A stretch of 64,000 nucleotides of DNA, taken from contig CACZKM010000001.1 in assembly GCA_902781745.1 (NCBI GenBank), forward strand, positions 110,771-174,770. Reading direction: 5' to 3'. Both the position numbers and the translations under genes were made by a program. Positions 1-64,000 of the stretch are shown here, in pieces. This DNA comes from Oscillospiraceae bacterium (GTDB lineage Bacteria > Bacillota > Clostridia > Oscillospirales > Oscillospiraceae). The first letter of the stretch is position 1, and every line of letters starts with the position of its first letter. The notes beneath the pieces are model-generated. The model was not told the DNA's origin. It worked only from the letters and a program-made list of their open reading frames with translations, and did not search any database.

Positions 1-858
1 ACCCAGAAGGGACTGGAGGGAGGAACGCATCGTCCCCATCGTATTCTCCAACCCGGACAGGGAGTTGACCAGCGTGGCGTAGCCGTTCTGGACCTGCAGC
101 AGGGTTTGGGCGGAGATCTGCCCCAGATCATAGCGGAGCTGCATCTCCTCCACGGTTTTGTTCATGGACAGGAGCGTGTCCTGCAGGGATTCGTATTGGA
201 GCTCTGTGGTCAGGATCGTCAGATACAGAGACTCCGCCCCGGAGACGATCTGGTCGATGGTAGACTGGACCATCCGTTCGGTATCCTCGATGGTTTTGGG
301 GTAGTTGTCCTTTTGCTTTTTCAGGTCGTCCCGCTGGTCCTCCAGGGATTCCAAGGTGCTTTTCAACGATTCTGCCTGCATGGCGCCATAGGTAGCCATA
401 GAGGTCAGAGAACTGACGTTTGCGATTCCGGAAACCACTTCTCCAGCGTAAATCGACGATGTTTCATCTGTGGCCTGCTGAAGCTTGGCCAGAGAGGCGG
501 CCAGGCTGGTTGATGCGGATGCGATTGCGCCTGTGGAGCTGCCGGACATGGAATCGATCAGATCCTCCATTTCTTCAATGGCGTCGTCCATCTCGCTTAG
601 GGCCTTGTCCCAGTTCATGGACTTGACCTGCTCGACGCCCTCCTGGGCTGCCCGGACGTTCAGGTTATGAGCCCGGACCCGGCCTTCGATCTGGTCAAAG
701 GACAGGCTTCCGCTGGCGACAGGGACGATCTGGGTGGAGTCCAGCTTTCCCGCCGCCTTGGGCCCGCCGCTGCCCTTTCGCACCGCCAGCGCGGACGCCG
801 GCAGGGAAAGGAGCATCGCGCAGGTCAGACCTGTCGCAACGATGCGTTTGTATTCCAT
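1..858 (-). CDS. TolC-like exported coiled-coil protein (3' end outside window)
   Basis: The first 286 residues are visible; the gene runs off the left edge. The start ATG at 858 follows ACGGAGG at a good distance. The N-terminus is a signal peptide (basic MEYKR, hydrophobic core, cleavage near ALA-VR at about residue 26). The rest is helical and rich in Gln, Glu, Ser and Leu. The last third (RYDLGQISAQTLLQVQ) resembles the repeated RYxxGxIS-type helix of outer-membrane efflux (TolC) proteins. Clostridia without an outer membrane carry such proteins; their role there is unclear, perhaps as a cell-envelope adaptor for an exporter. Family assignment rests on the coiled-coil pattern only, and a generic exported coiled-coil protein is the alternative. 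Confidence 0.6.
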   Translation of the reverse strand, partial: MEYKRIVATGLTCAMLLSLPASALAVRKGSGGPKAAGKLDSTQIVPVASGSLSFDQIEGRVRAHNLNVRAAQEGVEQVKSMNWDKALSEMDDAIEEMEDLIDSMSGSSTGAIASASTSLAASLAKLQQATDETSSIYAGEVVSGIANVSSLTSMATYGAMQAESLKSTLESLEDQRDDLKKQKDNYPKTIEDTERMVQSTIDQIVSGAESLYLTILTTELQYESLQDTLLSMNKTVEEMQLRYDLGQISAQTLLQVQNGYATLVNSLSGLENTMGTMRSSLQSLLG

Positions 859-877
859 AGGATAAAACCTCCGTTCA

Positions 878-926
878 ATTTGAGGAGACTGTAAGGGTTC
901 GTACAAATTGAGGACAGTGTATCCTA
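878..926. repeat. Imperfect direct repeat in the leader of the TolC-like gene
   Basis: Two similar tracts, caatttgaggagactgtaa at 878 and caaattgaggacagtgtat at about 905, lie just upstream of the start at 858. They could be operator half-sites or chance. No convincing sigma-A promoter was found in this gap. Confidence 0.3.
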
Positions 927-993
927 TACTTATGAATAATTTGTGAATAAACAGGGCATATCCTGCCTGGGAAACATTTCATTTGTGTTACGG

Positions 994-1028
994 CGAAAAG
1001 CCGAAGGCTGTGTGCCTCCGGCTTTTCG
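994..1028. terminator. Hairpin terminator between the SSB-like and TolC-like genes
   Basis: A 15-bp stem (994-1008 with 1014-1028, one G-T pair) around a 5-base loop starts four bases past the stop of the SSB-like gene. The stem base is CGAAAAG/CTTTTCG, so the run of T is inside the arm; there is no separate U tract. Confidence 0.55.
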
Positions 1029-1031
1029 CGC

Positions 1032-1655
1032 CTATTCAACGATTCCCAACGAATATTCCGTCTCTGCCGGCTCCTGCAGCGAGGAGATAGAAACCTCAAA
1101 GGCGGTCCGCTCCTGGATCTCCTCTCCCACGACCTTTCGATAGACCCTGCTTTGCAGCCGGCCCTCCAACCAGAGAGGGTCTCCCGGGAGCAGGCCGCCG
1201 CAGTGGTGGGACAAGGCCCCCCAGGCGATACAGGGAAGGTAATCGGACCGGCGGTACCGGCGGTCCACCGCCAGAAGAAGGTCGCAGATATCCCGCCCCA
1301 GGGGCGTTCGCCGCCGGACCGGCGGCTTGCAGAGCCGTCCCCGGAGCGTGACCAAGTTGCAGGGTGCCCCAAAACCGGGCGCCACCGTCTGGGCCAACAC
1401 GGTGATGATGAGCCGATTGCCCGACCCGGTGCGGTTGTTAAAGGACCGCACCTCTCCGCTGATCTCCACATAGTCCCCCTCTCTTGGAAGGGGAAGACCG
1501 CTGGGGACGAAGATGTTCAGCCGGTCCTCTTTCCCGGAGAGCCGGGGGACCGACAGGGGGAACCGGTAAAAGTCCAGCCCTCTGGACTGATGAGAAAGAG
1601 TGGGGGTCTCTGCTGCCGTGCCCCGCAGAGTGATCTGATTTTCCTTCCGTTCCAT
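1032..1655 (-). CDS. SSB-like protein with two tandem OB-fold regions
   Basis: 207 residues from the ATG at 1655, which follows GGAGG by 10 bases; an in-frame ATG at 1688 lacks such a site. Residues about 5-95 (NQITLRGTAAETP, EGDYVEISGEVRSFNN, NRLIITVLAQ) read as a single-stranded-DNA-binding OB fold. Residues about 100-200 (NLVTLRGRLCKPPVRR, SDYLPCIAWG, GDPLWLEGRLQSR) repeat the same pattern with the typical strand spacing. It lacks the acidic SSB tail, so it is probably not the housekeeping Ssb. It lies 62 bases downstream of the ZIP gene and may share its transcript. A DNA-binding role is inferred from the fold pattern. Confidence 0.65.
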   Translation of the reverse strand: MERKENQITLRGTAAETPTLSHQSRGLDFYRFPLSVPRLSGKEDRLNIFVPSGLPLPREGDYVEISGEVRSFNNRTGSGNRLIITVLAQTVAPGFGAPCNLVTLRGRLCKPPVRRRTPLGRDICDLLLAVDRRYRRSDYLPCIAWGALSHHCGGLLPGDPLWLEGRLQSRVYRKVVGEEIQERTAFEVSISSLQEPAETEYSLGIVE

Positions 1656-1717
1656 GCTCTGACCGCCTCCGTTGCTGTGTGTTGCCAAAGCCTATGCCGG
1701 GGGAGGGGTGGATATGC

Positions 1718-2524
1718 CTACCCCAGGGCAACATCCAGCAGCATCATCACGGCAAAGCCCACCAGGGTGAAGAAGGCCATCCAGTCCTTGTTTTCGTTGG
1801 TCTGGCTCTCGGGGATGAGCTCTTCCACCACCACATAGATCATGGCTCCGGCGGCAAAGGCCAGCAGGAAGGGGAGGCAGGTCCGTACCTTGACCACCAG
1901 CAGCGCCCCCAGAAACCCGGCGATGGGCTCCACCACACCGCTGAGCTGTCCATAGAAAAAGGATCTCCGCCGGGAGTAGCCCTCCCGTCGGAGGGGCAGG
2001 CTCACCGCCATCCCCTCCGGGAAGTTCTGAAGCCCGATGCCAAGGGCCAGCAGCCAGGCTCCGGCCGGGGAGCCGCCGTCCAGCCCGTAGGCCAGGGAGC
2101 CGAAGGCAACGCCCACCGCCATGCCCTCGGGGATGTTGTGTAATGTGATGGAGAAGATGAGCATGGCGCATCGCTTCCAGCCCTCACCCATGGCCTGGCC
2201 CGGTCCGAGGGAGCTCTGTATCCGGGAGAAAAACCGGTCCCCCAGAAAAAGCAGAGCGCCGCCGGCCAGGAATCCCCCGCAGGCCACCAGCCAGGGGGTG
2301 AGCTCCAGGGCCGCCGCCATCTCCACTGAGGGAGCCAGCAGGGAGAAGAAGGACGCGGCCACCATGACGCCGCCGGCCATCCCCAGCATAGCGTCCATCA
2401 GGTTTTGGTTGGGTTTCTTAAGGAAAAAGACCAGGCTGGCCCCCAAGGCGGTAACGCTCCAGGTAAAGAGCGTGGCCAGCAGCGCCTGGGCCGGACAGGT
2501 CATGGAGAACAAACCGTTCAGCAT
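1718..2524 (-). CDS. ZIP family divalent metal transporter (GufA-like)
   Basis: 268 residues with about eight hydrophobic segments. The start at 2524 follows AAGGAGG. The ZIP signature is clear: HNIPEGMAVGVAFG in the fourth helix and QNFPEGMAVSLPL in the fifth, with Gln replacing His in the second copy as in GufA-type members. A loop between helices 3 and 4 is basic rather than His-rich. Known family role: uptake of Zn2+ or other divalent metals across the cytoplasmic membrane. Substrate is not decided by the sequence. The gene sits alone between the carB terminator and the SSB-like gene. Confidence 0.88.
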   Translation of the reverse strand: MLNGLFSMTCPAQALLATLFTWSVTALGASLVFFLKKPNQNLMDAMLGMAGGVMVAASFFSLLAPSVEMAAALELTPWLVACGGFLAGGALLFLGDRFFSRIQSSLGPGQAMGEGWKRCAMLIFSITLHNIPEGMAVGVAFGSLAYGLDGGSPAGAWLLALGIGLQNFPEGMAVSLPLRREGYSRRRSFFYGQLSGVVEPIAGFLGALLVVKVRTCLPFLLAFAAGAMIYVVVEELIPESQTNENKDWMAFFTLVGFAVMMLLDVALG

Positions 2525-2616
2525 ACCATTCCTCCTTGCGGAAAGATGCCGTCCCGGATCGCAGCCCGAGACAGGGTATTCTATGTCACAGAGGCGGAAG
2601 GGGTGCAAAGAAGGCA

Positions 2617-2654
2617 GAAAACCGCCGGGACCCGATCACAGTGGGTCCCGGCGG
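2617..2654 (-). terminator. Intrinsic terminator of the carA-carB/dapF operon
   Basis: A 12-bp GC-rich perfect stem (2622-2633 with 2643-2654, loop of 9) is followed on the minus strand by TTTTC. It lies about 30 bases after the carB-dapF stop. Confidence 0.88.
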
Positions 2655-2686
2655 AATGGGCTTTGCGTATTCTGTTGTGAGGGGGA

Positions 2687-5600
2687 TCAGTATTCCACGA
2701 CGCCCTCGTAGACCAGCACGGCGTCGCCGGTGAGGATGACCTCGTGATCGGTATAGTTGACCACCAGATCGCCGCCTATCAGCTTGACGGTGATATCCCG
2801 GCCCTTCTCAATGAGGCCGTTCTCCGTGGCGGCGATGACGGCGGCGCAGGCGCCGGTGCCGCAGGCTACGGTCTCGCCGTTGCCCCGCTCATAGACCCGC
2901 ATCCGCAGGGTGTCGTCGTTGACGATCCGGACGAACTCGGTGTTGATGCGCTCGGGGAAATAGGGCGCGTACTCGAACTTGGGCCCGATGCGCTCCAGGT
3001 CCAGAGAGGCCAGGTCGTCGCAGAAGACCACGCAGTGGGGGTTGCCCACGCTGGCGCAGGTGATGTTCCAGGTCTTGTCCGCGATCTCCACCGGCCGGTT
3101 GATGATGGTGTTTCCGGGCAGTGTGGTGGGGAGGGCGGATGCCAGCAGGTCGGCCTTGCCCATGCCCACGGAGATGGTATTGGCCTTGCCGTTGCGGATG
3201 TAGAGCAGCAGGCTCTTCACGCCGCTGGCGGTTTCGATGGTCATGTACTCCTTCTTGACGATGCCCTTGTCATAGAGGTACTTGCCCACGCAGCGGATGG
3301 AGTTGCCCGCCATCTTGCCCTCGGTGCCGTCCCGGTTGAAGATCCGCATCTTTGCGTCGGCAATGTCGGAGTTCTCAATGAGGACGATGCCGTAGCCGCC
3401 GATGCTGTAGTGCCGGTCGCAGAGGGAGATGCACAGGGAGCCGGGGCTGGAGATGATGCCCTCCCGGTTGTCGAAGAAGATGTAGTCGTTGCCGCTGCCC
3501 TGCATCTTGGCGAAGGGCAGGAGCTGATGCTCCTTCCGCATGTTGTTCAGGTTGACAAGCTCCGTGTTGCTCAGGTGGAACCGGCTGGTCATCATATCAG
3601 CCATGGCGTTGGCGGTGTCCATGGCGGTGACGGTGGCGATGCTGTGTCGGATGGCCTCCCGGTGAAGCTCGATGTACTCCTGAATGGTGTCGTCATACAG
3701 CGCGCCGGTATAGACGATCAGGCCGATCTTGCCCGCCTCCATGAGCTGATAGGCTTCGGAACCCGGCTGGACGCTGGGAAGCTCATGGACCTGGATGCCC
3801 AGGGTGCGGATGGCCTCGGCGGTGTCCGGGGTGGCATACATGGGCATCTGGAGGTCGTCGAATTTCTTGGCAAGGCCCACCACCTCGGGCAGCTCGTGGT
3901 TTTCGATGGACAGCAGCACGCCCTTGCCGGCGTAGTGCCGGTAGCCGGCGGCGGCCAGGCCCTTGAACATGGCCTCGCTGAAGGTCCGGCCCAGGCCCAG
4001 GACCTCGCCGGTGGACTTCATCTCGGGACCCAGTATGGCGTTGGCGTCGGTGATCTTCTCGAAGGAGAACACCGGGACCTTTACCGCGTAGTAGGGCGGG
4101 ATCTTCCACAGGCCGGAGGGATAGCCCAGGTTCTTGAGGGTGTCGCCCATCATGATCCGGGTGGCCAGGTCCACCATGGGGATCCCGGTGACCTTACTCA
4201 GATAGGGGACCGTCCGGGAGGCTCTGGGGTTGACCTCGATGACGAAGAGCTCGCCCCGATAGATGAGGTACTGGATGTTTACCAGACCCTTGGTGCCCAG
4301 GGCCAGAGCCAGCTTTTCGGAGCAGTCCACTACTACCTGCATCATCTTGTCAGTGAGGCTGTAGGGAGGATAGACGGCAATGGAGTCGCCGCTGTGGACG
4401 CCGGCCCGCTCGATGTGCTCCATGATACCGGGCATCAGCACATCCACGCCGTCGGAGATCACGTCCACCTCCAGCTCGGTGCCGGGCATATACTTGTCTA
4501 CCAGCACGTCGTTGCGGAAGCCGCCGGAGAGGATGACGTTCATATACTTTTCCACATCGGACCGGTCATGGGCGATGACCATGTTCTGGCCGCCGATGAC
4601 ATAGGAGGGCCGGAGAAGCACAGGGAAGCCAAGGGACTCAGAGGCGTCCAGGGCCTCCTCCAGGGTAGTGACGCTCATGCCCTTGGGCCGGCGGATGTTC
4701 AGGGTCTCCAGCAGGGCGTCGAACCGGCCCCGGTCCTCGGCGGTGTCGATGCCGTCGGCAGAGGTGCCCAGGATCTGGATGCCCTGCTTGTCCAGAAACT
4801 CGGTGAGGGCGATGGCGGTCTGTCCGCCGAAGGCCACCACTACACCCACGGGCTTCTCTACCGCAATGACCCCCATGACGTCCTCGGGGGACAGGGGCTC
4901 GAAGTACAGCCGGTCGGCGGTGTCGTAGTCGGTAGAGACGGTCTCGGGGTTGTTGTTGATGATGACCACGTCGTAGCCCAGGTCCTTCAGGGTCTGGACG
5001 CAGTGGACGGAGCTGTAGTCAAACTCGATGCCCTGGCCGATCCGGATGGGACCGGAGCCCAGGACGATGACGGTCTCCTTCCCCGACCGGGGGAAGGTCC
5101 GGGAGTCGCAGTGATCGTCGTAGGTAGCATAGAAATAGGGGGTCTGGGCCTGGAACTCTGCGGCGCAGGTGTCTACCATCTTATAGCTGGGCAGGCGATG
5201 GGGGAGGGAGGCCTCGTCCACGCCGGCGAGCCGGGCCAGGGTCTTGTCGGGATAGCCGTACTTCTTGCCCTGGAGGTATTTCTCATCATCAATGCCTGCA
5301 GCCAGGGACATCTCAAAGTCCGCCAGGTTTTTCAGCTTGGCCAGGAACCATTCGTCGATCATGGTGAGCTCGTGGATACGCTCAATGGTGACGCCCTTTT
5401 TCAGCCCCTCGAAGATGGCGAAGAGCCGCAGGTCATCCATGGCAGCGATCCGCTCCTCCAGATCCCGGCCGGAGGTATCCGTGTAGTTCAGGGTGTCCAG
5501 CTTGATCTCCGCCCCTCGGACCGCCTTCATCAGGGCGGCCTCAAAGGTGTGCTCGATGGACATGACCTCGCCGGTGGCCTTCATTTGGGAGCCCAGCTTC

Positions 5601-6709
5601 CGGCTGGCCCCGTGGAACTTGTCGAAGGGCCACTTGGGGAACTTGCAGACCACGTAGTCGATGGAGGGCTCGAAGCAGGCGAAGGTTTCTCCGGTGACGT
5701 CGTTCTTGATCTCGTCCAGGCTGTAGCCCAGGGCGATCTTAGCCGTGACCTTGGCGATGGGATAACCGGAAGCCTTGGAGGCCAGGGCGGAGGACCGGGA
5801 GACTCTGGGGTTGACCTCGATGACGGCGTACTCAAAGCTCTCGGGGTCCAGGGCAAACTGGCAGTTGCAGCCGCCCTCGATGCCCAGGGCGTCGATGATC
5901 TTCAGCGCGGCGGACCGGAGCATCTGATACTCCTTGTCCATAAGGGACAGGGCGGGCGCGACAACGATGGAGTCGCCGGTATGGACGCCCACAGGGTCCA
6001 CGTTCTCCATGGAGCAGATGGTGATGGCGGTGCCCTTGTGGTCCCGCATGACCTCAAACTCGATCTCCTTCCACCCGAAGATGTACTTTTCGATCAGGAC
6101 CTGGGTGATGGGGGAGTAGTCCAGACCGACCTCGCCTTTCTCCCGCAGCTCTTCCTCGTTGTAGGCCACGCCGCCGCCGCCGCCGCCCAGGGTGAAGGCG
6201 GGACGAATGATCACGGGGTAGCCGATGCGGTTGGCGATCTCCACGCAGGTCTCAATGTCGTTGGCGGTGTCGGAGGGAATGGTGGGCTGACCGATGGAGG
6301 CCATGGTATCCTTGAAGAGCTGCCGGTCTTCCGCCTTGTCGATGGCGTCGGCGTTGGTGCCGATGAGCCGGACGTTGTGGGAGGCCAGGAAGCCCTCGTG
6401 GGCCAGCTCCATGGCAATGGTCAGACCGGTCTGTCCGCCCAGACCCGCCAGAAGGCTGTCGGGCTTGGTCTCCTCAATGATGCGCTTGATGGTCTGGGTG
6501 GTCAGGGGCTCCAGGTACACCGCGTCGGCCATGGCGCTGTCGGTCATGATCGTTGCAGGGTTGGAGTTGACCAGCACGGTCTCCACGCCCTCAGCCTTCA
6601 GAACCCGGCAGGCCTGGGTGCCGGCATAGTCGAACTCGGCGGCCTGGCCGATGACGATGGGGCCGGAACCGATGACAAGGACTTTTTTAATGGAAGTATC
6701 TCTCGGCAT
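2687..6709 (-). CDS. carB: Carbamoyl phosphate synthase large subunit fused to a diaminopimelate epimerase-like domain
   Basis: 1340 residues in one uninterrupted frame. Residues 1 to about 1050 are a complete CarB: first ATP-grasp half (IGSGPIVIGQAAEFDYAG near 14; GGGGGGVAYN near 180), oligomerisation region, second ATP-grasp half (LGSGPIRIGQGIEFDYSS) and an MGS-like allosteric domain (MYATPDTAEAIR). It uses ammonia from CarA, bicarbonate and two ATP to make carbamoyl phosphate for pyrimidines and arginine. After a linker, residues about 1062-1340 form a DapF-like domain: FAKMQGSGNDYIFFD, GNPHCVVF and ETVACGTGACAA, which holds the second catalytic Cys (about residue 1283). The first catalytic Cys of the PROSITE-type CGN motif is Ala here (KMAGNSIRC, residue 1134), and the GxDG motif reads GGYG. 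The start overlaps the carA stop in TAATG, indicating coupled translation. Free CarB is about 1060-1070 residues, so the fusion is real extra length. Whether the extra domain is active is unknown. Confidence 0.95.
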   Translation of the reverse strand: MPRDTSIKKVLVIGSGPIVIGQAAEFDYAGTQACRVLKAEGVETVLVNSNPATIMTDSAMADAVYLEPLTTQTIKRIIEETKPDSLLAGLGGQTGLTIAMELAHEGFLASHNVRLIGTNADAIDKAEDRQLFKDTMASIGQPTIPSDTANDIETCVEIANRIGYPVIIRPAFTLGGGGGGVAYNEEELREKGEVGLDYSPITQVLIEKYIFGWKEIEFEVMRDHKGTAITICSMENVDPVGVHTGDSIVVAPALSLMDKEYQMLRSAALKIIDALGIEGGCNCQFALDPESFEYAVIEVNPRVSRSSALASKASGYPIAKVTAKIALGYSLDEIKNDVTGETFACFEPSIDYVVCKFPKWPFDKFHGASRKLGSQMKATGEVMSIEHTFEAALMKAVRGAEIKLDTLNYTDTSGRDLEERIAAMDDLRLFAIFEGLKKGVTIERIHELTMIDEWFLAKLKNLADFEMSLAAGIDDEKYLQGKKYGYPDKTLARLAGVDEASLPHRLPSYKMVDTCAAEFQAQTPYFYATYDDHCDSRTFPRSGKETVIVLGSGPIRIGQGIEFDYSSVHCVQTLKDLGYDVVIINNNPETVSTDYDTADRLYFEPLSPEDVMGVIAVEKPVGVVVAFGGQTAIALTEFLDKQGIQILGTSADGIDTAEDRGRFDALLETLNIRRPKGMSVTTLEEALDASESLGFPVLLRPSYVIGGQNMVIAHDRSDVEKYMNVILSGGFRNDVLVDKYMPGTELEVDVISDGVDVLMPGIMEHIERAGVHSGDSIAVYPPYSLTDKMMQVVVDCSEKLALALGTKGLVNIQYLIYRGELFVIEVNPRASRTVPYLSKVTGIPMVDLATRIMMGDTLKNLGYPSGLWKIPPYYAVKVPVFSFEKITDANAILGPEMKSTGEVLGLGRTFSEAMFKGLAAAGYRHYAGKGVLLSIENHELPEVVGLAKKFDDLQMPMYATPDTAEAIRTLGIQVHELPSVQPGSEAYQLMEAGKIGLIVYTGALYDDTIQEYIELHREAIRHSIATVTAMDTANAMADMMTSRFHLSNTELVNLNNMRKEHQLLPFAKMQGSGNDYIFFDNREGIISSPGSLCISLCDRHYSIGGYGIVLIENSDIADAKMRIFNRDGTEGKMAGNSIRCVGKYLYDKGIVKKEYMTIETASGVKSLLLYIRNGKANTISVGMGKADLLASALPTTLPGNTIINRPVEIADKTWNITCASVGNPHCVVFCDDLASLDLERIGPKFEYAPYFPERINTEFVRIVNDDTLRMRVYERGNGETVACGTGACAAVIAATENGLIEKGRDITVKLIGGDLVVNYTDHEVILTGDAVLVYEGVVEY

Positions 6710-7779
6710 TACAATCCCTCCTTCATCATATCGGTAAAGCGGTCAAAAGCAGTCAGGGTATCCAGGGGCCCGCCGTGGGCCTCAGGATGGAACTGCAGGG
6801 AAAAAGCGTGATAAGCGGGGTAATCCACACCCTCGCAGGTGCCGTCGTTGACGTTGACGAACCGCAGAACGCCCTCCTTGGGGAGGGAATCGCCGTCTAC
6901 GGCATATCCGTGGTTCTGGCTGGTGATGGACACCGAGCCGTCGTTCAGGTCCTTTACCGGCTGGTTGGCCCCCCGGTGTCCGAACTTCATCTTCACGGTC
7001 TTGCCGCCGGCGGCCAGAGCCATCATCTGGTGCCCCAGGCAGATGCCGAACATGGGGATCTTCCCGAGGAGCTTCTGGATCTGCTCAATGCAGAAGGGGT
7101 TGTCCGCCGGGTCCCCGGGGCCGTTGGAGAGCATCACGCCGTCGTGCCCGCCTGCCAGGATGTCCTCGGCCGGGGTGTTGTAGGGATAGATCGTCACCTT
7201 GCAGCCCCGGGCAAGCAGGGAATTGGCGATGCTCTGCTTGGCGCCGTAGTCGATGAGGGCCACGGAGTATTCGATCTCGCCCTTTGGCATCTGGACCTGG
7301 ATCTCGGTCTCACTGGTGCTTTCCACGGACTTTATGATCTTAAAGGCCTTCAGCGCATCCATGTCGGGCTTGGCTTCTTCGGTGGTGATCACCGCGTTGA
7401 GGACGCCGCCGTCCCGGAGCATCTGGGTGAGCATCCGGGTGTCCACCCCGGCAATGCCGACGACGTTCTGCTCCTTCAGGAATTGGTCCACGGTCATATC
7501 ACAGCGGAAGTTGGAGGGGGCTTCACAGTATTCCCGGACGACCACGCCGCCCATGCGGACGCTGGGACTTTCCTTGTCCGCCAGGCAGATGCCGGGATTC
7601 CCGAACTGGGGGAAGGTGTAGACCACCAGTTGACCGTAGTAGCTGGGGTCGGTGAGGCTTTCCACGCAGCCGGTCATGCCGGTGGTGAAGACCAGCTCGC
7701 CCATGGCGGTGCCGGAAGCGCCGAAGCTCTTCCCCTCCAGGACCTGGCCGTTTTCCAAGTAGAGATATGCTTTTTTCAT
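6709..7779 (-). CDS. carA: Carbamoyl phosphate synthase small (glutaminase) subunit
   Basis: 356 residues from the ATG at 7779 (GGAGGGACACG before it); an earlier in-frame ATG at 7851 would add a non-conserved leader. N-terminal CPSase small domain (residues 1 to about 150: GKSFGASGTAMGELVF, QFGNPGICLADKESP) is followed by a class I glutamine amidotransferase with the nucleophile elbow FGICLGHQ and the C-terminal QFHPEAHGGP that supplies the catalytic His and Glu. It hydrolyses glutamine and channels ammonia to CarB. It is translationally coupled to carB and has its own strong promoter. Confidence 0.97.
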   Translation of the reverse strand: MKKAYLYLENGQVLEGKSFGASGTAMGELVFTTGMTGCVESLTDPSYYGQLVVYTFPQFGNPGICLADKESPSVRMGGVVVREYCEAPSNFRCDMTVDQFLKEQNVVGIAGVDTRMLTQMLRDGGVLNAVITTEEAKPDMDALKAFKIIKSVESTSETEIQVQMPKGEIEYSVALIDYGAKQSIANSLLARGCKVTIYPYNTPAEDILAGGHDGVMLSNGPGDPADNPFCIEQIQKLLGKIPMFGICLGHQMMALAAGGKTVKMKFGHRGANQPVKDLNDGSVSITSQNHGYAVDGDSLPKEGVLRFVNVNDGTCEGVDYPAYHAFSLQFHPEAHGGPLDTLTAFDRFTDMMKEGL

Positions 7780-7864
7780 CGTGTCCCTCCATCCGTCGAT
7801 CCGAGGATCGGGCGGCGCGGCGGCAAAGCGCTGCGCCGCAGTTTTCTTCAATTTCTAATCTTTA

Positions 7865-7893
7865 AGTATAGCGGAAACTCCCGCTTCCGTCAA
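7865..7893 (-). promoter_or_regulatory. Sigma-A promoter of carA-carB/dapF
   Basis: Minus strand TTGACG, 17-base spacer, TATACT. The spacer carries a small palindrome GCGG-GAGTTT-CCGC (7871-7884) that could be an operator. The leader to the carA start is about 80 bases; no clear PyrR-type antiterminator was recognised in it. Confidence 0.8.
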
Positions 7894-8010
7894 TGAAAAA
7901 GACGACAGGTTCCGCGAAAAAACAAACAGGAAATTTTGCATATTATTTGGAGAAATCACCAGAATAGTGAATATTGATCGAAATATTCAAATAAATATGC
8001 AAAACCGCAG

Positions 8011-8047
8011 AAAAAACCGGGGGAAGCCGAAACGGTTTCTCCCGGTT
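8011..8047 (-). terminator. Intrinsic terminator of glnA
   Basis: Minus strand stem AACCGGG/CCCGGTT (8041-8047 with 8015-8021), with a smaller hairpin in its loop, followed by TTTT. It ends 9 bases after the glnA stop. Confidence 0.8.
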
Positions 8048-8055
8048 TGATGGGA

Positions 8056-9387
8056 TCAATACAATACCATGTACTTTGCCAGCTCCCAACTGGAGACGCG
8101 GGTGCAATACTCTTCCCACTCTTTTTCCTTGCCGGCGACGTACTGAGAATAGATATGGGGACCGAGCACATCCTGGATCAGGGTGTCCTTGGCCAGGTCG
8201 AACAGGGCGTGCTCCAGGGAATCGGGCAGGTCTTCGATCCCCGCCTCGGCTCTCTGGGCGGCATTCATATCAAAGATGTTCTCTGTGATCTCCTCCGGGG
8301 GCGTGAGGCCGCGCTCAATGCCGTCCAGACCGGCGGCCAGACAGACGGCCAGAGCCAGATAGGGATTGCAGGAGGGGTCGGGATTCCGCAGCTCCACACG
8401 GGTAGAGTTGCCCCGGGCGGCGGGGATGCGGATGAGGGCGGAACGGTTGGAGGCGGACCAGGCCAGATAGCAGGGGGCCTCGTAGCCGGGCACCAGCCGC
8501 TTATAGGAGTTGACCAGGGGATTGGTGATGGCGGTCATGGCCTTGACGTGCTCCAGCAGGCCGGCGATAAAGCTGTAGCACTCCTTGGAGAGCCCACGCT
8601 GGCCGTCGGGATCGTAAAAAATGTTCTTCCCGTCCTTGAACAGGGACATATTGATGTGCATTCCGGAGCCGGGGGTGCCGTAAATTGGCTTGGGCATAAA
8701 GGTGGCGTGGAAGCCGTTGGCGTACGCGATCTTTTTCACCGTCTGCTTGAAGGTGACAATGTTGTCGGCGGCAGTCAGCGCGTCGGCGTATTTGAAGTCG
8801 ATCTCATGCTGGCCGGCGGCGCACTCGTGGTGGGACGCCTCGATTTCAAAGCCCAGATGCTCCAGCGCCAGGCAGATCTCCCGTCGGATGTAATCGCCGT
8901 GGTCAATGGGGCCCAGGTCAAAATAGCCGGCCTCGTCGCCGGTGCGGGTGGTGGGCTTGCCGTCTTTGTCCAGCTCAAAGAGGAAAAACTCGCACTCAGG
9001 ACCTACGTTGAAGGTATAGCCCAGGGAAGCCGCCTTTTCCAACACGCGCTTCAGGGCGCCTCTGGGGTCGCCGATAAAGGGAGAGCCGTCGGGGTTGCGC
9101 ACGTCGCAGATCAGCCGGGCCACCTTGCCCTTGGACTCGTACCAGGACAGGATGGTGAAGGAGTCCAGATCGGGGTGAAGATACTGATCGGATTCGTGAA
9201 TCCGGGTAAAGCCTTCGATAGAACTGCCGTCAATGGAGATTTGGTTGTTGACCGCCTTGGTGATCTGGGAGGCGGGAATGGCCACGTTTTTCGACTGGCC
9301 GAAAATATCGGTAAACTGCATACGGATGAAGTCGATGCCCTCTTCTTCTACCATACGGATGATATCTTCTCTGGTATAATTGCTCAT
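8056..9387 (-). CDS. glnA: Glutamine synthetase type I (alpha)
   Basis: 443 residues from the ATG at 9387 (AAGGAGAGGACCT before it). It shows the GSI order: N-terminal beta-grasp domain (FTDIFGQSKNVAIP), GSSIEGFTRIHESDQYLHPD containing the Arg used in feedback inhibition of GSI-alpha enzymes, VGPECEFFLFE metal ligands, HHECAAGQHEIDF, KPIYGTPGSGMHINMS, NPLVNSYKRLVPGYEAP, SNRSALIRIP and RVELRNPDPSCNPYLA. Length and the WELAKYMVLY tail fit GSI-alpha, without the tyrosine adenylylation loop of GSI-beta. It makes glutamine, the nitrogen donor for CarA, GlmS and PurL encoded nearby. Single-gene transcript with its own promoter and terminator. Confidence 0.97.
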   Translation of the reverse strand: MSNYTREDIIRMVEEEGIDFIRMQFTDIFGQSKNVAIPASQITKAVNNQISIDGSSIEGFTRIHESDQYLHPDLDSFTILSWYESKGKVARLICDVRNPDGSPFIGDPRGALKRVLEKAASLGYTFNVGPECEFFLFELDKDGKPTTRTGDEAGYFDLGPIDHGDYIRREICLALEHLGFEIEASHHECAAGQHEIDFKYADALTAADNIVTFKQTVKKIAYANGFHATFMPKPIYGTPGSGMHINMSLFKDGKNIFYDPDGQRGLSKECYSFIAGLLEHVKAMTAITNPLVNSYKRLVPGYEAPCYLAWSASNRSALIRIPAARGNSTRVELRNPDPSCNPYLALAVCLAAGLDGIERGLTPPEEITENIFDMNAAQRAEAGIEDLPDSLEHALFDLAKDTLIQDVLGPHIYSQYVAGKEKEWEEYCTRVSSWELAKYMVLY

Positions 9388-9477
9388 AGGTCCTCTCCTT
9401 TCGCGCTGCGCAGGACCGCACAGCAAAAAGGACAAGTAAGCCTCGATTTCCGCCGAAGCACTCGTCCGCTCCCGAAA

Positions 9478-9507
9478 ATTATAGTATCCCCGGCGGGGAA
9501 CTGTCAA
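9478..9507 (-). promoter_or_regulatory. Sigma-A promoter of glnA with palindromic spacer
   Basis: Minus strand TTGACA, 18-base spacer, TATAAT. The spacer holds ccccggcgggg (9488-9498), a perfect inverted repeat between the -35 and -10 where a repressor could act. No canonical GlnR box (TGTNAN7TNACA) was found. Confidence 0.85.
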
Positions 9508-9711
9508 GAAAAAATGGGGAAGTTTGCAAGATTTTTGCCCTGTGGTTTCATGCGAAAATACTTTTGTGCTCTTTGCACAGAATACGCGCCGGAAAAATAG
9601 ACGACGACCCATTGCAAATTCCCGTGATTTGTGCGAAAATGTATCCTGTAACCAAAGCGACTACGCACAGGATCTCTGCGCGCCGACCAAAAGAAAGGGA
9701 TCGATCATAGC
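9508..9711. other. Intergenic region between divergent glnA and purC
   Basis: No gene is visible. It holds two copies of tgcgaaaat (9551-9559 and 9632-9640), 81 bases apart. The second overlaps a weak plus-strand promoter candidate for purC: TTGCAA at 9612, 17-base spacer, GAAAAT at 9635. The repeats loosely resemble the CGAACAT core of Bacillus PurR boxes; that link is speculative. Confidence 0.35.
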
Positions 9712-10422
9712 ATGACAAAACTGGAACAGATCTATGAAGGGAAAGCCAAGAAGGTCTTTCGCACCGACGACCCGGAACGCTTCATCGTCTCCTATAAAGA
9801 CGACGCCACCGCCTTCGACGGAAAGAAGAAGGGGACCATTATGGGGAAGGGCGTCATCAATAATCGCATGACCAACTATCTCATGCAGATGCTGGAGAGC
9901 AAGGGGATCCCCACCCACTTCGTGGAGGAGCTCAGCGACCGGGACACCGTGGTGAAGAAGGTGGAGATCGTCCCTCTGGAGGTCATCATCCGCAACATCT
10001 CCGCCGGCCACTTTGCCCAGCGGTACGGCGTCGAGGAGGGCATCGTCTTTGAGGAGCCAGTCATTGAGTTTTCCTATAAAAATGACGCCCTGGGAGATCC
10101 GCTCCTGAACTCCTATCACGCCAGAGCTCTGAAACTGGCGACCAAGGAGGAGATCGAGACCATCAAGGACCTGGCCTTCCGGGTCAACGAGGCGCTGAAG
10201 GAATTTTTCCTGTCCGTAAATATCCGCCTGGTGGACTTCAAGCTGGAGTTCGGGCGGACCTCTGACGGGACCATCATCCTGGCGGACGAGATCTCTCCCG
10301 ATACCTGCCGCCTCTGGGACAAGGACACCGATGAGAAGCTGGACAAGGACCGCTTCCGCCGGGATCTGGGCAACGTAGAGGGGGCCTATCAGGAGGTCAT
10401 GCGCCGGATCGGTTTGGGATAA
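9712..10422 (+). CDS. purC: SAICAR synthetase
   Basis: 236 residues, typical for stand-alone bacterial PurC. YEGKAKKVF and KGVINNRMTNYLMQ at the N-terminus, EVIIRNISAGHFAQRYG, VDFKLEFGRTSDGTIILADEISPDTCRLWD and the C-terminal VMRRIGL are the family landmarks. It ligates CAIR with aspartate using ATP. It is separated from the main pur cluster by glmS, nadE and the symporter, so it is probably controlled separately. The ribosome site (AGAAAGGG) is weaker and farther away than in the neighbours. Confidence 0.96.
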   Translation: MTKLEQIYEGKAKKVFRTDDPERFIVSYKDDATAFDGKKKGTIMGKGVINNRMTNYLMQMLESKGIPTHFVEELSDRDTVVKKVEIVPLEVIIRNISAGHFAQRYGVEEGIVFEEPVIEFSYKNDALGDPLLNSYHARALKLATKEEIETIKDLAFRVNEALKEFFLSVNIRLVDFKLEFGRTSDGTIILADEISPDTCRLWDKDTDEKLDKDRFRRDLGNVEGAYQEVMRRIGLG

Positions 10423-10483
10423 GGATCAGAACGCTCCGCGGCGGAAGGCCGCATTTCGTAAGAATATTTAGGAGGAAACGATT

Positions 10484-12310
<1,827 letters not shown>

Positions 12311-12326
12311 GAAGGAGAGGTCGAGT

Positions 12327-13061
12327 ATGAGAAACTACGCGGAAGAGACCGAAAAGCGGGTTGCCTTTATCAAGAAAGCCTTGGAAGCTGCCCACGCCGA
12401 CGGTATCATCTTCGGCAACAGCGGCGGCAAGGACTCTGCCCTGGTGGGCATCCTGTGCAAGATGGCCTGCGACAATACCGAGGGGATCATCCTGCCCTGC
12501 AGCTCCAAGCGGAACTTTACCATTGACAAGGACGACGGCATGGAGGTGGCGGAGAAATTCGGCATCAAGACCCGGATCCTGGACCTGACCCCCCAGAAGG
12601 AACTGGCGATGGAGGCGGTGTCGACGCTCACGACCCTCAATGACGCAGCCATCTCCAACATTGCGCCCCGGCTGCGGATGATCACCCTCTATGCTGTGGC
12701 CGCCAGTGAGAACCGCCTGGTGGCGGGGACCGGCAACGCCAGCGAGTTCCACATGGGCTACTTCACCAAATGGGGCGACGGAGCCTTCGACCTTAACCCC
12801 ATTGCCGACCTGACGGCCACGGAGGTCTTTGAATACCTCCGCTACCTGAATGCCCCTGAGGCGGTTATCACCAAAGCGCCCTCCGCCGGGCTGTTTGAGG
12901 GCCAAACCGACGAGGACGACATGGGCGTCACCTACGCCGCCATCGACAAGTATATCACCACCGGTGAGGCTAATGAAAAGGACAAGGCCATTATCGACCG
13001 GTACTATGCCCGCAGCGGCCACAAGCGCCGCCCGCCGCTGCGGTATCCCGACGAGCCCTAA
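12327..13061 (+). CDS. nadE: NAD synthase, ammonia-dependent
   Basis: 244 residues from the ATG at 12327, preceded by AAGGAG, 16 bases after glmS. PP-loop SGGKDSALVG near residue 32, LVAGTGNASEFHMGYFTKWGDG, and the C-terminal KRRPPLRYP seen in short NadE proteins. It adenylates nicotinate adenine dinucleotide and amidates it with free ammonia; there is no nitrilase-type glutaminase domain. Tight spacing suggests cotranscription with glmS. Confidence 0.95.
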   Translation: MRNYAEETEKRVAFIKKALEAAHADGIIFGNSGGKDSALVGILCKMACDNTEGIILPCSSKRNFTIDKDDGMEVAEKFGIKTRILDLTPQKELAMEAVSTLTTLNDAAISNIAPRLRMITLYAVAASENRLVAGTGNASEFHMGYFTKWGDGAFDLNPIADLTATEVFEYLRYLNAPEAVITKAPSAGLFEGQTDEDDMGVTYAAIDKYITTGEANEKDKAIIDRYYARSGHKRRPPLRYPDEP

Positions 13062-13075
13062 GCATTGCAGCAGTT

Positions 13076-13119
13076 ACAGCGCCGCGACAGGTCATGGATC
13101 GAACCTGTTGCGGCGCTGT
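13076..13119. repeat. Large near-perfect hairpin after nadE
   Basis: Arms 13076-13092 and 13102-13119 (ACAGCGCCGCGACAGGT and its near complement) form a stem of about 17 bp. No T tract follows on either strand, so classical intrinsic termination is doubtful. It may be a processing or attenuation site, or a palindromic repeat unit. Confidence 0.5.
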
Positions 13120-13405
13120 CTATTGATCGAACCCGTGATACCTTCGGCAGGACGACGTCCCTTTTGTCGTCCATTTGCCTGCGGGGAAAGGGGCTTTGCT
13201 GTGCGGAGGTTTTTCACGCAAAAGAGAAGGGGAGAGACACACGTGATTCATTTCTGGACTTATAATATATTGAAGAAATGGGAGTATATAGAAATTTTGA
13301 GGGACTATTCATAGAAAACTGCTGAAAAATAATAAAAAATGGGCGAAAAAAATCTGCTGATTGAAAGATTTAATGAACGAAAGACGAAAGAAACGAAAAT
13401 AAAGC
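13120..13405. other. Gene-poor AT-rich stretch before the symporter leader
   Basis: No supported gene. Short open frames here lack ribosome sites and family features. The second half is notably A-rich compared with the flanking coding DNA and leads into the promoter at 13406. Confidence 0.5.
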
Positions 13406-13434
13406 TTGCAATAAATCCGTCTAGGGAATATAAT
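13406..13434 (+). promoter_or_regulatory. Sigma-A promoter of the AGCS symporter leader
   Basis: TTGCAA, 17-base spacer, TATAAT. The transcript would begin near 13441 and include the glycine aptamer. Confidence 0.82.
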
Positions 13435-13444
13435 AGCGACATAG

Positions 13445-13560
13445 CAGAGGAGCATTCCTCAGGGAATGCTTTGTACCGCTGGAGACTAGAGACGCCGAAG
13501 GGGCAGGACGACGAAATACTCGCGCGCAAGCAGGCAGACAGTCAAGGGCTTCAGGTCCGG
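13445..13560 (+). ncRNA. Glycine riboswitch (probably a single aptamer)
   Basis: The core ctggagactagagacg followed by CCGAAGGGGCA matches the conserved GGAGA and CGCCGAAGGGGCAA segments of the gcvT-type glycine aptamer. The 3' segment (ctcgcgcgcaagcaggcagacag) is a looser match to the usual CUCUCAGGCAAAAGGACAG. A short hairpin just upstream (gcattcctcagggaatgc) may be the ghost helix of a one-aptamer form. The downstream AGCS symporter is a known class of glycine-riboswitch target. Boundaries are approximate. Confidence 0.68.
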
Positions 13561-13589
13561 AACCAGGATGGAGACGCTGCTGATTGCGT

Positions 13590-13626
13590 GGAGTGCCGTT
13601 GTTTTGCGGCGCTCCCTTTCGTTTTC
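13590..13626 (+). terminator. Riboswitch expression-platform terminator before the AGCS gene
   Basis: Stem GGAGTGCCG/CGGCGCTCC (13590-13598 with 13607-13615), then CTTTCGTTTTC. Its position between aptamer and gene suggests transcription attenuation relieved by glycine. Confidence 0.65.
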
Positions 13627-13681
13627 AGGGGGACGTTTCTGCTAACCCGAGAGAATTTGAGACAAAAAGGAGAGATAATGC

Positions 13682-15115
13682 ATGGAAACTATCGCTAGTA
13701 TCAATGGTGCGATAAATGGCGTCGTTTGGGGTCTTCCTATGCTGATCCTGTTGGTGGGCGCGGGCATCGTCCTGACCATCATGAACACAGGCCTGCAGTT
13801 CCGGAAGTTCGGCTATGCCATGAAGAACACCGGCGGCAAGATCTTCACGAAGGTCGAGGCCGGCGAGGGCGAGATGACGCCCTTCCAGGCCATGTCCACC
13901 GCTCTGGCCTCCACCGTCGGTACCGGTAATATCGCCGGTATCACCACGGCTCTGGTCCTTGGCGGCGCAGGCTCTATTTTTTGGCTGTGGGTCACCGCTC
14001 TGATCGGTATGTGTACCAAGTACTCGGAGGTTATGCTGGCTGTTAAATACCGTGAGAGAAACGCGGTTGGCGACTGGGTCGGCGGCCCCATGTACTACAT
14101 CAAAAACGGTATGGGCAAGAACTGGAAGTGGCTTGCAGTCGTCTTCTCGATCTTTGCCGCTCTGGCCGCTTTTGGTATCGGCAACGCCGTGCAGGTGGGC
14201 AACATCGTCAGCTCCATCAACACCGTTATTGTGGCCTTTAACCCCGACTTCACCGGCCAGTCTACGGTCAACATGGTCCTGGGTATTGTCCTGGCGGTCC
14301 TGGTGGCCATCGTCCTCTTCGGCGGCATCAAGCGCTTGGGCGCTGTCACGGAGAGACTGGTCCCCATCATGGCAGTCATCTACATTGTGGCTTGCCTGAT
14401 CGTCCTCATTCGCTATATCGGCACTCTGCCTGCTGTTATCGGTGATATCTTCCGTGGCGCCTTCTCCCCCGCGGGCGTTACCGGCGGCGTGATAGGTTCC
14501 ATGTTCCTGGTTATCACCTGGGGCGTCAAGAGAGGCGTGTTCTCCAACGAGGCCGGCCTCGGTTCCGCTCCTATCGCCCATGCCTCCACTTCTGAGACCG
14601 ATCCTGTCAAGCAGGGCCTGTACGGTATCTTCGAAGTGTTCATGGACACCATCGTCATCTGCTCCCTGTCCGGCCTGACCGTCCTGTGCGCCATGAAGGG
14701 CACCGGGATGGAGCTGCTGGACTACGGCAATAAGGCTGCCGCCACCACCAACGTCAACGCCCAGGCTCTGGGTACTGTCTTCGGTGTGAAGGCCGGCGCT
14801 CTGATCATTGCGATCGGCATTGCGCTGTTCGCGTTCTCCACCGTTCTGGGCTGGGGCCTCTATGGTGCCCGTTCCTGCGAGTTCGTGTTCGGCACCAAGA
14901 GCATCAAGCCTTACTACGCGATCTTTGTTATCGTGGTCTTCGTGGGCGCCACCATGGACCTGGCTCTGGCCTGGGACATCGCCGACACCCTCAACGGCCT
15001 GATGGCTATCCCCAACCTGATCGGTGTTCTGGTCTTGTCTCCCAAGGTGGTCAAAGAGACCAAACGTCACTTCCGCGGCGAGGAATTCGTACCTCAGAGC
15101 GACTGGAAGGACTAA
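13682..15115 (+). CDS. Alanine/glycine:cation symporter (AGCS family)
   Basis: 477 residues with about ten membrane helices. AGCS landmarks: STALASTVGTGNIAGITTAL, FWLWVTALIGMCTKYSEV, GGPMYYIKNG, NEAGLGSAPIAHAS, SGLTVLCAM and the long C-terminal helices. The family couples Na+ or H+ to uptake of alanine or glycine; the glycine aptamer in the leader points to glycine as the regulatory signal and likely substrate. AAAGGAGAG precedes the start. It is a single-gene transcript closed by a strong terminator. Confidence 0.93.
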   Translation: METIASINGAINGVVWGLPMLILLVGAGIVLTIMNTGLQFRKFGYAMKNTGGKIFTKVEAGEGEMTPFQAMSTALASTVGTGNIAGITTALVLGGAGSIFWLWVTALIGMCTKYSEVMLAVKYRERNAVGDWVGGPMYYIKNGMGKNWKWLAVVFSIFAALAAFGIGNAVQVGNIVSSINTVIVAFNPDFTGQSTVNMVLGIVLAVLVAIVLFGGIKRLGAVTERLVPIMAVIYIVACLIVLIRYIGTLPAVIGDIFRGAFSPAGVTGGVIGSMFLVITWGVKRGVFSNEAGLGSAPIAHASTSETDPVKQGLYGIFEVFMDTIVICSLSGLTVLCAMKGTGMELLDYGNKAAATTNVNAQALGTVFGVKAGALIIAIGIALFAFSTVLGWGLYGARSCEFVFGTKSIKPYYAIFVIVVFVGATMDLALAWDIADTLNGLMAIPNLIGVLVLSPKVVKETKRHFRGEEFVPQSDWKD

Positions 15116-15150
15116 GAGAAGACAGATCCGATCCAATCATGATTCCCTTC

Positions 15151-15184
15151 ACCGCGGGACGCGTCAATGCGTCCCGCGGTTTTC
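15151..15184 (+). terminator. Terminator of the AGCS gene
   Basis: Perfect 12-bp stem ACCGCGGGACGC/GCGTCCCGCGGT (15151-15162 with 15169-15180), followed by TTTTC. Confidence 0.92.
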
Positions 15185-15287
15185 TGTGTATGGGTGATAA
15201 ATCCCTGACAGTGGCATATTGGGGGTTCTTGCAGTGCGTTGCCACAAGAGAAAGTGTAAAAACCCGAAATCCTATGCAATCTTGCGC

Positions 15288-15316
15288 TTGCGAAACGAGA
15301 GATACTATAGTATAAT
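15288..15316 (+). promoter_or_regulatory. Sigma-A promoter of the purE cluster
   Basis: TTGCGA, 17-base spacer, TATAAT. It lies about 30 bases before the ZTP aptamer. No second strong promoter was seen before the later pur genes. Confidence 0.82.
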
Positions 15317-15344
15317 AAATCGATTCTATCTGGAAACAACGAGA

Positions 15345-15416
15345 ACTTTTTGTGACTGACGGAAGTGGAGCGGACCACAGGGAGCAAAAAGCATAGTGCG
15401 CCGACCGTCTGGGCAG
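15345..15416 (+). ncRNA. ZTP riboswitch (pfl motif)
   Basis: The conserved pfl landmarks appear in order: TGTGACTGACGG at 15351, a short P2-type hairpin GTGG/CCAC, CAGGGAGCA, then CCGACCGTCTGGGCA ending at 15414, whose CTGGGCA strand forms the ligand-binding pseudoknot in this class. GACGG and CCGTC can form the closing helix. ZTP riboswitches sense ZMP/ZTP and switch on purine and folate genes, which is exactly the downstream content. Boundaries are approximate. Confidence 0.9.
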
Positions 15417-15458
15417 TTCAATTGGAAGCATTGGAATTGGACTGCCGCTTTTTGTTTT
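15412..15458 (+). terminator. Expression-platform terminator of the ZTP riboswitch
   Basis: Stem GGCAGTTCAATT/AATTGGACTGCC (15412-15423 with 15435-15446) followed by CTTTTTGTTTTC. Its 5' arm shares GGCA (15411-15414) with the aptamer pseudoknot, so ligand binding and termination exclude each other, giving an ON switch. Confidence 0.88.
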
Positions 15459-15506
15459 CTTTGGGAGGACAAACAAAGTATTTGCGCAGAAGAGAGGATG
15501 ATTTTG

Positions 15507-16001
15507 ATGAAAAAAGTCGGGATCATCATGGGCAGCGACAGCGATCTGCCTGTGGTGGAAAAAGCCATTGATAAGCTGAAGGAGTATGGGGTGCCCTATG
15601 AGGTCCATGTGTATTCGGCCCACCGGACCCCGGAGCAGTCGGCGGAGTTTTCCCGGACCGCCCGGGAGGGCGGCTTCGGCGCCATCATCGCCGCAGCGGG
15701 AAAGGCCGCCCATCTGGCGGGCGCCATTGCCGCCAACACCACGCTGCCGGTCATCGGCATCCCGGTGAAATCCTCTACGCTGGACGGTTTGGATGCGCTG
15801 CTGTCCACGGTCCAAATGCCCACGGGTATCCCGGTGGCCACCGTGGCCATCGACGGCGCTGCCAATGCCGCCCTGCTGGCGGTGGAGATCCTTGCGGTCT
15901 CCGACGAAGGGCTGGCAGACAAGCTGTCCAAGGCCAGAGCTGCGGAATCGGCCAAGGTGCTGGAGAAGAACGCAGCCGTTGAGGCGAAGTTCAATCAATA
16001 A
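15507..16001 (+). CDS. purE: N5-carboxyaminoimidazole ribonucleotide mutase
   Basis: 164 residues from the ATG at 15507 (GAGAGG before it). The class I PurE pattern is clear: [24 protein letters not shown] with the conserved His, [27 protein letters not shown] and the helix [14 protein letters not shown]. It rearranges N5-CAIR to CAIR, which normally requires PurK; no purK is present in this window. First gene after the ZTP riboswitch. Confidence 0.96.
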
Positions 16002-16035
16002 CAATCTAAACCACTGAAACGGAGGAACAAGCACT

Positions 16036-17457
16036 ATGGGTGGTTTTTGCGGCGCGATCTCAAAACGAGACGTGGTCCTGGATGTTTATTTTGGAACCGA
16101 CTATCACTCCCATCTGGGCACCCGCCGGGGCGGAATGGCCGCCTGGGACCCGGAGATCGGCTTCCAGCGAGAGATCCACAACATCGAGAATTCTCCCTTC
16201 CGTACCAAGTTCGACAAGACGGTAGGAGAGATGAAGGGGTGCCTTTGCATCGGCAGCATCAGCGATACCGATCCCCAGCCTCTCCTGGTCCGTTCGGTCC
16301 ATGGGACCTATGCTATCTGTGTGGTGGGGGTGATCCACAATGAGGACGCCCTTATCGACCAACTGCTCAAGACGGAGGATGGCCATTTTGAGGCCATGAG
16401 CGGCGGCCGGGTCAACTCCAATGAGCTGGTAGCCTCTCTCATCAGCCAGCAGCCCACCATCGAGGAGGGCATCCGTTATGCCCAGGACATGGTGGAGGGA
16501 ACGGTCTCAGTTTTGATCATGACAAAGGACTGCCTCTATGCCGGCCGGGACAAGATGGGGCGGCTCCCCATCCACATCGGTCAGGACAGTGAGGGCTGCT
16601 GTGTTGCCTTCGAGACCTTCGCTTATCAGAAGGTTGGATATCGGGATGCCTACGAGTTAGGTCCTGCTGAGGTCGTGAAAGTGACGGAGACCGGCTGGGA
16701 AACCCTTCTGCCTCCTGGGGATAAAATGCGTATCTGCGCCTTCCTCTGGACCTACTACGGCTACCCCAACTCCAATTATGAGGGCATCAACGTTGAGGTT
16801 ATGCGAGGCAGAAACGGCCATATTCTGGCTAAGATCGATCGGAAGAACGGGGTGGCGCAGGACATCGACTATGTCAGCGGCGTGCCGGACTCCGGAACAC
16901 CTCACGCCATCGGCTACGCCAATGAGAGCGGCATCCCTTTCGCAAGGCCCTTTATCAAGTACACCCCCACCTGGCCCCGGTCTTTCATGCCCACCAACCA
17001 GCGAGAGCGTGACAAGGTGGCCAAGATGAAGCAGATCCCTGTCCACGAGCTGATCGAGGGCAAGAAGCTTCTTTTCGTGGACGACAGCATTGTTCGTGGC
17101 ACCCAGCTTCGTGAAACGGTGGAGTTCCTCTACACCAACGGCGCGAAGGAAGTTCACATTCGCTCTGCCTGCCCGCCCATCATGTACGGATGCAAATTCC
17201 TCAATTTCTCCACCAGCCGGTCGCCCATGGAACTGCTGGCCCGCCGGACAGTTTATGAGCTGGAGGGTGAGGAAGGTGAGAAGTACCTTGAGGAGTACAG
17301 CGACGCCAACACGGAGCGGGGCAAGAAGCTCCGGTCGGCCATTTGCGAAAAGCTCCACTTTACCTCTCTGGAATTCCAGTCCCTGGACGGACTGCTGGAA
17401 GCCATCGGCATGGACCCCTGCAAGGTATGTACCTATTGTTGGAACGGAAAGGAGTAA
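16036..17457 (+). CDS. purF: Amidophosphoribosyltransferase, divergent type without the N-terminal Cys nucleophile
   Basis: 473 residues; CGGAGG precedes the ATG. The phosphoribosyltransferase half is intact: GVPDSGTPHAIGYANESGIP, PTWPRSFMPTNQRERDKVAKMK, the PRPP loop LLFVDDSIVRGTQLRET, and C-terminal cysteines CKVCTYCW. The N-terminal Ntn glutaminase half is degenerate. Aligned on the usual (M)CGIxG start, it reads MGGFCG, so Gly2 stands where the nucleophile Cys should be and Cys5 is shifted three places. The Gln-binding RYxT motif and the HNG oxyanion motif are replaced by GSISDTDPQP and VGVIHNED. From memory, similar MGGxFG-type PurF proteins occur in Bacteroides and some clostridia. It makes phosphoribosylamine from PRPP; the ammonia source is uncertain. 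Confidence 0.9.
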   Translation: MGGFCGAISKRDVVLDVYFGTDYHSHLGTRRGGMAAWDPEIGFQREIHNIENSPFRTKFDKTVGEMKGCLCIGSISDTDPQPLLVRSVHGTYAICVVGVIHNEDALIDQLLKTEDGHFEAMSGGRVNSNELVASLISQQPTIEEGIRYAQDMVEGTVSVLIMTKDCLYAGRDKMGRLPIHIGQDSEGCCVAFETFAYQKVGYRDAYELGPAEVVKVTETGWETLLPPGDKMRICAFLWTYYGYPNSNYEGINVEVMRGRNGHILAKIDRKNGVAQDIDYVSGVPDSGTPHAIGYANESGIPFARPFIKYTPTWPRSFMPTNQRERDKVAKMKQIPVHELIEGKKLLFVDDSIVRGTQLRETVEFLYTNGAKEVHIRSACPPIMYGCKFLNFSTSRSPMELLARRTVYELEGEEGEKYLEEYSDANTERGKKLRSAICEKLHFTSLEFQSLDGLLEAIGMDPCKVCTYCWNGKE

Positions 17458-17463
17458 TCCACC

Positions 17464-18501
17464 ATGCAATCAAGATCTGACAGCTACGCCGCCGCGGGCG
17501 TAGATATCACCGCCGGGTATCAGGCGGTAGAGCTCATGAAGACTCACATCGCCAAGACCATGACGGCGGGAGCCCTCTCGGATATCGGCGGCTTCGGCGG
17601 CCTGTTCGAGCTGGACCTCACCGGGATCGACCATCCCGTCCTGGTCAGCGGCACTGACGGTGTGGGCACGAAGCTCAAACTGGCCTTTTTGATGGACAAG
17701 CACGACACCGTTGGCATCGACTGCGTGGCCATGTGCGTCAACGACATCATCTGCTGCGGCGCCAAGCCTCTGTTTTTCCTGGACTACATCGCCTGCGGCA
17801 AGAATTATCCCGAGAAAATAGCCGGGATCGTCTCTGGCGTGGCCGAGGGCTGCGTCCAGTCCGGAGCGGCCCTCATCGGCGGCGAGACGGCGGAAATGCC
17901 CGGCTTCTATCCGGTGGATGAATACGATCTGGCAGGTTTCTCTGTGGGCGTCGTGGACAAGGCAAAGGTCTTCGACAAGACGGCCATCCGGCCCGGCGAT
18001 GTGATCATCGGTCTGCCCTCCTCCGGCGTTCACTCCAACGGCTTCTCCCTGGTCCGGAAGGTCCTGGACGTGGAGAACACCGACCTGAAGGCTCCTGTGG
18101 CCGAGCTGGGCGGGAAGAGCCTGGGCGAGACCCTGCTGACGCCTACGCGCATCTACGTGAAGACTATCCTGGCGCTGATGGAGCAGGTGACCATCAAATC
18201 GGTCTCCCATATCACTGGCGGCGGCTTCTATGAGAATATTCCCCGGAGCCTGCCCAAGGGCATGACCGCGAAGATCAAGGAGGCGGATGTGCCTGTTTTG
18301 CCCATCTTCGATCTGATCCAGGCCAAAGGGAACATCCCCTGGCGGGAGATGTTCAACACCTTCAACATGGGTGTTGGCATGACCGTGGTGGTCTCTGCGG
18401 ACCAGGTGGACAAGGCCATGGAGACCTTGCAGTCCTTGGGCGAGAAGCCTGTGCGCCTGGGTGAGATCGTTGCCGGCGACGAGGGCGTGATCCTATGGTA
18501 A
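17464..18501 (+). CDS. purM: AIR synthetase (FGAM cyclo-ligase)
   Basis: 345 residues, full length. [21 protein letters not shown], the nucleotide-binding [66 protein letters not shown] and [13 protein letters not shown] are all standard PurM. It closes FGAM to AIR with ATP. Its ribosome site AAGGAG overlaps the purF stop, and its last 7 bases overlap purN, so translation of the three genes is linked. Confidence 0.97.
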
Positions 18502-19109
18502 AGACCAGGATCGCCGTGCTGGTCTCCGGCGGCGGCACCAACTTGCAGGCGCTTCTGGACGCCCAGAGCGCCGGACAGCTTCCGTCCGGAGAGATCGTTC
18601 TGGTGATTGCCAGCAACGACAAGGCCTTCGCGCTGCAGAGAGCGGAGAAGGCAGGCGTGCCCGCGGTGGTATGCAGCCGAAAGGAACTGGGCAGCCAGGA
18701 GGCCTTTGAGGCTGCCATCAGCCGGGCTCTAGCGGATCACGGCGTGGAGCTGATCGTCCTGGCGGGCTTTATGAGCATCCTCAGCGAGGCCTTTACCCGC
18801 CAGTGGCCGGATCGGATCATCAACGTCCATCCGTCTCTCATCCCCTCCTTCTGCGGAAAGGGGTTCTATGGACTCAAGGTCCACCAGGCCGCTTTGGACT
18901 ATGGCGTGAAGGTCACAGGCGCTACCGTGCACTTTGTCAACGAGATCCCCGACGGGGGACGGATCCTTTTGCAAAAGGCGGTGGATATCCTGCCTGACGA
19001 CACCCCGGAGACCCTGCAGCGCCGGGTGATGGAGCAGGCGGAATGGAAGCTGCTGCCCCAGGCCGTCCAGTTGGTGGCCGAGGAGATCGGAAAGGGGAAA
19101 GAACCATGA
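18495..19109 (+). CDS. purN: GAR transformylase (10-formyl-THF dependent)
   Basis: 204 residues. [16 protein letters not shown] binds GAR phosphate; [10 protein letters not shown] supplies catalytic Asn and His; [15 protein letters not shown] supplies the catalytic Asp in the position of the E. coli ELDGG motif. It formylates GAR using 10-formyl-THF, which fhs at the end of this gene run can provide. It overlaps purM by 7 bases and purO by 4 (ATGA). Confidence 0.96.
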
Positions 19110-19816
19110 ACATCTACAAGAACAACGACCTGTCCATCCTGCTGACCTGGAATACTTATCCCGGCCGGGGCATCGTGTTGGGAAAGACGGCGGACGGAAA
19201 GCAGTCCGTGACAGCCTATTTCATTATGGGTCGCAGCGAGAACAGCCGGAACCGGGTCTTCCTCCAGGAACCCGACGGCATCCGCACCGAGGCTCACGAC
19301 CCCGCCAAGCTCAAGGATCCCAGTCTGATCATCTATCACCCTGTGCGGCAGCTTGGCGATGACCTGATCGTCACCAACGGTGACCAGACGGACACCATCC
19401 GGGACTTCATGGCAGAGGGCAAATCCTTTGAGGAGGCTCTTCGCACCCGTCAGTTTGAGCCCGACGGCCCCAACTGGACGCCCCGGATCTCCGGTCTGCT
19501 GAAAAAGGATGGCAGCTACCTTATGTCCATCCTGAAGAGCGCAGACCCGGAGGGCTCCGCCTGCGCCCGGTACACCTTTGAGTACCCCGGCATCGCCGGC
19601 GTCGGCCACTACCTCCACACCTATCTTAACGACGGCGATCCCATCCCAACCTTCCAAGGGGAGCCGGAGCGGGTCGCCATCGACGGTGATATCGACGCAT
19701 TCACCCAGAAGATCTGGGAGAATCTCAATGAAGCAAATAAGATCTCCTTGTACGTCCGTTTCACCGATCTTGAGACCGGCGCGTATCAGGAGACCATTGT
19801 GAATAAATACCACTAA
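19106..19816 (+). CDS. purO: IMP cyclohydrolase, PurO type
   Basis: 236 residues from the ATG that overlaps the purN stop in ATGA. The protein resembles the archaeal-type IMP cyclohydrolase family: LLTWNTYPGRGIVLGK, SVTAYFIMGRSENSRNRVF, PSLIIYHPVR, IVTNGDQTDTI, TPRISG and YPGIAGVGHYLHTYLNDG. It would close FAICAR to IMP. The position next to an AICAR transformylase that lacks its own cyclohydrolase domain strongly supports this. Assignment is from remembered family motifs and context. Confidence 0.85.
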   Translation: MNIYKNNDLSILLTWNTYPGRGIVLGKTADGKQSVTAYFIMGRSENSRNRVFLQEPDGIRTEAHDPAKLKDPSLIIYHPVRQLGDDLIVTNGDQTDTIRDFMAEGKSFEEALRTRQFEPDGPNWTPRISGLLKKDGSYLMSILKSADPEGSACARYTFEYPGIAGVGHYLHTYLNDGDPIPTFQGEPERVAIDGDIDAFTQKIWENLNEANKISLYVRFTDLETGAYQETIVNKYH

Positions 19817-19832
19817 GGGGAGGGAACCCTAC

Positions 19833-21011
19833 ATGAAAGAACTGGAATTAAAGTACGGCTGTAATCCCAACCAGAAGCCCGCCAGCATTGCGGTGAGCGA
19901 CGGCCGGGACCTCCCCATCACGGTCCTCAACGGCAAGCCGGGGTATATCAACCTCCTGGACGCCCTGAACTCCTGGCAGCTCGTTAAGGAACTCAAGGCA
20001 GCCACCGGACTGCCCGCTGCGGCTTCCTTCAAGCATGTGTCCCCCGCCGGCGCGGCGGTTGGTCTGCCCTTGTCCGACACGGATAAGGCCATCTATTTTG
20101 TGGACGCCGATGCGGAGATCACGCCTGTTGCCGCGGCCTATATCCGGGCCAGGGGCGCGGACCGCCTGTGCTCCTATGGAGACTGGGCGGCCCTCAGCGA
20201 CACCTGCGATGCGGCTACGGCGGCCTATCTGAAAAATGAGGTCTCCGACGGCATCATCGCTCCAGATTACACCCCGGAAGCCCTGGAGATCCTGAAGACC
20301 AAGAAAAAGGGCGGCTACAATGTGGTAAAGATCGATCCGGACTACGTTCCCGCCGAACAGGAGCGGAAGGACGTGTTCGGGATCACCTTCCAGCAGGGCC
20401 GAAACAACTACAAGATCGACGAGAGCCTGCTGGACAACATCGTGACCAAAAACAAGGACCTGCCCAAGCAGGCGAAGATCGACATGATCGTGGCCCTCAT
20501 CACCTTGAAGTACACCCAGTCCAATTCCGTGTGCTACGTCAAAGACGGACAGGCCATCGGCGTGGGTGCCGGCCAGCAAAGCCGCATCCACTGCACCCGC
20601 CTGGCGGGCAGCAAGGCGGACAACTGGTATCTGCGCCAGCACCCCAAGACCCTGGGCCTGCAGTTTGTCGACGGCATTCGCCGGCCTGACCGGGACAACG
20701 CCATAGACGTCTATCTCTCCGACGAATATGAGGACGTTCTCCGGGAAGGGGAGTGGCAGCGTATCTTCGCTGTAAAGCCTGAGCCCTTGACAGCAGAGGA
20801 AAAGAAAGCCTGGATCGCCACCCAGACCGGCGTGACCGTGGGCAGTGACGCTTTCTTCCCCTTCGGTGACAACGTGGAGCGCGCCCGGAAATCCGGCGTG
20901 TCCTATATCGTTGAGCCCGGCGGGTCCATCCGGGATGACAACGTCATCGAGACGGCGGACCGCTATGACATCGTCATGGCTTTCACCGGGATGCGGCTGT
21001 TCCATCACTGA
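19833..21011 (+). CDS. Stand-alone AICAR transformylase (PurH C-domain type)
   Basis: 392 residues, equal to the transformylase part of PurH only. LKYGCNPNQKPA, LNGKPGYINLLDALN, ASFKHVSPAGAAVG with the catalytic Lys-His, YTQSNSVCYVKDGQAIGVGAGQQSR, SDAFFPFGDNVERA and the end MRLFHH are typical. The N-terminal MGS-like cyclohydrolase domain of bifunctional PurH is absent, and PurO upstream fills that step. It transfers formyl from 10-formyl-THF to AICAR (ZMP), the nucleotide whose level the riboswitch senses. Confidence 0.93.
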   Translation: MKELELKYGCNPNQKPASIAVSDGRDLPITVLNGKPGYINLLDALNSWQLVKELKAATGLPAAASFKHVSPAGAAVGLPLSDTDKAIYFVDADAEITPVAAAYIRARGADRLCSYGDWAALSDTCDAATAAYLKNEVSDGIIAPDYTPEALEILKTKKKGGYNVVKIDPDYVPAEQERKDVFGITFQQGRNNYKIDESLLDNIVTKNKDLPKQAKIDMIVALITLKYTQSNSVCYVKDGQAIGVGAGQQSRIHCTRLAGSKADNWYLRQHPKTLGLQFVDGIRRPDRDNAIDVYLSDEYEDVLREGEWQRIFAVKPEPLTAEEKKAWIATQTGVTVGSDAFFPFGDNVERARKSGVSYIVEPGGSIRDDNVIETADRYDIVMAFTGMRLFHH

Positions 21012-21024
21012 GCGAGGTGACCCC

Positions 21025-22293
21025 ATGAAAATTCTGGTCGTAGGCGGTGGCGGACGGGAGCACGCCATCATCAAGAGCCTGAAAAAAAGCCCCCGTGTAA
21101 CGGAGATCTTTGCCGCGCCGGGGAACGGCGGCATCGCCGCTGACGCGGTCTGCACCGGCATAGGCGCGAAGGACCTGGACGGCATCACTGCCTTCGCCAA
21201 GGAAAATGCCATTGATTTTGCGGTGGTCGCTCCGGACGATCCCCTGGTCCTGGGCGCGGTGGATCGGCTGGAAGCTGTCGGGATCCCCTGTTTCGGTCCC
21301 AATAAAGCCGCCGCCATCCTGGAAGGCAGCAAGGTTTTTTCCAAGGACCTGATGAAGAAATACGGCATCCCCACGGCACAGTACGAGGTCTTTGACGATA
21401 TGGAAAAGGCCCTGCAGTATCTGAAGACTGCCCCCATCCCCACCGTAGTCAAGGCGGACGGTCTGGCCCTGGGGAAGGGCGTCACCGTGGCGGAGACCCG
21501 GGAACAGGCCGTCGAGGCGGTCAGAGCTTGTATGGAGGACAAGGTCTTCGGCGAGAGTGGAAGCCACATCGTCATTGAGGAGTTTTTGACCGGTCCTGAG
21601 GTCTCGGTCCTCTCCTTCACCGATGGAAACGTGGTGGTTCCCATGGTCTCTTCCATGGACCACAAGCGCGTGGGAGACGGTGACGTCGGGCCCAATACCG
21701 GCGGCATGGGCACGGTAGCCCCCAATCCATACTATACGGCGGAGATCGCCAAACGGTGCATGGAGGAGATCTTCCTTCCCACCATGCACGCCATGAACGC
21801 CGAGGGGCGGACCTTCAAGGGCTGCCTGTATTTCGGCCTCATGCTCACACCCAACGGTCCCAAGGTCATTGAGTACAACTGCCGGTTCGGCGACCCGGAG
21901 ACCCAGGTGGTCCTGCCCCTGCTGGAGAGCGACCTGCTCACCATCATGGAGGCCACCGCCAAAGGGACTCTGGCCCAGACCGAGGTGAAGTTTGCGGACA
22001 AGCACGCCTGCTGCGTGGTCCTGGCCTCCAACGGCTATCCTAAGAAATACGAGACCGGATTCCCCATCACCATTCCCGACGATCTGGACGCCGAGGTCTT
22101 CGTGGCCGGCGCAAAGCTGGAGGACGGCGTCCTCAAAACCTCCGGCGGTCGGGTCCTTGGCGTGACCGCCACGGGGGACACCCTTCGGGAGGCCATCGAC
22201 AAGGCCTATGCCCAGGCGGCCCGGGTGACCTTCGACAACGCCTATTGCCGAAAGGATATCGGAGCCCGGGCGCTGAAGGCCCAGAACGGCTGA
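21025..22293 (+). CDS. purD: GAR synthetase
   Basis: 422 residues from the ATG at 21025. N-terminal MKILVVGGGGREHAI, ATP-grasp centre (PTVVKADGLALGKGV, VIEEFLTGPEVSVLSF), DHKRVGDGDVGPNTGGMG, EYNCRFGDPETQV and a C-terminal domain with SGGRVLGVTATG. It joins phosphoribosylamine and glycine with ATP. The ribosome site GCGAGGTGACCCC overlaps the end of the preceding gene by little more than a dozen bases of spacing. Confidence 0.97.
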   Translation: MKILVVGGGGREHAIIKSLKKSPRVTEIFAAPGNGGIAADAVCTGIGAKDLDGITAFAKENAIDFAVVAPDDPLVLGAVDRLEAVGIPCFGPNKAAAILEGSKVFSKDLMKKYGIPTAQYEVFDDMEKALQYLKTAPIPTVVKADGLALGKGVTVAETREQAVEAVRACMEDKVFGESGSHIVIEEFLTGPEVSVLSFTDGNVVVPMVSSMDHKRVGDGDVGPNTGGMGTVAPNPYYTAEIAKRCMEEIFLPTMHAMNAEGRTFKGCLYFGLMLTPNGPKVIEYNCRFGDPETQVVLPLLESDLLTIMEATAKGTLAQTEVKFADKHACCVVLASNGYPKKYETGFPITIPDDLDAEVFVAGAKLEDGVLKTSGGRVLGVTATGDTLREAIDKAYAQAARVTFDNAYCRKDIGARALKAQNG

Positions 22294-22361
22294 TTTTGTA
22301 AGTTTTTTCCGGCGGAGAACCTCTGCCGGGATCACATAGAGTAGAAAGGACTGTTGTCCCT

Positions 22362-25300
22362 ATGGTATATCGGGTATATGTAGAAAAGCGCCCGGGGCTC
22401 ACCGCGGAAGCGGACGCTCTGCTGGGCGATATCCGCACCCTTCTTCGCATCGAATCCGTCAAGGAGCTCCATCTGCTTAACCGCTACGACGTGGAGAACA
22501 TCACGCCGGAGCTCTTTGACTACAGCGTGAAGACCATCCTTTCCGAGCCCCAGTTGGACATCGTGACAAACGAATTGCCTCAGGGCGGTGTGGTCTTCGC
22601 GGTGGAGTACCTGCCCGGTCAGTTCGACCAGCGGGCGGACTCCGCGGCCCAGTGCATCCAGATCCTCTCCCAGGGGGAGCGCCCCCTGGTGAAGTCCGCC
22701 CGGGTGTATCAGCTCATCGGTGATCTGGCTGCCGATGAGGTGGCGGCCATCAAGAAATACCTTATCAACCCCGTGGAGTCCCGGGAGGCCTCTTTGGAGC
22801 CCTTCGAGACCCTGGCTATGACCTATGACATCCCGGACCATGTCGCCACGCTGGACGGTTTCCGGGAACTGGATGAGGACGCCCTGGTCAGCATGGTGTC
22901 GGAATACGGCCTGGCCATGGATGTGGACGACCTGCGCTTTACCCGGGATTACTTCCGGGAGGAGGGGAGAGACCCCACCATGACCGAGCTGCGGGTCATC
23001 GACACCTACTGGTCTGACCACTGCCGCCACACTACCTTCCTGACCACCATCGACGGCGTGGAGTTTGCCAGCCCCATCCTTCAGCAGACCTGGGAGGACT
23101 ACCTGGCCACCCGCAAGCGCATCGGACGGACCAAGCCCATCAACCTCATGGACATTGGCACCATCGTGGCCAAGTACCTGAAAAAGCAGGGGAAGATGCC
23201 CAAGCTGGATGAGTCCGAAGAGATCAACGCCTGTACGGTGAAGATCAAGGTGGACACTGACGACGGCAAGGAGGATTGGCTCCTCCTGTTCAAGAACGAG
23301 ACCCACAATCACCCCACGGAGATCGAGCCCTTCGGCGGCGCAGCCACCTGTGTGGGCGGCGCCATCCGGGACCCCCTGTCCGGCCGATCCTATGTCTACT
23401 CCGCCATGCGTCTCACCGGCGCGGCGGACCCCCTGACGCCCATCGACCAGACCATGGAGGGCAAGCTGCCCCAGCGGACCATCGTCACCAAGGCGGCGGC
23501 GGGGTACAGCTCCTACGGCAACCAGATCGGCCTGGCCACCGGCCAGGTGGACGAGCTCTACCATCCCGGCTATGCCGCCAAGCGCATGGAGATCGGCGCG
23601 GTCATTGCGGCGGCTCCTGCGGAGAATGTCCGCCGTGAGCGGCCGGCCCCCGGCGATGTGGTCATCCTTCTGGGCGGCCGCACCGGCCGTGACGGCTGCG
23701 GCGGCGCCACCGGCTCCTCCAAGTCCCACACCATGGAGTCCCTGGAGACTTGCGGGGCTGAGGTCCAGAAGGGCAACGCCCCTGAGGAGCGCAAGCTCCA
23801 GCGCCTCTTCCGCAACGCTGAGGCCTCCCGGCTGATTAAGCGCTGCAACGATTTCGGCGCGGGCGGCGTTTCCGTCGCCATCGGCGAGCTGGCCGAAGGA
23901 CTGGAGATCGACCTGAACAAGGTTCCCAAGAAGTACGAGGGCCTGGACGGCACCGAGCTTGCCATCAGCGAGTCCCAGGAGCGGATGGCTGTGGTGGTAG
24001 AGGCCAAGGACGCCGACCGCTTCATGGAGCTGGCCGACCAGGAGAACCTGGAGTCCACCGTGGTTGCTACCGTCACCGACAAGGGCCGCCTGACCATGAC
24101 CTGGAACGGGAAGGCCATCGTGGACATTGCCCGCTCCTTCCTGGATACCAACGGCGTGGAAAAGCACGTCAACGCCATCACCGCCCAGCCCGAGTCCATT
24201 TTGAAGGACCAGGTGAAGGATTTCCGGGACGGTTACCTGGCTCTGGCGGAGGACTTGAACGTCTGCTCTAAGCGGGGCCTCTCGGAGCGCTTCGACTCCA
24301 CCATCGGCAGCGGCACTGTGCTCATGCCCTTCGGCGGCAAATATCAGCTCACCCCCACCCAGGCTATGGTCAACAAGATTTCCGTGGAGAAGAAGGACAC
24401 GGATACCTGCTCCATCATGTCCTGGGGCTATAACCCCTATATCACCGAAAAAAGTCCCTATCACGGCGCGTACTTGGCGGTCATCGAGTCTGTGGCCAAG
24501 CTGGTTGCCACCGGCGCGACCCTGAAAGAGACCTATCTCAGCTTCCAGGAATACTTCAAGCGTCTGGGCAAGGACCCTGCCCGCTGGGGCCAGCCGCTGG
24601 CCGCCCTGCTGGGCGCGTTCCGGGCACAGAAGGAACTGGAGATCGCCGCCATCGGCGGCAAGGACTCCATGAGCGGCACCTTCGAGGATCTGGACGTGCC
24701 GCCCACCCTGGTCTCCTTCGCCGTGACCACCGACAAGATCGGCAATATCATCTCTCCCGAATTCAAGGGCGCGGGTCATCCCGTGGTCTGGCTGGTTCCC
24801 GAATACGGACCGGACGGTCTGCCCGTGGCGGAGTCCCTGAAGCAGACCTTCAAGACTGTCAACAAGCTCATGAAGAAGGGGAAGGTCCTGGCGGCGTATA
24901 CCCCCGGCTTCGGAGGTGTGGCAGAGGCCGTGCTGAAGATGTCCCTGGGCAACGGCGTCGGTCTGAAGTTTGACGACGGCTGCACCATGGACGAGCTCTT
25001 CGCCTACTCCTACGGCTCCTTTGTTCTGGAGCTGACCGATAAGGAGAATGTTGGGCTGCCCCTGGGCGTCACAACCGACGACGGCGCCCTCACCTGGCGG
25101 GAGCAGACTGTTTCCCGGGACGAGCTCCTCCGGAATTACGAGAACAAGCTGGAGCCCATCTACACCTGCAACATCGAGCAGGGCAAGGGGGAGATCCCTG
25201 CTTTCACCACAAAGGTGGATTCCTGGCCCAAGCCCAAGCTGTCCGTGGCCAAGCCCCGGGTGCTTATCCCCGTCTTCCCCGGCACGAACTGTGAGTACGA

Positions 25301-26048
25301 CGCCGCTAAGGCTCTGCTCAGGGCCGGCGCTGAGCCTGAGATCGTGGTCATCCGCAACCGCAGCGCGGCGGATATCGCCCAGTCGGCGGACTACATTGCC
25401 CAGCGGCTGGAGCAGGCCCAGATCGTCTTCCTCCCCGGCGGCTTCTCCGGCGGCGACGAGCCCGACGGCTCCGCCAAGTTCATCACCGCCTTCTTCCGGG
25501 CGGAGAAGATCAAGGACAAGGTCCACGAGTTCCTCAAGAACCGGGACGGTCTGATGCTGGGCATCTGCAACGGCTTCCAGGCTCTGATCAAGCTTGGCCT
25601 TGTTCCCTACGGCGAGATCATTGACACCGATGAGAACAGCCCCACCCTGACCTTCAATACCATCGGCCGCCACCAGTCCCGTCTGGTCCACACCCGGGTG
25701 GCATCCAACAAGTCCCCCTGGCTCATGAACACCCAGCCCGGCCAGGTGTACACCGTGCCCATCTCCCACGGCGAGGGCCGTTTCCTGGCCTCCGAGGACC
25801 TGGCGCGGAAGCTGGCGGAGAACGGCCAGGTCGCGACCCAGTATGTGGACCTGGAGGGGAACCCCACGGCGGATATCCACTTTAACCCCAACAACTCCGT
25901 TTTCGCCATCGAGGGCATCACCTCTCCCGATGGACGGGTCCTGGGCAAAATGGGTCACACCGAGCGCACCGGCGCGGGCCTCTATCTCAACGTCCCCGGC
26001 GAGTTTGATATGGGCCTCTTCCGTTCTGCGGTGGAGTATTTTAAGTAA
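22362..26048 (+). CDS. purL: FGAM synthase, single-chain type with glutaminase domain
   Basis: 1228 residues. The N-terminal 200 residues include a PurS-like part (VYRVYVEKRPGLTAEAD). Two PurM-type ATP-binding halves follow: TYWSDHCRHTTF, ETHNHPTEIEPFGGAATCVGG near 310, KCNDFGAGGVSVAIGE-type motif near 490, and GGKDSMSGTF near 765. The C-terminal class I glutaminase has PVFPGTNCEYDAAKAL, FLPGGFSGGDEPDGS, the nucleophile in LGICNGFQALIKLG, and a catalytic His region SHGEGRF. It converts FGAR to FGAM with glutamine and ATP. This is the clostridial one-chain form instead of the PurS-PurQ-PurL complex of Bacillus. Confidence 0.97.
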   Translation: MVYRVYVEKRPGLTAEADALLGDIRTLLRIESVKELHLLNRYDVENITPELFDYSVKTILSEPQLDIVTNELPQGGVVFAVEYLPGQFDQRADSAAQCIQILSQGERPLVKSARVYQLIGDLAADEVAAIKKYLINPVESREASLEPFETLAMTYDIPDHVATLDGFRELDEDALVSMVSEYGLAMDVDDLRFTRDYFREEGRDPTMTELRVIDTYWSDHCRHTTFLTTIDGVEFASPILQQTWEDYLATRKRIGRTKPINLMDIGTIVAKYLKKQGKMPKLDESEEINACTVKIKVDTDDGKEDWLLLFKNETHNHPTEIEPFGGAATCVGGAIRDPLSGRSYVYSAMRLTGAADPLTPIDQTMEGKLPQRTIVTKAAAGYSSYGNQIGLATGQVDELYHPGYAAKRMEIGAVIAAAPAENVRRERPAPGDVVILLGGRTGRDGCGGATGSSKSHTMESLETCGAEVQKGNAPEERKLQRLFRNAEASRLIKRCNDFGAGGVSVAIGELAEGLEIDLNKVPKKYEGLDGTELAISESQERMAVVVEAKDADRFMELADQENLESTVVATVTDKGRLTMTWNGKAIVDIARSFLDTNGVEKHVNAITAQPESILKDQVKDFRDGYLALAEDLNVCSKRGLSERFDSTIGSGTVLMPFGGKYQLTPTQAMVNKISVEKKDTDTCSIMSWGYNPYITEKSPYHGAYLAVIESVAKLVATGATLKETYLSFQEYFKRLGKDPARWGQPLAALLGAFRAQKELEIAAIGGKDSMSGTFEDLDVPPTLVSFAVTTDKIGNIISPEFKGAGHPVVWLVPEYGPDGLPVAESLKQTFKTVNKLMKKGKVLAAYTPGFGGVAEAVLKMSLGNGVGLKFDDGCTMDELFAYSYGSFVLELTDKENVGLPLGVTTDDGALTWREQTVSRDELLRNYENKLEPIYTCNIEQGKGEIPAFTTKVDSWPKPKLSVAKPRVLIPVFPGTNCEYDAAKALLRAGAEPEIVVIRNRSAADIAQSADYIAQRLEQAQIVFLPGGFSGGDEPDGSAKFITAFFRAEKIKDKVHEFLKNRDGLMLGICNGFQALIKLGLVPYGEIIDTDENSPTLTFNTIGRHQSRLVHTRVASNKSPWLMNTQPGQVYTVPISHGEGRFLASEDLARKLAENGQVATQYVDLEGNPTADIHFNPNNSVFAIEGITSPDGRVLGKMGHTERTGAGLYLNVPGEFDMGLFRSAVEYFK

Positions 26049-26110
26049 GTAAGAGAGAACACAGGCGGGCGCTGCCCGACCGGTGAAACATTGGAAAGGA
26101 GGAGCGTATT

Positions 26111-27616
26111 TTGGCTTTTTATTATTCGGAACCGTCTCATACCTTCAGCGAATATCTTTTAGTGCCCGGCTTCACTTCTGAGGAGTGTGTCCCGGACAAC
26201 GTGTCCCTCAAGACCCCTCTGGTTAAATACCGGAAGGGGGAGGAAGAGTGCCCCATCAGCCTGAATATCCCCATGGTCTCGGCCATCATGCAGTCTGTCT
26301 CCAACGACACCCTGGCCATCGCCCTGGCCAAGGAGGGCGGCCTGTCCTTCATCTATGGCTCACAGTCCATTGAGAGCGAAGCCGCCATGGTCCGCCGGGT
26401 CAAGAGCAGCAAGGCCGGCTTCGTGGTCAGCGCCTCCAATCTGACGCCGGACGACACCCTGGCTGACGTGCTGGCCTTAAAGGAGAGCAACGGGTACTCC
26501 ACCGTGGCCATCACGGAGAACGCCGACCCCAACGGAAAGCTTCTCGGCCTGGTCACCAGCCGGGACTACCGCATTACCCGGATGTCCACCGACGTCCCCG
26601 TGCGGGAGTTCATGACCCCCCGGGAAAAGCTGATCACTGCCCCCGCCTCCACTACCCTGAAAGAGGCCAACGACATCATTTGGGACAATAAGCTCAACGC
26701 CCTCCCCATCGTGGACGACAAGGACCGTCTGATGTATTTTGTTTTCCGCAAGGATTACGCTGAGCACAAGGAGCATCCTCTGGCCCTCCAGGACGCCGAC
26801 AAGCGTTACCTGGTGGGCGCGGGCATCAACTCCAAGGATTACGAGGAGCGCGTCCCTGCTCTTGTGGAGGCCGGCGCTGACGTGTTGTGCATCGACTCCT
26901 CCGAGGGCTACTCCGTCTGGCAGAAGAAAACCATCGACTTCATTCGGGAGAGATACGGTGACACAGTGAAGGTGGGCGCCGGCAACGTGGTGGACCGGGA
27001 CGGGTTCCGCTACCTGGCCCAGGCTGGGGCGGACTTTGTCAAAGTCGGTATCGGCGGCGGCTCCATCTGCATCACCCGGGAGACCAAGGGCATCGGCCGC
27101 GGTCAGGCCACCGCCCTCATCGAAGTGGCGGCTGCCCGGGACGAGTATTTCAAGGAGACCGGCGTCTATGTGCCCATCTGCTCCGACGGCGGCATCGTCT
27201 TCGATTTCCACATGACCCTGGCCCTGGCCATGGGTGCGGATTTCCTCATGCTGGGCCGGTACTTTGCCCGGTTCGATGAGAGCCCCACGCCCAAGCTGAT
27301 GGTCAACGGCGCTTATGTCAAGGAGTACTGGGGCGAGGGCTCCAACCGCGCCCGGAACTGGCAGCGGTACGACCTGGGCGGCAAGAACGACCTGGCCTTC
27401 GAGGAAGGCGTAGATTCCTATGTGGCCTATGCCGGTCCCCTCCATGACAACGTGGAGAAGAGCTTGTACAAGGTCAAGTCCACCATGTGCAACTGCGGCG
27501 TCATCACCATTCCCGACCTGCAGAAGAACGCCAAGCTTACCCTGGTTTCCGCCACCTCCATCGTGGAGGGCGGCTATCATGACGTGACCCTGCGTTCCAC
27601 CGCCGGTAACCCGTAA
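26111..27616 (+). CDS. guaB: IMP dehydrogenase
   Basis: 501 residues. The start is TTG at 26111, preceded by AAGGAGG; no better ATG exists. N-terminal [10 protein letters not shown], two CBS motifs (about residues 115-220), [15 protein letters not shown], the catalytic loop [15 protein letters not shown] with its Cys, [29 protein letters not shown] and the flap [16 protein letters not shown] with the Arg-Tyr pair. It oxidises IMP to XMP. The sequence strongly recalls the Tritrichomonas foetus IMPDH and less the Bacillus type (from memory). It ends the IMP run by directing flow to guanine nucleotides. Confidence 0.95.
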
Positions 27617-27625
27617 TTACTTTGG

Positions 27626-27661
27626 CGGGCCTCTGTCCGGGAACGGCAGAGGCCCGTTTTG
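27626..27661 (+). terminator. Terminator between guaB and fhs
   Basis: Stem CGGGCCTCTG/CAGAGGCCCG (27626-27635 with 27647-27656), followed by TTTTG. No promoter was found before fhs, so fhs probably depends on read-through or partial termination. Confidence 0.8.
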
Positions 27662-27693
27662 CAAACAATGAATTAAATCAAGGAGATGACTTC

Positions 27694-29361
27694 ATGAAGA
27701 CCGATATCGAGATCGCCCAGGCGTGTCAAATGCAGGATATCCGCGAGATCGCCAAGAAGGTCGGCGTGGATGAACAGTATCTGGAGCTCTATGGCAACTA
27801 CAAAGCCAAGGTAGACTATAAGATGCTGCAGCAGATGGATCGTCCCGACGGGAAGCTGATCCTGGTCACAGCCATCACCCCGACGCCTGCCGGCGAGGGC
27901 AAGACCACCACCACCGTGGGCCTGGCTGACGGCCTGCGCAAGATCGGCAAGAATGCCGTGGTGGCCCTGCGGGAGCCCTCTCTGGGCCCTGTGTTTGGGA
28001 TCAAGGGCGGCGCGGCCGGCGGCGGCTACGCCCAGGTGGTGCCCATGGAGGATATCAACCTCCATTTTACCGGAGACTTCCACGCCATCGGCGCGGCCAA
28101 CAATCTGCTGGCGGCAATGCTGGATAACCATATCCAGCAGGGGAATTCCCTGGGCATCGACAGCAAGAATATCACCTGGAAGCGCTGTGTGGACATGAAC
28201 GACCGGCAGCTCCGCCACATTGTCAACGGCCTGGGCGGTCGGATGCAGGGCGTACCCAGAGAGGACGGCTTTGAGATCACCGTGGCCAGCGAGATCATGG
28301 CGGTCCTGTGCCTGAGCACCAGCATCCCCGACTTAAAGGCCCGTCTGGGCCGAATCATCGTGGGCTATACCTTTGGCGGTGCCCCCGTCACCGCCCATGA
28401 TCTGAAGGCCGAGGGCGCGATGACCGCCCTGCTGGTGGATGCCCTCAAGCCCAACCTGGTCCAGACCCTGGAAGGGACCCCCGCCTTCATCCACGGCGGT
28501 CCCTTTGCCAACATCGCCCACGGGTGCAACTCCGTCATGGCCACCAAGGCTGCGTTGAAGCTGGGAGACTACGCCGTTACCGAGGCCGGTTTCGGTGCGG
28601 ATCTGGGCGCGGAGAAATTCCTGGACATCAAGTGCCGCATGGCGGACCTGCACCCCAACGCCGTGGTCGTTGTTGCCACCGTTCGCGCCCTGAAGCACCA
28701 TGGCGGCGTGGAAAAGGCAGACCTGGGCAAGGAGAACCTGGAGGCTCTGGAGAAGGGCCTGCCCAACCTGCTGCGCCATGTGGAGAATATCACCACGGTC
28801 TTTAAGCTGCCCTGTGTGGTGGCCATTAACCGCTTCCCCATGGATACCGAAGCGGAGCTGGCCCTCATCGAGGAGAAATGCAAGGCCCTGGGCGTTAACG
28901 TGGCCCTGTCCGAGGTCTGGGGCAAGGGCGGTGAGGGCGGCATCGCTCTGGCGGAGGAGATCGTCCGGCTCTGCGAGCAGCCCAACGGCTACGCGCCCTC
29001 CTATGACCTGGATCAGCCGGTTGAGGAGAAGATTCGGGCCATCGCCAAGACAGTCTATCACGCCAAGCACCTGCTGATGCTCCCCGCGGCCAAGAAGAAG
29101 GCGGCACAGATCGAGGAAATGGGGCTGGGCGGCTTGCCTATCTGCATGGCAAAGACCCAGTACAGCTTCTCCGACGATCCCAAGCTCCTGGGCGCTCCCG
29201 ACGGCTTTACCGTTACGGTCTCCAACGTGAAGGTTTGCGCCGGCGCGGGCTTCATCGTGGCCTATACCGGCGATATCATGACCATGCCAGGCCTCCCCAA
29301 GGTCCCCTCTGCGGAGAAGATCGACGTGGATGAGAACGGGAAGATCAGCGGCCTGTTCTGA
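27694..29361 (+). CDS. fhs: Formate-tetrahydrofolate ligase
   Basis: 555 residues from the ATG at 27694 (AAGGAG before it). P-loop [90 protein letters not shown], and the end [15 protein letters not shown]. It makes 10-formyl-THF from formate, THF and ATP. That product feeds PurN and the AICAR transformylase, and its shortage raises ZTP, so placement behind the ZTP riboswitch is a sensible feedback. Confidence 0.97.
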
Positions 29362-29389
29362 TCCCTATATCCTTATTTCATACCAGCTT

Positions 29390-29428
29390 ACCCCGGGAAA
29401 AATGCGGTTGCGTTTTTCCCGGGGTTTA
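29390..29428 (+). terminator. Terminator of fhs, overlapping the next promoter
   Basis: Stem ACCCCGGGAAAAA/TTTTTCCCGGGGT (29390-29402 with 29413-29425). The right arm contains the T run. Confidence 0.78.
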
Positions 29429-29435
29429 GTATAAT
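29408..29435 (+). promoter_or_regulatory. Sigma-A promoter of the ABC exporter gene
   Basis: TTGCGT, 16-base spacer, TATAAT. The -35 lies in the loop and right arm of the fhs terminator. Confidence 0.7.
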
Positions 29436-29461
29436 GGGAAGGTATACCGTTTTGAAAGGGG

Positions 29462-31222
29462 ATGGTCCCGTTGCGTACCAAGGATTATAAGCATGCGCAC
29501 CCGATGAAGATCTTTCTTTCCTACTATCTGCCCCATAAGCATCTTTTCATCCTGGACATGGTTTGCGCCCTGATCATCTGTCTCATTGATCTGGCCTTTC
29601 CCTATGTATCCCGGTTATCCATGCGCACGCTGCTGCCGGAGCGGCAGTTTGAAGCCTTCTTCCATGTGGTGGTGATCTTTGCCATCGCCTATGTCTGCAA
29701 GGGGATTTTGTATTTTATCGTCTCATATTGGGGGCACCTCTTCGGCGTCCGGGTAGAAGCGGACCTGCGTCGGGACCTTTTTTCCCACATGGAGAGCCTC
29801 AGCTTCAGCTTCTTTGACAAAAACCGCACCGGTGTGCTCATGTCCCGGGTGACCAACGATCTCTTTGAGATCACGGAGCTGGCGCACCACGGGCCGGAGG
29901 ACCTGTTTATCTCCACGGTCACGCTGATCGGCGCCTTCTGTATCATGTGCACCATCGACTGGCGTTTGGCTCTTATCTCCTTTTCCATCGTTCCTTTTTT
30001 CCTGATCTTCACGATCTATCAGCGTCGGCGGATGCGGCGGGCCAACCTCAAGCTGAAGGCCCAGACCGCTGAGATCAATGCTGCCATCGAGTCCGGGATC
30101 TCCGGAATGCGCACCGCCAAGGCCTTCGGAAACGAGGACGCGGAGCGGGCCAAATTCAATGGTATGAACGGCTGCTTTGTCCAAGCCAAGACGGTCTACT
30201 ATAAGACCATGGCCGTGTTTCAGGGCGGGATGGAGTTCTCCACGTCCATAATGCCGGTGCTGGTGGTGGGTGCAGGGGGCTGGTTCATCATGAAGGGACA
30301 GGCGGATTACGCCGATCTCATCGCCTTCATGCTCTATGTCACCACCTTCACCACCCCGGTCCGCAAGCTCTCCAATTTCGTGGAGCAGTTCATGCAGGGG
30401 TCGGCTGGCTTCCTCCGGTTTCTGGAGCTCATGCGTCTTGACCCGGAGATCACAGATCAACCAGACGCTGTCGACCTGGGACCTGTGGAGGGCAAAGTGG
30501 AGTTTGACGACGTTTCTTTCCAGTACAATGACCAGTCCGAAGTCTTGCGGCATATCGACCTGTCCATCCAGCCCGGGGAAAAATTTGCCTTTGTGGGTCC
30601 CTCCGGCGGCGGGAAGACCACCCTTTGTCAGTTGATCCCCCGTTTTTACGATGTTACGGACGGCAGCGTGAAGGTGGATGGCCATGATGTGCGCCGGGTG
30701 ACACAGGCTTCTCTTCGGAGGCAAATTGGGATCGTACAGCAGGAGGTCTTCCTCTTTGCCGACAGCGTATTGGAGAACATCCGCTACGGCAGGCCGGACG
30801 CCACCGACCAGGAGGTGGTAGAGGCGGCCAAGCGGGCGGAGATCCATGAGGACATCCTGGCCATGCCGGACGGCTACCACAGCTATGTTGGGGAGCGGGG
30901 CGTCATGCTCTCCGGCGGGCAAAAGCAGCGGATCAGCATTGCCCGTGTATTTTTGAAGGACCCCGCCATCGTGATCCTAGACGAGGCCACCAGCGCTTTG
31001 GACAGCGTGACAGAGGCGAAGATCCAGGCCTCCTTTGACCGCCTCTGTCAGGGACGGACCTCTATCGTGATCGCCCACCGCCTGTCCACCATTCGGAACG
31101 CGGACCGGATCGCGGTCATCGACCGGGAACGGGTGCTGGAGCAGGGGACCCACAGCCATTTGATGGATCTGGACGGGGAGTACGCCGCTCTGGTCCGTGC
31201 CCAGGAAAAACTGGGAAACTAA
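29462..31222 (+). CDS. ABC exporter half-transporter (membrane and ATPase domains fused)
   Basis: 586 residues. Six membrane helices occupy residues about 15-310, with the exporter coupling region FDKNRTGVLMSRVTNDL. The ATPase has Walker A GPSGGGKTTL near 385, Q-loop, signature LSGGQKQR, Walker B IVILDEATSALD and switch His in IAHRLSTI. A homodimer or partner would export lipid, drug or peptide; substrate unknown. The ATG at 29462 touches the purine-rich AAAGGGG, so a TTG at 29471, 10 bases from that site, may be the real start (3 residues shorter). Confidence 0.9.
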   Translation: MVPLRTKDYKHAHPMKIFLSYYLPHKHLFILDMVCALIICLIDLAFPYVSRLSMRTLLPERQFEAFFHVVVIFAIAYVCKGILYFIVSYWGHLFGVRVEADLRRDLFSHMESLSFSFFDKNRTGVLMSRVTNDLFEITELAHHGPEDLFISTVTLIGAFCIMCTIDWRLALISFSIVPFFLIFTIYQRRRMRRANLKLKAQTAEINAAIESGISGMRTAKAFGNEDAERAKFNGMNGCFVQAKTVYYKTMAVFQGGMEFSTSIMPVLVVGAGGWFIMKGQADYADLIAFMLYVTTFTTPVRKLSNFVEQFMQGSAGFLRFLELMRLDPEITDQPDAVDLGPVEGKVEFDDVSFQYNDQSEVLRHIDLSIQPGEKFAFVGPSGGGKTTLCQLIPRFYDVTDGSVKVDGHDVRRVTQASLRRQIGIVQQEVFLFADSVLENIRYGRPDATDQEVVEAAKRAEIHEDILAMPDGYHSYVGERGVMLSGGQKQRISIARVFLKDPAIVILDEATSALDSVTEAKIQASFDRLCQGRTSIVIAHRLSTIRNADRIAVIDRERVLEQGTHSHLMDLDGEYAALVRAQEKLGN

Positions 31223-31294
31223 TTGAATGGCTTCAAGACTGGTTTAAGGTTCCGGCAGTATTCTGTTTCCAGAAAACAAAAGGAGGGACCCCAG

Positions 31295-33250
31295 ATGAAG
31301 AAAATCATTGCCTGTCTGTGCGCGGCAGCGCTGTCCGTGAGCATCGCCGCCTGCGGGAACCAGACAACATCAGATCATACCTATCCCAATACCGTCCTCA
31401 CCGGAGAAGTCCAGGCAGTTACGGATACGTCGGTGACCCTGCTGCTGGGAGAGCTCACCACCCAGGAACCAGCCGAAGGCGGCCAGCAGCCCCCTGAGCT
31501 GCCCCAGGAAGGGGACGGCGCCCAGGCAGATGAAGCCGCTTCCACGGAAACTCCCTTAGAGGAAGGGACCGCATCTCAGGAGGAGCAGGCGGCAACTGGT
31601 GAGAAGCACCAGAAACCGTCGGAGGGTGAAAGCGGCCAGCGGCCCGAAAAGCCGTCCGGGGAAAAGCCCAGCGGAAAACCAGACAAAAAGACGGATAGCG
31701 AATCGGAGACAGCGGAAACCACGGAAACCGCTTCTGTTGACGCAGAGGTCATTGAGACCGCCGTTGATACCGCTCCTTCTGATTTGCTGGAAGAGGGAGA
31801 CTCTGACGGCGAAGTCCCCGAGCTCCCCAATGGCGAACCGGATCCCCTTGCCATGGGCGGAATGACGACCTTCACCGAAGGGGAGGATACTGTCACCCTG
31901 ACCGTGACCGACGACGCATTGGATGAACTTGCCGGTCTCCAGCCCGGCGATGTGGTCCAGGTCGAGACCAACGAGGCCGGGGAAGTGACGACACTTTCCG
32001 TCATCAATCTGGACAGCGGCAGGAACGGCGGGCCTGGCGGCGGTTCCACCTCCGTTGAGCAGGGGACCGCAGCATACACCCTGGCAGCGGACGGGGAATA
32101 CACCGACGAAACATACACCTCTACCGGTGACGATGAAAACGCCCTTCGGGTAGACGGCGCTGCCGTTACGCTGAATGGGATCACAGTGGAGAAGTCCGCC
32201 GGCTCCAGCTCCAATGTGGAGAGCGGTGATTTCTACGGGATGAACGCGGCCCTGCTTGCCACAAACGGCGCTGAGGTCACCATTTCCAACGCTAAGATCA
32301 CTTCCGCCGCCCAGAACGGCAACGGCGTGTTCAGCTATGGACAGGGTACCGTAGTCAATATCTCGGATTCGACCATTGAGACCTCCGCGGACAATTCCGG
32401 CGGAATCCAGACCACAGGCGGCGGTACCACCAACGCCAACGATCTGACAGTGACCACCCAGGGTAATTCCTCTGCTGCTATCCGTTCCGACCGGGGCGGC
32501 GGGACCGTCAATGTGGATGGCGGGTCGTACACCTCAAATGGGCTGAACTCTCCCGCAGTCTACTCTACAGCGGACATTACAGTGAAAAATGCCGTTCTCA
32601 CCGCCAACAACTCGGAAGCGCTGGTTATCGAGGGACAGAACAGCATCGACCTGATTGACTGTGATGTGTCCGGGAACATGAGCGCCACCCAGGGCAGCAG
32701 CTCGGACATCAATGTCCACAACGTCATGATCTACCAGTCCATGTCCGGCGACGCAGCGGTGGGGACCTCCACCTTCCGCATGACGGGGGGAACGCTCACC
32801 GGAAACAGCGGTGATATGATCTACGTCACCAACACCAATTCCGTGATCGAGCTCTCCGGCGTTGAGATCGTCAATCGTGATGCCGGCGGCGTCCTTCTGC
32901 GGGTCACAGGCAACGACGCCAGCCGCGGCTGGGGAACCGCCGGGGCCAACGGGGCCCAGGTCACCATGACCGCCACGGACCAGGTTCTGGACGGCGATAT
33001 CATCATTGATACTATCTCAACCCTGGATCTGACCCTTTCCGGCAGCAGCACCTTCACCGGAACCATTCAAATCGTGGAGAACGAAGCGGGCGGCGCTGCG
33101 GCGGAAAACAACGCTGTAGTCACCATCGAAGCCGGCTCCACCTGGACGCTGACAGGGGACTGCGTGATCACCAGCCTGGACAACCAGGGGACCATCAACT
33201 TTAACGGTCACACCATCACACTGGCTGATGGGACAGTCCTCAGCGAATAA
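31295..33250 (+). CDS. Predicted lipoprotein with acidic linker and parallel beta-helix domain
   Basis: 651 residues from the ATG at 31295 (AGGAGGG before it). Lipobox SIAAC at residue 20 predicts lipid anchoring on the outer face. Residues about 55-190 are a disordered linker rich in Glu, Pro, Thr, Ser and Lys. A short beta-rich domain follows (GDVVQVETNEAGEVTTLSV). Residues about 270-650 carry many short repeats of the type GGTVNVDGGSYTS and AEVTISNAKITS, the pattern of a right-handed parallel beta-helix of the pectate-lyase or adhesin kind. No catalytic motif was recognised. A surface adhesin or polysaccharide-binding role is inferred only. It lies 72 bases after the ABC exporter. Confidence 0.8.
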   Translation: MKKIIACLCAAALSVSIAACGNQTTSDHTYPNTVLTGEVQAVTDTSVTLLLGELTTQEPAEGGQQPPELPQEGDGAQADEAASTETPLEEGTASQEEQAATGEKHQKPSEGESGQRPEKPSGEKPSGKPDKKTDSESETAETTETASVDAEVIETAVDTAPSDLLEEGDSDGEVPELPNGEPDPLAMGGMTTFTEGEDTVTLTVTDDALDELAGLQPGDVVQVETNEAGEVTTLSVINLDSGRNGGPGGGSTSVEQGTAAYTLAADGEYTDETYTSTGDDENALRVDGAAVTLNGITVEKSAGSSSNVESGDFYGMNAALLATNGAEVTISNAKITSAAQNGNGVFSYGQGTVVNISDSTIETSADNSGGIQTTGGGTTNANDLTVTTQGNSSAAIRSDRGGGTVNVDGGSYTSNGLNSPAVYSTADITVKNAVLTANNSEALVIEGQNSIDLIDCDVSGNMSATQGSSSDINVHNVMIYQSMSGDAAVGTSTFRMTGGTLTGNSGDMIYVTNTNSVIELSGVEIVNRDAGGVLLRVTGNDASRGWGTAGANGAQVTMTATDQVLDGDIIIDTISTLDLTLSGSSTFTGTIQIVENEAGGAAAENNAVVTIEAGSTWTLTGDCVITSLDNQGTINFNGHTITLADGTVLSE

Positions 33251-33265
33251 CCGACACAAATATAG

Positions 33266-33300
33266 CAGCCTGGATGTGAAAAGCGTCCAGGCTGTTATTC
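33266..33300 (+). terminator. Terminator of the beta-helix lipoprotein gene
   Basis: Stem CAGCCTGGATG/CGTCCAGGCTG (33266-33276 with 33284-33294), followed by TTATTC. Confidence 0.8.
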
Positions 33301-33396
33301 TGTTCACAGAAAAATGTAGCGCAAACCGTGCATTTTCCATCGATCTCTGCTATACTATAGCAAATCATTTGCTTTGCTGCGCGAGGAGGACGGAAC

Positions 33397-34737
33397 ATGG
33401 AAAACTTCGGGATCTTGAGTCTGCTTCCTGTTGCCGTGGTCATCGTCCTGGTGTTTTTCACCCGGCGGACCACGGTGTCTCTCCTGGCCGGCACGATCGT
33501 GGGCGCGGCGCTCCTCTACGGAACGGGTTTTGCCAAGCCGTGGCTGGACGTGGTCTACGGCGTCATGGGAAGCGATCTGTGGATCTGGCTGGTGCTGGTC
33601 TGCGGATTCTTTGGCAGTCTGGTCGCTCTCTTTGAGGCCTCCGGCGGGATCATGGGCTTTACGGGGATCGCCGCCCGGTTCTGCAAAGGGGAGAGGCGGA
33701 CCCTGTTGGGCGCCTGGCTTCTTGATGTGGTCATTTTTGTAGATGACTGGCTGTCCATCCTCTCCGTGGGAGCCGCCATGCGTCAGGCGACAGACCGATT
33801 TCGTATTCCCCGGGAAATGCTGGCCTTTTTGAGTAACGCAACGGCCTCCTCTGTGTGCGTCATCGTCCCAACTTCTACGTGGGGCGTGTTTATGATCTCC
33901 CAGTTGGTATCCACCGGGATCTGCCCGGCGGAGGCGGGGATGACCACCTTCCTCAAGACGCTGCCGTTCCTGTTCTATCCGTTGCTGGCCCTTCTCTGCG
34001 GCCTGCTGTACGCCATCGGCGTCCTGCCCAGGTTCGGCCCCATGAAGAAAGCCTACGCGGACCTGCGTAGCAAGGAAGAAATCCGGGAGACGGCGGCAAA
34101 AGAGGAACCGGAGGCCAAGCGCTCCAGCGCGCTGAACTTTATCATCCCGGTTGCGCTGATCACGGCGATCACCATCGCAACAGGGGAGATCCTCTACGGC
34201 ACCCTGGCCTGTCTGGTCTTCTGCGCGATTCTGTACCTTCCCCAGAGGCTGATGGGCCCCGGGGAATACCTCAATACCATCCTGTCCGGCTTCAAGGATA
34301 TGGTCGGCGTCCTGTTCATTGTGACCAGCGCCTTTATCCTGCGGGATATCAATGCCCTGCTTGGAATGCCGGACTATGTGATCGGCGCGGCCAAGGCGGC
34401 CATGAGCCCCCAGGTCCTTCCGGTGGCGGCGTTCCTTATTGTTACGGCCCTTGGTGTCGCGGCAGGGAATTTTTGGGGGATCTGCGCCATCGCTTTTCCA
34501 GTTATCATTCCCATCGCCCAGGCCCTGGATGGAAACCTGTTGCTCACTGCGGCGGCCATTATCTCCGCCACTGCGGCGGCCTCCCACATCTGCTTCTACG
34601 GCTCGGAATCCACCCTGGCCTGTTCCGCTACCCAGATCGATAATGTGCGATATGCTCAGACGGCGATCCCCATGCTGATGGTCCCTTTGATCCTCAGCAC
34701 GCTGTTTTTCCTCGGTGCGGGATTCTTGTTTGGATAA
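33397..34737 (+). CDS. NhaC family Na+/H+ antiporter
   Basis: 446 residues with about eleven helices. AGGAGG precedes the start. Family marks: the GTIVGAALLYGTGF helix, FVDDWLSILSVGAAMRQATDRFRIPREMLAFLSNATASSVCVIVPTSTWG-type core (residues about 110-165) and the late repeat GNFWGICAIAFPVIIPIA with ATAAASHICFYGSES. NhaC members exchange Na+ for H+ or carry amino and organic acids; the substrate here is open. A -10-like TATACT inside the palindrome gctatactatagc (33349-33361) lies 36 bases upstream, with a weak -35. Monocistronic. Confidence 0.85.
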   Translation: MENFGILSLLPVAVVIVLVFFTRRTTVSLLAGTIVGAALLYGTGFAKPWLDVVYGVMGSDLWIWLVLVCGFFGSLVALFEASGGIMGFTGIAARFCKGERRTLLGAWLLDVVIFVDDWLSILSVGAAMRQATDRFRIPREMLAFLSNATASSVCVIVPTSTWGVFMISQLVSTGICPAEAGMTTFLKTLPFLFYPLLALLCGLLYAIGVLPRFGPMKKAYADLRSKEEIRETAAKEEPEAKRSSALNFIIPVALITAITIATGEILYGTLACLVFCAILYLPQRLMGPGEYLNTILSGFKDMVGVLFIVTSAFILRDINALLGMPDYVIGAAKAAMSPQVLPVAAFLIVTALGVAAGNFWGICAIAFPVIIPIAQALDGNLLLTAAAIISATAAASHICFYGSESTLACSATQIDNVRYAQTAIPMLMVPLILSTLFFLGAGFLFG

Positions 34738-34742
34738 GAAAG

Positions 34743-34783
34743 AAACCTTGGAGTTCCCGTTGGTTCGGGCTCCAAGGTTTTTT
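34743..34783 (+). terminator. Terminator of the NhaC gene
   Basis: Stem AAACCTTGGAG/CTCCAAGGTTT (34743-34753 with 34770-34780) with an inner CCCG/CGGG pairing, then TTT. Confidence 0.9.
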
Positions 34784-34900
34784 ATATTATGGACGAGTGA
34801 GACTTCTCGTGCGGCTGCAGTCCGTTCCATTCTTGTCATTTCGGACTTCGTATGCTATCATAAAGAGGCTGAGAGTTCTTTCCGAAACGAGGTGTGTCTC

Positions 34901-35989
34901 ATGAAGCTTTTTGTTGTCCTGGCAGCGCTTTTGATGTCTGTCTTCCTGTTGTCTGCCTGCGGCGGGGCCGAGGAAGAGTCGCCCGTCGAAACACCGGAGA
35001 CCGTTGCCGAGACAGAAGTTTTGGAGGAAGAGGCAGAAGAGCCTGTTGAGGAAGATCCGCAAGAGGAGGAGCCCGTTGAAGAGTCTCCCGCAGAGGAACC
35101 GGAAGCGCCGGAGCCGACAGAGGAGGAGACCTTGGGGGCGATCCCTGACGAGGTCCTTCCCCCGGTGGACGAGCCGGCGGTTATTACGGTCCTCTCGCCC
35201 CAGGCCTCCGGCACCAGGACGGAATCCAACGGTTCCGCTATCATGGACTATTCCCATTGCGAGGACGGATATATCATGGTGGCCTGGTGGGGCGGCGGCG
35301 CTCGTTTGAAGGTCCTGATGACCGGCCCCTCCGGTACCACCTATCAGTATGACCTTCGGACAGATGGTCAGTATGAGACCTTTCCGCTTTCTGACGGCAG
35401 CGGAAGCTATGACGTGGGGATCTACCAGAACGCATCGGACAGCTCCTACGCTACAGTCTTTACTGCGTCCCTTAGCGTCCAACTGACGGATGAGTTCGCT
35501 GCCTTCCTCCGGCCCAATCAATACATCAATTTTACGGCGGACAGTGCCGCGGTGCAAAAAGCCGCCCAGTTGTGCGCCGGGCGGAGCGGGAACCTGGATA
35601 AGGTCGCGGCGATCTATGATTACGTGATCAACAATGTAACGTATGATACGGAAAAAGCGCAGACAGTGACCAGCGGATATCTCCCGGATGTGGACGATAC
35701 CCTGCTGACAGGAAAGGGCATCTGCTTTGATTACGCTGCCCTGATGACGGCCATGCTCCGCAGCCAGAGCGTGCCGGTCAAGCTCATCGTGGGCTATACC
35801 GGGGATATCTATCATGCCTGGATCAGTGTATGGAGCGATGCCGAGGGCTGGATGGACGCCATGATTTACTTTAACGGCAGCGAGTGGAAACTCATGGACC
35901 CCACCTTTGCGTCCAACGGTCAGCAGAGTGAGAGCATCATGGAGTACATCGGCAACGGCGCAAACTATATCGCGAAATATCAATATTAA
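34901..35989 (+). CDS. Lipoprotein with C-terminal transglutaminase-like domain
   Basis: 362 residues from the ATG at 34901. Lipobox LLSAC at residue 20. Residues 22 to about 85 are an acidic Glu/Pro repeat linker. A beta-sandwich-like middle (AWWGGGARLKVLMTGPSGTTYQYDL) precedes a transglutaminase-like fold with the expected triad: Cys275 in GKGICFDYA, His305 in YHAW and Asp333 in MDPTF. In bacteria this fold is usually a peptidase or structural module acting outside the cell. Substrate unknown. A longer in-frame start at 34715 is rejected because it would hide the lipoprotein signal. Confidence 0.87.
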   Translation: MKLFVVLAALLMSVFLLSACGGAEEESPVETPETVAETEVLEEEAEEPVEEDPQEEEPVEESPAEEPEAPEPTEEETLGAIPDEVLPPVDEPAVITVLSPQASGTRTESNGSAIMDYSHCEDGYIMVAWWGGGARLKVLMTGPSGTTYQYDLRTDGQYETFPLSDGSGSYDVGIYQNASDSSYATVFTASLSVQLTDEFAAFLRPNQYINFTADSAAVQKAAQLCAGRSGNLDKVAAIYDYVINNVTYDTEKAQTVTSGYLPDVDDTLLTGKGICFDYAALMTAMLRSQSVPVKLIVGYTGDIYHAWISVWSDAEGWMDAMIYFNGSEWKLMDPTFASNGQQSESIMEYIGNGANYIAKYQY

Positions 35990-35997
35990 ATCGCGAG

Positions 35998-36387
35998 TTA
36001 TTCGCCCTCTTCCCGATATTCCTCCAGCAGAGCCAATAGTTCCTCCTCGTCCTTGTCGTCCAGGCCGTGGGCGTTGGCCAGATACTCGACGTGGTGGGTG
36101 AGCTCATGAGCCAGCGTAGTGTACAGCTCGTCCTGCCAGACCGCTTCGGTCCACGATTCGTTCCGGGCGGAAGCGAGGAAGGAGCCATAATAGAGGTTGA
36201 TATGGTTTCCCAGGAAATCCTGGATGTACTCCCCCATAAAATAGACCTCTCCCTCAGGGAAGAGGGGGTCAGGCATAGCCTCCTCTTGAAGGAGTATGCC
36301 CCCGTTCAGGTCAGTGAAAAAGACCTCGGGGAATTCCTCCGCCATTTCATCCAGCAGCTCCGCCACTTCATCAAAGGTATATTCCAT
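35998..36387 (-). CDS. Small acidic zincin-like metallopeptidase
   Basis: 129 residues, strongly acidic, no signal peptide. The zinc motif is HELTHH (His94, Glu95, His98). The layout (short protein, helix, beta hairpin EGEVYFMGEYIQDF, then the HExxH helix) fits the minigluzincin/Zincin_1 group of cytoplasmic proteins. AGGAGGG precedes the start. It converges with the transglutaminase lipoprotein; the stops are 9 bases apart. Target unknown. Confidence 0.75.
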   Translation of the reverse strand: MEYTFDEVAELLDEMAEEFPEVFFTDLNGGILLQEEAMPDPLFPEGEVYFMGEYIQDFLGNHINLYYGSFLASARNESWTEAVWQDELYTTLAHELTHHVEYLANAHGLDDKDEEELLALLEEYREEGE

Positions 36388-36410
36388 ACGATTCCCTCCT
36401 GTCTGCCCTC

Positions 36411-36439
36411 ATTGTACATCAGAGCGGGCGTTGGGACAA
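36411..36439 (-). promoter_or_regulatory. Sigma-A promoter of the zincin gene
   Basis: Minus strand TTGTCC, 17-base spacer, TACAAT, about 25 bases upstream of the start. Confidence 0.6.
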
Positions 36440-36466
36440 GCAAAAACTCGAACGGAGGTCCATCCC

Positions 36467-36877
36467 ATGGCAGAATCCCTTACCCAATTGCAAGAGAAGT
36501 TTGTCAATGACCTGTTTGTCTCCCAGGGCCTTGGCGCTGTCATTGACGAGGTGTCTTACGGCTACGCCAAGTGTTCCATGGAGATCGAGCCCCGCCACTG
36601 CAACGCCCTTGGGATTCTCATGGGAGGAGCCGCCTTCACCCTGGCTGACTTTGCCTTTGCCGTGTCGGCCAATCAAAACGGCAGAGAGGTGGTCACCCAG
36701 GCGTCTCAAATCACCTTCCTGACGCCCGCCAAAGGGAAGCGTCTCACTGCCGTTGCGCACCAGGTCAAGGACGGGCGAAAGACTTGCTTCTATGAAATCA
36801 CCGTTTCCGACGATCTAGATACCCAAGTGGCCTTTGTCACCGTGAACGGCTTTGTAGTCAAGGCAGGGGAGCGCTGA
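36467..36877 (+). CDS. PaaI-type hotdog-fold thioesterase
   Basis: 136 residues from the ATG at 36467 (ACGGAGG before it). Hotdog landmarks: MEIEPRHCNALGILMGGAAFTLADFAFAVSAN (His-Asn-x-x-Gly and the acidic residue on the central helix), then VVTQASQITFLTPAKGKRLTAVA and a final beta strand. The PaaI group hydrolyses acyl-CoA thioesters, often as detoxification. Substrate is not evident from the neighbours. Confidence 0.87.
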   Translation: MAESLTQLQEKFVNDLFVSQGLGAVIDEVSYGYAKCSMEIEPRHCNALGILMGGAAFTLADFAFAVSANQNGREVVTQASQITFLTPAKGKRLTAVAHQVKDGRKTCFYEITVSDDLDTQVAFVTVNGFVVKAGER

Positions 36878-36894
36878 AAAGAAAAGAAAATACA

Positions 36895-36931
36895 AAAGAG
36901 CCATCCGGAAAACTGCTCCGGATGGCTCTTT
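36895..36931. terminator. Bidirectional terminator between the thioesterase and clpE-like genes
   Basis: Perfect 15-bp stem AAAGAGCCATCCGGA/TCCGGATGGCTCTTT. T-rich on the plus side and A-rich before it, so it serves both convergent genes. Confidence 0.92.
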
Positions 36932-36939
36932 GTTTGCCA

Positions 36940-39306
36940 TTACAGGGAAAGGATCTGGATCTTCCCATCCTCCACAACTGCTTTGAGAACAGAGATCGGG
37001 GCCAGATAGCTTTCGATGATCTTGGTGGCGATGGGGTCCTCCAGATTCTTCTGAATAAACCGACGCAGGTTCCGTGCGCCGTAGGCCGCGGAGTAGGACT
37101 CCTTGACCAACTGATCCAAAACTCCATCGTCCCAGGAGAAAGTGAGGTTTTTATCCTTCAGTACATCCTGAAGCTCCTTCAGCATGATCAGAGCGATATC
37201 CCGGAAGTTGGCCTCTGAGAGCTGGTTAAAGCAGATGACCTCGTCCACCCGGTTGATGAACTCCGGCCGCAGGAACTGCTGGAGGGCCTTCATGGCCTTG
37301 TCCTTGCTTTGCTCGTTGGAGCTCTTGCCAAAGCCCAAGGGGCCGGAGCTGCTGTCGCTGCCGGCGTTGGAGGTCATGACGATGACGGTATTCTCAAAGT
37401 TTACCGTCCGGCCCTGGGCGTCGGTGATGTGACCGTCGTCCAGAATTTGAAGAAGGATGTTCAGTACATCGGGGTGGGCCTTCTCGATCTCGTCGAACAG
37501 GATGACCGAGTAGGGCTTCCGGCGGATTTTTTCCGTTAGCTGGCCTGCCTCATCATAGCCCACATAGCCGGGAGGGGAGCCGATGATCCGGGACACGCTG
37601 TGCTTTTCCATAAATTCGGACATATCCAGTCGGATCAAGGATTCCGGGGCGTGGAAGAGGTCCTCCGCCAGCCGTTTGACCAGCTCGGTCTTGCCAACGC
37701 CGGTGGAGCCCACAAAGATAAAGGAGACAGGCTTGCGCTTGGAGGACACGCCCACCCGGTTCCGGCGGATGGCAGCGGCCACCGCGGCGATGGCCTCGTC
37801 CTGGCCCACGATGTTTTCCTTGAGCCGCTCTTCCAGCTTGGCAAGCCGCTCATACTCCTGTTCCTGAATGGCGCTGGCGGGGATCTTGGTCCACAGCTCC
37901 ACCACCCGGGACAGACTCTCCAAGGTCAGGGCGGGGGTGTCCTGATCCTCCAGACCGCGCTTTTCCTCCATGAGCTGCAGCTCCTTGCTGCGCAGCTCGG
38001 CCAGACGCTCATAGGCGCGCTCGCCGGCGTCGGCCACCATGACCTCCCGCTCTACGGCGATATCCGCCAGTTCCTTTTCCACCTCCTGGATCCGAGCCAG
38101 GGCCTTGTTGCGAAGGTTGGCGTCGGAGCAGGCCTCGTCAATGAGGTCGATGGCCTTGTCAGGGAGGAATCGGTCTGTGATATAGCGCTCAGACATCAGG
38201 ACGGCCAGCCGGGCGATGTCCGGCGTGATCTTCACATGATGGAAGCTCTCATAGTAGGGGGCGATCCCCTTGATGATCTCTACGGAGTCCTCAATGGAGG
38301 GCTCGTTGACGATAACGGGCTGGAACCGGCGCTCCAAAGCGGAGTCCTTCTCGATATACTTGCGATACTCCACCAGGGTGGTGGCGCCGATGACCTGGAT
38401 CTCTCCCCGGGACAGGGCGGGCTTGAGGATATTCGCGGCGTTCATGGAGCCTTCCGCATCGCCGGCCCCTACCAGGTTATGGACCTCATCGATGACCAGG
38501 ATGATATTCCCCAGCTTCTTGATCTCCTCGATGAGCCCCTTCATCCGGCTCTCAAACTGCCCCCGGAACTGGGTGCCGGCAACCAGAGAGGTCAGGTCCA
38601 GAAGATAGACCTCTTTGTCCTTGAGCTTATAGGGGACTTCTCCCTTGTAGATCTTCATGGCCAGGCCCTCGGCGATAGCGGTCTTGCCCACGCCGGGCTC
38701 GCCAATGAGACAGGGGTTGTTTTTCTGCCGGCGGTTGAGGATCTGGATGACACGCTCCAGCTCCTGTTCACGGCCGATCATCCGATCCAGCTTGCCCTCG
38801 GCGGCCCGGCGGGTGAGGGAGATGCAGTGGTTCTCCAAAAACTTCCGTTTGGGAGGCCGCTTGCTCTTTTCCTCCCGGCGGTCCCGGGGCGGCTCGCTGT
38901 TCTGGGGCGGATTCTGGGGCTGGTCTCCGGTCTCCCGCTCGGGATTGGCCAGATTCCCCATGAGTTTATTCAAAAACGGGAAGGTGGCAGTTCGGCCTTC
39001 TTCCTCGTCATCCTCGTCATTTTCTCCACCGGTCAGATCGTTCATGGCGCTGGTGAGGTTCCCCATGAGTCCCTCCAGGCTTTCCGCGCCTTCAAAGGCG
39101 GACATCATTTCGGTGGTCAGGCCCTCCAGTTCTTCATCGCTCAGGCCCATCTTTTCGATCATATCGGTCACGGGACGGATGTTCAGTTCTCGGGCACACT
39201 TCAGGCAAAGCCCTTCGTTCCGGCCCGGTCCCTCCGGGTTGTCCAGACGGGTGATGAACACCACGGCCACATTTTTTTTGCAGCGGCTGCACAGAGTGGG
39301 TTGCAT
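36940..39306 (-). CDS. ClpE-like AAA+ unfoldase with N-terminal zinc finger
   Basis: 788 residues. It lacks the Clp_N repeat domain and starts with a four-Cys finger (C6, C9, C34, C37) as in ClpE and McsA. An acidic Asn/Gln-rich linker (about 90-155) follows. First ATPase: Walker [10 protein letters not shown] at 202, [13 protein letters not shown]; middle coiled coil about 410-475; second ATPase: [25 protein letters not shown], and [13 protein letters not shown] near the second sensor matches the ClpP-docking loop, so it probably feeds ClpP. Role: stress-linked protein unfolding and degradation. No CtsR box was recognised upstream. Confidence 0.9.
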
Positions 39307-39397
39307 AGGCAGTCCCTCCTTTTGTCAGGGATGATTGGTAAATATAGCATTGGATTGTGAATTGCGTGTGAATAAGTGCGGAAAACCCAGGCTGAGG

Positions 39398-40039
39398 TCA
39401 ACCCAGCCGGAAAAGGGTTCCCAGAGATGGGAGCGCTGGGAAGGAGGACAGAAAGGTGAGCACATAGCTGCCTGCCGCCACCTCCTCAGGAATGAGGCGA
39501 AATACGTCGCACAGGAGCCACCGGAGGACCATCAGCAGGATGAGCCCCTTAACCAGTCCCAGGACGCCGCCCAGGACTTTGTTGACCAGGTTCAGGCCCG
39601 GCAGCTTGGCCACCAGGTCCAGGGCGTGGCAGAGAATCACCCAGACCAGGAGGACGATAATAAAGCCCGCCAGGAACAGCAGGACCCGGGCAGCCATTCC
39701 GGCCACCACCTTGGCCTGCTGGGTCAGGATGGCGTTCTGCACAGTCTGCGCGGCTTCATCCACCTGAGACTGGACTGCCTCAGCCAGGGATTGGTCAGAC
39801 TGGTCCGAAGCGCCGCTGTCCGCATTGGGAAGCATCCGCTCCAGGATCATGGGCTCTAAAGCGGCCTGGACCGGCTGCGCGTAATGCTGGGCCAGATACC
39901 ATCCGCCGATCAGCGCCAGGATCACCGCCAGCAGGGAACACAGGGTCAGGACAAAGCCCCGCCGGATGCCCTGGACGAAAAACAAGACCAGGATGACCAG
40001 CAGGACCAGATCCAGTAAAAGAGAAGCGGTCAAGGTCAT
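39398..40039 (-). CDS. CvpA-like membrane protein
   Basis: 213 residues, four hydrophobic segments with the CvpA layout: LLLDLVLLVILVLFFVQGIRRG at the start, then a polar Gln/Ala-rich loop (about 70-105) and paired C-terminal helices (VLLFLAGFIIVLLVWVIL, VLGGVLGLVKGLILLMVL). The family is named after colicin V production; its biochemical role is unclear. Its start overlaps the upstream gene in ATGA, so the two are translationally coupled. Confidence 0.82.
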   Translation of the reverse strand: MTLTASLLLDLVLLVILVLFFVQGIRRGFVLTLCSLLAVILALIGGWYLAQHYAQPVQAALEPMILERMLPNADSGASDQSDQSLAEAVQSQVDEAAQTVQNAILTQQAKVVAGMAARVLLFLAGFIIVLLVWVILCHALDLVAKLPGLNLVNKVLGGVLGLVKGLILLMVLRWLLCDVFRLIPEEVAAGSYVLTFLSSFPALPSLGTLFRLG

Positions 40040-41313
40040 TGGGCTGCCTCCTCAACGGCAGCGGGTTCCGCTGCGCCGTCGGCAGATTGCTCCTCTGCTG
40101 CGGCGGCTTCTGCCGCTGCGGCTTCGGCCTCCGCCAGTTCCTCTTCTGTGGGGAGGTCGGGGTTGTCATAGTGGTCGATATCACCGGGGAAGTACAGGCC
40201 CACCGACGCGCTGGTGATGGTGGCGATGCTGCCGTCGGCATAGACCGCTACGTTCCGGATGCCTCGTTGGTTGGATTCCGCGGTGTATTGCTCCAAGGTT
40301 CGTGTAGTGGTATAGAGATCGCCCGTGGTGAGCACGGCGATGGTCTCATTCTGGGCCGCCAACGCCAGCGTCTGGCCGGCGAAGTGAAGCTCCGCGTAGG
40401 GTACGCCCTCGTTGTCCACCGTAACCAAGGTGCCGCCGGTGCCCGAATCGGAGACCGACAGGAAGAGAGAGGCAAAGTCATCCCCCTGGAGGGAGCCCAT
40501 CTTGAGATACCGCCCGTCATAATCATACGAGGCGGTGATGACGCAGCTGGAGTCCAGGATCATCAGGCTCTTATCGCCCATGATCCAGCACTGCTTGCCG
40601 CACCGGATGGAACGGATCACGTTGGAGCCGAGAGAGAGCTCTCTGGTTGGGGCTTCCCGGGAGGAGAGGGTGTAGTACAGCAGCGTATTGCAGAAAGCGC
40701 CCTCTGCCTGGCCTGGGGAGATCACATAGACCCCCCGGCAGTCCGGTGTTACCACAGCGTCGGAGACATAGCGGCTGGACAGACGGATGGCAAGGACGGC
40801 CTCAAAGGCGGGATCATAGACCGTTACAACGCCCTTGTAGCCGCCTTCCTTGGAGGTGACGGCCACCCAGCCCTTTTCGTTGACCGTGGCGGAGAGGATG
40901 GTGAGCTCTCCGGGCATCTCCAGCTTCTGAATCAGTTCGCTGTCTTTAAGAAGGAGAAGTATTTTGCCGCCCACATCGTAGACCACAGCATACTTCCCGG
41001 AGACGTTCAGCGCGGGCGCGGTCATGGAGGCGGACTCCTTTACCAGGACCTTCCCGGTAGGGGAGAAGAGCTGGACCTGGCTCTGGGTGCAGACCAGGAG
41101 CTCATTGCCCTTGCCGATAAAAAGGCTGTTGGCCTGGGCGTTATGGGGGAAATCGTCTTTTTGGGAATAGGTGATGTGGCGCAAAGCGCTGGAAATGTTC
41201 TCCCGAAAGAGCGTTCCCGCCAAAAGGACAGCCACCACGGCCAGGACCACCAGAAGAATGAGAAACCGCTTTCGCCGGGAAAGGGTAAAGGTCGAAGGTT
41301 GTATTCGGCTCAT
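40036..41313 (-). CDS. Membrane-anchored beta-propeller-like protein (DUF5711-like)
   Basis: 425 residues. A single N-terminal anchor (about 15-35, FLILLVVLAVVAVLLAG) is followed by a long extracytoplasmic region of repeated beta-strand units (NELLVCTQSQVQLFSP, KYAVVYDVGGKILLLL, GWVAVTSKEGG) typical of a propeller. The C-terminal 45 residues are Glu/Ala-rich and probably disordered. The pairing with cvpA is, from memory, common in clostridia for the DUF5711 family. Function unknown. Confidence 0.72.
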   Translation of the reverse strand: MSRIQPSTFTLSRRKRFLILLVVLAVVAVLLAGTLFRENISSALRHITYSQKDDFPHNAQANSLFIGKGNELLVCTQSQVQLFSPTGKVLVKESASMTAPALNVSGKYAVVYDVGGKILLLLKDSELIQKLEMPGELTILSATVNEKGWVAVTSKEGGYKGVVTVYDPAFEAVLAIRLSSRYVSDAVVTPDCRGVYVISPGQAEGAFCNTLLYYTLSSREAPTRELSLGSNVIRSIRCGKQCWIMGDKSLMILDSSCVITASYDYDGRYLKMGSLQGDDFASLFLSVSDSGTGGTLVTVDNEGVPYAELHFAGQTLALAAQNETIAVLTTGDLYTTTRTLEQYTAESNQRGIRNVAVYADGSIATITSASVGLYFPGDIDHYDNPDLPTEEELAEAEAAAAEAAAAEEQSADGAAEPAAVEEAAQ

Positions 41314-41355
41314 AGTCAGCCTCCAAGCATCAAAAGGATGACGTTGCGCGGCAGA

Positions 41356-42123
41356 TCACTCCGCGCTGCGATAGGGAAGATCAGGGATAGGGTACCACAG
41401 GTTGGTCATATACAGCCCCTGGGGCGGCGCGGTGGGGCCGGCGTCGGTGCGGTTCCGCCCCTCCAACAGAGCGGGGATATCTTCGGGAGAAAGCTTTCCC
41501 TCCGAAGCGTAGACGCAGGTGCCCACCATGGCCCGGACCATATTGTAAAGGAATCCGTCGGCGCACACCCGGCAGGAGATCATGTCGCCCTGGCGGGTGA
41601 TGTCGAAGTAGTGGACGGTCCGCACCGTGGTCTTGGTCTCCGTGCCCACAGAACGCACACAGGCAAAGTCGTGTGTGCCCACAAAATGGCTGGCGGCCCG
41701 CTGCATGACAGACTCGTCCAGCTTTTTGGGATAGAACCACACCCGGTCCACCAAAAACGCGTTCCGGATGCGGGAGTTGTAGATGCGATAGGTATACTCC
41801 TTTTTCAGGCAGCTTCCGATGGCGTTGAATTCCTCCGGGACCTCCATGGCCCCCGTGACCACAATGTCCCCCGGGAGCCTGGTATTCACAGCCAGCGGGA
41901 GCCGGTCGCAGGGAATGGTGGAGGTGGTCCGGAAGTTGGCCACATAAATCTCCGCATGGACCCCGGCGTCGGTCCTGCCCGCGCCGGTGCATTTCACCGG
42001 ATGGTTTACGATATGGGCCAGGGCCTTCTCCAATGTCTCCGCCACGGTGATGTCCCGCTTCTGGACCTGCCAGCCGTGGTAATGGGTCCCGTCGTACATG
42101 AGGGTCAGGGCGATGTTCCGCAT
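41356..42123 (-). CDS. truA: tRNA pseudouridine synthase A
   Basis: 255 residues. LMYDGTHYHGWQVQ, the catalytic GRTDAGVHA with its Asp, NTRLPGDIVV, GTHDFACV and GFLYNMVRAMVG are diagnostic. It isomerises uridines 38-40 in the anticodon arm. In Firmicutes truA very often follows the ECF module genes, as here (15 bases after ecfT). Confidence 0.97.
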   Translation of the reverse strand: MRNIALTLMYDGTHYHGWQVQKRDITVAETLEKALAHIVNHPVKCTGAGRTDAGVHAEIYVANFRTTSTIPCDRLPLAVNTRLPGDIVVTGAMEVPEEFNAIGSCLKKEYTYRIYNSRIRNAFLVDRVWFYPKKLDESVMQRAASHFVGTHDFACVRSVGTETKTTVRTVHYFDITRQGDMISCRVCADGFLYNMVRAMVGTCVYASEGKLSPEDIPALLEGRNRTDAGPTAPPQGLYMTNLWYPIPDLPYRSAE

Positions 42124-42138
42124 AGTCCGTCACCGCCC

Positions 42139-42945
42139 TTACAGCCCGAGGATCCGCAGCGCGATGACCGCAGCCACCATGACAACACAGAATCCGATCA
42201 GGACCCAGTCCCGGGGGGCCATTTTCAACTGCCGAAGGCTGGTCCGCCCCTCGTCGCCGTGATAGCAGCGGCACTCCATGGCGATGGCCAGTTCCTCCGC
42301 CCGGCGGAAGGAGGAGATAAAGAGGGGGATCAGAATGGGGATCAGGGCCTTGGCCTTTTGAATGAGGTTCCCGGAATCGAAGTCAGCCCCCCTGGCCTTC
42401 TGGGCGGAGATGATCTTGTCGGTCTCCTGGATCAGCGTGGGGATGAACCGCAGGGCGATGCTCATCATCATGGACAACTCATGAACGGGAAAGCCAAACC
42501 GCTTGAGGGGCCGGAGCAGCCGCTCCAATCCGTCGGTAAGCAGGATGGGGGAGGTGGTATAAGTCAAAAGCAGGGTGCAGCAGATGAGCATCAGGATGCG
42601 CAGGACCATAAAGCCCGCCTTCCACAGACCCTCTTCCGTGATCTTGAAGATGCCGTAGCTCCACAACACATGGCCGCCGGTATAGAACAGGTTCAGGATC
42701 GCCGTGAAAATGACGATAAAGACCACTGGCTTCATGCCTTTGAGGAAGACCTTTGGCTTTACATGAGAAATCGCGATAAACACCAGCAGCACTGCCAGCA
42801 CGAATCCATAGGAGACGACCCAGCGGCAGAGGAAGATCGCCGCGATATAGAATACCGTGAACAGGATCTTTGACCGGGGATCAAACCGGTGAAGCAGGGA
42901 GTTGCCGGGGAAATACTGCCCCAGCGTGATATCCTTCAATGCCAT
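42139..42945 (-). CDS. ecfT: ECF transporter transmembrane subunit
   Basis: 268 residues with five to six helices. N-terminal FPGNSLLHRFDPRSKIL is typical EcfT, and the coupling motif ARG appears in AQKARGADFD with its second helix copy near AMECRCYHGDEGR. It forms the shared energising module with EcfA1 and EcfA2 and pairs with separate vitamin- or metal-binding S subunits encoded elsewhere. The ecfA2 stop directly abuts its start (TGAATG). Confidence 0.95.
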   Translation of the reverse strand: MALKDITLGQYFPGNSLLHRFDPRSKILFTVFYIAAIFLCRWVVSYGFVLAVLLVFIAISHVKPKVFLKGMKPVVFIVIFTAILNLFYTGGHVLWSYGIFKITEEGLWKAGFMVLRILMLICCTLLLTYTTSPILLTDGLERLLRPLKRFGFPVHELSMMMSIALRFIPTLIQETDKIISAQKARGADFDSGNLIQKAKALIPILIPLFISSFRRAEELAIAMECRCYHGDEGRTSLRQLKMAPRDWVLIGFCVVMVAAVIALRILGL

Positions 42946-43812
42946 TCAGCGGCCCCCCTTTCGGGCAAGAGCCTTCAGCAGGGCGGCCTTGGCCTGGTCC
43001 ACGGTGTAGACAGCGGGGTCCAAGTCAATACCGGCGGCACGGATCCGTGCGAACACCCGGTTGACTGCCGGAACAGAAAGCCCCAGTTCGTTAAGCTCCT
43101 CACCGTGGGAAAAGACCTCACGGGGGGCGCCGACAAAGGGGAGCGTACCGTGGCTGACCACCACCAGCCGGTCGGTGATCCGAGCCACGTCCTCCATAGA
43201 GTGGCTGACGATGATGACCGTCGCGTTGTTGGCCTGGCGGTAGGCGTCGATGTTGGCCAAAATACTGGCGGAGCCTGCCGGGTCCAGCCCGGCGGTGGGC
43301 TCGTCCAAGATCAGGACCTTGGGCTCCATGGCGATGACCCCGGCGATGGCGACCCGGCGCTTTTGTCCGCCGGAGAGCTCAAAGGGGGAGCGGGACAGGA
43401 TCTCATCGGAGAGTCCGGCAAAAGCGGCGGCCTGACGGACGCGCCGGTCGATCTCCTCCTCCTCCAGCTTCATGTTCCGGGGACCGAAGGAGATGTCTTT
43501 GTATACAGTTTCCTCAAAGAGCTGATACTCGGGATACTGGAAGACCAACCCCACCTGAAAGCGGATGCTGTGGGTGAGGGCCTTGCTGCTCCAGATGTCC
43601 TGGCCTTCAAACAGGACCTGCCCCGAGGTGGGCTTCATTAGGCCGTTCAGGTGCTGGATCAGGGTGGATTTCCCCGAGCCGGTGCGCCCGATGATCCCCA
43701 GGTACTCCCCCCGGTAGATGGTCAGGTCGATGTCGTCCAGCGCCTTCTGCTCAAAGGGGGTGTTGGGGCTGTAGATATGCGTCAGATGTTTGATCTCAAT
43801 GATCGGTTCCAC
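42946..43812 (-). CDS. ecfA2: ECF transporter ATPase 2
   Basis: 288 residues. Walker A GRTGSGKSTL, Q-loop FQYPEYQLFEETV, signature LSGGQKRRVAIAG, Walker B VLILDEPTAGLDPAG and switch HS in VSHSMEDVARI. The C-terminal 70 residues form the EcfA dimer helix region. Second of three ECF genes in the order ecfA1-ecfA2-ecfT. Confidence 0.95.
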   Translation of the reverse strand: MEPIIEIKHLTHIYSPNTPFEQKALDDIDLTIYRGEYLGIIGRTGSGKSTLIQHLNGLMKPTSGQVLFEGQDIWSSKALTHSIRFQVGLVFQYPEYQLFEETVYKDISFGPRNMKLEEEEIDRRVRQAAAFAGLSDEILSRSPFELSGGQKRRVAIAGVIAMEPKVLILDEPTAGLDPAGSASILANIDAYRQANNATVIIVSHSMEDVARITDRLVVVSHGTLPFVGAPREVFSHGEELNELGLSVPAVNRVFARIRAAGIDLDPAVYTVDQAKAALLKALARKGGR

Positions 43813-43840
43813 GGCACATTCCTCGCACTTCGTCGATAGA

Positions 43841-44686
43841 TTACTCGGTCAGCAGTTTGGTGAGCACATTGGCGCACGCCTCGTCGGACAAAGCGTCCAG
43901 CGGCACGTCCACACCGCTTTTCCGCAGCTCGTAGAGAAGGGACACGGTTTCAGGCACATCCAGGCCGGCGGCCCGAAGGGTGTCCACGTGCTGAAAGACC
44001 TCCTTCGGAGGGCCGTCGTCGATAATTTGTCCCTCGGACATGACAATGAGCCGTTGGGCCTGGGCCGCCTCGTCCATGTGGTGGGTGATGAGAACCACGG
44101 TAATGTCGTAGTCCTCGTTCAGAGAGCGGATGGTATCCACCGTCTCCTTCCGGCCGGAGGGGTCCAGCATGGCGGTGGCCTCGTCCAGGACGATGCACTT
44201 GGGCATCATGGCGATGACCCCGGCAATGGCGACCCGCTGCTTCTGGCCGCCGGAGAGGAGATGAGGGGAGTGCTCCCTGAGCTCGTACATCCCTACCATC
44301 CGCAGGGCGCCGTCTACCCTCTGACGGATCTCATCCGGGGGAACGCCCAGGTTTTCTGGCCCAAAGGCGACGTCCTCCTCCACCACGCTGGCTACGATCT
44401 GGTTGTCCGGATTCTGGAAGACCATGCCCACCCTGCCCCGGACCTCCAGGAGGTTTTCCGGGTCGGAGGTGTCCAGACCGTCCACCCACATCTTCCCCTC
44501 TGTGGGGGTGAGCAATGCGTTGATGTGCTTGGCCAGGGTGGATTTCCCGGAGCCGTTGTGGCCCAGGATCGCCACAAAGGTGCCCGTCTCGATCTCCAGG
44601 TCGATGCCCCGGAGGACCGGCGGATGGCCCTCGGGCTCGTCGGGATAGCTAAAGACCAGGTTTTCCGCTTTGATGATGGTGCTCAT
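43841..44686 (-). CDS. ecfA1: ECF transporter ATPase 1
   Basis: 281 residues. Walker [39 protein letters not shown], signature [13 protein letters not shown], Walker [16 protein letters not shown] and [10 protein letters not shown]. The Q-loop region FQNPDNQIV marks EcfA1 over EcfA2. Follows the methyltransferase gene by 34 bases. Confidence 0.95.
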
Positions 44687-44720
44687 AGTTGAAAAGCCTC
44701 CAAACAGTAGGCGTTGTCGT

Positions 44721-45584
44721 TTAGTTTGCGGTCCAGCGACCGGAGGCCCCGCAGGGCAGGACCAGGCCGCTTTCCGAGACGGGCAAGCCCAGCTCGTCGC
44801 TGACGGTGCCGCCGCCGTATTTTTTGGACAGCAGAGTTTCCAGCATATAGGTCAGCACAGAGGGCGCCAGGCCGGTTGTATAGGAGTTAATGAGGAAGAA
44901 AAGGGGCGTGTCGGAGAGCGCCCCGGACACCAGTTCCACAAAGGGGTAGAGATTCTCTTCCAGCTTCCAGATTTCCCCCGACGGCCCGCGGCCGTAGGAT
45001 GGCGGGTCCATGATAACAGCGTCATACCGGCGGCCCCGGCGGATCTCCCGTTCCACAAATTTGGCGCAGTCGTCGACGATCCAGCGGATGGGGGCGCCCT
45101 CAAGGCCGGAGCTTTTGGCGTTCTCCCGCGCCCAGCTCACCATCCCCTTGGCCGCGTCCACATGGCAGACCGAGGCGCCGGCTGAGGCGCAGGCGATGGT
45201 GGCCGCGCCCGTGTAGGCAAAGAGGTTAAGGACGCTGACGGGCCGTCCGGCATTCCTGATCTGGTCCATGGCAAAGTCCCAGTTGGCCGCCTGCTCAGGG
45301 AAGAGGCCGGTGTGCTTAAAGTTCATGGGCTTGACGTTGAAGGTCAGCTCCCGATACTTGACCTGCCAGCGCTGGGGCAGATCCTTTTTGACCCATTGGC
45401 CGCCGCCGGTGCGGGACCGGGCGTACCGGGCGTCGAATCGCTTCCAGCCCGGATGGCGGCGGGGTGTGTCCCAGATGGCCTGGGGGTCCGGACGGACCAG
45501 GGTATAGTCGCCCCAGCGCTCCAGCTTTTCCCCTCTGCCGCAGTCCAGCAGTTCATAGTCTGTCCAGCCGGTGGAAGCCCACAT
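44721..45584 (-). CDS. SAM-dependent RNA methyltransferase-like protein (RlmI/RlmK-like)
   Basis: 287 residues. The SAM fold has motif [21 protein letters not shown], motif [22 protein letters not shown] and the catalytic-type motif [13 protein letters not shown]. The N-terminal part lacks a PUA domain but has [14 protein letters not shown] as in rRNA methyltransferases of the RlmI/RlmK group. An rRNA target is likely but not proven. First gene of a minus-strand run that includes the ECF genes and truA. Confidence 0.82.
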
Positions 45585-45627
45585 AGTCTTTCTCTCCTTT
45601 TGTGAATCGGATACCCATAGGCAAAAA

Positions 45628-45656
45628 ATTATATCATTTTATAAGGAGTTCGTCAA
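45628..45656 (-). promoter_or_regulatory. Sigma-A promoter of the methyltransferase-ECF-truA run
   Basis: Minus strand TTGACG, 17-base spacer, TATAAT. No other strong promoter was recognised before the next genes, so it may drive the run through truA and beyond. Confidence 0.85.
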
Positions 45657-45704
45657 TGAAAGAACCGCAGGAAAATGGAGAAGGGAGCGTTTTGGGGAAA
45701 AAGA

Positions 45705-45733
45705 TTGTATTCTTTCGGTGGATATGGTAAAAT
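45705..45733 (+). promoter_or_regulatory. Sigma-A promoter of the DivIVA-like gene
   Basis: TTGTAT, 17-base spacer, TAAAAT. Confidence 0.7.
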
Positions 45734-45775
45734 ACCCGCAAGAAAGTGTCGTTTGATAGGATGGGAGGACCCAGT

Positions 45776-46447
45776 ATGAGTGAACAGACCGGCCAGTTCC
45801 GCAGCGCGGCCTTCGGCGGCTTCCACCGTCAGGATGTGCTGGATTATGTGGAAGGCCTGACCAAAGAAAAGCAGAACCTGGATGCCCGCCTGGCAGAAGA
45901 GAAGGAGGGCCGGAGCAAGGCGGAATCCCTGCTCGCTCAGGCAGAGGAGGAAGCGGCCTCTCTCCGAGAGGCCCAGGAGACCATGGCCGGCGAGCTGGAG
46001 TATCTTCGCAAGGAGCTGGAGGCGCGGTCGGAAGCCCTCTCCCGGGCGGAAGAGGAAGTTAAGATCCTTCGGGGACAGGTGGAGGCCCTTCGCCCCGGCG
46101 CGGAGTCCTGGGAGCATATCAAAGAGCGGGCCGGAAACATCGAGATCAGCGCCCATGAGCGGGCCCAGATCACCATTCAGGACGCCCATACCCAGGCCGA
46201 GGAGATCCAGGCCGAGGGGGTCAGGTTGGTGAAGGAGATCCAGGCCGGATGTGACCGGCTGCAAGAGGATCTTCAAAACTCCATCCGCGCCGCGGAGGAT
46301 CAGTTGGAGTCCGCAAGGTCTGCCTTCCGCAGGGCGGAACAGGATATGGACGGGTATCAGGACGCCCTGGCCCGTCTCCTGGAAGGCGCTGCAGCCCAGG
46401 AAGAAGCCCTTCTCACAACAGAAGAAACGCCTGAATCGAAAGAGTAA
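45776..46447 (+). CDS. DivIVA-like coiled-coil protein
   Basis: 223 residues from the ATG at 45776 (GGGAGGACCC before it). The N-terminus FRSAAFGGFHRQDVLDYVEGL matches the DivIVA membrane-binding motif (FxxxxxGYxxxxVDxFL type). The rest is coiled coil rich in Glu, Ala, Arg and Gln. Such proteins mark curved membranes at division sites or poles. It could be DivIVA, GpsB-like or another scaffold; length is within the DivIVA range. Confidence 0.72.
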   Translation: MSEQTGQFRSAAFGGFHRQDVLDYVEGLTKEKQNLDARLAEEKEGRSKAESLLAQAEEEAASLREAQETMAGELEYLRKELEARSEALSRAEEEVKILRGQVEALRPGAESWEHIKERAGNIEISAHERAQITIQDAHTQAEEIQAEGVRLVKEIQAGCDRLQEDLQNSIRAAEDQLESARSAFRRAEQDMDGYQDALARLLEGAAAQEEALLTTEETPESKE

Positions 46448-46455
46448 AAGGATAA

Positions 46456-46490
46456 GAAAACAGAGCCGGGGGCCCCGACTCTGTTTTTTT
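46456..46490. terminator. Bidirectional terminator between the DivIVA-like and GT4-CsaB genes
   Basis: Stem CAGAG-C-CGGG/CCCG-A-CTCTG (46461-46470 with 46474-46483). Plus side is followed by seven T; minus side by TTTTCTT. Confidence 0.9.
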
Positions 46491-46503
46491 GCTTGATAGA
46501 GTG

Positions 46504-48717
46504 TCAATGCAGGATATAGTCCTCGATGACCTGGCGGTTGACCGCTTCCATTTGCCGCAGCTTCTCCATGCGCTGGGCCAGGAAACGCCGGTCGTCGCTT
46601 TGCGCAACCGCTCGGTCGATCATCTCCTTCAGTCGCTGGGAAGTAAGGGAGTCCAGGTCTTGATAAAGGTCCTGGCCAATGTAGTCCAGGAAGGAGCTGA
46701 CCTTCTGGTCATAGACGATCCCTACGGAGGGGACTGCCTGTCCCGTGGAGAAGATCAGGCCGTGGAGACGCATAGACACGGCGGCTTTCAGCCGGGAAAG
46801 GATCCCGATGGTCTCCCCGGCGGTATAGCCCTCCCGGAGCATATAGTAGGGGGCCTTCATCAGCCGGGCCACCTGCTGGGAAGCGGGAACGTCCAGGCGG
46901 GGCTCAATGGGGACAAAGAAGGGCGTCAGCCCGTATTTCTCATAGGCGTAATCGGCGGCCTCCGCGATTTCCCTGGTCTTCTCCTCAAAGTGAAACCAGG
47001 GCCGCAGGATAAAGCCAATATACGCGCCGTCCCGGGGGATCCCGCAATTGTTCAGGATCCCGTCCACCACCTCCGTGGGCGCAGCGGGGAGGATCACGGT
47101 GGTGTCGGCGGACAGTGAGATCTTGGGCTGGTCGATTCCCAGGCGGGCCAGTTCCTCCAGGGAATCTGGGTCGCGCAGGGTGATGGCGTCCACATAGCGA
47201 TTGATCACCTTGGCGGTGCGCTTGCGGTTGCCCGCGTTGTTGATGGGGCCGATGCCGCAGCCATACATGATCACGGGGCAGCCGTGCCGTTTGGCAGCCG
47301 ACAGGGTCCAGAGATAGAACCACAGGGACCGGTAGGAGGTCACATCCTGCATCAGGGAGCCGCCGCCGTTGACGAAGAGCTTGGCGCGCCCGAAATGATA
47401 CAAGGCCTTCCAAAAGGCGAATATATAGAAGGAATTGACCCGATAGGTCAGCCGGGTCTCAGCCGGGCTTCTGGACAGGACCCGGAAGGACAGGTCCGGA
47501 TCGATGGCCCGCAGCTCCGTGAGGATGGCAAGCAGGATCGCATCGTCGCCGGCGTTGCCCCGGCCGTAGGCCCCGCAGATGATGACCTTGTCCCGGCCCT
47601 TCCGCTCATATCTGAGGATCGTTTCATAGATCTCTTCCTGCCGCTTCGTGGTGGCCTCCAGGGAAAACTCCCGCGCGCCCTTTTCGTAGAGCCGGTCACC
47701 CAAGGTCTTGCGAAGGGCGGGGTCCCGGGCCAGGGTCAGAAGGTGACCGGCCAGAGCCTTTTCATCACCCGGCTCAAAAAGAAAGCCGTTATAACCGTGG
47801 TTGATCAGATAGCTCACGCCGCCCACCTTGCTGCTGACAGTGGGAAGAGAGACCCGGGCCCCTTCCGTCAGGGCATAGGGGAAGGTCTCGGAGATGGAGG
47901 TCAGCGTGTTGATGTCAATGGCGTGGTAGAAGGAGTCGGTGTCAGAGATCCATCCGGCAAAGCATACCTCCCGCTGGACGCCGAGTTCCAGGGCCAGGGC
48001 TTTCAGTCGCTCCATTTCTTCACCGTCGCCGGCAATGAGGAGCCGCAGGGCGGGGTATTCCCGGTGGGCCAGGGCAAAACCGCGGATCAGGGTCGCAATG
48101 TCCTTGACCGGGTTCAAGCGTGCGGCGATCCCCACCACGACGGAGTCAGTATCCGCGTCCAGACCCACGGACTGAAAGAATTCCGCGCGGGACAATTTGG
48201 GGACTTTGGGCGAGAAATCCAGACCGTTATAAATTGGGAAAAGCCGCTCCGGATCGAAGCCCCGGCTGATGAGAAGGTCCACCATGGCGTCGGAAACCCC
48301 GATGCGGTATTTGATCCGGCGGAGAGCGATGGAATTGATGGTTCCGTAGGTCAGCCGGGAAAGGGGACGGCCCAGGTAGTCCAGCCGGTAATCGCTGTGG
48401 ACCGTGGACACGGTGGGAAGGCCGGTCCGGCGCCCCAGAATGGCAGACATCATATTGCCCCGGGAACCGTGGCTGTGCAGGATATCGAAGCCTTCCTTCT
48501 TGACCAGCTCTGTGAGGATATTGAGATTTTTGAAAAAGTTCCGGCTGGGCAGGACCAGGGTGTCGATCCCCAGGTCACGGGCCTCCTGGGCAAAGGGGCC
48601 CTCCGTAAAGCAGACCATTTTGACGTCCACTTTTCCCGTGAGACCGGACAGCAGGGTGTGAACATGGGTCTTGGCCCCGCCGGTGTCGCCGCCGCTGATA
48701 AGGTGGAGCACCTTCAT
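46504..48717 (-). CDS. Glycosyltransferase family 4 fused to polysaccharide pyruvyl transferase (CsaB)
   Basis: 737 residues. Residues 1 to about 372 are a GT-B glycosyltransferase: MKVLHLISGGDTGGAKTHV, HSHGSRGN, GIAARLNPVKDIATLI, and the donor motif ExxxxxxxE in SETFPYALTEGA (Glu277, Glu285). Residues about 376-737 are a CsaB-type pyruvyl transferase: ICGAYGRGNAGDDAILLAIL, VNGGGSLMQDVTSYRSLWFYL, YGCGIGPI, and RLHGLIFSTGQAVPSVGI. CsaB adds pyruvate from PEP to the secondary cell-wall polymer that anchors S-layer-type proteins. The fusion suggests that one polypeptide both adds and caps the sugar. Usually these are separate proteins. Confidence 0.9.
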   Translation of the reverse strand: MKVLHLISGGDTGGAKTHVHTLLSGLTGKVDVKMVCFTEGPFAQEARDLGIDTLVLPSRNFFKNLNILTELVKKEGFDILHSHGSRGNMMSAILGRRTGLPTVSTVHSDYRLDYLGRPLSRLTYGTINSIALRRIKYRIGVSDAMVDLLISRGFDPERLFPIYNGLDFSPKVPKLSRAEFFQSVGLDADTDSVVVGIAARLNPVKDIATLIRGFALAHREYPALRLLIAGDGEEMERLKALALELGVQREVCFAGWISDTDSFYHAIDINTLTSISETFPYALTEGARVSLPTVSSKVGGVSYLINHGYNGFLFEPGDEKALAGHLLTLARDPALRKTLGDRLYEKGAREFSLEATTKRQEEIYETILRYERKGRDKVIICGAYGRGNAGDDAILLAILTELRAIDPDLSFRVLSRSPAETRLTYRVNSFYIFAFWKALYHFGRAKLFVNGGGSLMQDVTSYRSLWFYLWTLSAAKRHGCPVIMYGCGIGPINNAGNRKRTAKVINRYVDAITLRDPDSLEELARLGIDQPKISLSADTTVILPAAPTEVVDGILNNCGIPRDGAYIGFILRPWFHFEEKTREIAEAADYAYEKYGLTPFFVPIEPRLDVPASQQVARLMKAPYYMLREGYTAGETIGILSRLKAAVSMRLHGLIFSTGQAVPSVGIVYDQKVSSFLDYIGQDLYQDLDSLTSQRLKEMIDRAVAQSDDRRFLAQRMEKLRQMEAVNRQVIEDYILH

Positions 48718-48801
48718 GGCGATCCCTCCTGAATTGGAATCAAGCCATAGACAGGCCGGACCGGGAAGAAGACTTTTTTCGGGCCAGCCTGCGAAAAGGG
48801 C

Positions 48802-48830
48802 TTGTGCATTTCAAAAAAATATTATACAAT
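48802..48830 (+). promoter_or_regulatory. Plus-strand promoter of the DUF4330-like gene
   Basis: TTGTGC, 17-base spacer, TACAAT. Its -10 overlaps the -10 of the opposing promoter. Confidence 0.6.
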
Positions 48831-48849
48831 ACTTTCGCAAAACGGTCAA
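48821..48849 (-). promoter_or_regulatory. Minus-strand promoter of the GT4-CsaB gene
   Basis: Minus strand TTGACC, 17-base spacer, TATAAT. Confidence 0.8.
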
Positions 48850-48865
48850 GTTACGGAGGGTTTCT

Positions 48866-49399
48866 ATGTCTATCATTGATGAAAAAGGAAAAATCGGCGG
48901 GAAGGTCAATATCATTGACCTGATCGTGATTCTTGTTGTACTGGCGGCCATTGCCGCGGTGGTGGTTCTGGGCGGCCGGGGTTCCGGCGTGCCGGGCGCC
49001 CAGGCGGAGCATATTATTTACCAGGTCAAGGTAGAGGGCGTCGACGCGGATGTATTTAAGACCATCCAGAGTCAGATCCCCAGTCAGCTTGTGGCCTCTG
49101 AGGAACTGCAGGACGGCTATGTGACCGACGTGGAAGGCGTTCTGGTAGAGGAGGAAGATACGGCCCGTATGGAAGCCGCTTCCAATGGCTTTAATGGTTA
49201 CTACGTTGGCCTCCACCCCGGTCAGGCTGGCACCTATGACGTGATTTTTACCATTGAAGCCAATCTTGCAGACCCGGTTTCCAGCAAGATCGGTACCCAG
49301 GAGATCCGGGTGGGTTGGTCCCATATCGTCAAGACCACCACCTTTGTTCTTGATCACGGCACCATTATTTCCCGTGAAGTGGTTCCTCCGGAAGGATAA
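48866..49399 (+). CDS. DUF4330-like membrane-anchored protein
   Basis: 177 residues from the ATG at 48866 (ACGGAGGG before it). MSIIDEKGKIGGKVNIIDLI then one membrane helix (about 20-40, VILVVLAAIAAVVVLGG), followed by a beta-rich outer domain (YQVKVEGVDADVFKTI, EIRVGWSHIVKTTTFVLDHG). The opening matches the DUF4330 family, whose role is unknown. It is transcribed divergently from GT4-CsaB and shares the promoter region, which suggests a cell-surface polymer connection. Confidence 0.75.
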   Translation: MSIIDEKGKIGGKVNIIDLIVILVVLAAIAAVVVLGGRGSGVPGAQAEHIIYQVKVEGVDADVFKTIQSQIPSQLVASEELQDGYVTDVEGVLVEEEDTARMEAASNGFNGYYVGLHPGQAGTYDVIFTIEANLADPVSSKIGTQEIRVGWSHIVKTTTFVLDHGTIISREVVPPEG

Positions 49400-49421
49400 C
49401 CACTGCATTTGATCGGCACGA

Positions 49422-49457
49422 GCACCCGGCTGACGTTTGTCGGCCGGGTGCTTTTTT
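49422..49457 (+). terminator. Terminator of the DUF4330-like gene
   Basis: Stem GCACCCGGC-GAC/GTC-GCCGGGTGC (49422-49451), followed by six T. Confidence 0.92.
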
Positions 49458-49506
49458 GGGTATGGATGGAAAACCGTAAAAGATTCTTGTTTTTTCGTGT
49501 TTTCCG

Positions 49507-49535
49507 TTGACATTTCGTCGTTCAATATCCATAAT
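49507..49535 (+). promoter_or_regulatory. Sigma-A promoter of the lysine-riboswitch transcript
   Basis: TTGACA, 17-base spacer, CATAAT, just before the L-box aptamer. Confidence 0.8.
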
Positions 49536-49544
49536 AAAGGGGCA

Positions 49545-49722
49545 TGATAGAGGCGCGGCGGTCAAGAGTATCTCTCCCATAGATCAGGCGCAGGGGAGAA
49601 GGAAAGGGGCTGCTGCCGAGGTCTTGTCTCTCTGCCTGAGAGCGTCGAGGCCGGGCCGCGGGAGAAGATCCCCCGGACTGTCGTCCTGTCAGGGACGGAG
49701 CGCTGTCGTGGGTTCCGGTGAT
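49545..49722 (+). ncRNA. Lysine riboswitch (L box)
   Basis: Conserved L-box elements appear in order: GATAGAGGCGCGG at 49546, AAGAGTA at 49564, GAAGGAAAGGGGCTGCTGCCGAGG around 49598 to 49622 (in place of GGAAAGGCGCUGCCGAAG), CTCTGCCTGAGAG, and the 3' CGGAGCGCTGTCGTGGGTTCC near 49696. The size and five-way-junction segment order fit the class. It represses downstream genes when lysine is abundant. Boundaries are approximate. Confidence 0.9.
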
Positions 49723-49729
49723 ACGCTGT

Positions 49730-49760
49730 GAAGTCATGACACTGTCATGACTTCATTTTT
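49730..49760 (+). terminator. Expression-platform terminator of the lysine riboswitch
   Basis: Perfect 11-bp stem GAAGTCATGAC/GTCATGACTTC (49730-49740 with 49744-49754), then ATTTTTG. It ends 19 bases before the NhaC start. Confidence 0.92.
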
Positions 49761-49778
49761 GTATTAGGAGAGAGTGGA

Positions 49779-51542
49779 ATGAAAAAGACATTGCGGCGAT
49801 TGCTGCCGCTGCTGGCGGTGCTTTTGGTCCTGGCCGCTGCCATGACCACCACCGTCCACGCCGAGGGGGATCCCACCGAGGAGCCCGGCAGCAAATGGAT
49901 CGAGTGCGCCGACTGCGGCGGCACCGGCCTGTGTATGACCTGTTACGGACACGACGACGCCTGCGAGGACTGCGGCGGTTCCGGTCAGTGTCCCTCCTGC
50001 GAGGGAAGCGGACTTGTGGAGTCCCCCAGCCACTTCTACAATACGCCCTGGGCGCTGCTTCCCCCCATCATCGCCATTGCGCTGGCCCTGATCACCAAGG
50101 AGGTCTATTCCTCCCTGTTCATCGGAATTCTGGTCGGCGGTCTGCTGTACTCCAACTTTGCCTTTGAGGGCACCGTCCTCCATGTATTCAGCGACGGGAT
50201 CTTGGCCTCGGTGACCGATTCCTATAACATGGGCATTCTGGTCTTCCTGGTGATCCTGGGAGCCATGGTCTGCCTGATGAACAAGGCCGGCGGCTCCGCC
50301 GCCTTCGGTCGGTGGGCCCAGACCCACATCAAGACCCGGACAGGTGCGCAGTTGGCCACCATCGTTCTGGGGGTCTGCATTTTTATCGACGATTACTTCA
50401 ACTGCCTTACCGTGGGCTCCGTTATGCGGCCCGTGACCGACAAGCACAACATCTCCCGGGCCAAGCTGGCTTACCTTATCGACGCTACCGCGGCTCCCAT
50501 CTGCATCATCGCACCGGTGTCCTCCTGGGCTGCCGCTGTTGCCGGCTTTGCCGAGGACGGACAGGGACTGAACCTGTTCATCCGGGCCATTCCCTTTAAC
50601 CTCTACGCCCTGCTGACCATCCTCATGATGGTAGTCATCGCCATCCTGAAGGTGGACTTCGGCCCCATGGCAAAGCATGAGCGGAACGCCGTGGAAAAGG
50701 GCGACCTCTTCTCCGGCAAGAACCCCTACGCCTCCTTGGAGGAGGAAGAGGACGAGGAACACAAGGGCCGGGTTATCGACCTTCTGCTGCCCATCATCGC
50801 CCTGATCATCTTCTGCGTCATCGGCATGATTTACTCCGGCGGCTTCTTTGACGGTGCCTCCTTCATCCAGGCCTTCTCCGACTCCGACGCTTCCATCGGC
50901 CTGATGCTGGGCTCTGCGTTTGCCCTGGTGTTCACCTTCATCTTTTACCTCTGCCGCCGGGTCCTCCGGTTCAGCTCCATGATGGCCTGTATCCCCGAGG
51001 GCTTCCGGGCCATGGTCCCTGCTATCCTCATTCTGACCTTTGCCTGGAGCTTGAAGGGAATGACCGATTCCCTGGGCGCCAAGCAGTTTGTCCATGACTT
51101 CGTCTATGCCAATGCCCAGAACGTAGAAGCCTTCCTCCCGGCTATCGTCTTCCTCATCGGCTGCCTGTTGGCCTTTGCCACCGGTACTAGCTGGGGCACC
51201 TTCGGAATGCTGATCCCCATTGTCCAGAGCGTCTTCCCCATGGACAACCCTCTGGCCATCGTCTGTATCTCCGCCTGTATGGCCGGCGCGGTCTGCGGCG
51301 ACCACTGCTCCCCCATCTCCGACACCACCATCATGGCCTCGGCAGGCGCCCAGTGCGACCATGTGAACCACGTGTCCACCCAGTTGCCCTATGCCATCAC
51401 AGTTGCCGCCGTGAGCTTTGTCAGTTACATCATCGCCGGTTTCCTGCCCCATGCGGTCATCGTGCTGCCCATTGCAATCGTCCTCATGCTGGTCACGATC
51501 TTTGTTCTCCGTGCTGTCACGGGGAAAAAGGCTGTCGCCTGA
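49779..51542 (+). CDS. NhaC family transporter with extracytoplasmic DnaJ-like cysteine domain, lysine-riboswitch controlled
   Basis: 587 residues. Residues 1-28 are a signal peptide (KKTLRRLLPLLAVLLVLAA, cleavage VHA-EG). Residues 43-79 contain four CxxC pairs (C43/46, 52/55, 62/65, 71/74), three followed by GGTG, GGSG or EGSG, as in the zinc-binding CxxCxGxG repeats of DnaJ. From residue about 90 a full NhaC permease follows (ITKEVYSSLFIGILVGGLLYSNF, FIDDYFNCLTVGSVMRPVTDKH, GTSWGTFGMLIPI, DHCSPISDTTIMASAGAQCDHVNHV). L-box-controlled NhaC proteins have been predicted as lysine transporters (LysW type), which is the likely role here. The cysteine domain is not a normal part of NhaC. Confidence 0.92.
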   Translation: MKKTLRRLLPLLAVLLVLAAAMTTTVHAEGDPTEEPGSKWIECADCGGTGLCMTCYGHDDACEDCGGSGQCPSCEGSGLVESPSHFYNTPWALLPPIIAIALALITKEVYSSLFIGILVGGLLYSNFAFEGTVLHVFSDGILASVTDSYNMGILVFLVILGAMVCLMNKAGGSAAFGRWAQTHIKTRTGAQLATIVLGVCIFIDDYFNCLTVGSVMRPVTDKHNISRAKLAYLIDATAAPICIIAPVSSWAAAVAGFAEDGQGLNLFIRAIPFNLYALLTILMMVVIAILKVDFGPMAKHERNAVEKGDLFSGKNPYASLEEEEDEEHKGRVIDLLLPIIALIIFCVIGMIYSGGFFDGASFIQAFSDSDASIGLMLGSAFALVFTFIFYLCRRVLRFSSMMACIPEGFRAMVPAILILTFAWSLKGMTDSLGAKQFVHDFVYANAQNVEAFLPAIVFLIGCLLAFATGTSWGTFGMLIPIVQSVFPMDNPLAIVCISACMAGAVCGDHCSPISDTTIMASAGAQCDHVNHVSTQLPYAITVAAVSFVSYIIAGFLPHAVIVLPIAIVLMLVTIFVLRAVTGKKAVA

Positions 51543-51556
51543 TCCTTCGCTTCCTG

Positions 51557-51599
51557 CACCTCCCGTCAGTCTGCTTTCGGCTGACGGGAGGTGTTTTTT
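51557..51599. terminator. Terminator of the NhaC gene, overlapping the end of the converging permease gene
   Basis: Perfect 13-bp stem CACCTCCCGTCAG/CTGACGGGAGGTG (51557-51569 with 51581-51593), then six T on the plus strand. The converging gene ends at 51566 inside the stem. Confidence 0.92.
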
Positions 51600-51964
51600 G
51601 TTCCTGGCTTATCCCTCTTCACAAGCTGGGTGATCCCGATATAGAGGAGAAAGATGCCGAACAGCTTCCGCAGCAGTCCGGTATCCAATGTGTTCGACAG
51701 CCAGGCGGTCCCGGCGGCTGCGATAAGTCCGGCCAGAACAGCCGGAAGGATTACCTTTTTATCCAGCAATCCGTTTTTATGATGGGAGGGCAGGGAGGCG
51801 GCAGCGGCGGGCAGAAAATAGAGCAGATTGATCCCCTGAGCGGCCTGCTGAGAAACCCCGGCAAAGGCAGTGAGATAGATCAGCAGAAGAGAGCCGCCGC
51901 CGATCCCAAAGGCGGACAGGACCCCAGTAACCGTCCCGGCGGCAAAGGCAATCCCCCAAGTCAT
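51566..51964 (-). CDS. TauE/SafE-type permease, C-terminal half protein
   Basis: 132 residues from the ATG at 51964 (GGAAGG before it). About four helices: GVLSAFGIGGGSLLLIYL, GINLLYFLPAAAASL, VILPAVLAGLIAAAG and LFGIFLLYIGITQLV. It equals one DUF81 repeat unit. Its start overlaps the stop of the preceding half in ATGA, so the two halves are made together and probably form one transporter for small sulfur or organic anions. Substrate unknown. Confidence 0.78.
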   Translation of the reverse strand: MTWGIAFAAGTVTGVLSAFGIGGGSLLLIYLTAFAGVSQQAAQGINLLYFLPAAAASLPSHHKNGLLDKKVILPAVLAGLIAAAGTAWLSNTLDTGLLRKLFGIFLLYIGITQLVKRDKPGTKNTSRQPKAD

Positions 51965-52326
51965 GTGGTCAGTGCCTTCCAGGCGCCGTAGAGGATGAGC
52001 AAGGCAAAACCTCGCTTGAGCCATGCCACAGGGACCTTTTCAAAGATCCGTCCGCCGATAAGCCCTCCGACCAGGCCGCCGGCCAGATAGGGGAGGGCCT
52101 GGATCAGGTCCAAATTCCCCCGGATATAGTAGATGGCTGCGGACAACACGCACAGCGGGAGAATGATCGCCACCGACGAGGCAAAGGCCTGCCGCCGCTC
52201 CAGCCCGCAGCGGGACATGAGCAGCGGCACCAGGACCATCCCGCCTCCGCCGCCGAAAAAGCCATTGACCAGCCCAGCCGCGCCGCCCGCCAAAGCCGCG
52301 TGTTTCCAAATAGATCGTTTCTCCAT
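51961..52326 (-). CDS. TauE/SafE-type permease, N-terminal half protein
   Basis: 121 residues, about four helices with the family motif LVNGFFGGGGGMVLVPLLM and VGGLIGGRIFEKVP. The usual TauE/SafE protein is about 250 residues with two such repeats; this gene ends exactly at the repeat boundary. Its AAAGGAGGG ribosome site lies inside a perfect 14-bp hairpin. It follows tcdA by 73 bases. Confidence 0.78.
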   Translation of the reverse strand: MEKRSIWKHAALAGGAAGLVNGFFGGGGGMVLVPLLMSRCGLERRQAFASSVAIILPLCVLSAAIYYIRGNLDLIQALPYLAGGLVGGLIGGRIFEKVPVAWLKRGFALLILYGAWKALTT

Positions 52327-52332
52327 AGCAAA

Positions 52333-52367
52333 CGCCCTCCTTTGGCATAGCTTGCCAAAGGAGGGCG
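52333..52367 (-). promoter_or_regulatory. Hairpin that covers the ribosome site of the TauE half gene
   Basis: Perfect 14-bp stem (52354-52367 with 52333-52346), 7-base loop. On the minus strand the 3' arm GCCAAAGGAGGGCG contains the whole Shine-Dalgarno sequence, 6 bases before the ATG. No T tract follows, so translational control fits better than termination. A TATAAT (52371-52376) lies immediately upstream with only a weak -35. Confidence 0.6.
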
Positions 52368-52399
52368 GAAATTATACGGGAAAATGGGATTGGATACAG

Positions 52400-53116
52400 T
52401 TATTCTGGCCGGATCAAATCCTGGATTACCGTTCCGGCCAAGAGGAATCCTGCCACCGGCGGCACCCAGGGAGCGCTGGCGGGAACGGTCCGCCGGCCGG
52501 GAGGCGGGTCTTCCATTTGGGCGGGCTTTACCGGCAGCTCGGGGGAGAAGACGACCTTGTGATGGATAATTCCTCGCTTTTTCAGTTCTTTTCGCAGGAT
52601 CCGGGCCAGGGCGCATCCCTCGGTCTTAGACAGATCGGCTACGCGGAACTGGGAGGGGTCCAGCTTGTTTCCGGTCCCCATGGAGGAAATGATGGATATA
52701 CCCCGGCCCAGGGCGGTCTCAATGAGATCCAGCTTGCAGGAGACCAGATCGATGGCGTCTACGATGTAGTCATAGCGCACATCGAAAAAACGCTCCCTGC
52801 TGTCCGCCTCATATTTCTCTGATATCAGACGAAGGCGGCAATCGGGGTTAATATCCCGGACCCGCCGGGCAAGGGCTTCGGTTTTATCCAGTCCGACGGT
52901 GGAGTGGAGGGCCTGGATCTGGCGGTTGATATTGGTCAGTCCCACCTGATCATTGTCCACCAAGGTCAACGCACCGACGCCCGCCCGGGCCAGGGCCTCC
53001 ACACACCAGCTTCCCACGCCCCCCAGGCCGAACACCGCCACGTGAGACGAGGCCAGACGGTCCATGGCGGCCTCGCCCAGCAGCATTTCCGTCCGAAGGA
53101 ATTGTTCCTTGTTCAT
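52400..53116 (-). CDS. tcdA: tRNA threonylcarbamoyladenosine dehydratase (E1-like)
   Basis: 238 residues. Adenylation fold with VFGLGGVGSWCVEALARAG, TLVDNDQVGLTNINRQIQAL, and VDAIDLVSCKLDLI. Length and the end AGTVIQDLI match TcdA, which cyclises t6A to ct6A in tRNAs. MoeB or ThiF are the alternatives, but no sulfur-carrier partner is nearby and the length is right for TcdA. Confidence 0.88.
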   Translation of the reverse strand: MNKEQFLRTEMLLGEAAMDRLASSHVAVFGLGGVGSWCVEALARAGVGALTLVDNDQVGLTNINRQIQALHSTVGLDKTEALARRVRDINPDCRLRLISEKYEADSRERFFDVRYDYIVDAIDLVSCKLDLIETALGRGISIISSMGTGNKLDPSQFRVADLSKTEGCALARILRKELKKRGIIHHKVVFSPELPVKPAQMEDPPPGRRTVPASAPWVPPVAGFLLAGTVIQDLIRPE

Positions 53117-53126
53117 TCTGTATCAC

Positions 53127-53166
53127 TCCAAAAGACCCCTGCGGAAGATGGTCTCCCGCAGGGGTC
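53127..53166 (-). terminator. Terminator of the parvulin-like gene
   Basis: Minus strand stem GACCCCTGCGG/CCGCAGGGGTC (53156-53166 with 53134-53144), then TTTTGG. It lies 37 bases after the stop at 53204. Confidence 0.85.
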
Positions 53167-53203
53167 CGGTCATTCATAATTTGTGGGTTAAGGGATAGCG
53201 ACC

Positions 53204-55000
53204 TCAGGAAGCGGCGTCCTCGCTCTCGGCGTCGGTTTCCGCATCGGCTTCTGCCTCTGCCTCTGCCTCGCCTTCGCCCTCGACTGTCTCCTCAACGGCG
53301 GCCTCGGCGTCTTCCGCGACGGCTTCGCCGGTCTCGTCCACGGCTTCCGCGGCCTCGGCGGCCTCTGTGCCTTCCGTAGCTTCCGCGTCTTCGGCAACAT
53401 TGGGGGTGCCGGCGATGGTCTTGCCCTTTTCCGTCAGCTCAGCGGGGTAGTTGCCCTCGACCTCAGTGTACCAGGCCTGATAGTCATCGGCCTGCAGAGC
53501 GGTGGTGGCGGCATATCTCCAGGCGATGTCACCCAGGCTGTCCACATACAGGATCTGATAACCGACCACGCGGCCGCTGCTGTCCTTGTAATCCAGGACG
53601 GTGGTGTCGCCGGCTTTACGGTCCGCGGCGAAGAGCCATTCGGTCAGATCGGAAGAGAGGGAATCCCGGTTGGCGTTCTCGGTCAGGCCACCGTTGGCGC
53701 TGGTGACCTCGTCATCACTGTTGGCAGTGGCCAGGGCGGCGAAGGATTCAGCGGTTTGCTCACCGGACTCGAACTGCTCCAGCAGGCCGTTGGCTTCCTC
53801 CTCGGCAGCGGCAAGCTGCTCGGCGGAGGGCAGAGAAACGGTTTCGGTTTCCGTAGAAGCCGCTTCGTCGGCAGTACCATCGGTGACAGCGGACGCATCC
53901 GTGACGGGGACCTCGGTATCGGTGGTCTCAGAGAGGACAAGGATGTTCCGATAGTTGATGGTCTGATAGGTATCCTCGCTCTTCTCACGGCCCAGGAACT
54001 GGACCACACAGTAGCCGGCGGAAGTTTCCAACGAGGTGACCTCACCCACGGTGCGGGCCTCGTCCTGGAGCCAGGATTTATAGGTGTTGTCGATGTTTTG
54101 ACCCAGCAGATCGGTCACATGGTTATATTCTTCGTCCTTGAAGTTCTCCGCAGACTCCTCATCCTGGGCAGCCTGGGCAGCCTCATTGAAGGGCGTGCCG
54201 CCCTGAACGGCGGCCACCATCGCCTCGGCGTTGGCCTGGGCCTCGGCCTGAGCAGCGGCAGTCTCCTCCTCGGTGGGTTCCACTGCGTTGCCGTCCTCAT
54301 CTGTGGCGGTCTCGGGCTGGTTGCTGATGTAGCAGTACCGATACTCATAGGTATCCAGGTCAGCCTTGTGCTCGTCATAGTAAGTGTTCAGTTCGTCGTC
54401 AGAATAGGTGAATTCCCCCTGCTTGGCCTGCGCATACTCATTGGCCAGGATGGAGTTGGCCAGCATCTCTTTGAACAGAGACTTGGTCATGTACTGCCCA
54501 TACAGGAGCTTGAGGTAGGCGCTCTCTGAATACCCGCTTTGGGTACTGTACATATGCAGGGCATCCAGATTCTCCGCAATGGAAGCCTCACCGGCGGAGG
54601 AGAGGGTGTAGCCCGCGTTCTTTGCCTCTGTGCAGAGGATGGTGTCCTCTTTCAGAGCATTCAGGGCCTGGTCCAGAAAATAGTCAGCGTAGGTGACGCC
54701 CTCTGCCTCGTTATAGTACTGTTCTTCGGGGGCCAGGTCAGTGTTATAATCCGGGGTCATGCCGAACTGCTGATACATCTGGGCCTCCTGCCGCTTGTTG
54801 CTGATCTGGGCGTTGTAATAATAGGAGAGCTGGGGGATGGTGAATTCCTGATCTCCCACGGTGGCGGCCACGGCGTTTTTCTGGAAAATGCCGGAATTCC
54901 AGATCAGCAGCGCGGCTACGATGATGCCAAGAATGATGCCAATGACCAGATACAGCTTGGCCTTGGACTTTTGCGGTTCGTTTCGATTATATGTGCTCAT
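53204..55000 (-). CDS. Membrane-anchored parvulin-like foldase with long acidic tail
   Basis: 598 residues from the ATG at 55000; GGAGG is 15 bases away, which is long. One anchor helix (about 15-38). The next 200 residues are helical with a SurA/PrsA N-domain look (VGDQEFTIPQLSYYYNAQ). A parvulin-like part lies about 340-490 (INYRNILVL, FAALATANSDDEVTSANGGL, GYQILYVDSLGD). The C-terminal 70-80 residues are almost only Glu, Ala, Thr and Asp. Role: folding of exported proteins as in PrsA. Key parvulin His residues are not obvious, so it may be a holdase. Confidence 0.78.
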   Translation of the reverse strand: MSTYNRNEPQKSKAKLYLVIGIILGIIVAALLIWNSGIFQKNAVAATVGDQEFTIPQLSYYYNAQISNKRQEAQMYQQFGMTPDYNTDLAPEEQYYNEAEGVTYADYFLDQALNALKEDTILCTEAKNAGYTLSSAGEASIAENLDALHMYSTQSGYSESAYLKLLYGQYMTKSLFKEMLANSILANEYAQAKQGEFTYSDDELNTYYDEHKADLDTYEYRYCYISNQPETATDEDGNAVEPTEEETAAAQAEAQANAEAMVAAVQGGTPFNEAAQAAQDEESAENFKDEEYNHVTDLLGQNIDNTYKSWLQDEARTVGEVTSLETSAGYCVVQFLGREKSEDTYQTINYRNILVLSETTDTEVPVTDASAVTDGTADEAASTETETVSLPSAEQLAAAEEEANGLLEQFESGEQTAESFAALATANSDDEVTSANGGLTENANRDSLSSDLTEWLFAADRKAGDTTVLDYKDSSGRVVGYQILYVDSLGDIAWRYAATTALQADDYQAWYTEVEGNYPAELTEKGKTIAGTPNVAEDAEATEGTEAAEAAEAVDETGEAVAEDAEAAVEETVEGEGEAEAEAEADAETDAESEDAAS

Positions 55001-55053
55001 GATGATCGACGGTTTCCTCCTTACATTGCTGATGAAAGCATATTCGGTCACCG

Positions 55054-55082
55054 ATTATACTAAATCTTTTCTTATTTTGCAA
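55054..55082 (-). promoter_or_regulatory. Sigma-A promoter of the parvulin-like gene
   Basis: Minus strand TTGCAA, 17-base spacer, TATAAT. Confidence 0.82.
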
Positions 55083-55132
55083 GATAAAACGAGAAATCCG
55101 GGAAAAGCTTTTTGGACCGGGCAGGAATCCTC

Positions 55133-55162
55133 TTGACTGGAATCGTGCAAAAACGGTATAAT
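55133..55162 (+). promoter_or_regulatory. Sigma-A promoter of nnrE
   Basis: TTGACT, 18-base spacer, TATAAT. Confidence 0.8.
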
Positions 55163-55200
55163 CGGGGCAAACAAATCGTGAAAAGGAAGGGATCCCCATC

Positions 55201-56091
55201 ATGTTGAATGTCATCACAGTGAAAACCATGCGGGAGAGTGACGCCCACACCACTCAGGAATACGTCCCCAGCCTGGAGCTTATGTACCGGGCGGCCATGG
55301 GGGTATACAAGGCGGTGGACTGGACCGGGAAGCGAGTCGGGATCGTCACCGGCTCCGGCAATAACGGAGGCGATGGCTATGCGCTGGCCTCTATTTTGGC
55401 TGACGCTGGGGTGACCTGTGCGGTTTTCCGGGTTTCAGATAAGTTTTCCCAGGACGGGCAGCATTACCATGATCTGGCCTTGTCCAAAGGTGTGACGATC
55501 GTCCCCTTTGCCGAAGACACCGATCTCCAAGGGTATGATGTGCTGGTAGACTGTATGCTGGGCACCGGCTTTTCCGGCCAGGTGAAGGATGCTTTCCGCG
55601 CCGCGATCAAAGCCATCAACAACGCCCATAAAGCATATGTAGTCAGTGTGGACATCAACAGCGGCATGAACGGAGACAGCGGTAAGGCGGAGCTTGCGGT
55701 AAAATCCGACCTCACCGTCACCATCGGCTATCTGAAATCCGGCCTGTTTTTGGGCGACGCGATCTGGTATGTCGGTAAGATCGTGGTGGCAGACATTGGG
55801 ATCCGCTTGATTCGGGACGATTTCTTCCTGGCCGCCACCGATGAGATCATCTTCCCCAACACCAACCTGGAGCTCAACGGAGACCGGACCGAGATGCTGA
55901 CCCCCGGCGAGGCGGAGGCACAGCTAAAAAATGGCGAGACCATCCCCGAACTGGCGGTGGAGATGGCCCTGAAAGGGGAAAAGCTGATCCGGGTCCTTGG
56001 AAGGAACTCCCTGGTTACAGACGGATATCGGACGTATTTCATTGAGGACGGCGTGTTTCCAGAAGTCATCTCCTCTCTTGGCGAGGCATAA
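55201..56091 (+). CDS. nnrE: NAD(P)H-hydrate epimerase domain protein (YjeF-N)
   Basis: 296 residues. Residues 1 to about 215 are YjeF_N: PSLELMYRAAMGVYKAV, IVTGSGNNGGDGYALASIL, VDCMLGTGFSGQVKDAFRAAIKAIN, SVDINSGMNGDSG. It epimerises damaged NADHX/NADPHX. The partner dehydratase domain (NnrD) is absent. The last 80 residues (TEMLTPGEAEAQLKNGETIPELAVEM onward, in two parts) have no recognised family. GAAAGGAAGGG precedes the start. Confidence 0.87.
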   Translation: MLNVITVKTMRESDAHTTQEYVPSLELMYRAAMGVYKAVDWTGKRVGIVTGSGNNGGDGYALASILADAGVTCAVFRVSDKFSQDGQHYHDLALSKGVTIVPFAEDTDLQGYDVLVDCMLGTGFSGQVKDAFRAAIKAINNAHKAYVVSVDINSGMNGDSGKAELAVKSDLTVTIGYLKSGLFLGDAIWYVGKIVVADIGIRLIRDDFFLAATDEIIFPNTNLELNGDRTEMLTPGEAEAQLKNGETIPELAVEMALKGEKLIRVLGRNSLVTDGYRTYFIEDGVFPEVISSLGEA

Positions 56092-56155
56092 GACAGCGTA
56101 TTTGTTGAATTGGAACAGAATTCACAAAAAGATTTGTTGAGTATCACGAATTTTG

Positions 56156-56184
56156 TTGGCAATCCTCTTTCCATATGGTATACT
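56156..56184 (+). promoter_or_regulatory. Sigma-A promoter of the flavin reductase-rubrerythrin gene
   Basis: TTGGCA, 17-base spacer, TATACT. No PerR box was recognised. Confidence 0.78.
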
Positions 56185-56248
56185 GAAAACAGAATTGAGC
56201 GTCCTTCGGGGCGAAGCAATGACCACCAATCTAAGGAGGTATCTTCCC

Positions 56249-57418
56249 ATGAATACTCTGGCCATGCACAAGCTCTCCTACGGCCTGTTTGTTCTCACCG
56301 CTAAGGACGGTGAGAAAGACAACGGCTGCATCATCAACACCGCCATCCAGGTGGCATCCGAGCCCAATCAACTCTCCATTTCTGTCAATAAAGCAAATCT
56401 CACCCATGATATGGTTCTCAAGACCGGTGTGTTTACCGTGTCCGCCATCAATCAGCGGGCGGGGTTCGATCTCTTCAAGCGGTTCGGCATGCAGTCCGGC
56501 CGAGATGTAAACAAGTTCGACGGATTCACCGCCTGTCAGCGCGCCGCCAACGGCCTGTACTACATCAACGAGGGCGTCAACGCCTACTTCTGCGGCAAGG
56601 TAACCCAGAGCATCGACTTGGGCTCCCACACCCTGTTCATCGCGTCCATCGAGGATATGGAGGTCCTGAACGACGAGCCCTCCACCACCTATGCTTACTA
56701 TCAGGAGCACATCAAGCCCAAGCCCCAGGCTGTAGGCAAGACCGAGGACGGCAAGACCATCTGGCGCTGTACTGTCTGCGGCTATGAGTATGTGGGGGAG
56801 GAGATCCCCGCCGATTTCGTTTGCCCCATCTGCAAGCATCCCGCCTCCGACTTTGAAAAGGTGGAGGTCCAGGAGAACGCGCCCAACAAATACGCCGGGA
56901 CCCGCACGGAGAAAAACCTGCAGGATGCCTTTGCCGGTGAGTCTCAGGCCCGGAACAAGTACACCTATTTCGCGGAGGTCGCCCGGCGCAACGGATACGA
57001 GCAGATCGCCAACCTCTTCCTGCAGACGGCCGCCAACGAACGGGAACACGCCAAGCTGTGGTTCCGGGAGCTGGGCGGCATCGGGGAGACCCCCGACAAT
57101 CTGGCCGCCGCTGCCGACGGCGAGAACCATGAGTGGACCGATATGTACGTCCGCATGGCAAGAGAAGCCGAGGAGGACGGGTTCCCTGAGCTGGCCAAGC
57201 AGTTCCTGGCGGTAGGCGAGATCGAAAAGCGCCACGAAGAGCGCTATCGTGCCCTGCTGCACAACGTGGAGGCCCAGGAGGTCTTTAAGAAGAGCGGCGT
57301 TTCTGTTTGGGAGTGCATCAACTGCGGCCACATCGTTGTTGGGACCGAAGCCCCCGACGTCTGCCCGGTGTGCAAATATCCCCAGGCGTTCTTTGAGATC
57401 AACAAGGTCAACTATTAA
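56249..57418 (+). CDS. Flavin reductase-rubredoxin-rubrerythrin fusion protein
   Basis: 389 residues from the ATG at 56249 (TAAGGAGG before it). Residues 1 to about 155: flavin reductase-like FMN domain ([43 protein letters not shown]). Residues 172-205: rubredoxin (C174, C177, C192, C195). Residues about 218-345: rubrerythrin diiron four-helix bundle with [30 protein letters not shown] and [10 protein letters not shown]. Residues 354-380: second rubredoxin (C356, C359, C372, C375). The first two parts equal the high-molecular-weight rubredoxin of acetogenic clostridia; the rest equals a complete rubrerythrin. Together they could pass electrons from NAD(P)H via FMN and iron to peroxide. It is a cytoplasmic oxidative-stress enzyme. 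Confidence 0.92.
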
Positions 57419-57460
57419 GCTTCTAATCGATTGAGCCTCTAACAGTATTACAGATAAGGA

Positions 57461-57486
57461 AAAAGCCCGGTGCCCCGGGCTTTTTT
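57461..57486 (+). terminator. Terminator of the rubrerythrin fusion gene
   Basis: Stem AAAAGCCCGG/CCGGGCTTTT followed by further T. Confidence 0.92.
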
Positions 57487-57487
57487 C

Positions 57488-57516
57488 TTGCCTATTATGA
57501 AGGGTTGTGATATACT
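57488..57516 (+). promoter_or_regulatory. Sigma-A promoter of the fumarate reductase operon
   Basis: TTGCCT, 17-base spacer, TATACT, starting right after the preceding terminator. Confidence 0.72.
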
Positions 57517-57623
57517 TTGTCGATAGAGTGCGCTAACTCTTGATATCATATGAATCCTTCGATTGAAAACAATGTATTGTTTTTATGGAAGCATCGTAAA
57601 ACAAAGGAAAGTGGGGAGGCTTT

Positions 57624-58115
57624 ATGCAGGTGATCCGACATATCCTCGTGATCCTGGCGGCTTTGTTTGTGTTCCTGGGACTCCCTGCAATGTACTTTAC
57701 CCAGGGGGCGACCGGCCAGGCAGACAGCGTCTCGGGTGCATCTCAGGCGGTTCCGGAGCGGCCCTCCGGAGAGTTTGTTGTTCTTATGTCTAAAGAACGG
57801 CATCCAGATTCGTTGGACGCGTGGACGGATTTCTTTTCCGAGCGTCCCACTGACGTAATCATGGAAGATCTCTCCTGTATGACGGTCCAGGACGACGCGG
57901 CCGGCCTCCAGTTGGCCCGAAGGTATCAGTCTCGTCTGGCGGAGAATCAAATGACCGTCCGCCAAGAGAATCCCGTCCTTGTTGCTTCCCGGGCAGAAAA
58001 CGGTCTATTTGACGCCATTATCCTCTCCAAAGAGGCGGCGGACGCGTATCAGTTCAGCGATTTGTATCACGATAGCGCGATCTCCGTGATTTCCGTGAAA
58101 GGAGCGCCGCAATGA
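57624..58115 (+). CDS. Unknown exported or membrane-anchored protein in the fumarate reductase operon
   Basis: 163 residues. The N-terminus is one hydrophobic segment (HILVILAALFVFLGLPAMYF, about residues 6-25) that may be an anchor or signal. The rest is a compact alpha/beta domain (FVVLMSKERHPDSLDAWTDFF, DAAGLQLARRYQSRLAEN, FDAIILSKEAADAYQF) that I do not recognise. The stop overlaps the start of the next gene in ATGA, so it is coupled to the membrane subunit. It has no Cys pairs or heme motif. An accessory or assembly role for the fumarate reductase is inferred from position only. Confidence 0.7.
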   Translation: MQVIRHILVILAALFVFLGLPAMYFTQGATGQADSVSGASQAVPERPSGEFVVLMSKERHPDSLDAWTDFFSERPTDVIMEDLSCMTVQDDAAGLQLARRYQSRLAENQMTVRQENPVLVASRAENGLFDAIILSKEAADAYQFSDLYHDSAISVISVKGAPQ

Positions 58116-58648
58116 GAAAATGGAACGCCATCCTCTCCCTGGCCGCCCTGGTCCTGCTTCTCCTGCATGGGATTCTGGGGAGCTTTCAGCTTATCGGCCC
58201 TGGAAGCGTTTTCCGTTGGCTTCCGTGGATCGCCTTGGTCCTTGTCCTCTTGCATGGGGGCCTGGGCGTCAAGTACACCATCGATTCCCTTCGGGCATGG
58301 AGAAAAACCGGGGTGGGGTACTTTCGGGAAAACCGCCTCTTTTGGGCTCGTCGCATCAGTGGCTTTGCCGTGCTGGTTTTTCTCTTTTTCCACGCAACGG
58401 CCTTTGGGACCAGCAGCAACGGCGTCTATCGCCTTCAATGGTTCACCCAGGCCAAGCTGGCCCTTCAGCTCTTGCTGGTGGCCTCTTTGGCCGTCCATAT
58501 TATCACGAACATTCGTCCCTTGATGATCTCTTTGGGGGTCAAAGGCGGAAAAAAGTGGCTGGGGGACATTCTATTCATCCTGTCCGTGCTGTTATTGTTC
58601 ATGGCGGCAGCGTTTGTCATCTATTATCTGCGCTGGAACGTATGGTAA
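58112..58648 (+). CDS. Probable cytochrome b-type membrane anchor of fumarate reductase
   Basis: 178 residues with four to five helices. Histidines sit inside or at the ends of helices (H19, H48, H94, H129), enough for one or two b-type hemes. The order anchor-flavoprotein-iron/sulfur matches SdhCAB/FrdCAB operons in Firmicutes. It would link the soluble subunits to the quinone pool. Sequence identity to known anchors was judged by pattern and context only. Confidence 0.7.
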   Translation: MRKWNAILSLAALVLLLLHGILGSFQLIGPGSVFRWLPWIALVLVLLHGGLGVKYTIDSLRAWRKTGVGYFRENRLFWARRISGFAVLVFLFFHATAFGTSSNGVYRLQWFTQAKLALQLLLVASLAVHIITNIRPLMISLGVKGGKKWLGDILFILSVLLLFMAAAFVIYYLRWNVW

Positions 58649-58701
58649 CCGGAAGACCATGCCTGTCAGGGTGTTGTATCAGTTTGTAAGGAGACGGTTT
58701 C

Positions 58702-60336
58702 ATGGGGAGAGTGAACATCGTGGGCGCCGGGCTTTCCGGGCTGTCTGCTGCCATCCATCTGGCTAAGGCGGGAATTCCCTGCAATCTTATCTCCGCGCTG
58801 CCCTCGGAGCGGGCCCAGTCTGTTCTGGCTGAGGGCGGGATCAACGCGGCTCTCGATACCATGGGGGAGCACGATACGCCTGCCGAACACTTTGCCGACA
58901 CCATGAAAGGCGGCGTAGACCTGGCGGACCCCAACGCGGTAGCCGGACTGACGGAGCACGCCCCGGAGATCGTTCGGTGGATGTTCTCTCTGGGAACGCC
59001 CTTCCAGATGGAAGAGGAACGTCTGATCCTGCGCAATTTCGGCGGACAAAAGAAAAAACGGACCGCCTATTCCAAAAGCAGCACCGGGAAGGTCCTGATG
59101 ACCGCCCTGATCGACGAAGCCCGCCGCTGGGAGGACGCCGGATTGATCCATCGTTTTTCCCACCATCTGACGGAAGATTTGACCATAGAGGGGGAGGGGG
59201 AGGACCGCTGCTGCAGCGGGCTGGTCATTCGGGATACCTATACCAGCCGCCTGTTGAACTGTCCCGGCCCTGTAATCCTGTGCAGCGGGGGAATGAACGG
59301 AATCTTCCCCGGGCTTACCACAGGAACCGTCCCCAATACCGGCAATCTCACTGCCCTGGTTTTTGCCAAGGGCGTCGAATTTGGAAATCTGGAGTTTATC
59401 CAGTATCACCCCACGACGGTTGGGATCCCAGGAAAGCGAATGCTCATCAGTGAAGCCGCCCGGGGAGAGGGCGGACGGCTGTTCATCCTTCGGGACGGCA
59501 AACCCTGGTATTTCATGGAGGAAAAGTATCCGGAGTTGGGGAACCTTATGCCAAGAGACGTGGTCTCCCGGGAGATGTTTTTTGTCAGCCATCGGCCGGA
59601 CTGTGAGCCCCAGGTCTACCTGGACCTCACCGGCCTGCCCGCCGCGACCTGGGAGAAAAAGCTGTCGGATATGCGGGAGGAGATCCTCCACTATCTGTCC
59701 ATCGACCCGGTGACCGCCCCGGTCCCGGTGAGCCCCGGGATCCACTTCTTTATGGGGGGGGTCCTGGTGGACGCCGCCCACCGATCCAGTCTTCCCGGCC
59801 TGTACGCGGCGGGGGAGTGTGCCTGCCAATACCACGGGGCTAACCGGCTGGGAGGCAACTCCATGCTGGGCGCGTTATATGGAGGGAAAGTTGCCGCGGA
59901 AAGCGTGACGTTGACCTGTAAAGGAGAATCGCTTCACAGCGATGAACCTGTGGATCTTGGCTTGGCGCCCACACAGTGGAGGGAAGAACGCATGGTTGCG
60001 CCGGTGCAGGTCGAGCGACTGTGCTCTGTTTTGTGGGAGGGCCTCGGCATCGCCCGCGAGGAAACCGTCCTGAGCAGCGCAGCAAAAGGATTGGAGGAGC
60101 TGTTGGCCGGAGATTTGACCCCTTGGGAGCGGAATCGCGCCCTGCTGGGGAAGGCTATTGTGTCCTCCGCGCTGGCCCGCCGGGAGAGCCGTGGCGCCCA
60201 TTATCGCACGGACTTCCCCCAGCGAGATGACGCGCAGTTTCAAAAGACCACCGTCGCAGTGTGCCGGGACGGCGCAATAGACATTGTATTCCGCCCCATT
60301 CCCGAGAGGAGGACAGACAATGGAACGAATCCTTGA
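58702..60336 (+). CDS. frdA: Fumarate reductase/succinate dehydrogenase flavoprotein
   Basis: 544 residues. FAD-binding IVGAGLSGLSAAIHLAKAG, EFIQYHPTTVG, EAARGEGGRLF (catalytic Glu and Arg), GIHFFMGGV (His), and HGANRLGGNSMLGALYGG (Arg). The C-terminal helical domain has RRESRGAHYRTDFPQRDD. The His that carries covalent FAD in FrdA/SdhA (RSHTxAAQGG) is replaced: ERAQSVLAEGG has Gln39 at that place, so FAD is probably non-covalent. It reduces fumarate (or oxidises succinate). L-aspartate oxidase is the main alternative; the following iron-sulfur subunit argues for Frd. GGAGAC precedes the start. Confidence 0.85.
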   Translation: MGRVNIVGAGLSGLSAAIHLAKAGIPCNLISALPSERAQSVLAEGGINAALDTMGEHDTPAEHFADTMKGGVDLADPNAVAGLTEHAPEIVRWMFSLGTPFQMEEERLILRNFGGQKKKRTAYSKSSTGKVLMTALIDEARRWEDAGLIHRFSHHLTEDLTIEGEGEDRCCSGLVIRDTYTSRLLNCPGPVILCSGGMNGIFPGLTTGTVPNTGNLTALVFAKGVEFGNLEFIQYHPTTVGIPGKRMLISEAARGEGGRLFILRDGKPWYFMEEKYPELGNLMPRDVVSREMFFVSHRPDCEPQVYLDLTGLPAATWEKKLSDMREEILHYLSIDPVTAPVPVSPGIHFFMGGVLVDAAHRSSLPGLYAAGECACQYHGANRLGGNSMLGALYGGKVAAESVTLTCKGESLHSDEPVDLGLAPTQWREERMVAPVQVERLCSVLWEGLGIAREETVLSSAAKGLEELLAGDLTPWERNRALLGKAIVSSALARRESRGAHYRTDFPQRDDAQFQKTTVAVCRDGAIDIVFRPIPERRTDNGTNP

Positions 60337-61030
60337 TATTCTCCGACGGGACAGCAGGGAAAGTACGCCCTACCGACAATTCTTTCACTATGAGACCGCA
60401 GACGAGACAGAGACGGTTGCCACTGCGTTGATGAAACTGTGCGACGCTTCTGATCTTCGGGACCTCTCCGGAGAACCCGCAAGGCCCATCCTTTGGGAGT
60501 GTAGTTGCCTGCAAAAGAAGTGCGGCGCCTGCGCCATGGTTATCGACGGGATTCCACGACTGGCCTGCGATGTCAAGCTGGCAGACTGCAAAGAAACCAT
60601 TCGTTTGGAGCCGCTGAGGAAGTTTCCCGTTGTTGCGGACCTCACCGTAGACCGCACCGTAATGCAGGACAATTTGAGAGCGATCCGCCTCTGGCTGACT
60701 GACCAGGCGGCTATGCGGGATAAGGTCATGGACGCAGCCTATGAAGCCTCCCGCTGTCTTCAGTGCGGCTGCTGCCTGGAGGTTTGTCCGAATTTTTACG
60801 CCGGAGGCTCCTTTACTGGCATGGCGTCGGCCATTCCGTTTTCCCGGTTGCTTGCGGAACTGCCTGTTTCCCAACGAAAAGAGGCGGCTAAGCTTTACAC
60901 GGGTCGATTCTACAACGGCTGCGGGAAGTCTCTGGCCTGCCGCAACATCTGCCCTGCGGGGATCGATGTGGACGATTTACTGGTGAACTCCAACGCGATT
61001 GCTGTGTGGAAGCGGTTCGGGAAACCGTGA
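60320..61030 (+). CDS. frdB: Fumarate reductase/succinate dehydrogenase iron-sulfur subunit
   Basis: 236 residues from the ATG at 60320 (GAGGAGG before it), overlapping frdA by 17 bases. The plant-type 2Fe-2S ligands are C63, C68, C71 and C83 with the C-x4-C-x2-C-x11-C spacing. The ferredoxin part has CLQCGCCLEVCP (146-157) and C201, C207, C211 in ACRNICPAGI. These are the three centres of FrdB/SdhB, which carry electrons between the membrane anchor and the flavin. Confidence 0.9.
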   Translation: MERILDILRRDSRESTPYRQFFHYETADETETVATALMKLCDASDLRDLSGEPARPILWECSCLQKKCGACAMVIDGIPRLACDVKLADCKETIRLEPLRKFPVVADLTVDRTVMQDNLRAIRLWLTDQAAMRDKVMDAAYEASRCLQCGCCLEVCPNFYAGGSFTGMASAIPFSRLLAELPVSQRKEAAKLYTGRFYNGCGKSLACRNICPAGIDVDDLLVNSNAIAVWKRFGKP

Positions 61031-61065
61031 CTCACGCGGCCATCGGTTTTGAGGTGCGCTGAACT

Positions 61066-61725
61066 ATGCTGTATCTGATCACATTTCTCGAAGGGATCCT
61101 GTCCTTTCTATCCCCTTGCCTGCTGCCGCTCTTGCCGGTCTACCTGTCGTATTTTGCCGGAAACCAGGAGGAAAACCAGAAACGGGGGCAGATCACCCGG
61201 ATCCTGGCGTTTATCGCAGGATTCACGCTGTCCTTCATGGTGCTGGGCCTGGTGTTCTCCACCTTGGGGAGCGTCGTTTCCCGGCATCAGACTGTAGTAA
61301 ATCTGGTTTGCGGCGGTGCCATGGTCTTTTTTGGGCTGAGCTATCTCCATGTGATCCCCTTGTCTCTGTTTGGCAGCGGGCCCAAGTCGATGAAGGTCTA
61401 TGACATTACGTCCTCCTTCTTGTTCGGGCTGCTGTACCCGGTCAATTTGACGCCCTGTGTGGGGGCGTTCCTGGGGTCTGCTCTGGCTCTGGCGGCTACG
61501 ACCGGGAGCGTGGGGCAGGGGACCGCGCTGTTACTTGTCTATTCTTTGGGGCTTGGGCTGCCGTTTTTGCTCTCTGCCCTGATCATGAGCCACCTGTCTG
61601 TGTTCTTTTCGAAGGTCAAAGCGCACTATGCAGTCATTGACCGGATCAGCGGGGGCCTGCTTGTTGTCATGGGCGTCCTGGTGATGACAGGACTGTTCCA
61701 GCGGTTTCTGGCTCTGTTTACCTGA
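61066..61725 (+). CDS. ccdA: CcdA-type thiol-disulfide membrane transporter
   Basis: 219 residues, six helices. The two redox cysteines lie in SPCLLPLLPVYLSY (C18) and TPCVGAFLGSAL (C131), as in CcdA/DsbD. It moves reducing equivalents from cytoplasmic thioredoxin across the membrane. The TlpA-like gene 13 bases downstream is the natural acceptor. Confidence 0.93.
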   Translation: MLYLITFLEGILSFLSPCLLPLLPVYLSYFAGNQEENQKRGQITRILAFIAGFTLSFMVLGLVFSTLGSVVSRHQTVVNLVCGGAMVFFGLSYLHVIPLSLFGSGPKSMKVYDITSSFLFGLLYPVNLTPCVGAFLGSALALAATTGSVGQGTALLLVYSLGLGLPFLLSALIMSHLSVFFSKVKAHYAVIDRISGGLLVVMGVLVMTGLFQRFLALFT

Positions 61726-61738
61726 AGGAGGATAAGAT

Positions 61739-62320
61739 ATGGAACAAAAGAAACGGTATGGGCTGCTTGCCGTGATCCTGGTAGTGGTTCTTCTGCTGGC
61801 CGGGGTGGGGTATCGGGTCTTGTCCGAACGCTATACTGCGGAAGTGCGCCCCGAAGCGGCAGCGCAGAGCGCCCAGGAACAGGAGCAGACAGAGGCAGAG
61901 CCCATGTATGCGCCGGATTTTACTGTCCTGGACAGCGAAGGGAAGGAACTCCGTTTTTCCGACTTGGCTGGCAAGCCTGCGATCCTGAATTTCTGGGCCA
62001 CCTGGTGCCCCTACTGCAAGACGGAGCTGCCGGCCTTTGACCAGGCCAGTCAGACCTACGGGGAGGATATCCATTTTATGATGATCGACCTGTGCGACAG
62101 CCGGAGAGACACCCCGGAGAGCGCAGCGGCGTTTCTGGAAAAGGAGGGATATTCTTTCCCTGCCTATTACGATACGACCGGCTCCGCTGTCTCGGCCTAT
62201 CAGATCTTCTCCATCCCCCTGACTGTGGGAATCAACCGGGAAGGAGAAATTGTTGCTTTGTACAATAGTCCCGTTTCGGAGGAACAGCTCGAACAGATGA
62301 TTTCCTATCTCCTTTCCTGA
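61739..62320 (+). CDS. Membrane-anchored TlpA/ResA-like thioredoxin
   Basis: 193 residues. One N-terminal anchor (about 7-25), a Gln/Glu-rich linker (35-55), then a thioredoxin fold with WATWCPYCKTELPAF (C90, C93), and the cis-Pro loop IFSIPLTVGI. It faces outside and probably receives electrons from CcdA to reduce exported disulfides, for example in heme-protein or cell-wall maturation. AAGGAGG precedes the start. Confidence 0.92.
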   Translation: MEQKKRYGLLAVILVVVLLLAGVGYRVLSERYTAEVRPEAAAQSAQEQEQTEAEPMYAPDFTVLDSEGKELRFSDLAGKPAILNFWATWCPYCKTELPAFDQASQTYGEDIHFMMIDLCDSRRDTPESAAAFLEKEGYSFPAYYDTTGSAVSAYQIFSIPLTVGINREGEIVALYNSPVSEEQLEQMISYLLS

Positions 62321-62334
62321 ATACAGCACGAAGA

Positions 62335-62369
62335 AAACGGACAGACTCTGCTGGGAGCTTGTCCGTTTC
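62335..62369 (+). terminator. Terminator after the TlpA-like gene
   Basis: Stem AAACGGACA/TGTCCGTTT (62335-62343 with 62360-62368); the T run is partly within the arm. Confidence 0.7.
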
Positions 62370-62384
62370 TGACTGCCCTTTTCC

Positions 62385-62413
62385 TTGCATTTCTCTGACG
62401 GTCGGATTATAAT
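62385..62413 (+). promoter_or_regulatory. Sigma-A promoter of murD
   Basis: TTGCAT, 17-base spacer, TATAAT. Confidence 0.82.
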
Positions 62414-62453
62414 AAGGGACACTGTAATCATTCAACAACAGGAGGCGCAAGCC

Positions 62454-63839
62454 ATGGAACTCACCCTGCAAGACTATCTGACCTCGATCCGCGGAAAGCG
62501 GGTGGCCGTCATCGGCATCGGGGTCTCCAATACTCCCCTGATCAAAACACTGTGCAAGGCGGGGATCAATGTCACTGCCTGTGATAAAAATACCCGGGAA
62601 AACTTCGGCGCTTTGGCCGATGAACTGGAGGCACTGGGCGCCTCCCTCAAGCTGGGCGAAACCTACCTGGAGGACTTGGATCAGGATATCATCTTCCGGT
62701 CTCCCGGGATCCGCCCGGACATCGAGCCCTTCCGCAAGGCCGTGGAGCAGGGGAGTGAGCTGACGTCTGAGATGGAGGTGTTCTTCCGGGTCTGCCCCTG
62801 CAGGATCATCGCCGTCACCGGCAGCGATGGAAAGACCACGACCACGACTCTCATCTCCGAGATGCTGAAAAACGCCGGGTACACTGTCCATCTGGGGGGA
62901 AATATCGGCAAGCCCCTCCTGTCCGAGGCCGGAGAGATGAAGCCCACGGATATCGCTGTGCTGGAGCTCTCATCCTTCCAGCTTATGACTCTGGACCACA
63001 GCCCGGACATTGCCGTTTTCACCAATCTTTCGCCCAACCACTTGGACATCCACAAAGATATGGCGGAGTACGCCCGTTCCAAGGAGAACATTTTCTCTCA
63101 TCAGGGGCCGGACGGCGTTGCTATTTTCAACCGCGACAACGAGCTCACCCGTGAGATGGCCGGCCGGGCCCCGGGCAAAGTCCTGGAGTTCAGCCGCCGC
63201 CAGATGGTGGAAAATGGAACCTGTCTGGATGGCGACCGCATCGTGGTCATGAAGAACGGGGAGAAGCACGAGCTCTTTGACTATGAGCGGATCCTGATCC
63301 CCGGCCTGCATAATGTGGAAAACTACCTGGCGGCGATCGCGGCGGTGCAGGGCCTGGTGCCTGATGACGTCGTTCTCCATACGGCGGAGACCTTCCCCGG
63401 CGTGGAGCATCGGATCGAACTGGTGCGGACGCTCAACGGGGTCCGCTACTACAACGACTCCATCGCCTCCAGCCCTACCCGGACCATCGCCGGCCTGCGC
63501 TCCTTCCGGGAAAAGCTGATCCTCATTGCGGGCGGCTATGACAAGAAGATCCCCTTCGACGTCATGGGGAAAGAGGTCCTTGAGCACGTAAAGATTCTGG
63601 TCCTGACCGGGCACACGGCGGACAAGATCTATGATGCTGTGGTAAAAACGGATGGCTATGCGGAAGGTCATCCTGTTATCATTCGCAAGGATGACTTTAA
63701 GGATGCGGTATTGGCGGCATCTCAGGCAGCAGGGGAGGGAGACGTTGTCATCCTCTCTCCGGCCTGCGCCTCTTTTGATCATTTCAAGAATTTTGCCCAG
63801 AGAGGGAAATACTTTAAAGAGATCGTGAATAGCCTCTGA
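62454..63839 (+). CDS. murD: UDP-N-acetylmuramoylalanine-D-glutamate ligase
   Basis: 461 residues from the ATG at 62454 (AGGAGGC before it). N-terminal Rossmann part (VAVIGIGVSNTPLIK), the Mur ATP loop VTGSDGKTTTTTLI near 123, LELSSFQL, NLSPNHLDIH, VEHRIELV and the C-terminal LSPACASFDHFKNFAQRGKYF. It adds D-Glu to UDP-MurNAc-L-Ala in peptidoglycan synthesis. Stands alone with its own promoter, not in a dcw cluster. Confidence 0.96.
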   Translation: MELTLQDYLTSIRGKRVAVIGIGVSNTPLIKTLCKAGINVTACDKNTRENFGALADELEALGASLKLGETYLEDLDQDIIFRSPGIRPDIEPFRKAVEQGSELTSEMEVFFRVCPCRIIAVTGSDGKTTTTTLISEMLKNAGYTVHLGGNIGKPLLSEAGEMKPTDIAVLELSSFQLMTLDHSPDIAVFTNLSPNHLDIHKDMAEYARSKENIFSHQGPDGVAIFNRDNELTREMAGRAPGKVLEFSRRQMVENGTCLDGDRIVVMKNGEKHELFDYERILIPGLHNVENYLAAIAAVQGLVPDDVVLHTAETFPGVEHRIELVRTLNGVRYYNDSIASSPTRTIAGLRSFREKLILIAGGYDKKIPFDVMGKEVLEHVKILVLTGHTADKIYDAVVKTDGYAEGHPVIIRKDDFKDAVLAASQAAGEGDVVILSPACASFDHFKNFAQRGKYFKEIVNSL

Positions 63840-63902
63840 TGGTGTGAGCGTTGATCCTATATCCACCAAAAATAGGCGCATAGTATCGAATCAGAAATAA
63901 GA

Positions 63903-63990
63903 AGGGGCCGTTGCAAAAGGACGCCCTCTCAGTCATTCGCTTCGCGAATGCCAGCTCTCCCAGAGGGAGAGCCAAGAGTTTCGTGCAACT
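63903..63990. repeat. Composite palindromic intergenic repeat
   Basis: Outer arms GTTGCA (63910-63915) and TGCAAC (63984-63989) enclose two perfect hairpins: CATTCGC/GCGAATG (63934-63940 with 63944-63950) and GCTCTCCC/GGGAGAGC (63954-63961 with 63965-63972). From memory, intergenic units with CTCTCAGTC and AGCTCTCCC-AGA-GGGAGAGC are scattered in many clostridial gut genomes. Only one copy is in this window. Confidence 0.65.
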
Positions 63991-64000
63991 TCGCAGACAA

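Follow-up and report, generated by a model that had tools for sequence, protein, structure and literature searches.

The first catalytic cysteine of diaminopimelate (DAP) epimerase, DapF, has been lost repeatedly in DapF domains fused to CarB, the large subunit of carbamoyl-phosphate synthase (CPS). One such fusion is encoded in the window, the whole stretch of 64,000 nucleotides that was analysed. The loss and its recurrence, the retention of the second cysteine and, in most domains, of the substrate pocket, purifying selection, and other routes to meso-DAP in most of the genomes were all observed computationally. A Cys-less domain of this kind very likely cannot epimerise DAP and yet is kept; the absence of activity is inferred from the C83A variant of Corynebacterium glutamicum DapF, whose activity was almost abolished according to the available part of the report (PMC5296763). 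Recurrent loss of the cysteine from a mostly kept pocket suggests, as far as sequences can tell, a putative sensor or regulatory part rather than decay. Our best reading, for which the odds seem to us about even, is a pseudo-epimerase able to bind DAP next to the allosteric CPS domain, with binding, inactivity and regulation all inferred.

Architecture of the fusion and its active site

The carB-dapF gene overlaps the reading frame of carA at base 6709 (Table 1). Its CarB part exceeds the cut-off of the CPSaseII large subunit model TIGR01369 (NCBIfam; residues 3-1039, 1376 bits, cut-off 1027) and has an adjacent carA partner, so that both requirements for membership of CarB are met. No second CarB was found in the window's draft genome at E <= 1e-150. 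The CPS activity of the window protein and its allosteric response are inferred, there being no assay data. The fusion is present in at least 49 of 150 genomes of a family sample, and its carriers are bacteria related to Clostridia, with many of animal-gut origin.

The DapF-like domain scores 261.1 bits with TIGR00652 (cut-off 114.65). An AlphaFold2 model of the domain (mean pLDDT 89.3) has the DapF fold, and its closest PDB structure is 9mro (TMt 0.92, rmsd 1.5). Compared with DapF (TIGR00652, PF01678; PDB 9mro, 2otn, 5m47), the domain is alike in fold and over its full length and shares the second catalytic cysteine and the DAP-contacting residues, but differs by alanine at the first cysteine, tyrosine at the GxDG aspartate and the fusion to CarB. 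O-ureidoserine racemase uses two cysteines. This enzyme, found by sequence and structure search (PDB 7vdy), likewise has a DapF-type fold but racemises another substrate.

Table 1. Positions of the fusion gene, its domains, its neighbour and its active-site residues in the window
Feature	Position	Strand	Basis or detail
carB-dapF fusion gene (P0001)	2687..6709	-	open frame, 1340 aa
CarB part, CPS large subunit, residues 1-1043	3581..6709	-	NCBIfam TIGR01369/NF003671
MGS-like (allosteric) domain of CarB, residues 943-1028, just N-terminal of the DapF-like domain	3626..3883	-	Pfam PF02142, 25.7 bits, cut-off 24.1
DapF-fold domain, residues 1066-1338	2696..3514	-	NCBIfam TIGR00652
carA, CPS small subunit, directly upstream of carB-dapF	6709..7851	-	NCBIfam TIGR01368
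Ala1134 (GCG), replacing the first of the two catalytic Cys (C. glutamicum C83)	3308..3310	-	alignments
GGYG, replacing GxDG (Asp to Tyr)	3389..3400	-	sequence, alignment
Cys1283, second catalytic Cys, kept	2861..2863	-	in ACGTGAC
Glu1274-Arg1275, DAP-contacting pair (E212, R213 in C. glutamicum), kept	2885..2890	-	alignment
Asn1125 (N74), DAP contact, kept	3335..3337	-	alignment
Asn1136 (N85), DAP contact, kept	3302..3304	-	alignment
Asn1223 (N159), DAP contact, kept	3041..3043	-	alignment
Asn1256 (N194), DAP contact, kept	2942..2944	-	alignment

The original prediction had placed an alanine codon at the first catalytic cysteine and a preserved cysteine at the second. Both were found, the former at exactly the coordinates given, within a MAGN motif at 3302-3313. 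Of the two cysteine criteria for DapF, only that for the second (Cys1283) is fulfilled; because Ala1134 replaces the first, the domain was not filed as an epimerase. The window protein (row L005) carries all eight DAP contacts (N15, N74, N85, N159, N194, E212, R213 and T223), the list of contacts being taken from the accessible part of PMC5296763. The prediction had also read the GxDG motif as GGYG. The reading is correct, but the change from aspartate to tyrosine is mostly limited to the window's close relatives; among the 67 fused domains that lack only the first cysteine, referred to below as Cys-less, aspartate was present at this position in 50 and tyrosine in 10.

Production of a separate DapF from an internal start was considered and rejected. 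The linker methionine is kept in 39 of the 67 Cys-less fusions, the remainder having leucine (23) or another or unread residue (5), and there is therefore no conserved start.

Recurrent loss of the first cysteine

Among 93 distinct fused domains, both cysteines were present in 22, only the first was lost in 67, both were lost in four, and loss of the second alone was not seen; four partial frames and the loci L232-L311 were left out of these counts. By comparison, 73 of 76 stand-alone DapFs keep both. The residue at the first-cysteine site of the 67 Cys-less domains is alanine in 45, glycine in 12, serine in five, phenylalanine in three and leucine in two. In all, the cysteine is absent from 71 of the 93 fused domains, and the remaining 22 keep it. 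Its presence in closely related fusions would have refuted the prediction, but it was found only in more distant ones; MAGN also occurs in the four closest fused relatives among the matches listed (71-75% domain identity). Sequencing error or chance as the source of the alanine was rejected, because the four closest relatives carry MAGN and a residue other than cysteine is common to close and distant relatives.

The claim that a change from cysteine to alanine needs more than one base substitution also held. The first-cysteine codon is TGC in all 22 two-Cys fusions, and the alanine codons at the site are at least two bases from it, while the commonest glycine, serine and phenylalanine codons (GGC, AGC and TTC) are one base away.

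The history of the loss was reconstructed on a CarB tree (FastTree) with 60 labelled fusions, 43 of them Cys-less, in which L151, L041 and L042 were scored as alanine. A broken stand-alone DapF copy (G139) was left out of tree building. Nine losses are needed if the cysteine was never regained, and four changes by free parsimony; different lineages carry different replacement residues. Two-Cys fusions (e.g. L055, Ruminococcus sp. FC2018) have the same architecture and linker region and fall in the same clade as the window protein, but keep the first cysteine that its domain is without. Locus L151, an alanine fusion, also holds a stand-alone dapF.

The retained pocket

The remainder of the active site is largely intact. 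Of the 67 Cys-less domains, between 62 and 67 retain any given one of N74, G84, N85, N159, N194, E212, R213, G222 and T223, and 54 retain N15. All 12 other checked active-site positions are canonical in 39 and the seven core positions in 62; the two-Cys fusions keep the first cysteine and all 12 other positions in 22 of 22. Conservation of the pocket columns did not significantly exceed that of other invariant columns (96% v 93%, p = 0.20; N159 and loci L232-L311 not included), so the retention may be partly structural. In the N159 column, another residue appears in 10 of 73 two-Cys stand-alone rows, probably through misalignment. Of the criteria for a pseudoenzyme, loss of a catalytic residue, a kept fold and purifying selection in relatives are fulfilled, and absence of the ancestral activity is inferred from the C83A variant.

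Pocket retention bears first on a structural or scaffold role, in which no ligand is needed and CarB relies on the domain for stability, oligomerisation or partner docking. We regard this as unlikely, although part of the evidence fits it. Both cysteines are lost in four fusions (G020, G117, G098 and G100), three of which (G020, G117 and G100) are also changed at several pocket residues. N159, R213 and T223 are lost in G070 and G147, which keep the second cysteine. All six retain the domain itself, and dN/dS is low in the damaged pairs (0.128 in G020/G117 and 0.055 in G070/G147). As judged from these sequences, a kept domain with a damaged pocket speaks for a role without DAP in those fusions. 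The lack of better conservation in the pocket columns points the same way. A catalytically dead DapF can, moreover, act through protein contact alone: in the available part of PMC4227774, Escherichia coli DapF with both cysteines changed to alanine still binds and stimulates RppH (PDB 6d13). There the DapF fold serves as a non-catalytic regulator, but E. coli DapF is a separate protein, is also an active enzyme and has an RNA pyrophosphohydrolase as its partner. Against a scaffold role, the number of Cys-less domains with all 12 or all seven core positions canonical is seemingly beyond what a scaffold needs, and a CarB without a DapF domain (G132, same genus) exists inside the fused clade; its immediate grouping has a support of 80 and the two groups around it have supports of 95 and 91.

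The retained second cysteine raises the possibility that Cys1283 does other chemistry, such as elimination, alpha-proton exchange or a one-way reaction, on DAP or another amino acid. Of the 71 fused domains that lack the first cysteine, 67 keep this one, and it is never the only one lost. In a human trans-3-hydroxyproline enzyme, a cysteine-to-threonine change accompanies dehydratase rather than epimerase activity, as far as the consulted part of PMC8142540 states. However, alanine, glycine, serine, phenylalanine and leucine share no chemistry, only serine could act as an acid or base, and the vacated site has no fixed polar residue. In the model, the second cysteine immediately precedes a helix and may be kept for structure. 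A one-cysteine enzyme is therefore improbable in our estimation.

The preferred reading, a pseudo-epimerase that binds DAP, has partial precedents, the RppH-stimulating DapF without either cysteine among them. Effectors of E. coli CPS bind its C-terminal domain, according to the section of PMC6245113 at hand. Human CPS1 is another CPS enzyme that has kept an ancestral domain after catalytic cysteine loss, its glutaminase-like domain having serine in place of the cysteine; it differs in that another domain, on the N-terminal side, is concerned and in that the N-acetylglutamate switch lies at the C-terminal domain (PMC4655335, seen in part).

Other routes to meso-DAP, selection and a possible DAP sensor

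Besides the fusion, the window's genome encodes a stand-alone two-Cys DapF, with dapL next after its gene, as well as a meso-DAP dehydrogenase (Ddh). A further DapF gene accompanies the Cys-less fusion in 51 of 67 genomes and the two-Cys fusion in two of 22 (Fisher 2.6e-8, kinship uncorrected). When Ddh was counted as well, the figures were 61 of 67 and 12 of 22, a weaker contrast than with DapF alone. In 20 of the 22 two-Cys genomes no DapF was found besides the fusion, and in 10 of these Ddh was not found either. The motif of the other DapF was read in 45 of the 51 Cys-less genomes; the first cysteine was present in 44, and one copy (G139) is broken. These counts omit G186, whose contigs and coordinates duplicate those of G103, as well as G190, which has a stand-alone gene only. 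In a fresh set of 23 genomes, whose domains were at most 76% identical to the earlier rows and were classed by the first cysteine only, another DapF was found in five of 10 Cys-less and one of 13 two-Cys genomes, or eight of 10 and nine of 13 with Ddh included; two of the 13 two-Cys fusions (G317 and G237) lie in short frames of 644 and 686 codons. Corrected for kinship, a test of the link of cysteine loss to other routes has two independent pairs on supported branches, or seven on all, and no power.

A still-working DAP epimerase, in which water or a different residue does the work of the first cysteine, would fit the exceptions, but we hold it to be very improbable. Neither another DapF nor Ddh was found in six of the 67 Cys-less genomes: G041 (99% complete), G081 (92%), G121 (71%) and G176, G181 and G189, for which completeness is not given. 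The DNPR motif of MurE, which we take to indicate the DAP type, is present in 18 of 18 genomes with MurE found (20 searched), including G041 and G081. In G129, dapL lies directly behind (3' of) the Cys-less fusion, Ddh is present and no other DapF was found; dapL also lies within 2 kb downstream of the two-Cys fusion in eight of 17 loci. Genes missing from draft genomes may, however, account for some exceptions. The C83A enzyme described above is almost inactive, another route exists in 61 of the 67 genomes, and the gene order in G011 and G113 is carA-[carB-dapF(Ala)]-intact dapF-dapL.

Selection on the domain was assessed by dN/dS, with saturated pairs excluded, over pairs that are overlapping rather than independent. 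Values for near Cys-less pairs ranged from 0.03 to 0.32 (0.107 for the window's domain against L006). Within the same genome pairs, Cys-less fused and two-Cys stand-alone domains gave 0.055 v 0.060 and 0.093 v 0.107, and in G011/G113 the two Cys-less fusions gave 0.32 and 0.213 v 0.259. The medians were 0.165 for Cys-less domains (27 pairs), 0.07 for two-Cys fusions (12 pairs) and 0.152 for stand-alone DapFs (7 pairs). Cys-less domains are thus under purifying selection similar to that on stand-alone DapFs and weaker than that on two-Cys fusions (Mann-Whitney p = 7e-5). Overall, the ratio of DapF to CarB distances is no higher in Cys-less (1.64) than in two-Cys fusions (1.92), although at CarB distances of 0.3-0.5 it is higher in Cys-less fusions (1.92 and 1.66 against 1.59 and 1.37), and this relative-rate comparison gave no clear sign of decay either way. 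A neutral fossil, carried as a decaying remnant in frame with an essential gene, is hardly credible and was rejected: other meso-DAP routes, the higher dN/dS than in two-Cys fusions, and an in-frame stop (L070) and a frame change (L076) near the domain end would fit it, but dN/dS is far below 1 and near stand-alone values, the distance ratio is not raised overall and the predicted fold is confident. The original expectation that the domain probably cannot carry out two-base epimerisation, and that it may instead have a ligand or another reaction, accordingly gains support from the near-inactive C83A variant, the other routes, the kept pocket and purifying selection.

Arginine genes, called by similarity to those of G041, lie ahead of the fusion in 14 of 37 Cys-less and none of 14 two-Cys loci with enough flank (p = 0.005, kinship uncorrected). 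Among eight weaker ornithine carbamoyltransferase matches, that family was the best in all eight and above its cut-off in five; the other three are cut by contig ends. Such neighbours leave room for a ligand from the arginine pathway in place of DAP.

It is possible, though we would not call it probable, that a CarB-fused DAP epimerase turned several times into a DAP-sensing allosteric module by removal of one catalytic cysteine. The likely history, as inferred for the preferred pseudo-epimerase reading, starts with fusion of carB to the downstream dapF in an operon carA-carB-dapF-dapL, giving first a bifunctional protein like today's two-Cys fusions. Where a second dapF or Ddh was available, the fused copy would have been free to lose catalysis, and may have done so repeatedly through change of the first cysteine. 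In the mechanism proposed for that reading, the preserved pocket would bind meso- or LL-DAP without turnover, and opening and closing of the domain on DAP might be relayed to the neighbouring allosteric domain. In the DAP-sensing module, the ligand would be meso-DAP, an isomer expected also where it is made only through Ddh. There are no binding or activity data; pocket retention is observed, and DAP binding and control of CPS are inferred.

Full-text searches of a collection of open-licence papers gave nothing relevant to the fusion or to a pseudoenzyme DapF, which does not show absence from print. Automatic annotation would label such a protein diaminopimelate epimerase; the TIGR00652 score is here over double the cut-off, so that the epimerase step could be credited in metabolic reconstructions to a domain very likely incapable of it. 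The family offers a natural repeated experiment in which an enzyme domain becomes non-catalytic, the same residue being lost in several lineages, and in which fused and free active forms can be compared with fused forms that are probably dead. In bacteria that are common in gut samples, it opens to testing a possible connection between the supply of cell-wall precursors and the synthesis of nucleotides and arginine. If the proposal is true, the supply of carbamoyl phosphate for pyrimidines, UDP-sugars and arginine would track the cell-wall precursor pool, being tied directly to the peptidoglycan precursor DAP.

The fusion gene and its place in the genome

The carB-dapF fusion joins the large subunit of carbamoyl-phosphate synthase (CPS) to a C-terminal diaminopimelate (DAP) epimerase domain. 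Re-reading of the window showed that the original prediction was correct in its coordinates and letters, and its observation that Ala replaces the first catalytic Cys (C83 of Corynebacterium glutamicum DapF, whose numbering is used below) was confirmed. A structure model of residues 936-1340, built from an alignment of 41 rows, had a mean pLDDT of 89.3, and its best structural matches were DAP epimerases (top 9mro, TMt 0.92). Antisense to the gene lies a 1355-codon open frame (2744-6811, + strand) that has probably arisen through G+C-rich codon usage.

Features of the fusion locus in the window
Feature	Position	Strand	Remark
carB-dapF fusion gene	2687-6709	-	single open gene, 1340 codons
CPS large subunit match	residues 3-1039		score above curated cut-off
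MGS-like domain	residues 943-1028		Pfam
DapF match	residues 1066-1338		score above curated cut-off
Ala1134, first catalytic Cys position	codon 3308-3310
GGYG	3389-3400
Cys1283, second catalytic Cys	codon 2861-2863
carA (CPS small subunit)	6709-7851		directly upstream of fusion gene

The surrounding draft genome (2.05 Mb, 89% complete) has an additional stand-alone DapF with both Cys, directly followed by the gene for LL-DAP aminotransferase (dapL), and encodes meso-DAP dehydrogenase (Ddh), LysA and a MurE with the DNPR motif. Given this stand-alone two-Cys DapF and Ddh, DAP epimerisation is seemingly independent of the fusion. CPS probably depends on it, since no other CarB was found in the draft at E <= 1e-150. 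A second MurE-like stretch (G000:C4:51826-53178, locus L205) lies inside a long open frame (970 codons in this genome), as do those of L204 and L206; scanning for a DNPR-type motif gave no hit in these stretches.

Residue loss and constraint across the fusions

All DapF-type frames of the fetched loci were aligned, with duplicates and partial rows taken out. Among fused domains, 22 had both catalytic Cys, 67 lacked only the first (Cys-less), four lacked both and none lacked the second only; stand-alone DapFs had both in 73 cases and another state in three (a broken copy in G139, a changed second Cys in G038, and a long-branch paralogue in G108 with both changed). The Cys-less domains carried Ala (45), Gly (12), Ser (5), Phe (3) or Leu (2) at the site. 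DAP-contacting positions were defined from C. glutamicum DapF (PMC5296763). N74, G84, N85, N159, N194, E212, R213, G222 and T223 were each retained in 62-67 of the 67 Cys-less domains, N15 in 54 and the GxDG Asp in 50; all 12 other checked positions were canonical in 39, and seven core positions in 62. The loosest of the columns near-invariant in two-Cys DapFs were the GxGND-loop Gly (30% retained), the Met preceding the first Cys position (67%) and the GxDG Asp (75%). The N-terminal face of the active site holds most of the change. Pocket columns were not better retained overall than other invariant columns (p = 0.20).

L165 (G038) is a mirror image, with both Cys in the fusion and Ser at the second Cys of the stand-alone DapF. 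The long-branch homologue in L167 (G108; from 4005, + strand) has Ser at both catalytic positions, retains most other contacts and is possibly another pseudo-epimerase. In two Cys-less fusions (L070, L076), the frame is broken close to the domain end.

Selection was assessed by dN/dS from near pairs, which overlap; saturated pairs were excluded. Values were 0.03-0.32 for Cys-less fused domains (median 0.165, 27 pairs), 0.03-0.13 for two-Cys fused domains (0.07, 12 pairs) and 0.06-0.28 for stand-alone DapFs (0.152, 7 pairs); by these medians, Cys-less domains are constrained like stand-alone DapFs and less than two-Cys fusions. Within the same genomes, the Cys-less fused and two-Cys stand-alone domains gave 0.055 and 0.060 (G070/G147) and 0.093 and 0.107 (G024/G120); in G011/G113, two Cys-less fusions gave 0.32 and 0.213 and the two-Cys stand-alone 0.259, and in G020/G117, where both Cys are lost, the values were 0.128 (fused) and 0.275 (two-Cys stand-alone). 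Median DapF-to-CarB distance ratios were 1.92 (two-Cys), 1.64 (Cys-less) and 2.30 (fusions lacking both Cys); the two-Cys and Cys-less sets are of unequal depth, and their binned values cross. The fused domain does not give the impression of a fossil.

Other routes to meso-DAP and the history of the fusion

Another DapF gene was found in 2/22 genomes with two-Cys fusions versus 51/67 with Cys-less ones (Fisher 2.6e-8, uncorrected for kinship), and another DapF or Ddh in 12/22 versus 61/67; in the remaining 10 two-Cys genomes, the fusion was the sole candidate epimerase found, without Ddh. An additional 23 genomes, none with a domain more than 76% identical to the earlier rows, gave counts of 1/13 versus 5/10 for another DapF and 9/13 versus 8/10 for DapF or Ddh, both Cys-less failures being 65% complete drafts. 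No other DapF or Ddh was found beside the Cys-less fusions of G041 (99% complete), G081 (92%), G121 (71%), G176, and the Treponema-labelled G181 and G189; MurE of G041 and G081 is DNPR-type. In G129 (L150), carA, carB-dapF(Ala) and dapL stand in a row and Ddh is present; no other DapF was found in that genome. This arrangement, like the six genomes without another DapF or Ddh, is unexplained.

A quick DapF tree (168 rows) required three changes of the fused label and seven of Cys state among fusions. In a FastTree CarB tree of 67 rows, 60 of them labelled fusions, fused proteins grouped into one clade, with nine losses of the first Cys if only losses are counted and four changes by free parsimony. 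The clade contained one unfused CarB, from G132 of the window's genus (immediate grouping support 80; surrounding groups 95 and 91). It stops where the fusions' linker to DapF starts, so the DapF domain may have been lost there. G132 and its congener G044 (both 99% complete) have Ddh, and no DapF was found in either.

Among loci with at least 1 kb of downstream flank, dapL lay within 2 kb downstream on the same strand in 7/16 two-Cys versus 4/38 Cys-less cases (p = 0.010); L093, with a shorter flank, is an eighth two-Cys case, and in seven of the eight the distance was within 200 bases. Where the upstream flank reached at least 4.4 kb, arginine genes were found upstream in 0/14 two-Cys versus 14/37 Cys-less loci (p = 0.005; neither test corrected for kinship). 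We infer a carA-carB-dapF-dapL operon as the natural source of the fusion. L145 (G011) and L151 (G113) have the order carA, carB-dapF(Ala), intact stand-alone dapF, dapL, and the same intact dapF between Cys-less fusion and dapL is suggested for G171. A stand-alone two-Cys DapF of G148 (L133) was placed among fused domains on the DapF tree; no CarB was found in that genome at E <= 1e-150, and the DapF part may have persisted after loss of the CarB part.

Of the 150 family-sample genomes, the window's own included, 128 matched the DapF-like domain at E <= 1e-10 and at least 49 had a fused copy. In the class-wide sample (391 genomes), long fused frames of about 1,300 codons or more occurred in many family codes among the matches listed. 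Named loci were fetched for the best 80 of 576 confirmed; one strain-named host, Ruminococcus sp. FC2018 (L055), carries a fusion that has both Cys. Treponema-labelled records L066 and L113 carry Cys-less fusions, which could reflect either transfer or a binning error.

A putative pseudo-epimerase domain of CPS

On the precedent of C83A and the distribution of other routes among the genomes, it is very likely that the Cys-less domain does no epimerisation, an inference made without activity data. Given the selection on it, a non-epimerase function has likely been retained. These inferences support the original prediction that the domain probably cannot epimerise and may bind a ligand or do another reaction.

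That the ligand would be DAP is plausible, with the case evenly balanced. Recognition and carboxylate sites both persist in most Cys-less domains, and C. glutamicum DapF closes on DAP (PMC5296763); such closure would be a ready-made switch. Against DAP binding, fusions with damaged pockets (G020, G117, G100, G070, G147) retain the domain, the pocket retention test was not significant, and the arginine-operon setting is common among Cys-less fusions.

Control of CPS by the domain is a plausible if tentative inference, drawn without kinetic data, because the site of action of E. coli CPS effectors is the domain that carries the DapF-like domain in the fusion (PMC6245113). A dead DapF regulates a partner in the RppH precedent (PMC4227774), and human CPS1 retains a glutaminase-like domain that has lost its Cys (PMC4655335).

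The catalytic criterion excludes the domain from the DAP epimerases, and pseudo-epimerase domain of CPS is the name that fits it best. Pseudoenzyme domains on metabolic enzymes are a known kind, and what was one odd protein becomes a recurrent change within a widespread fusion.
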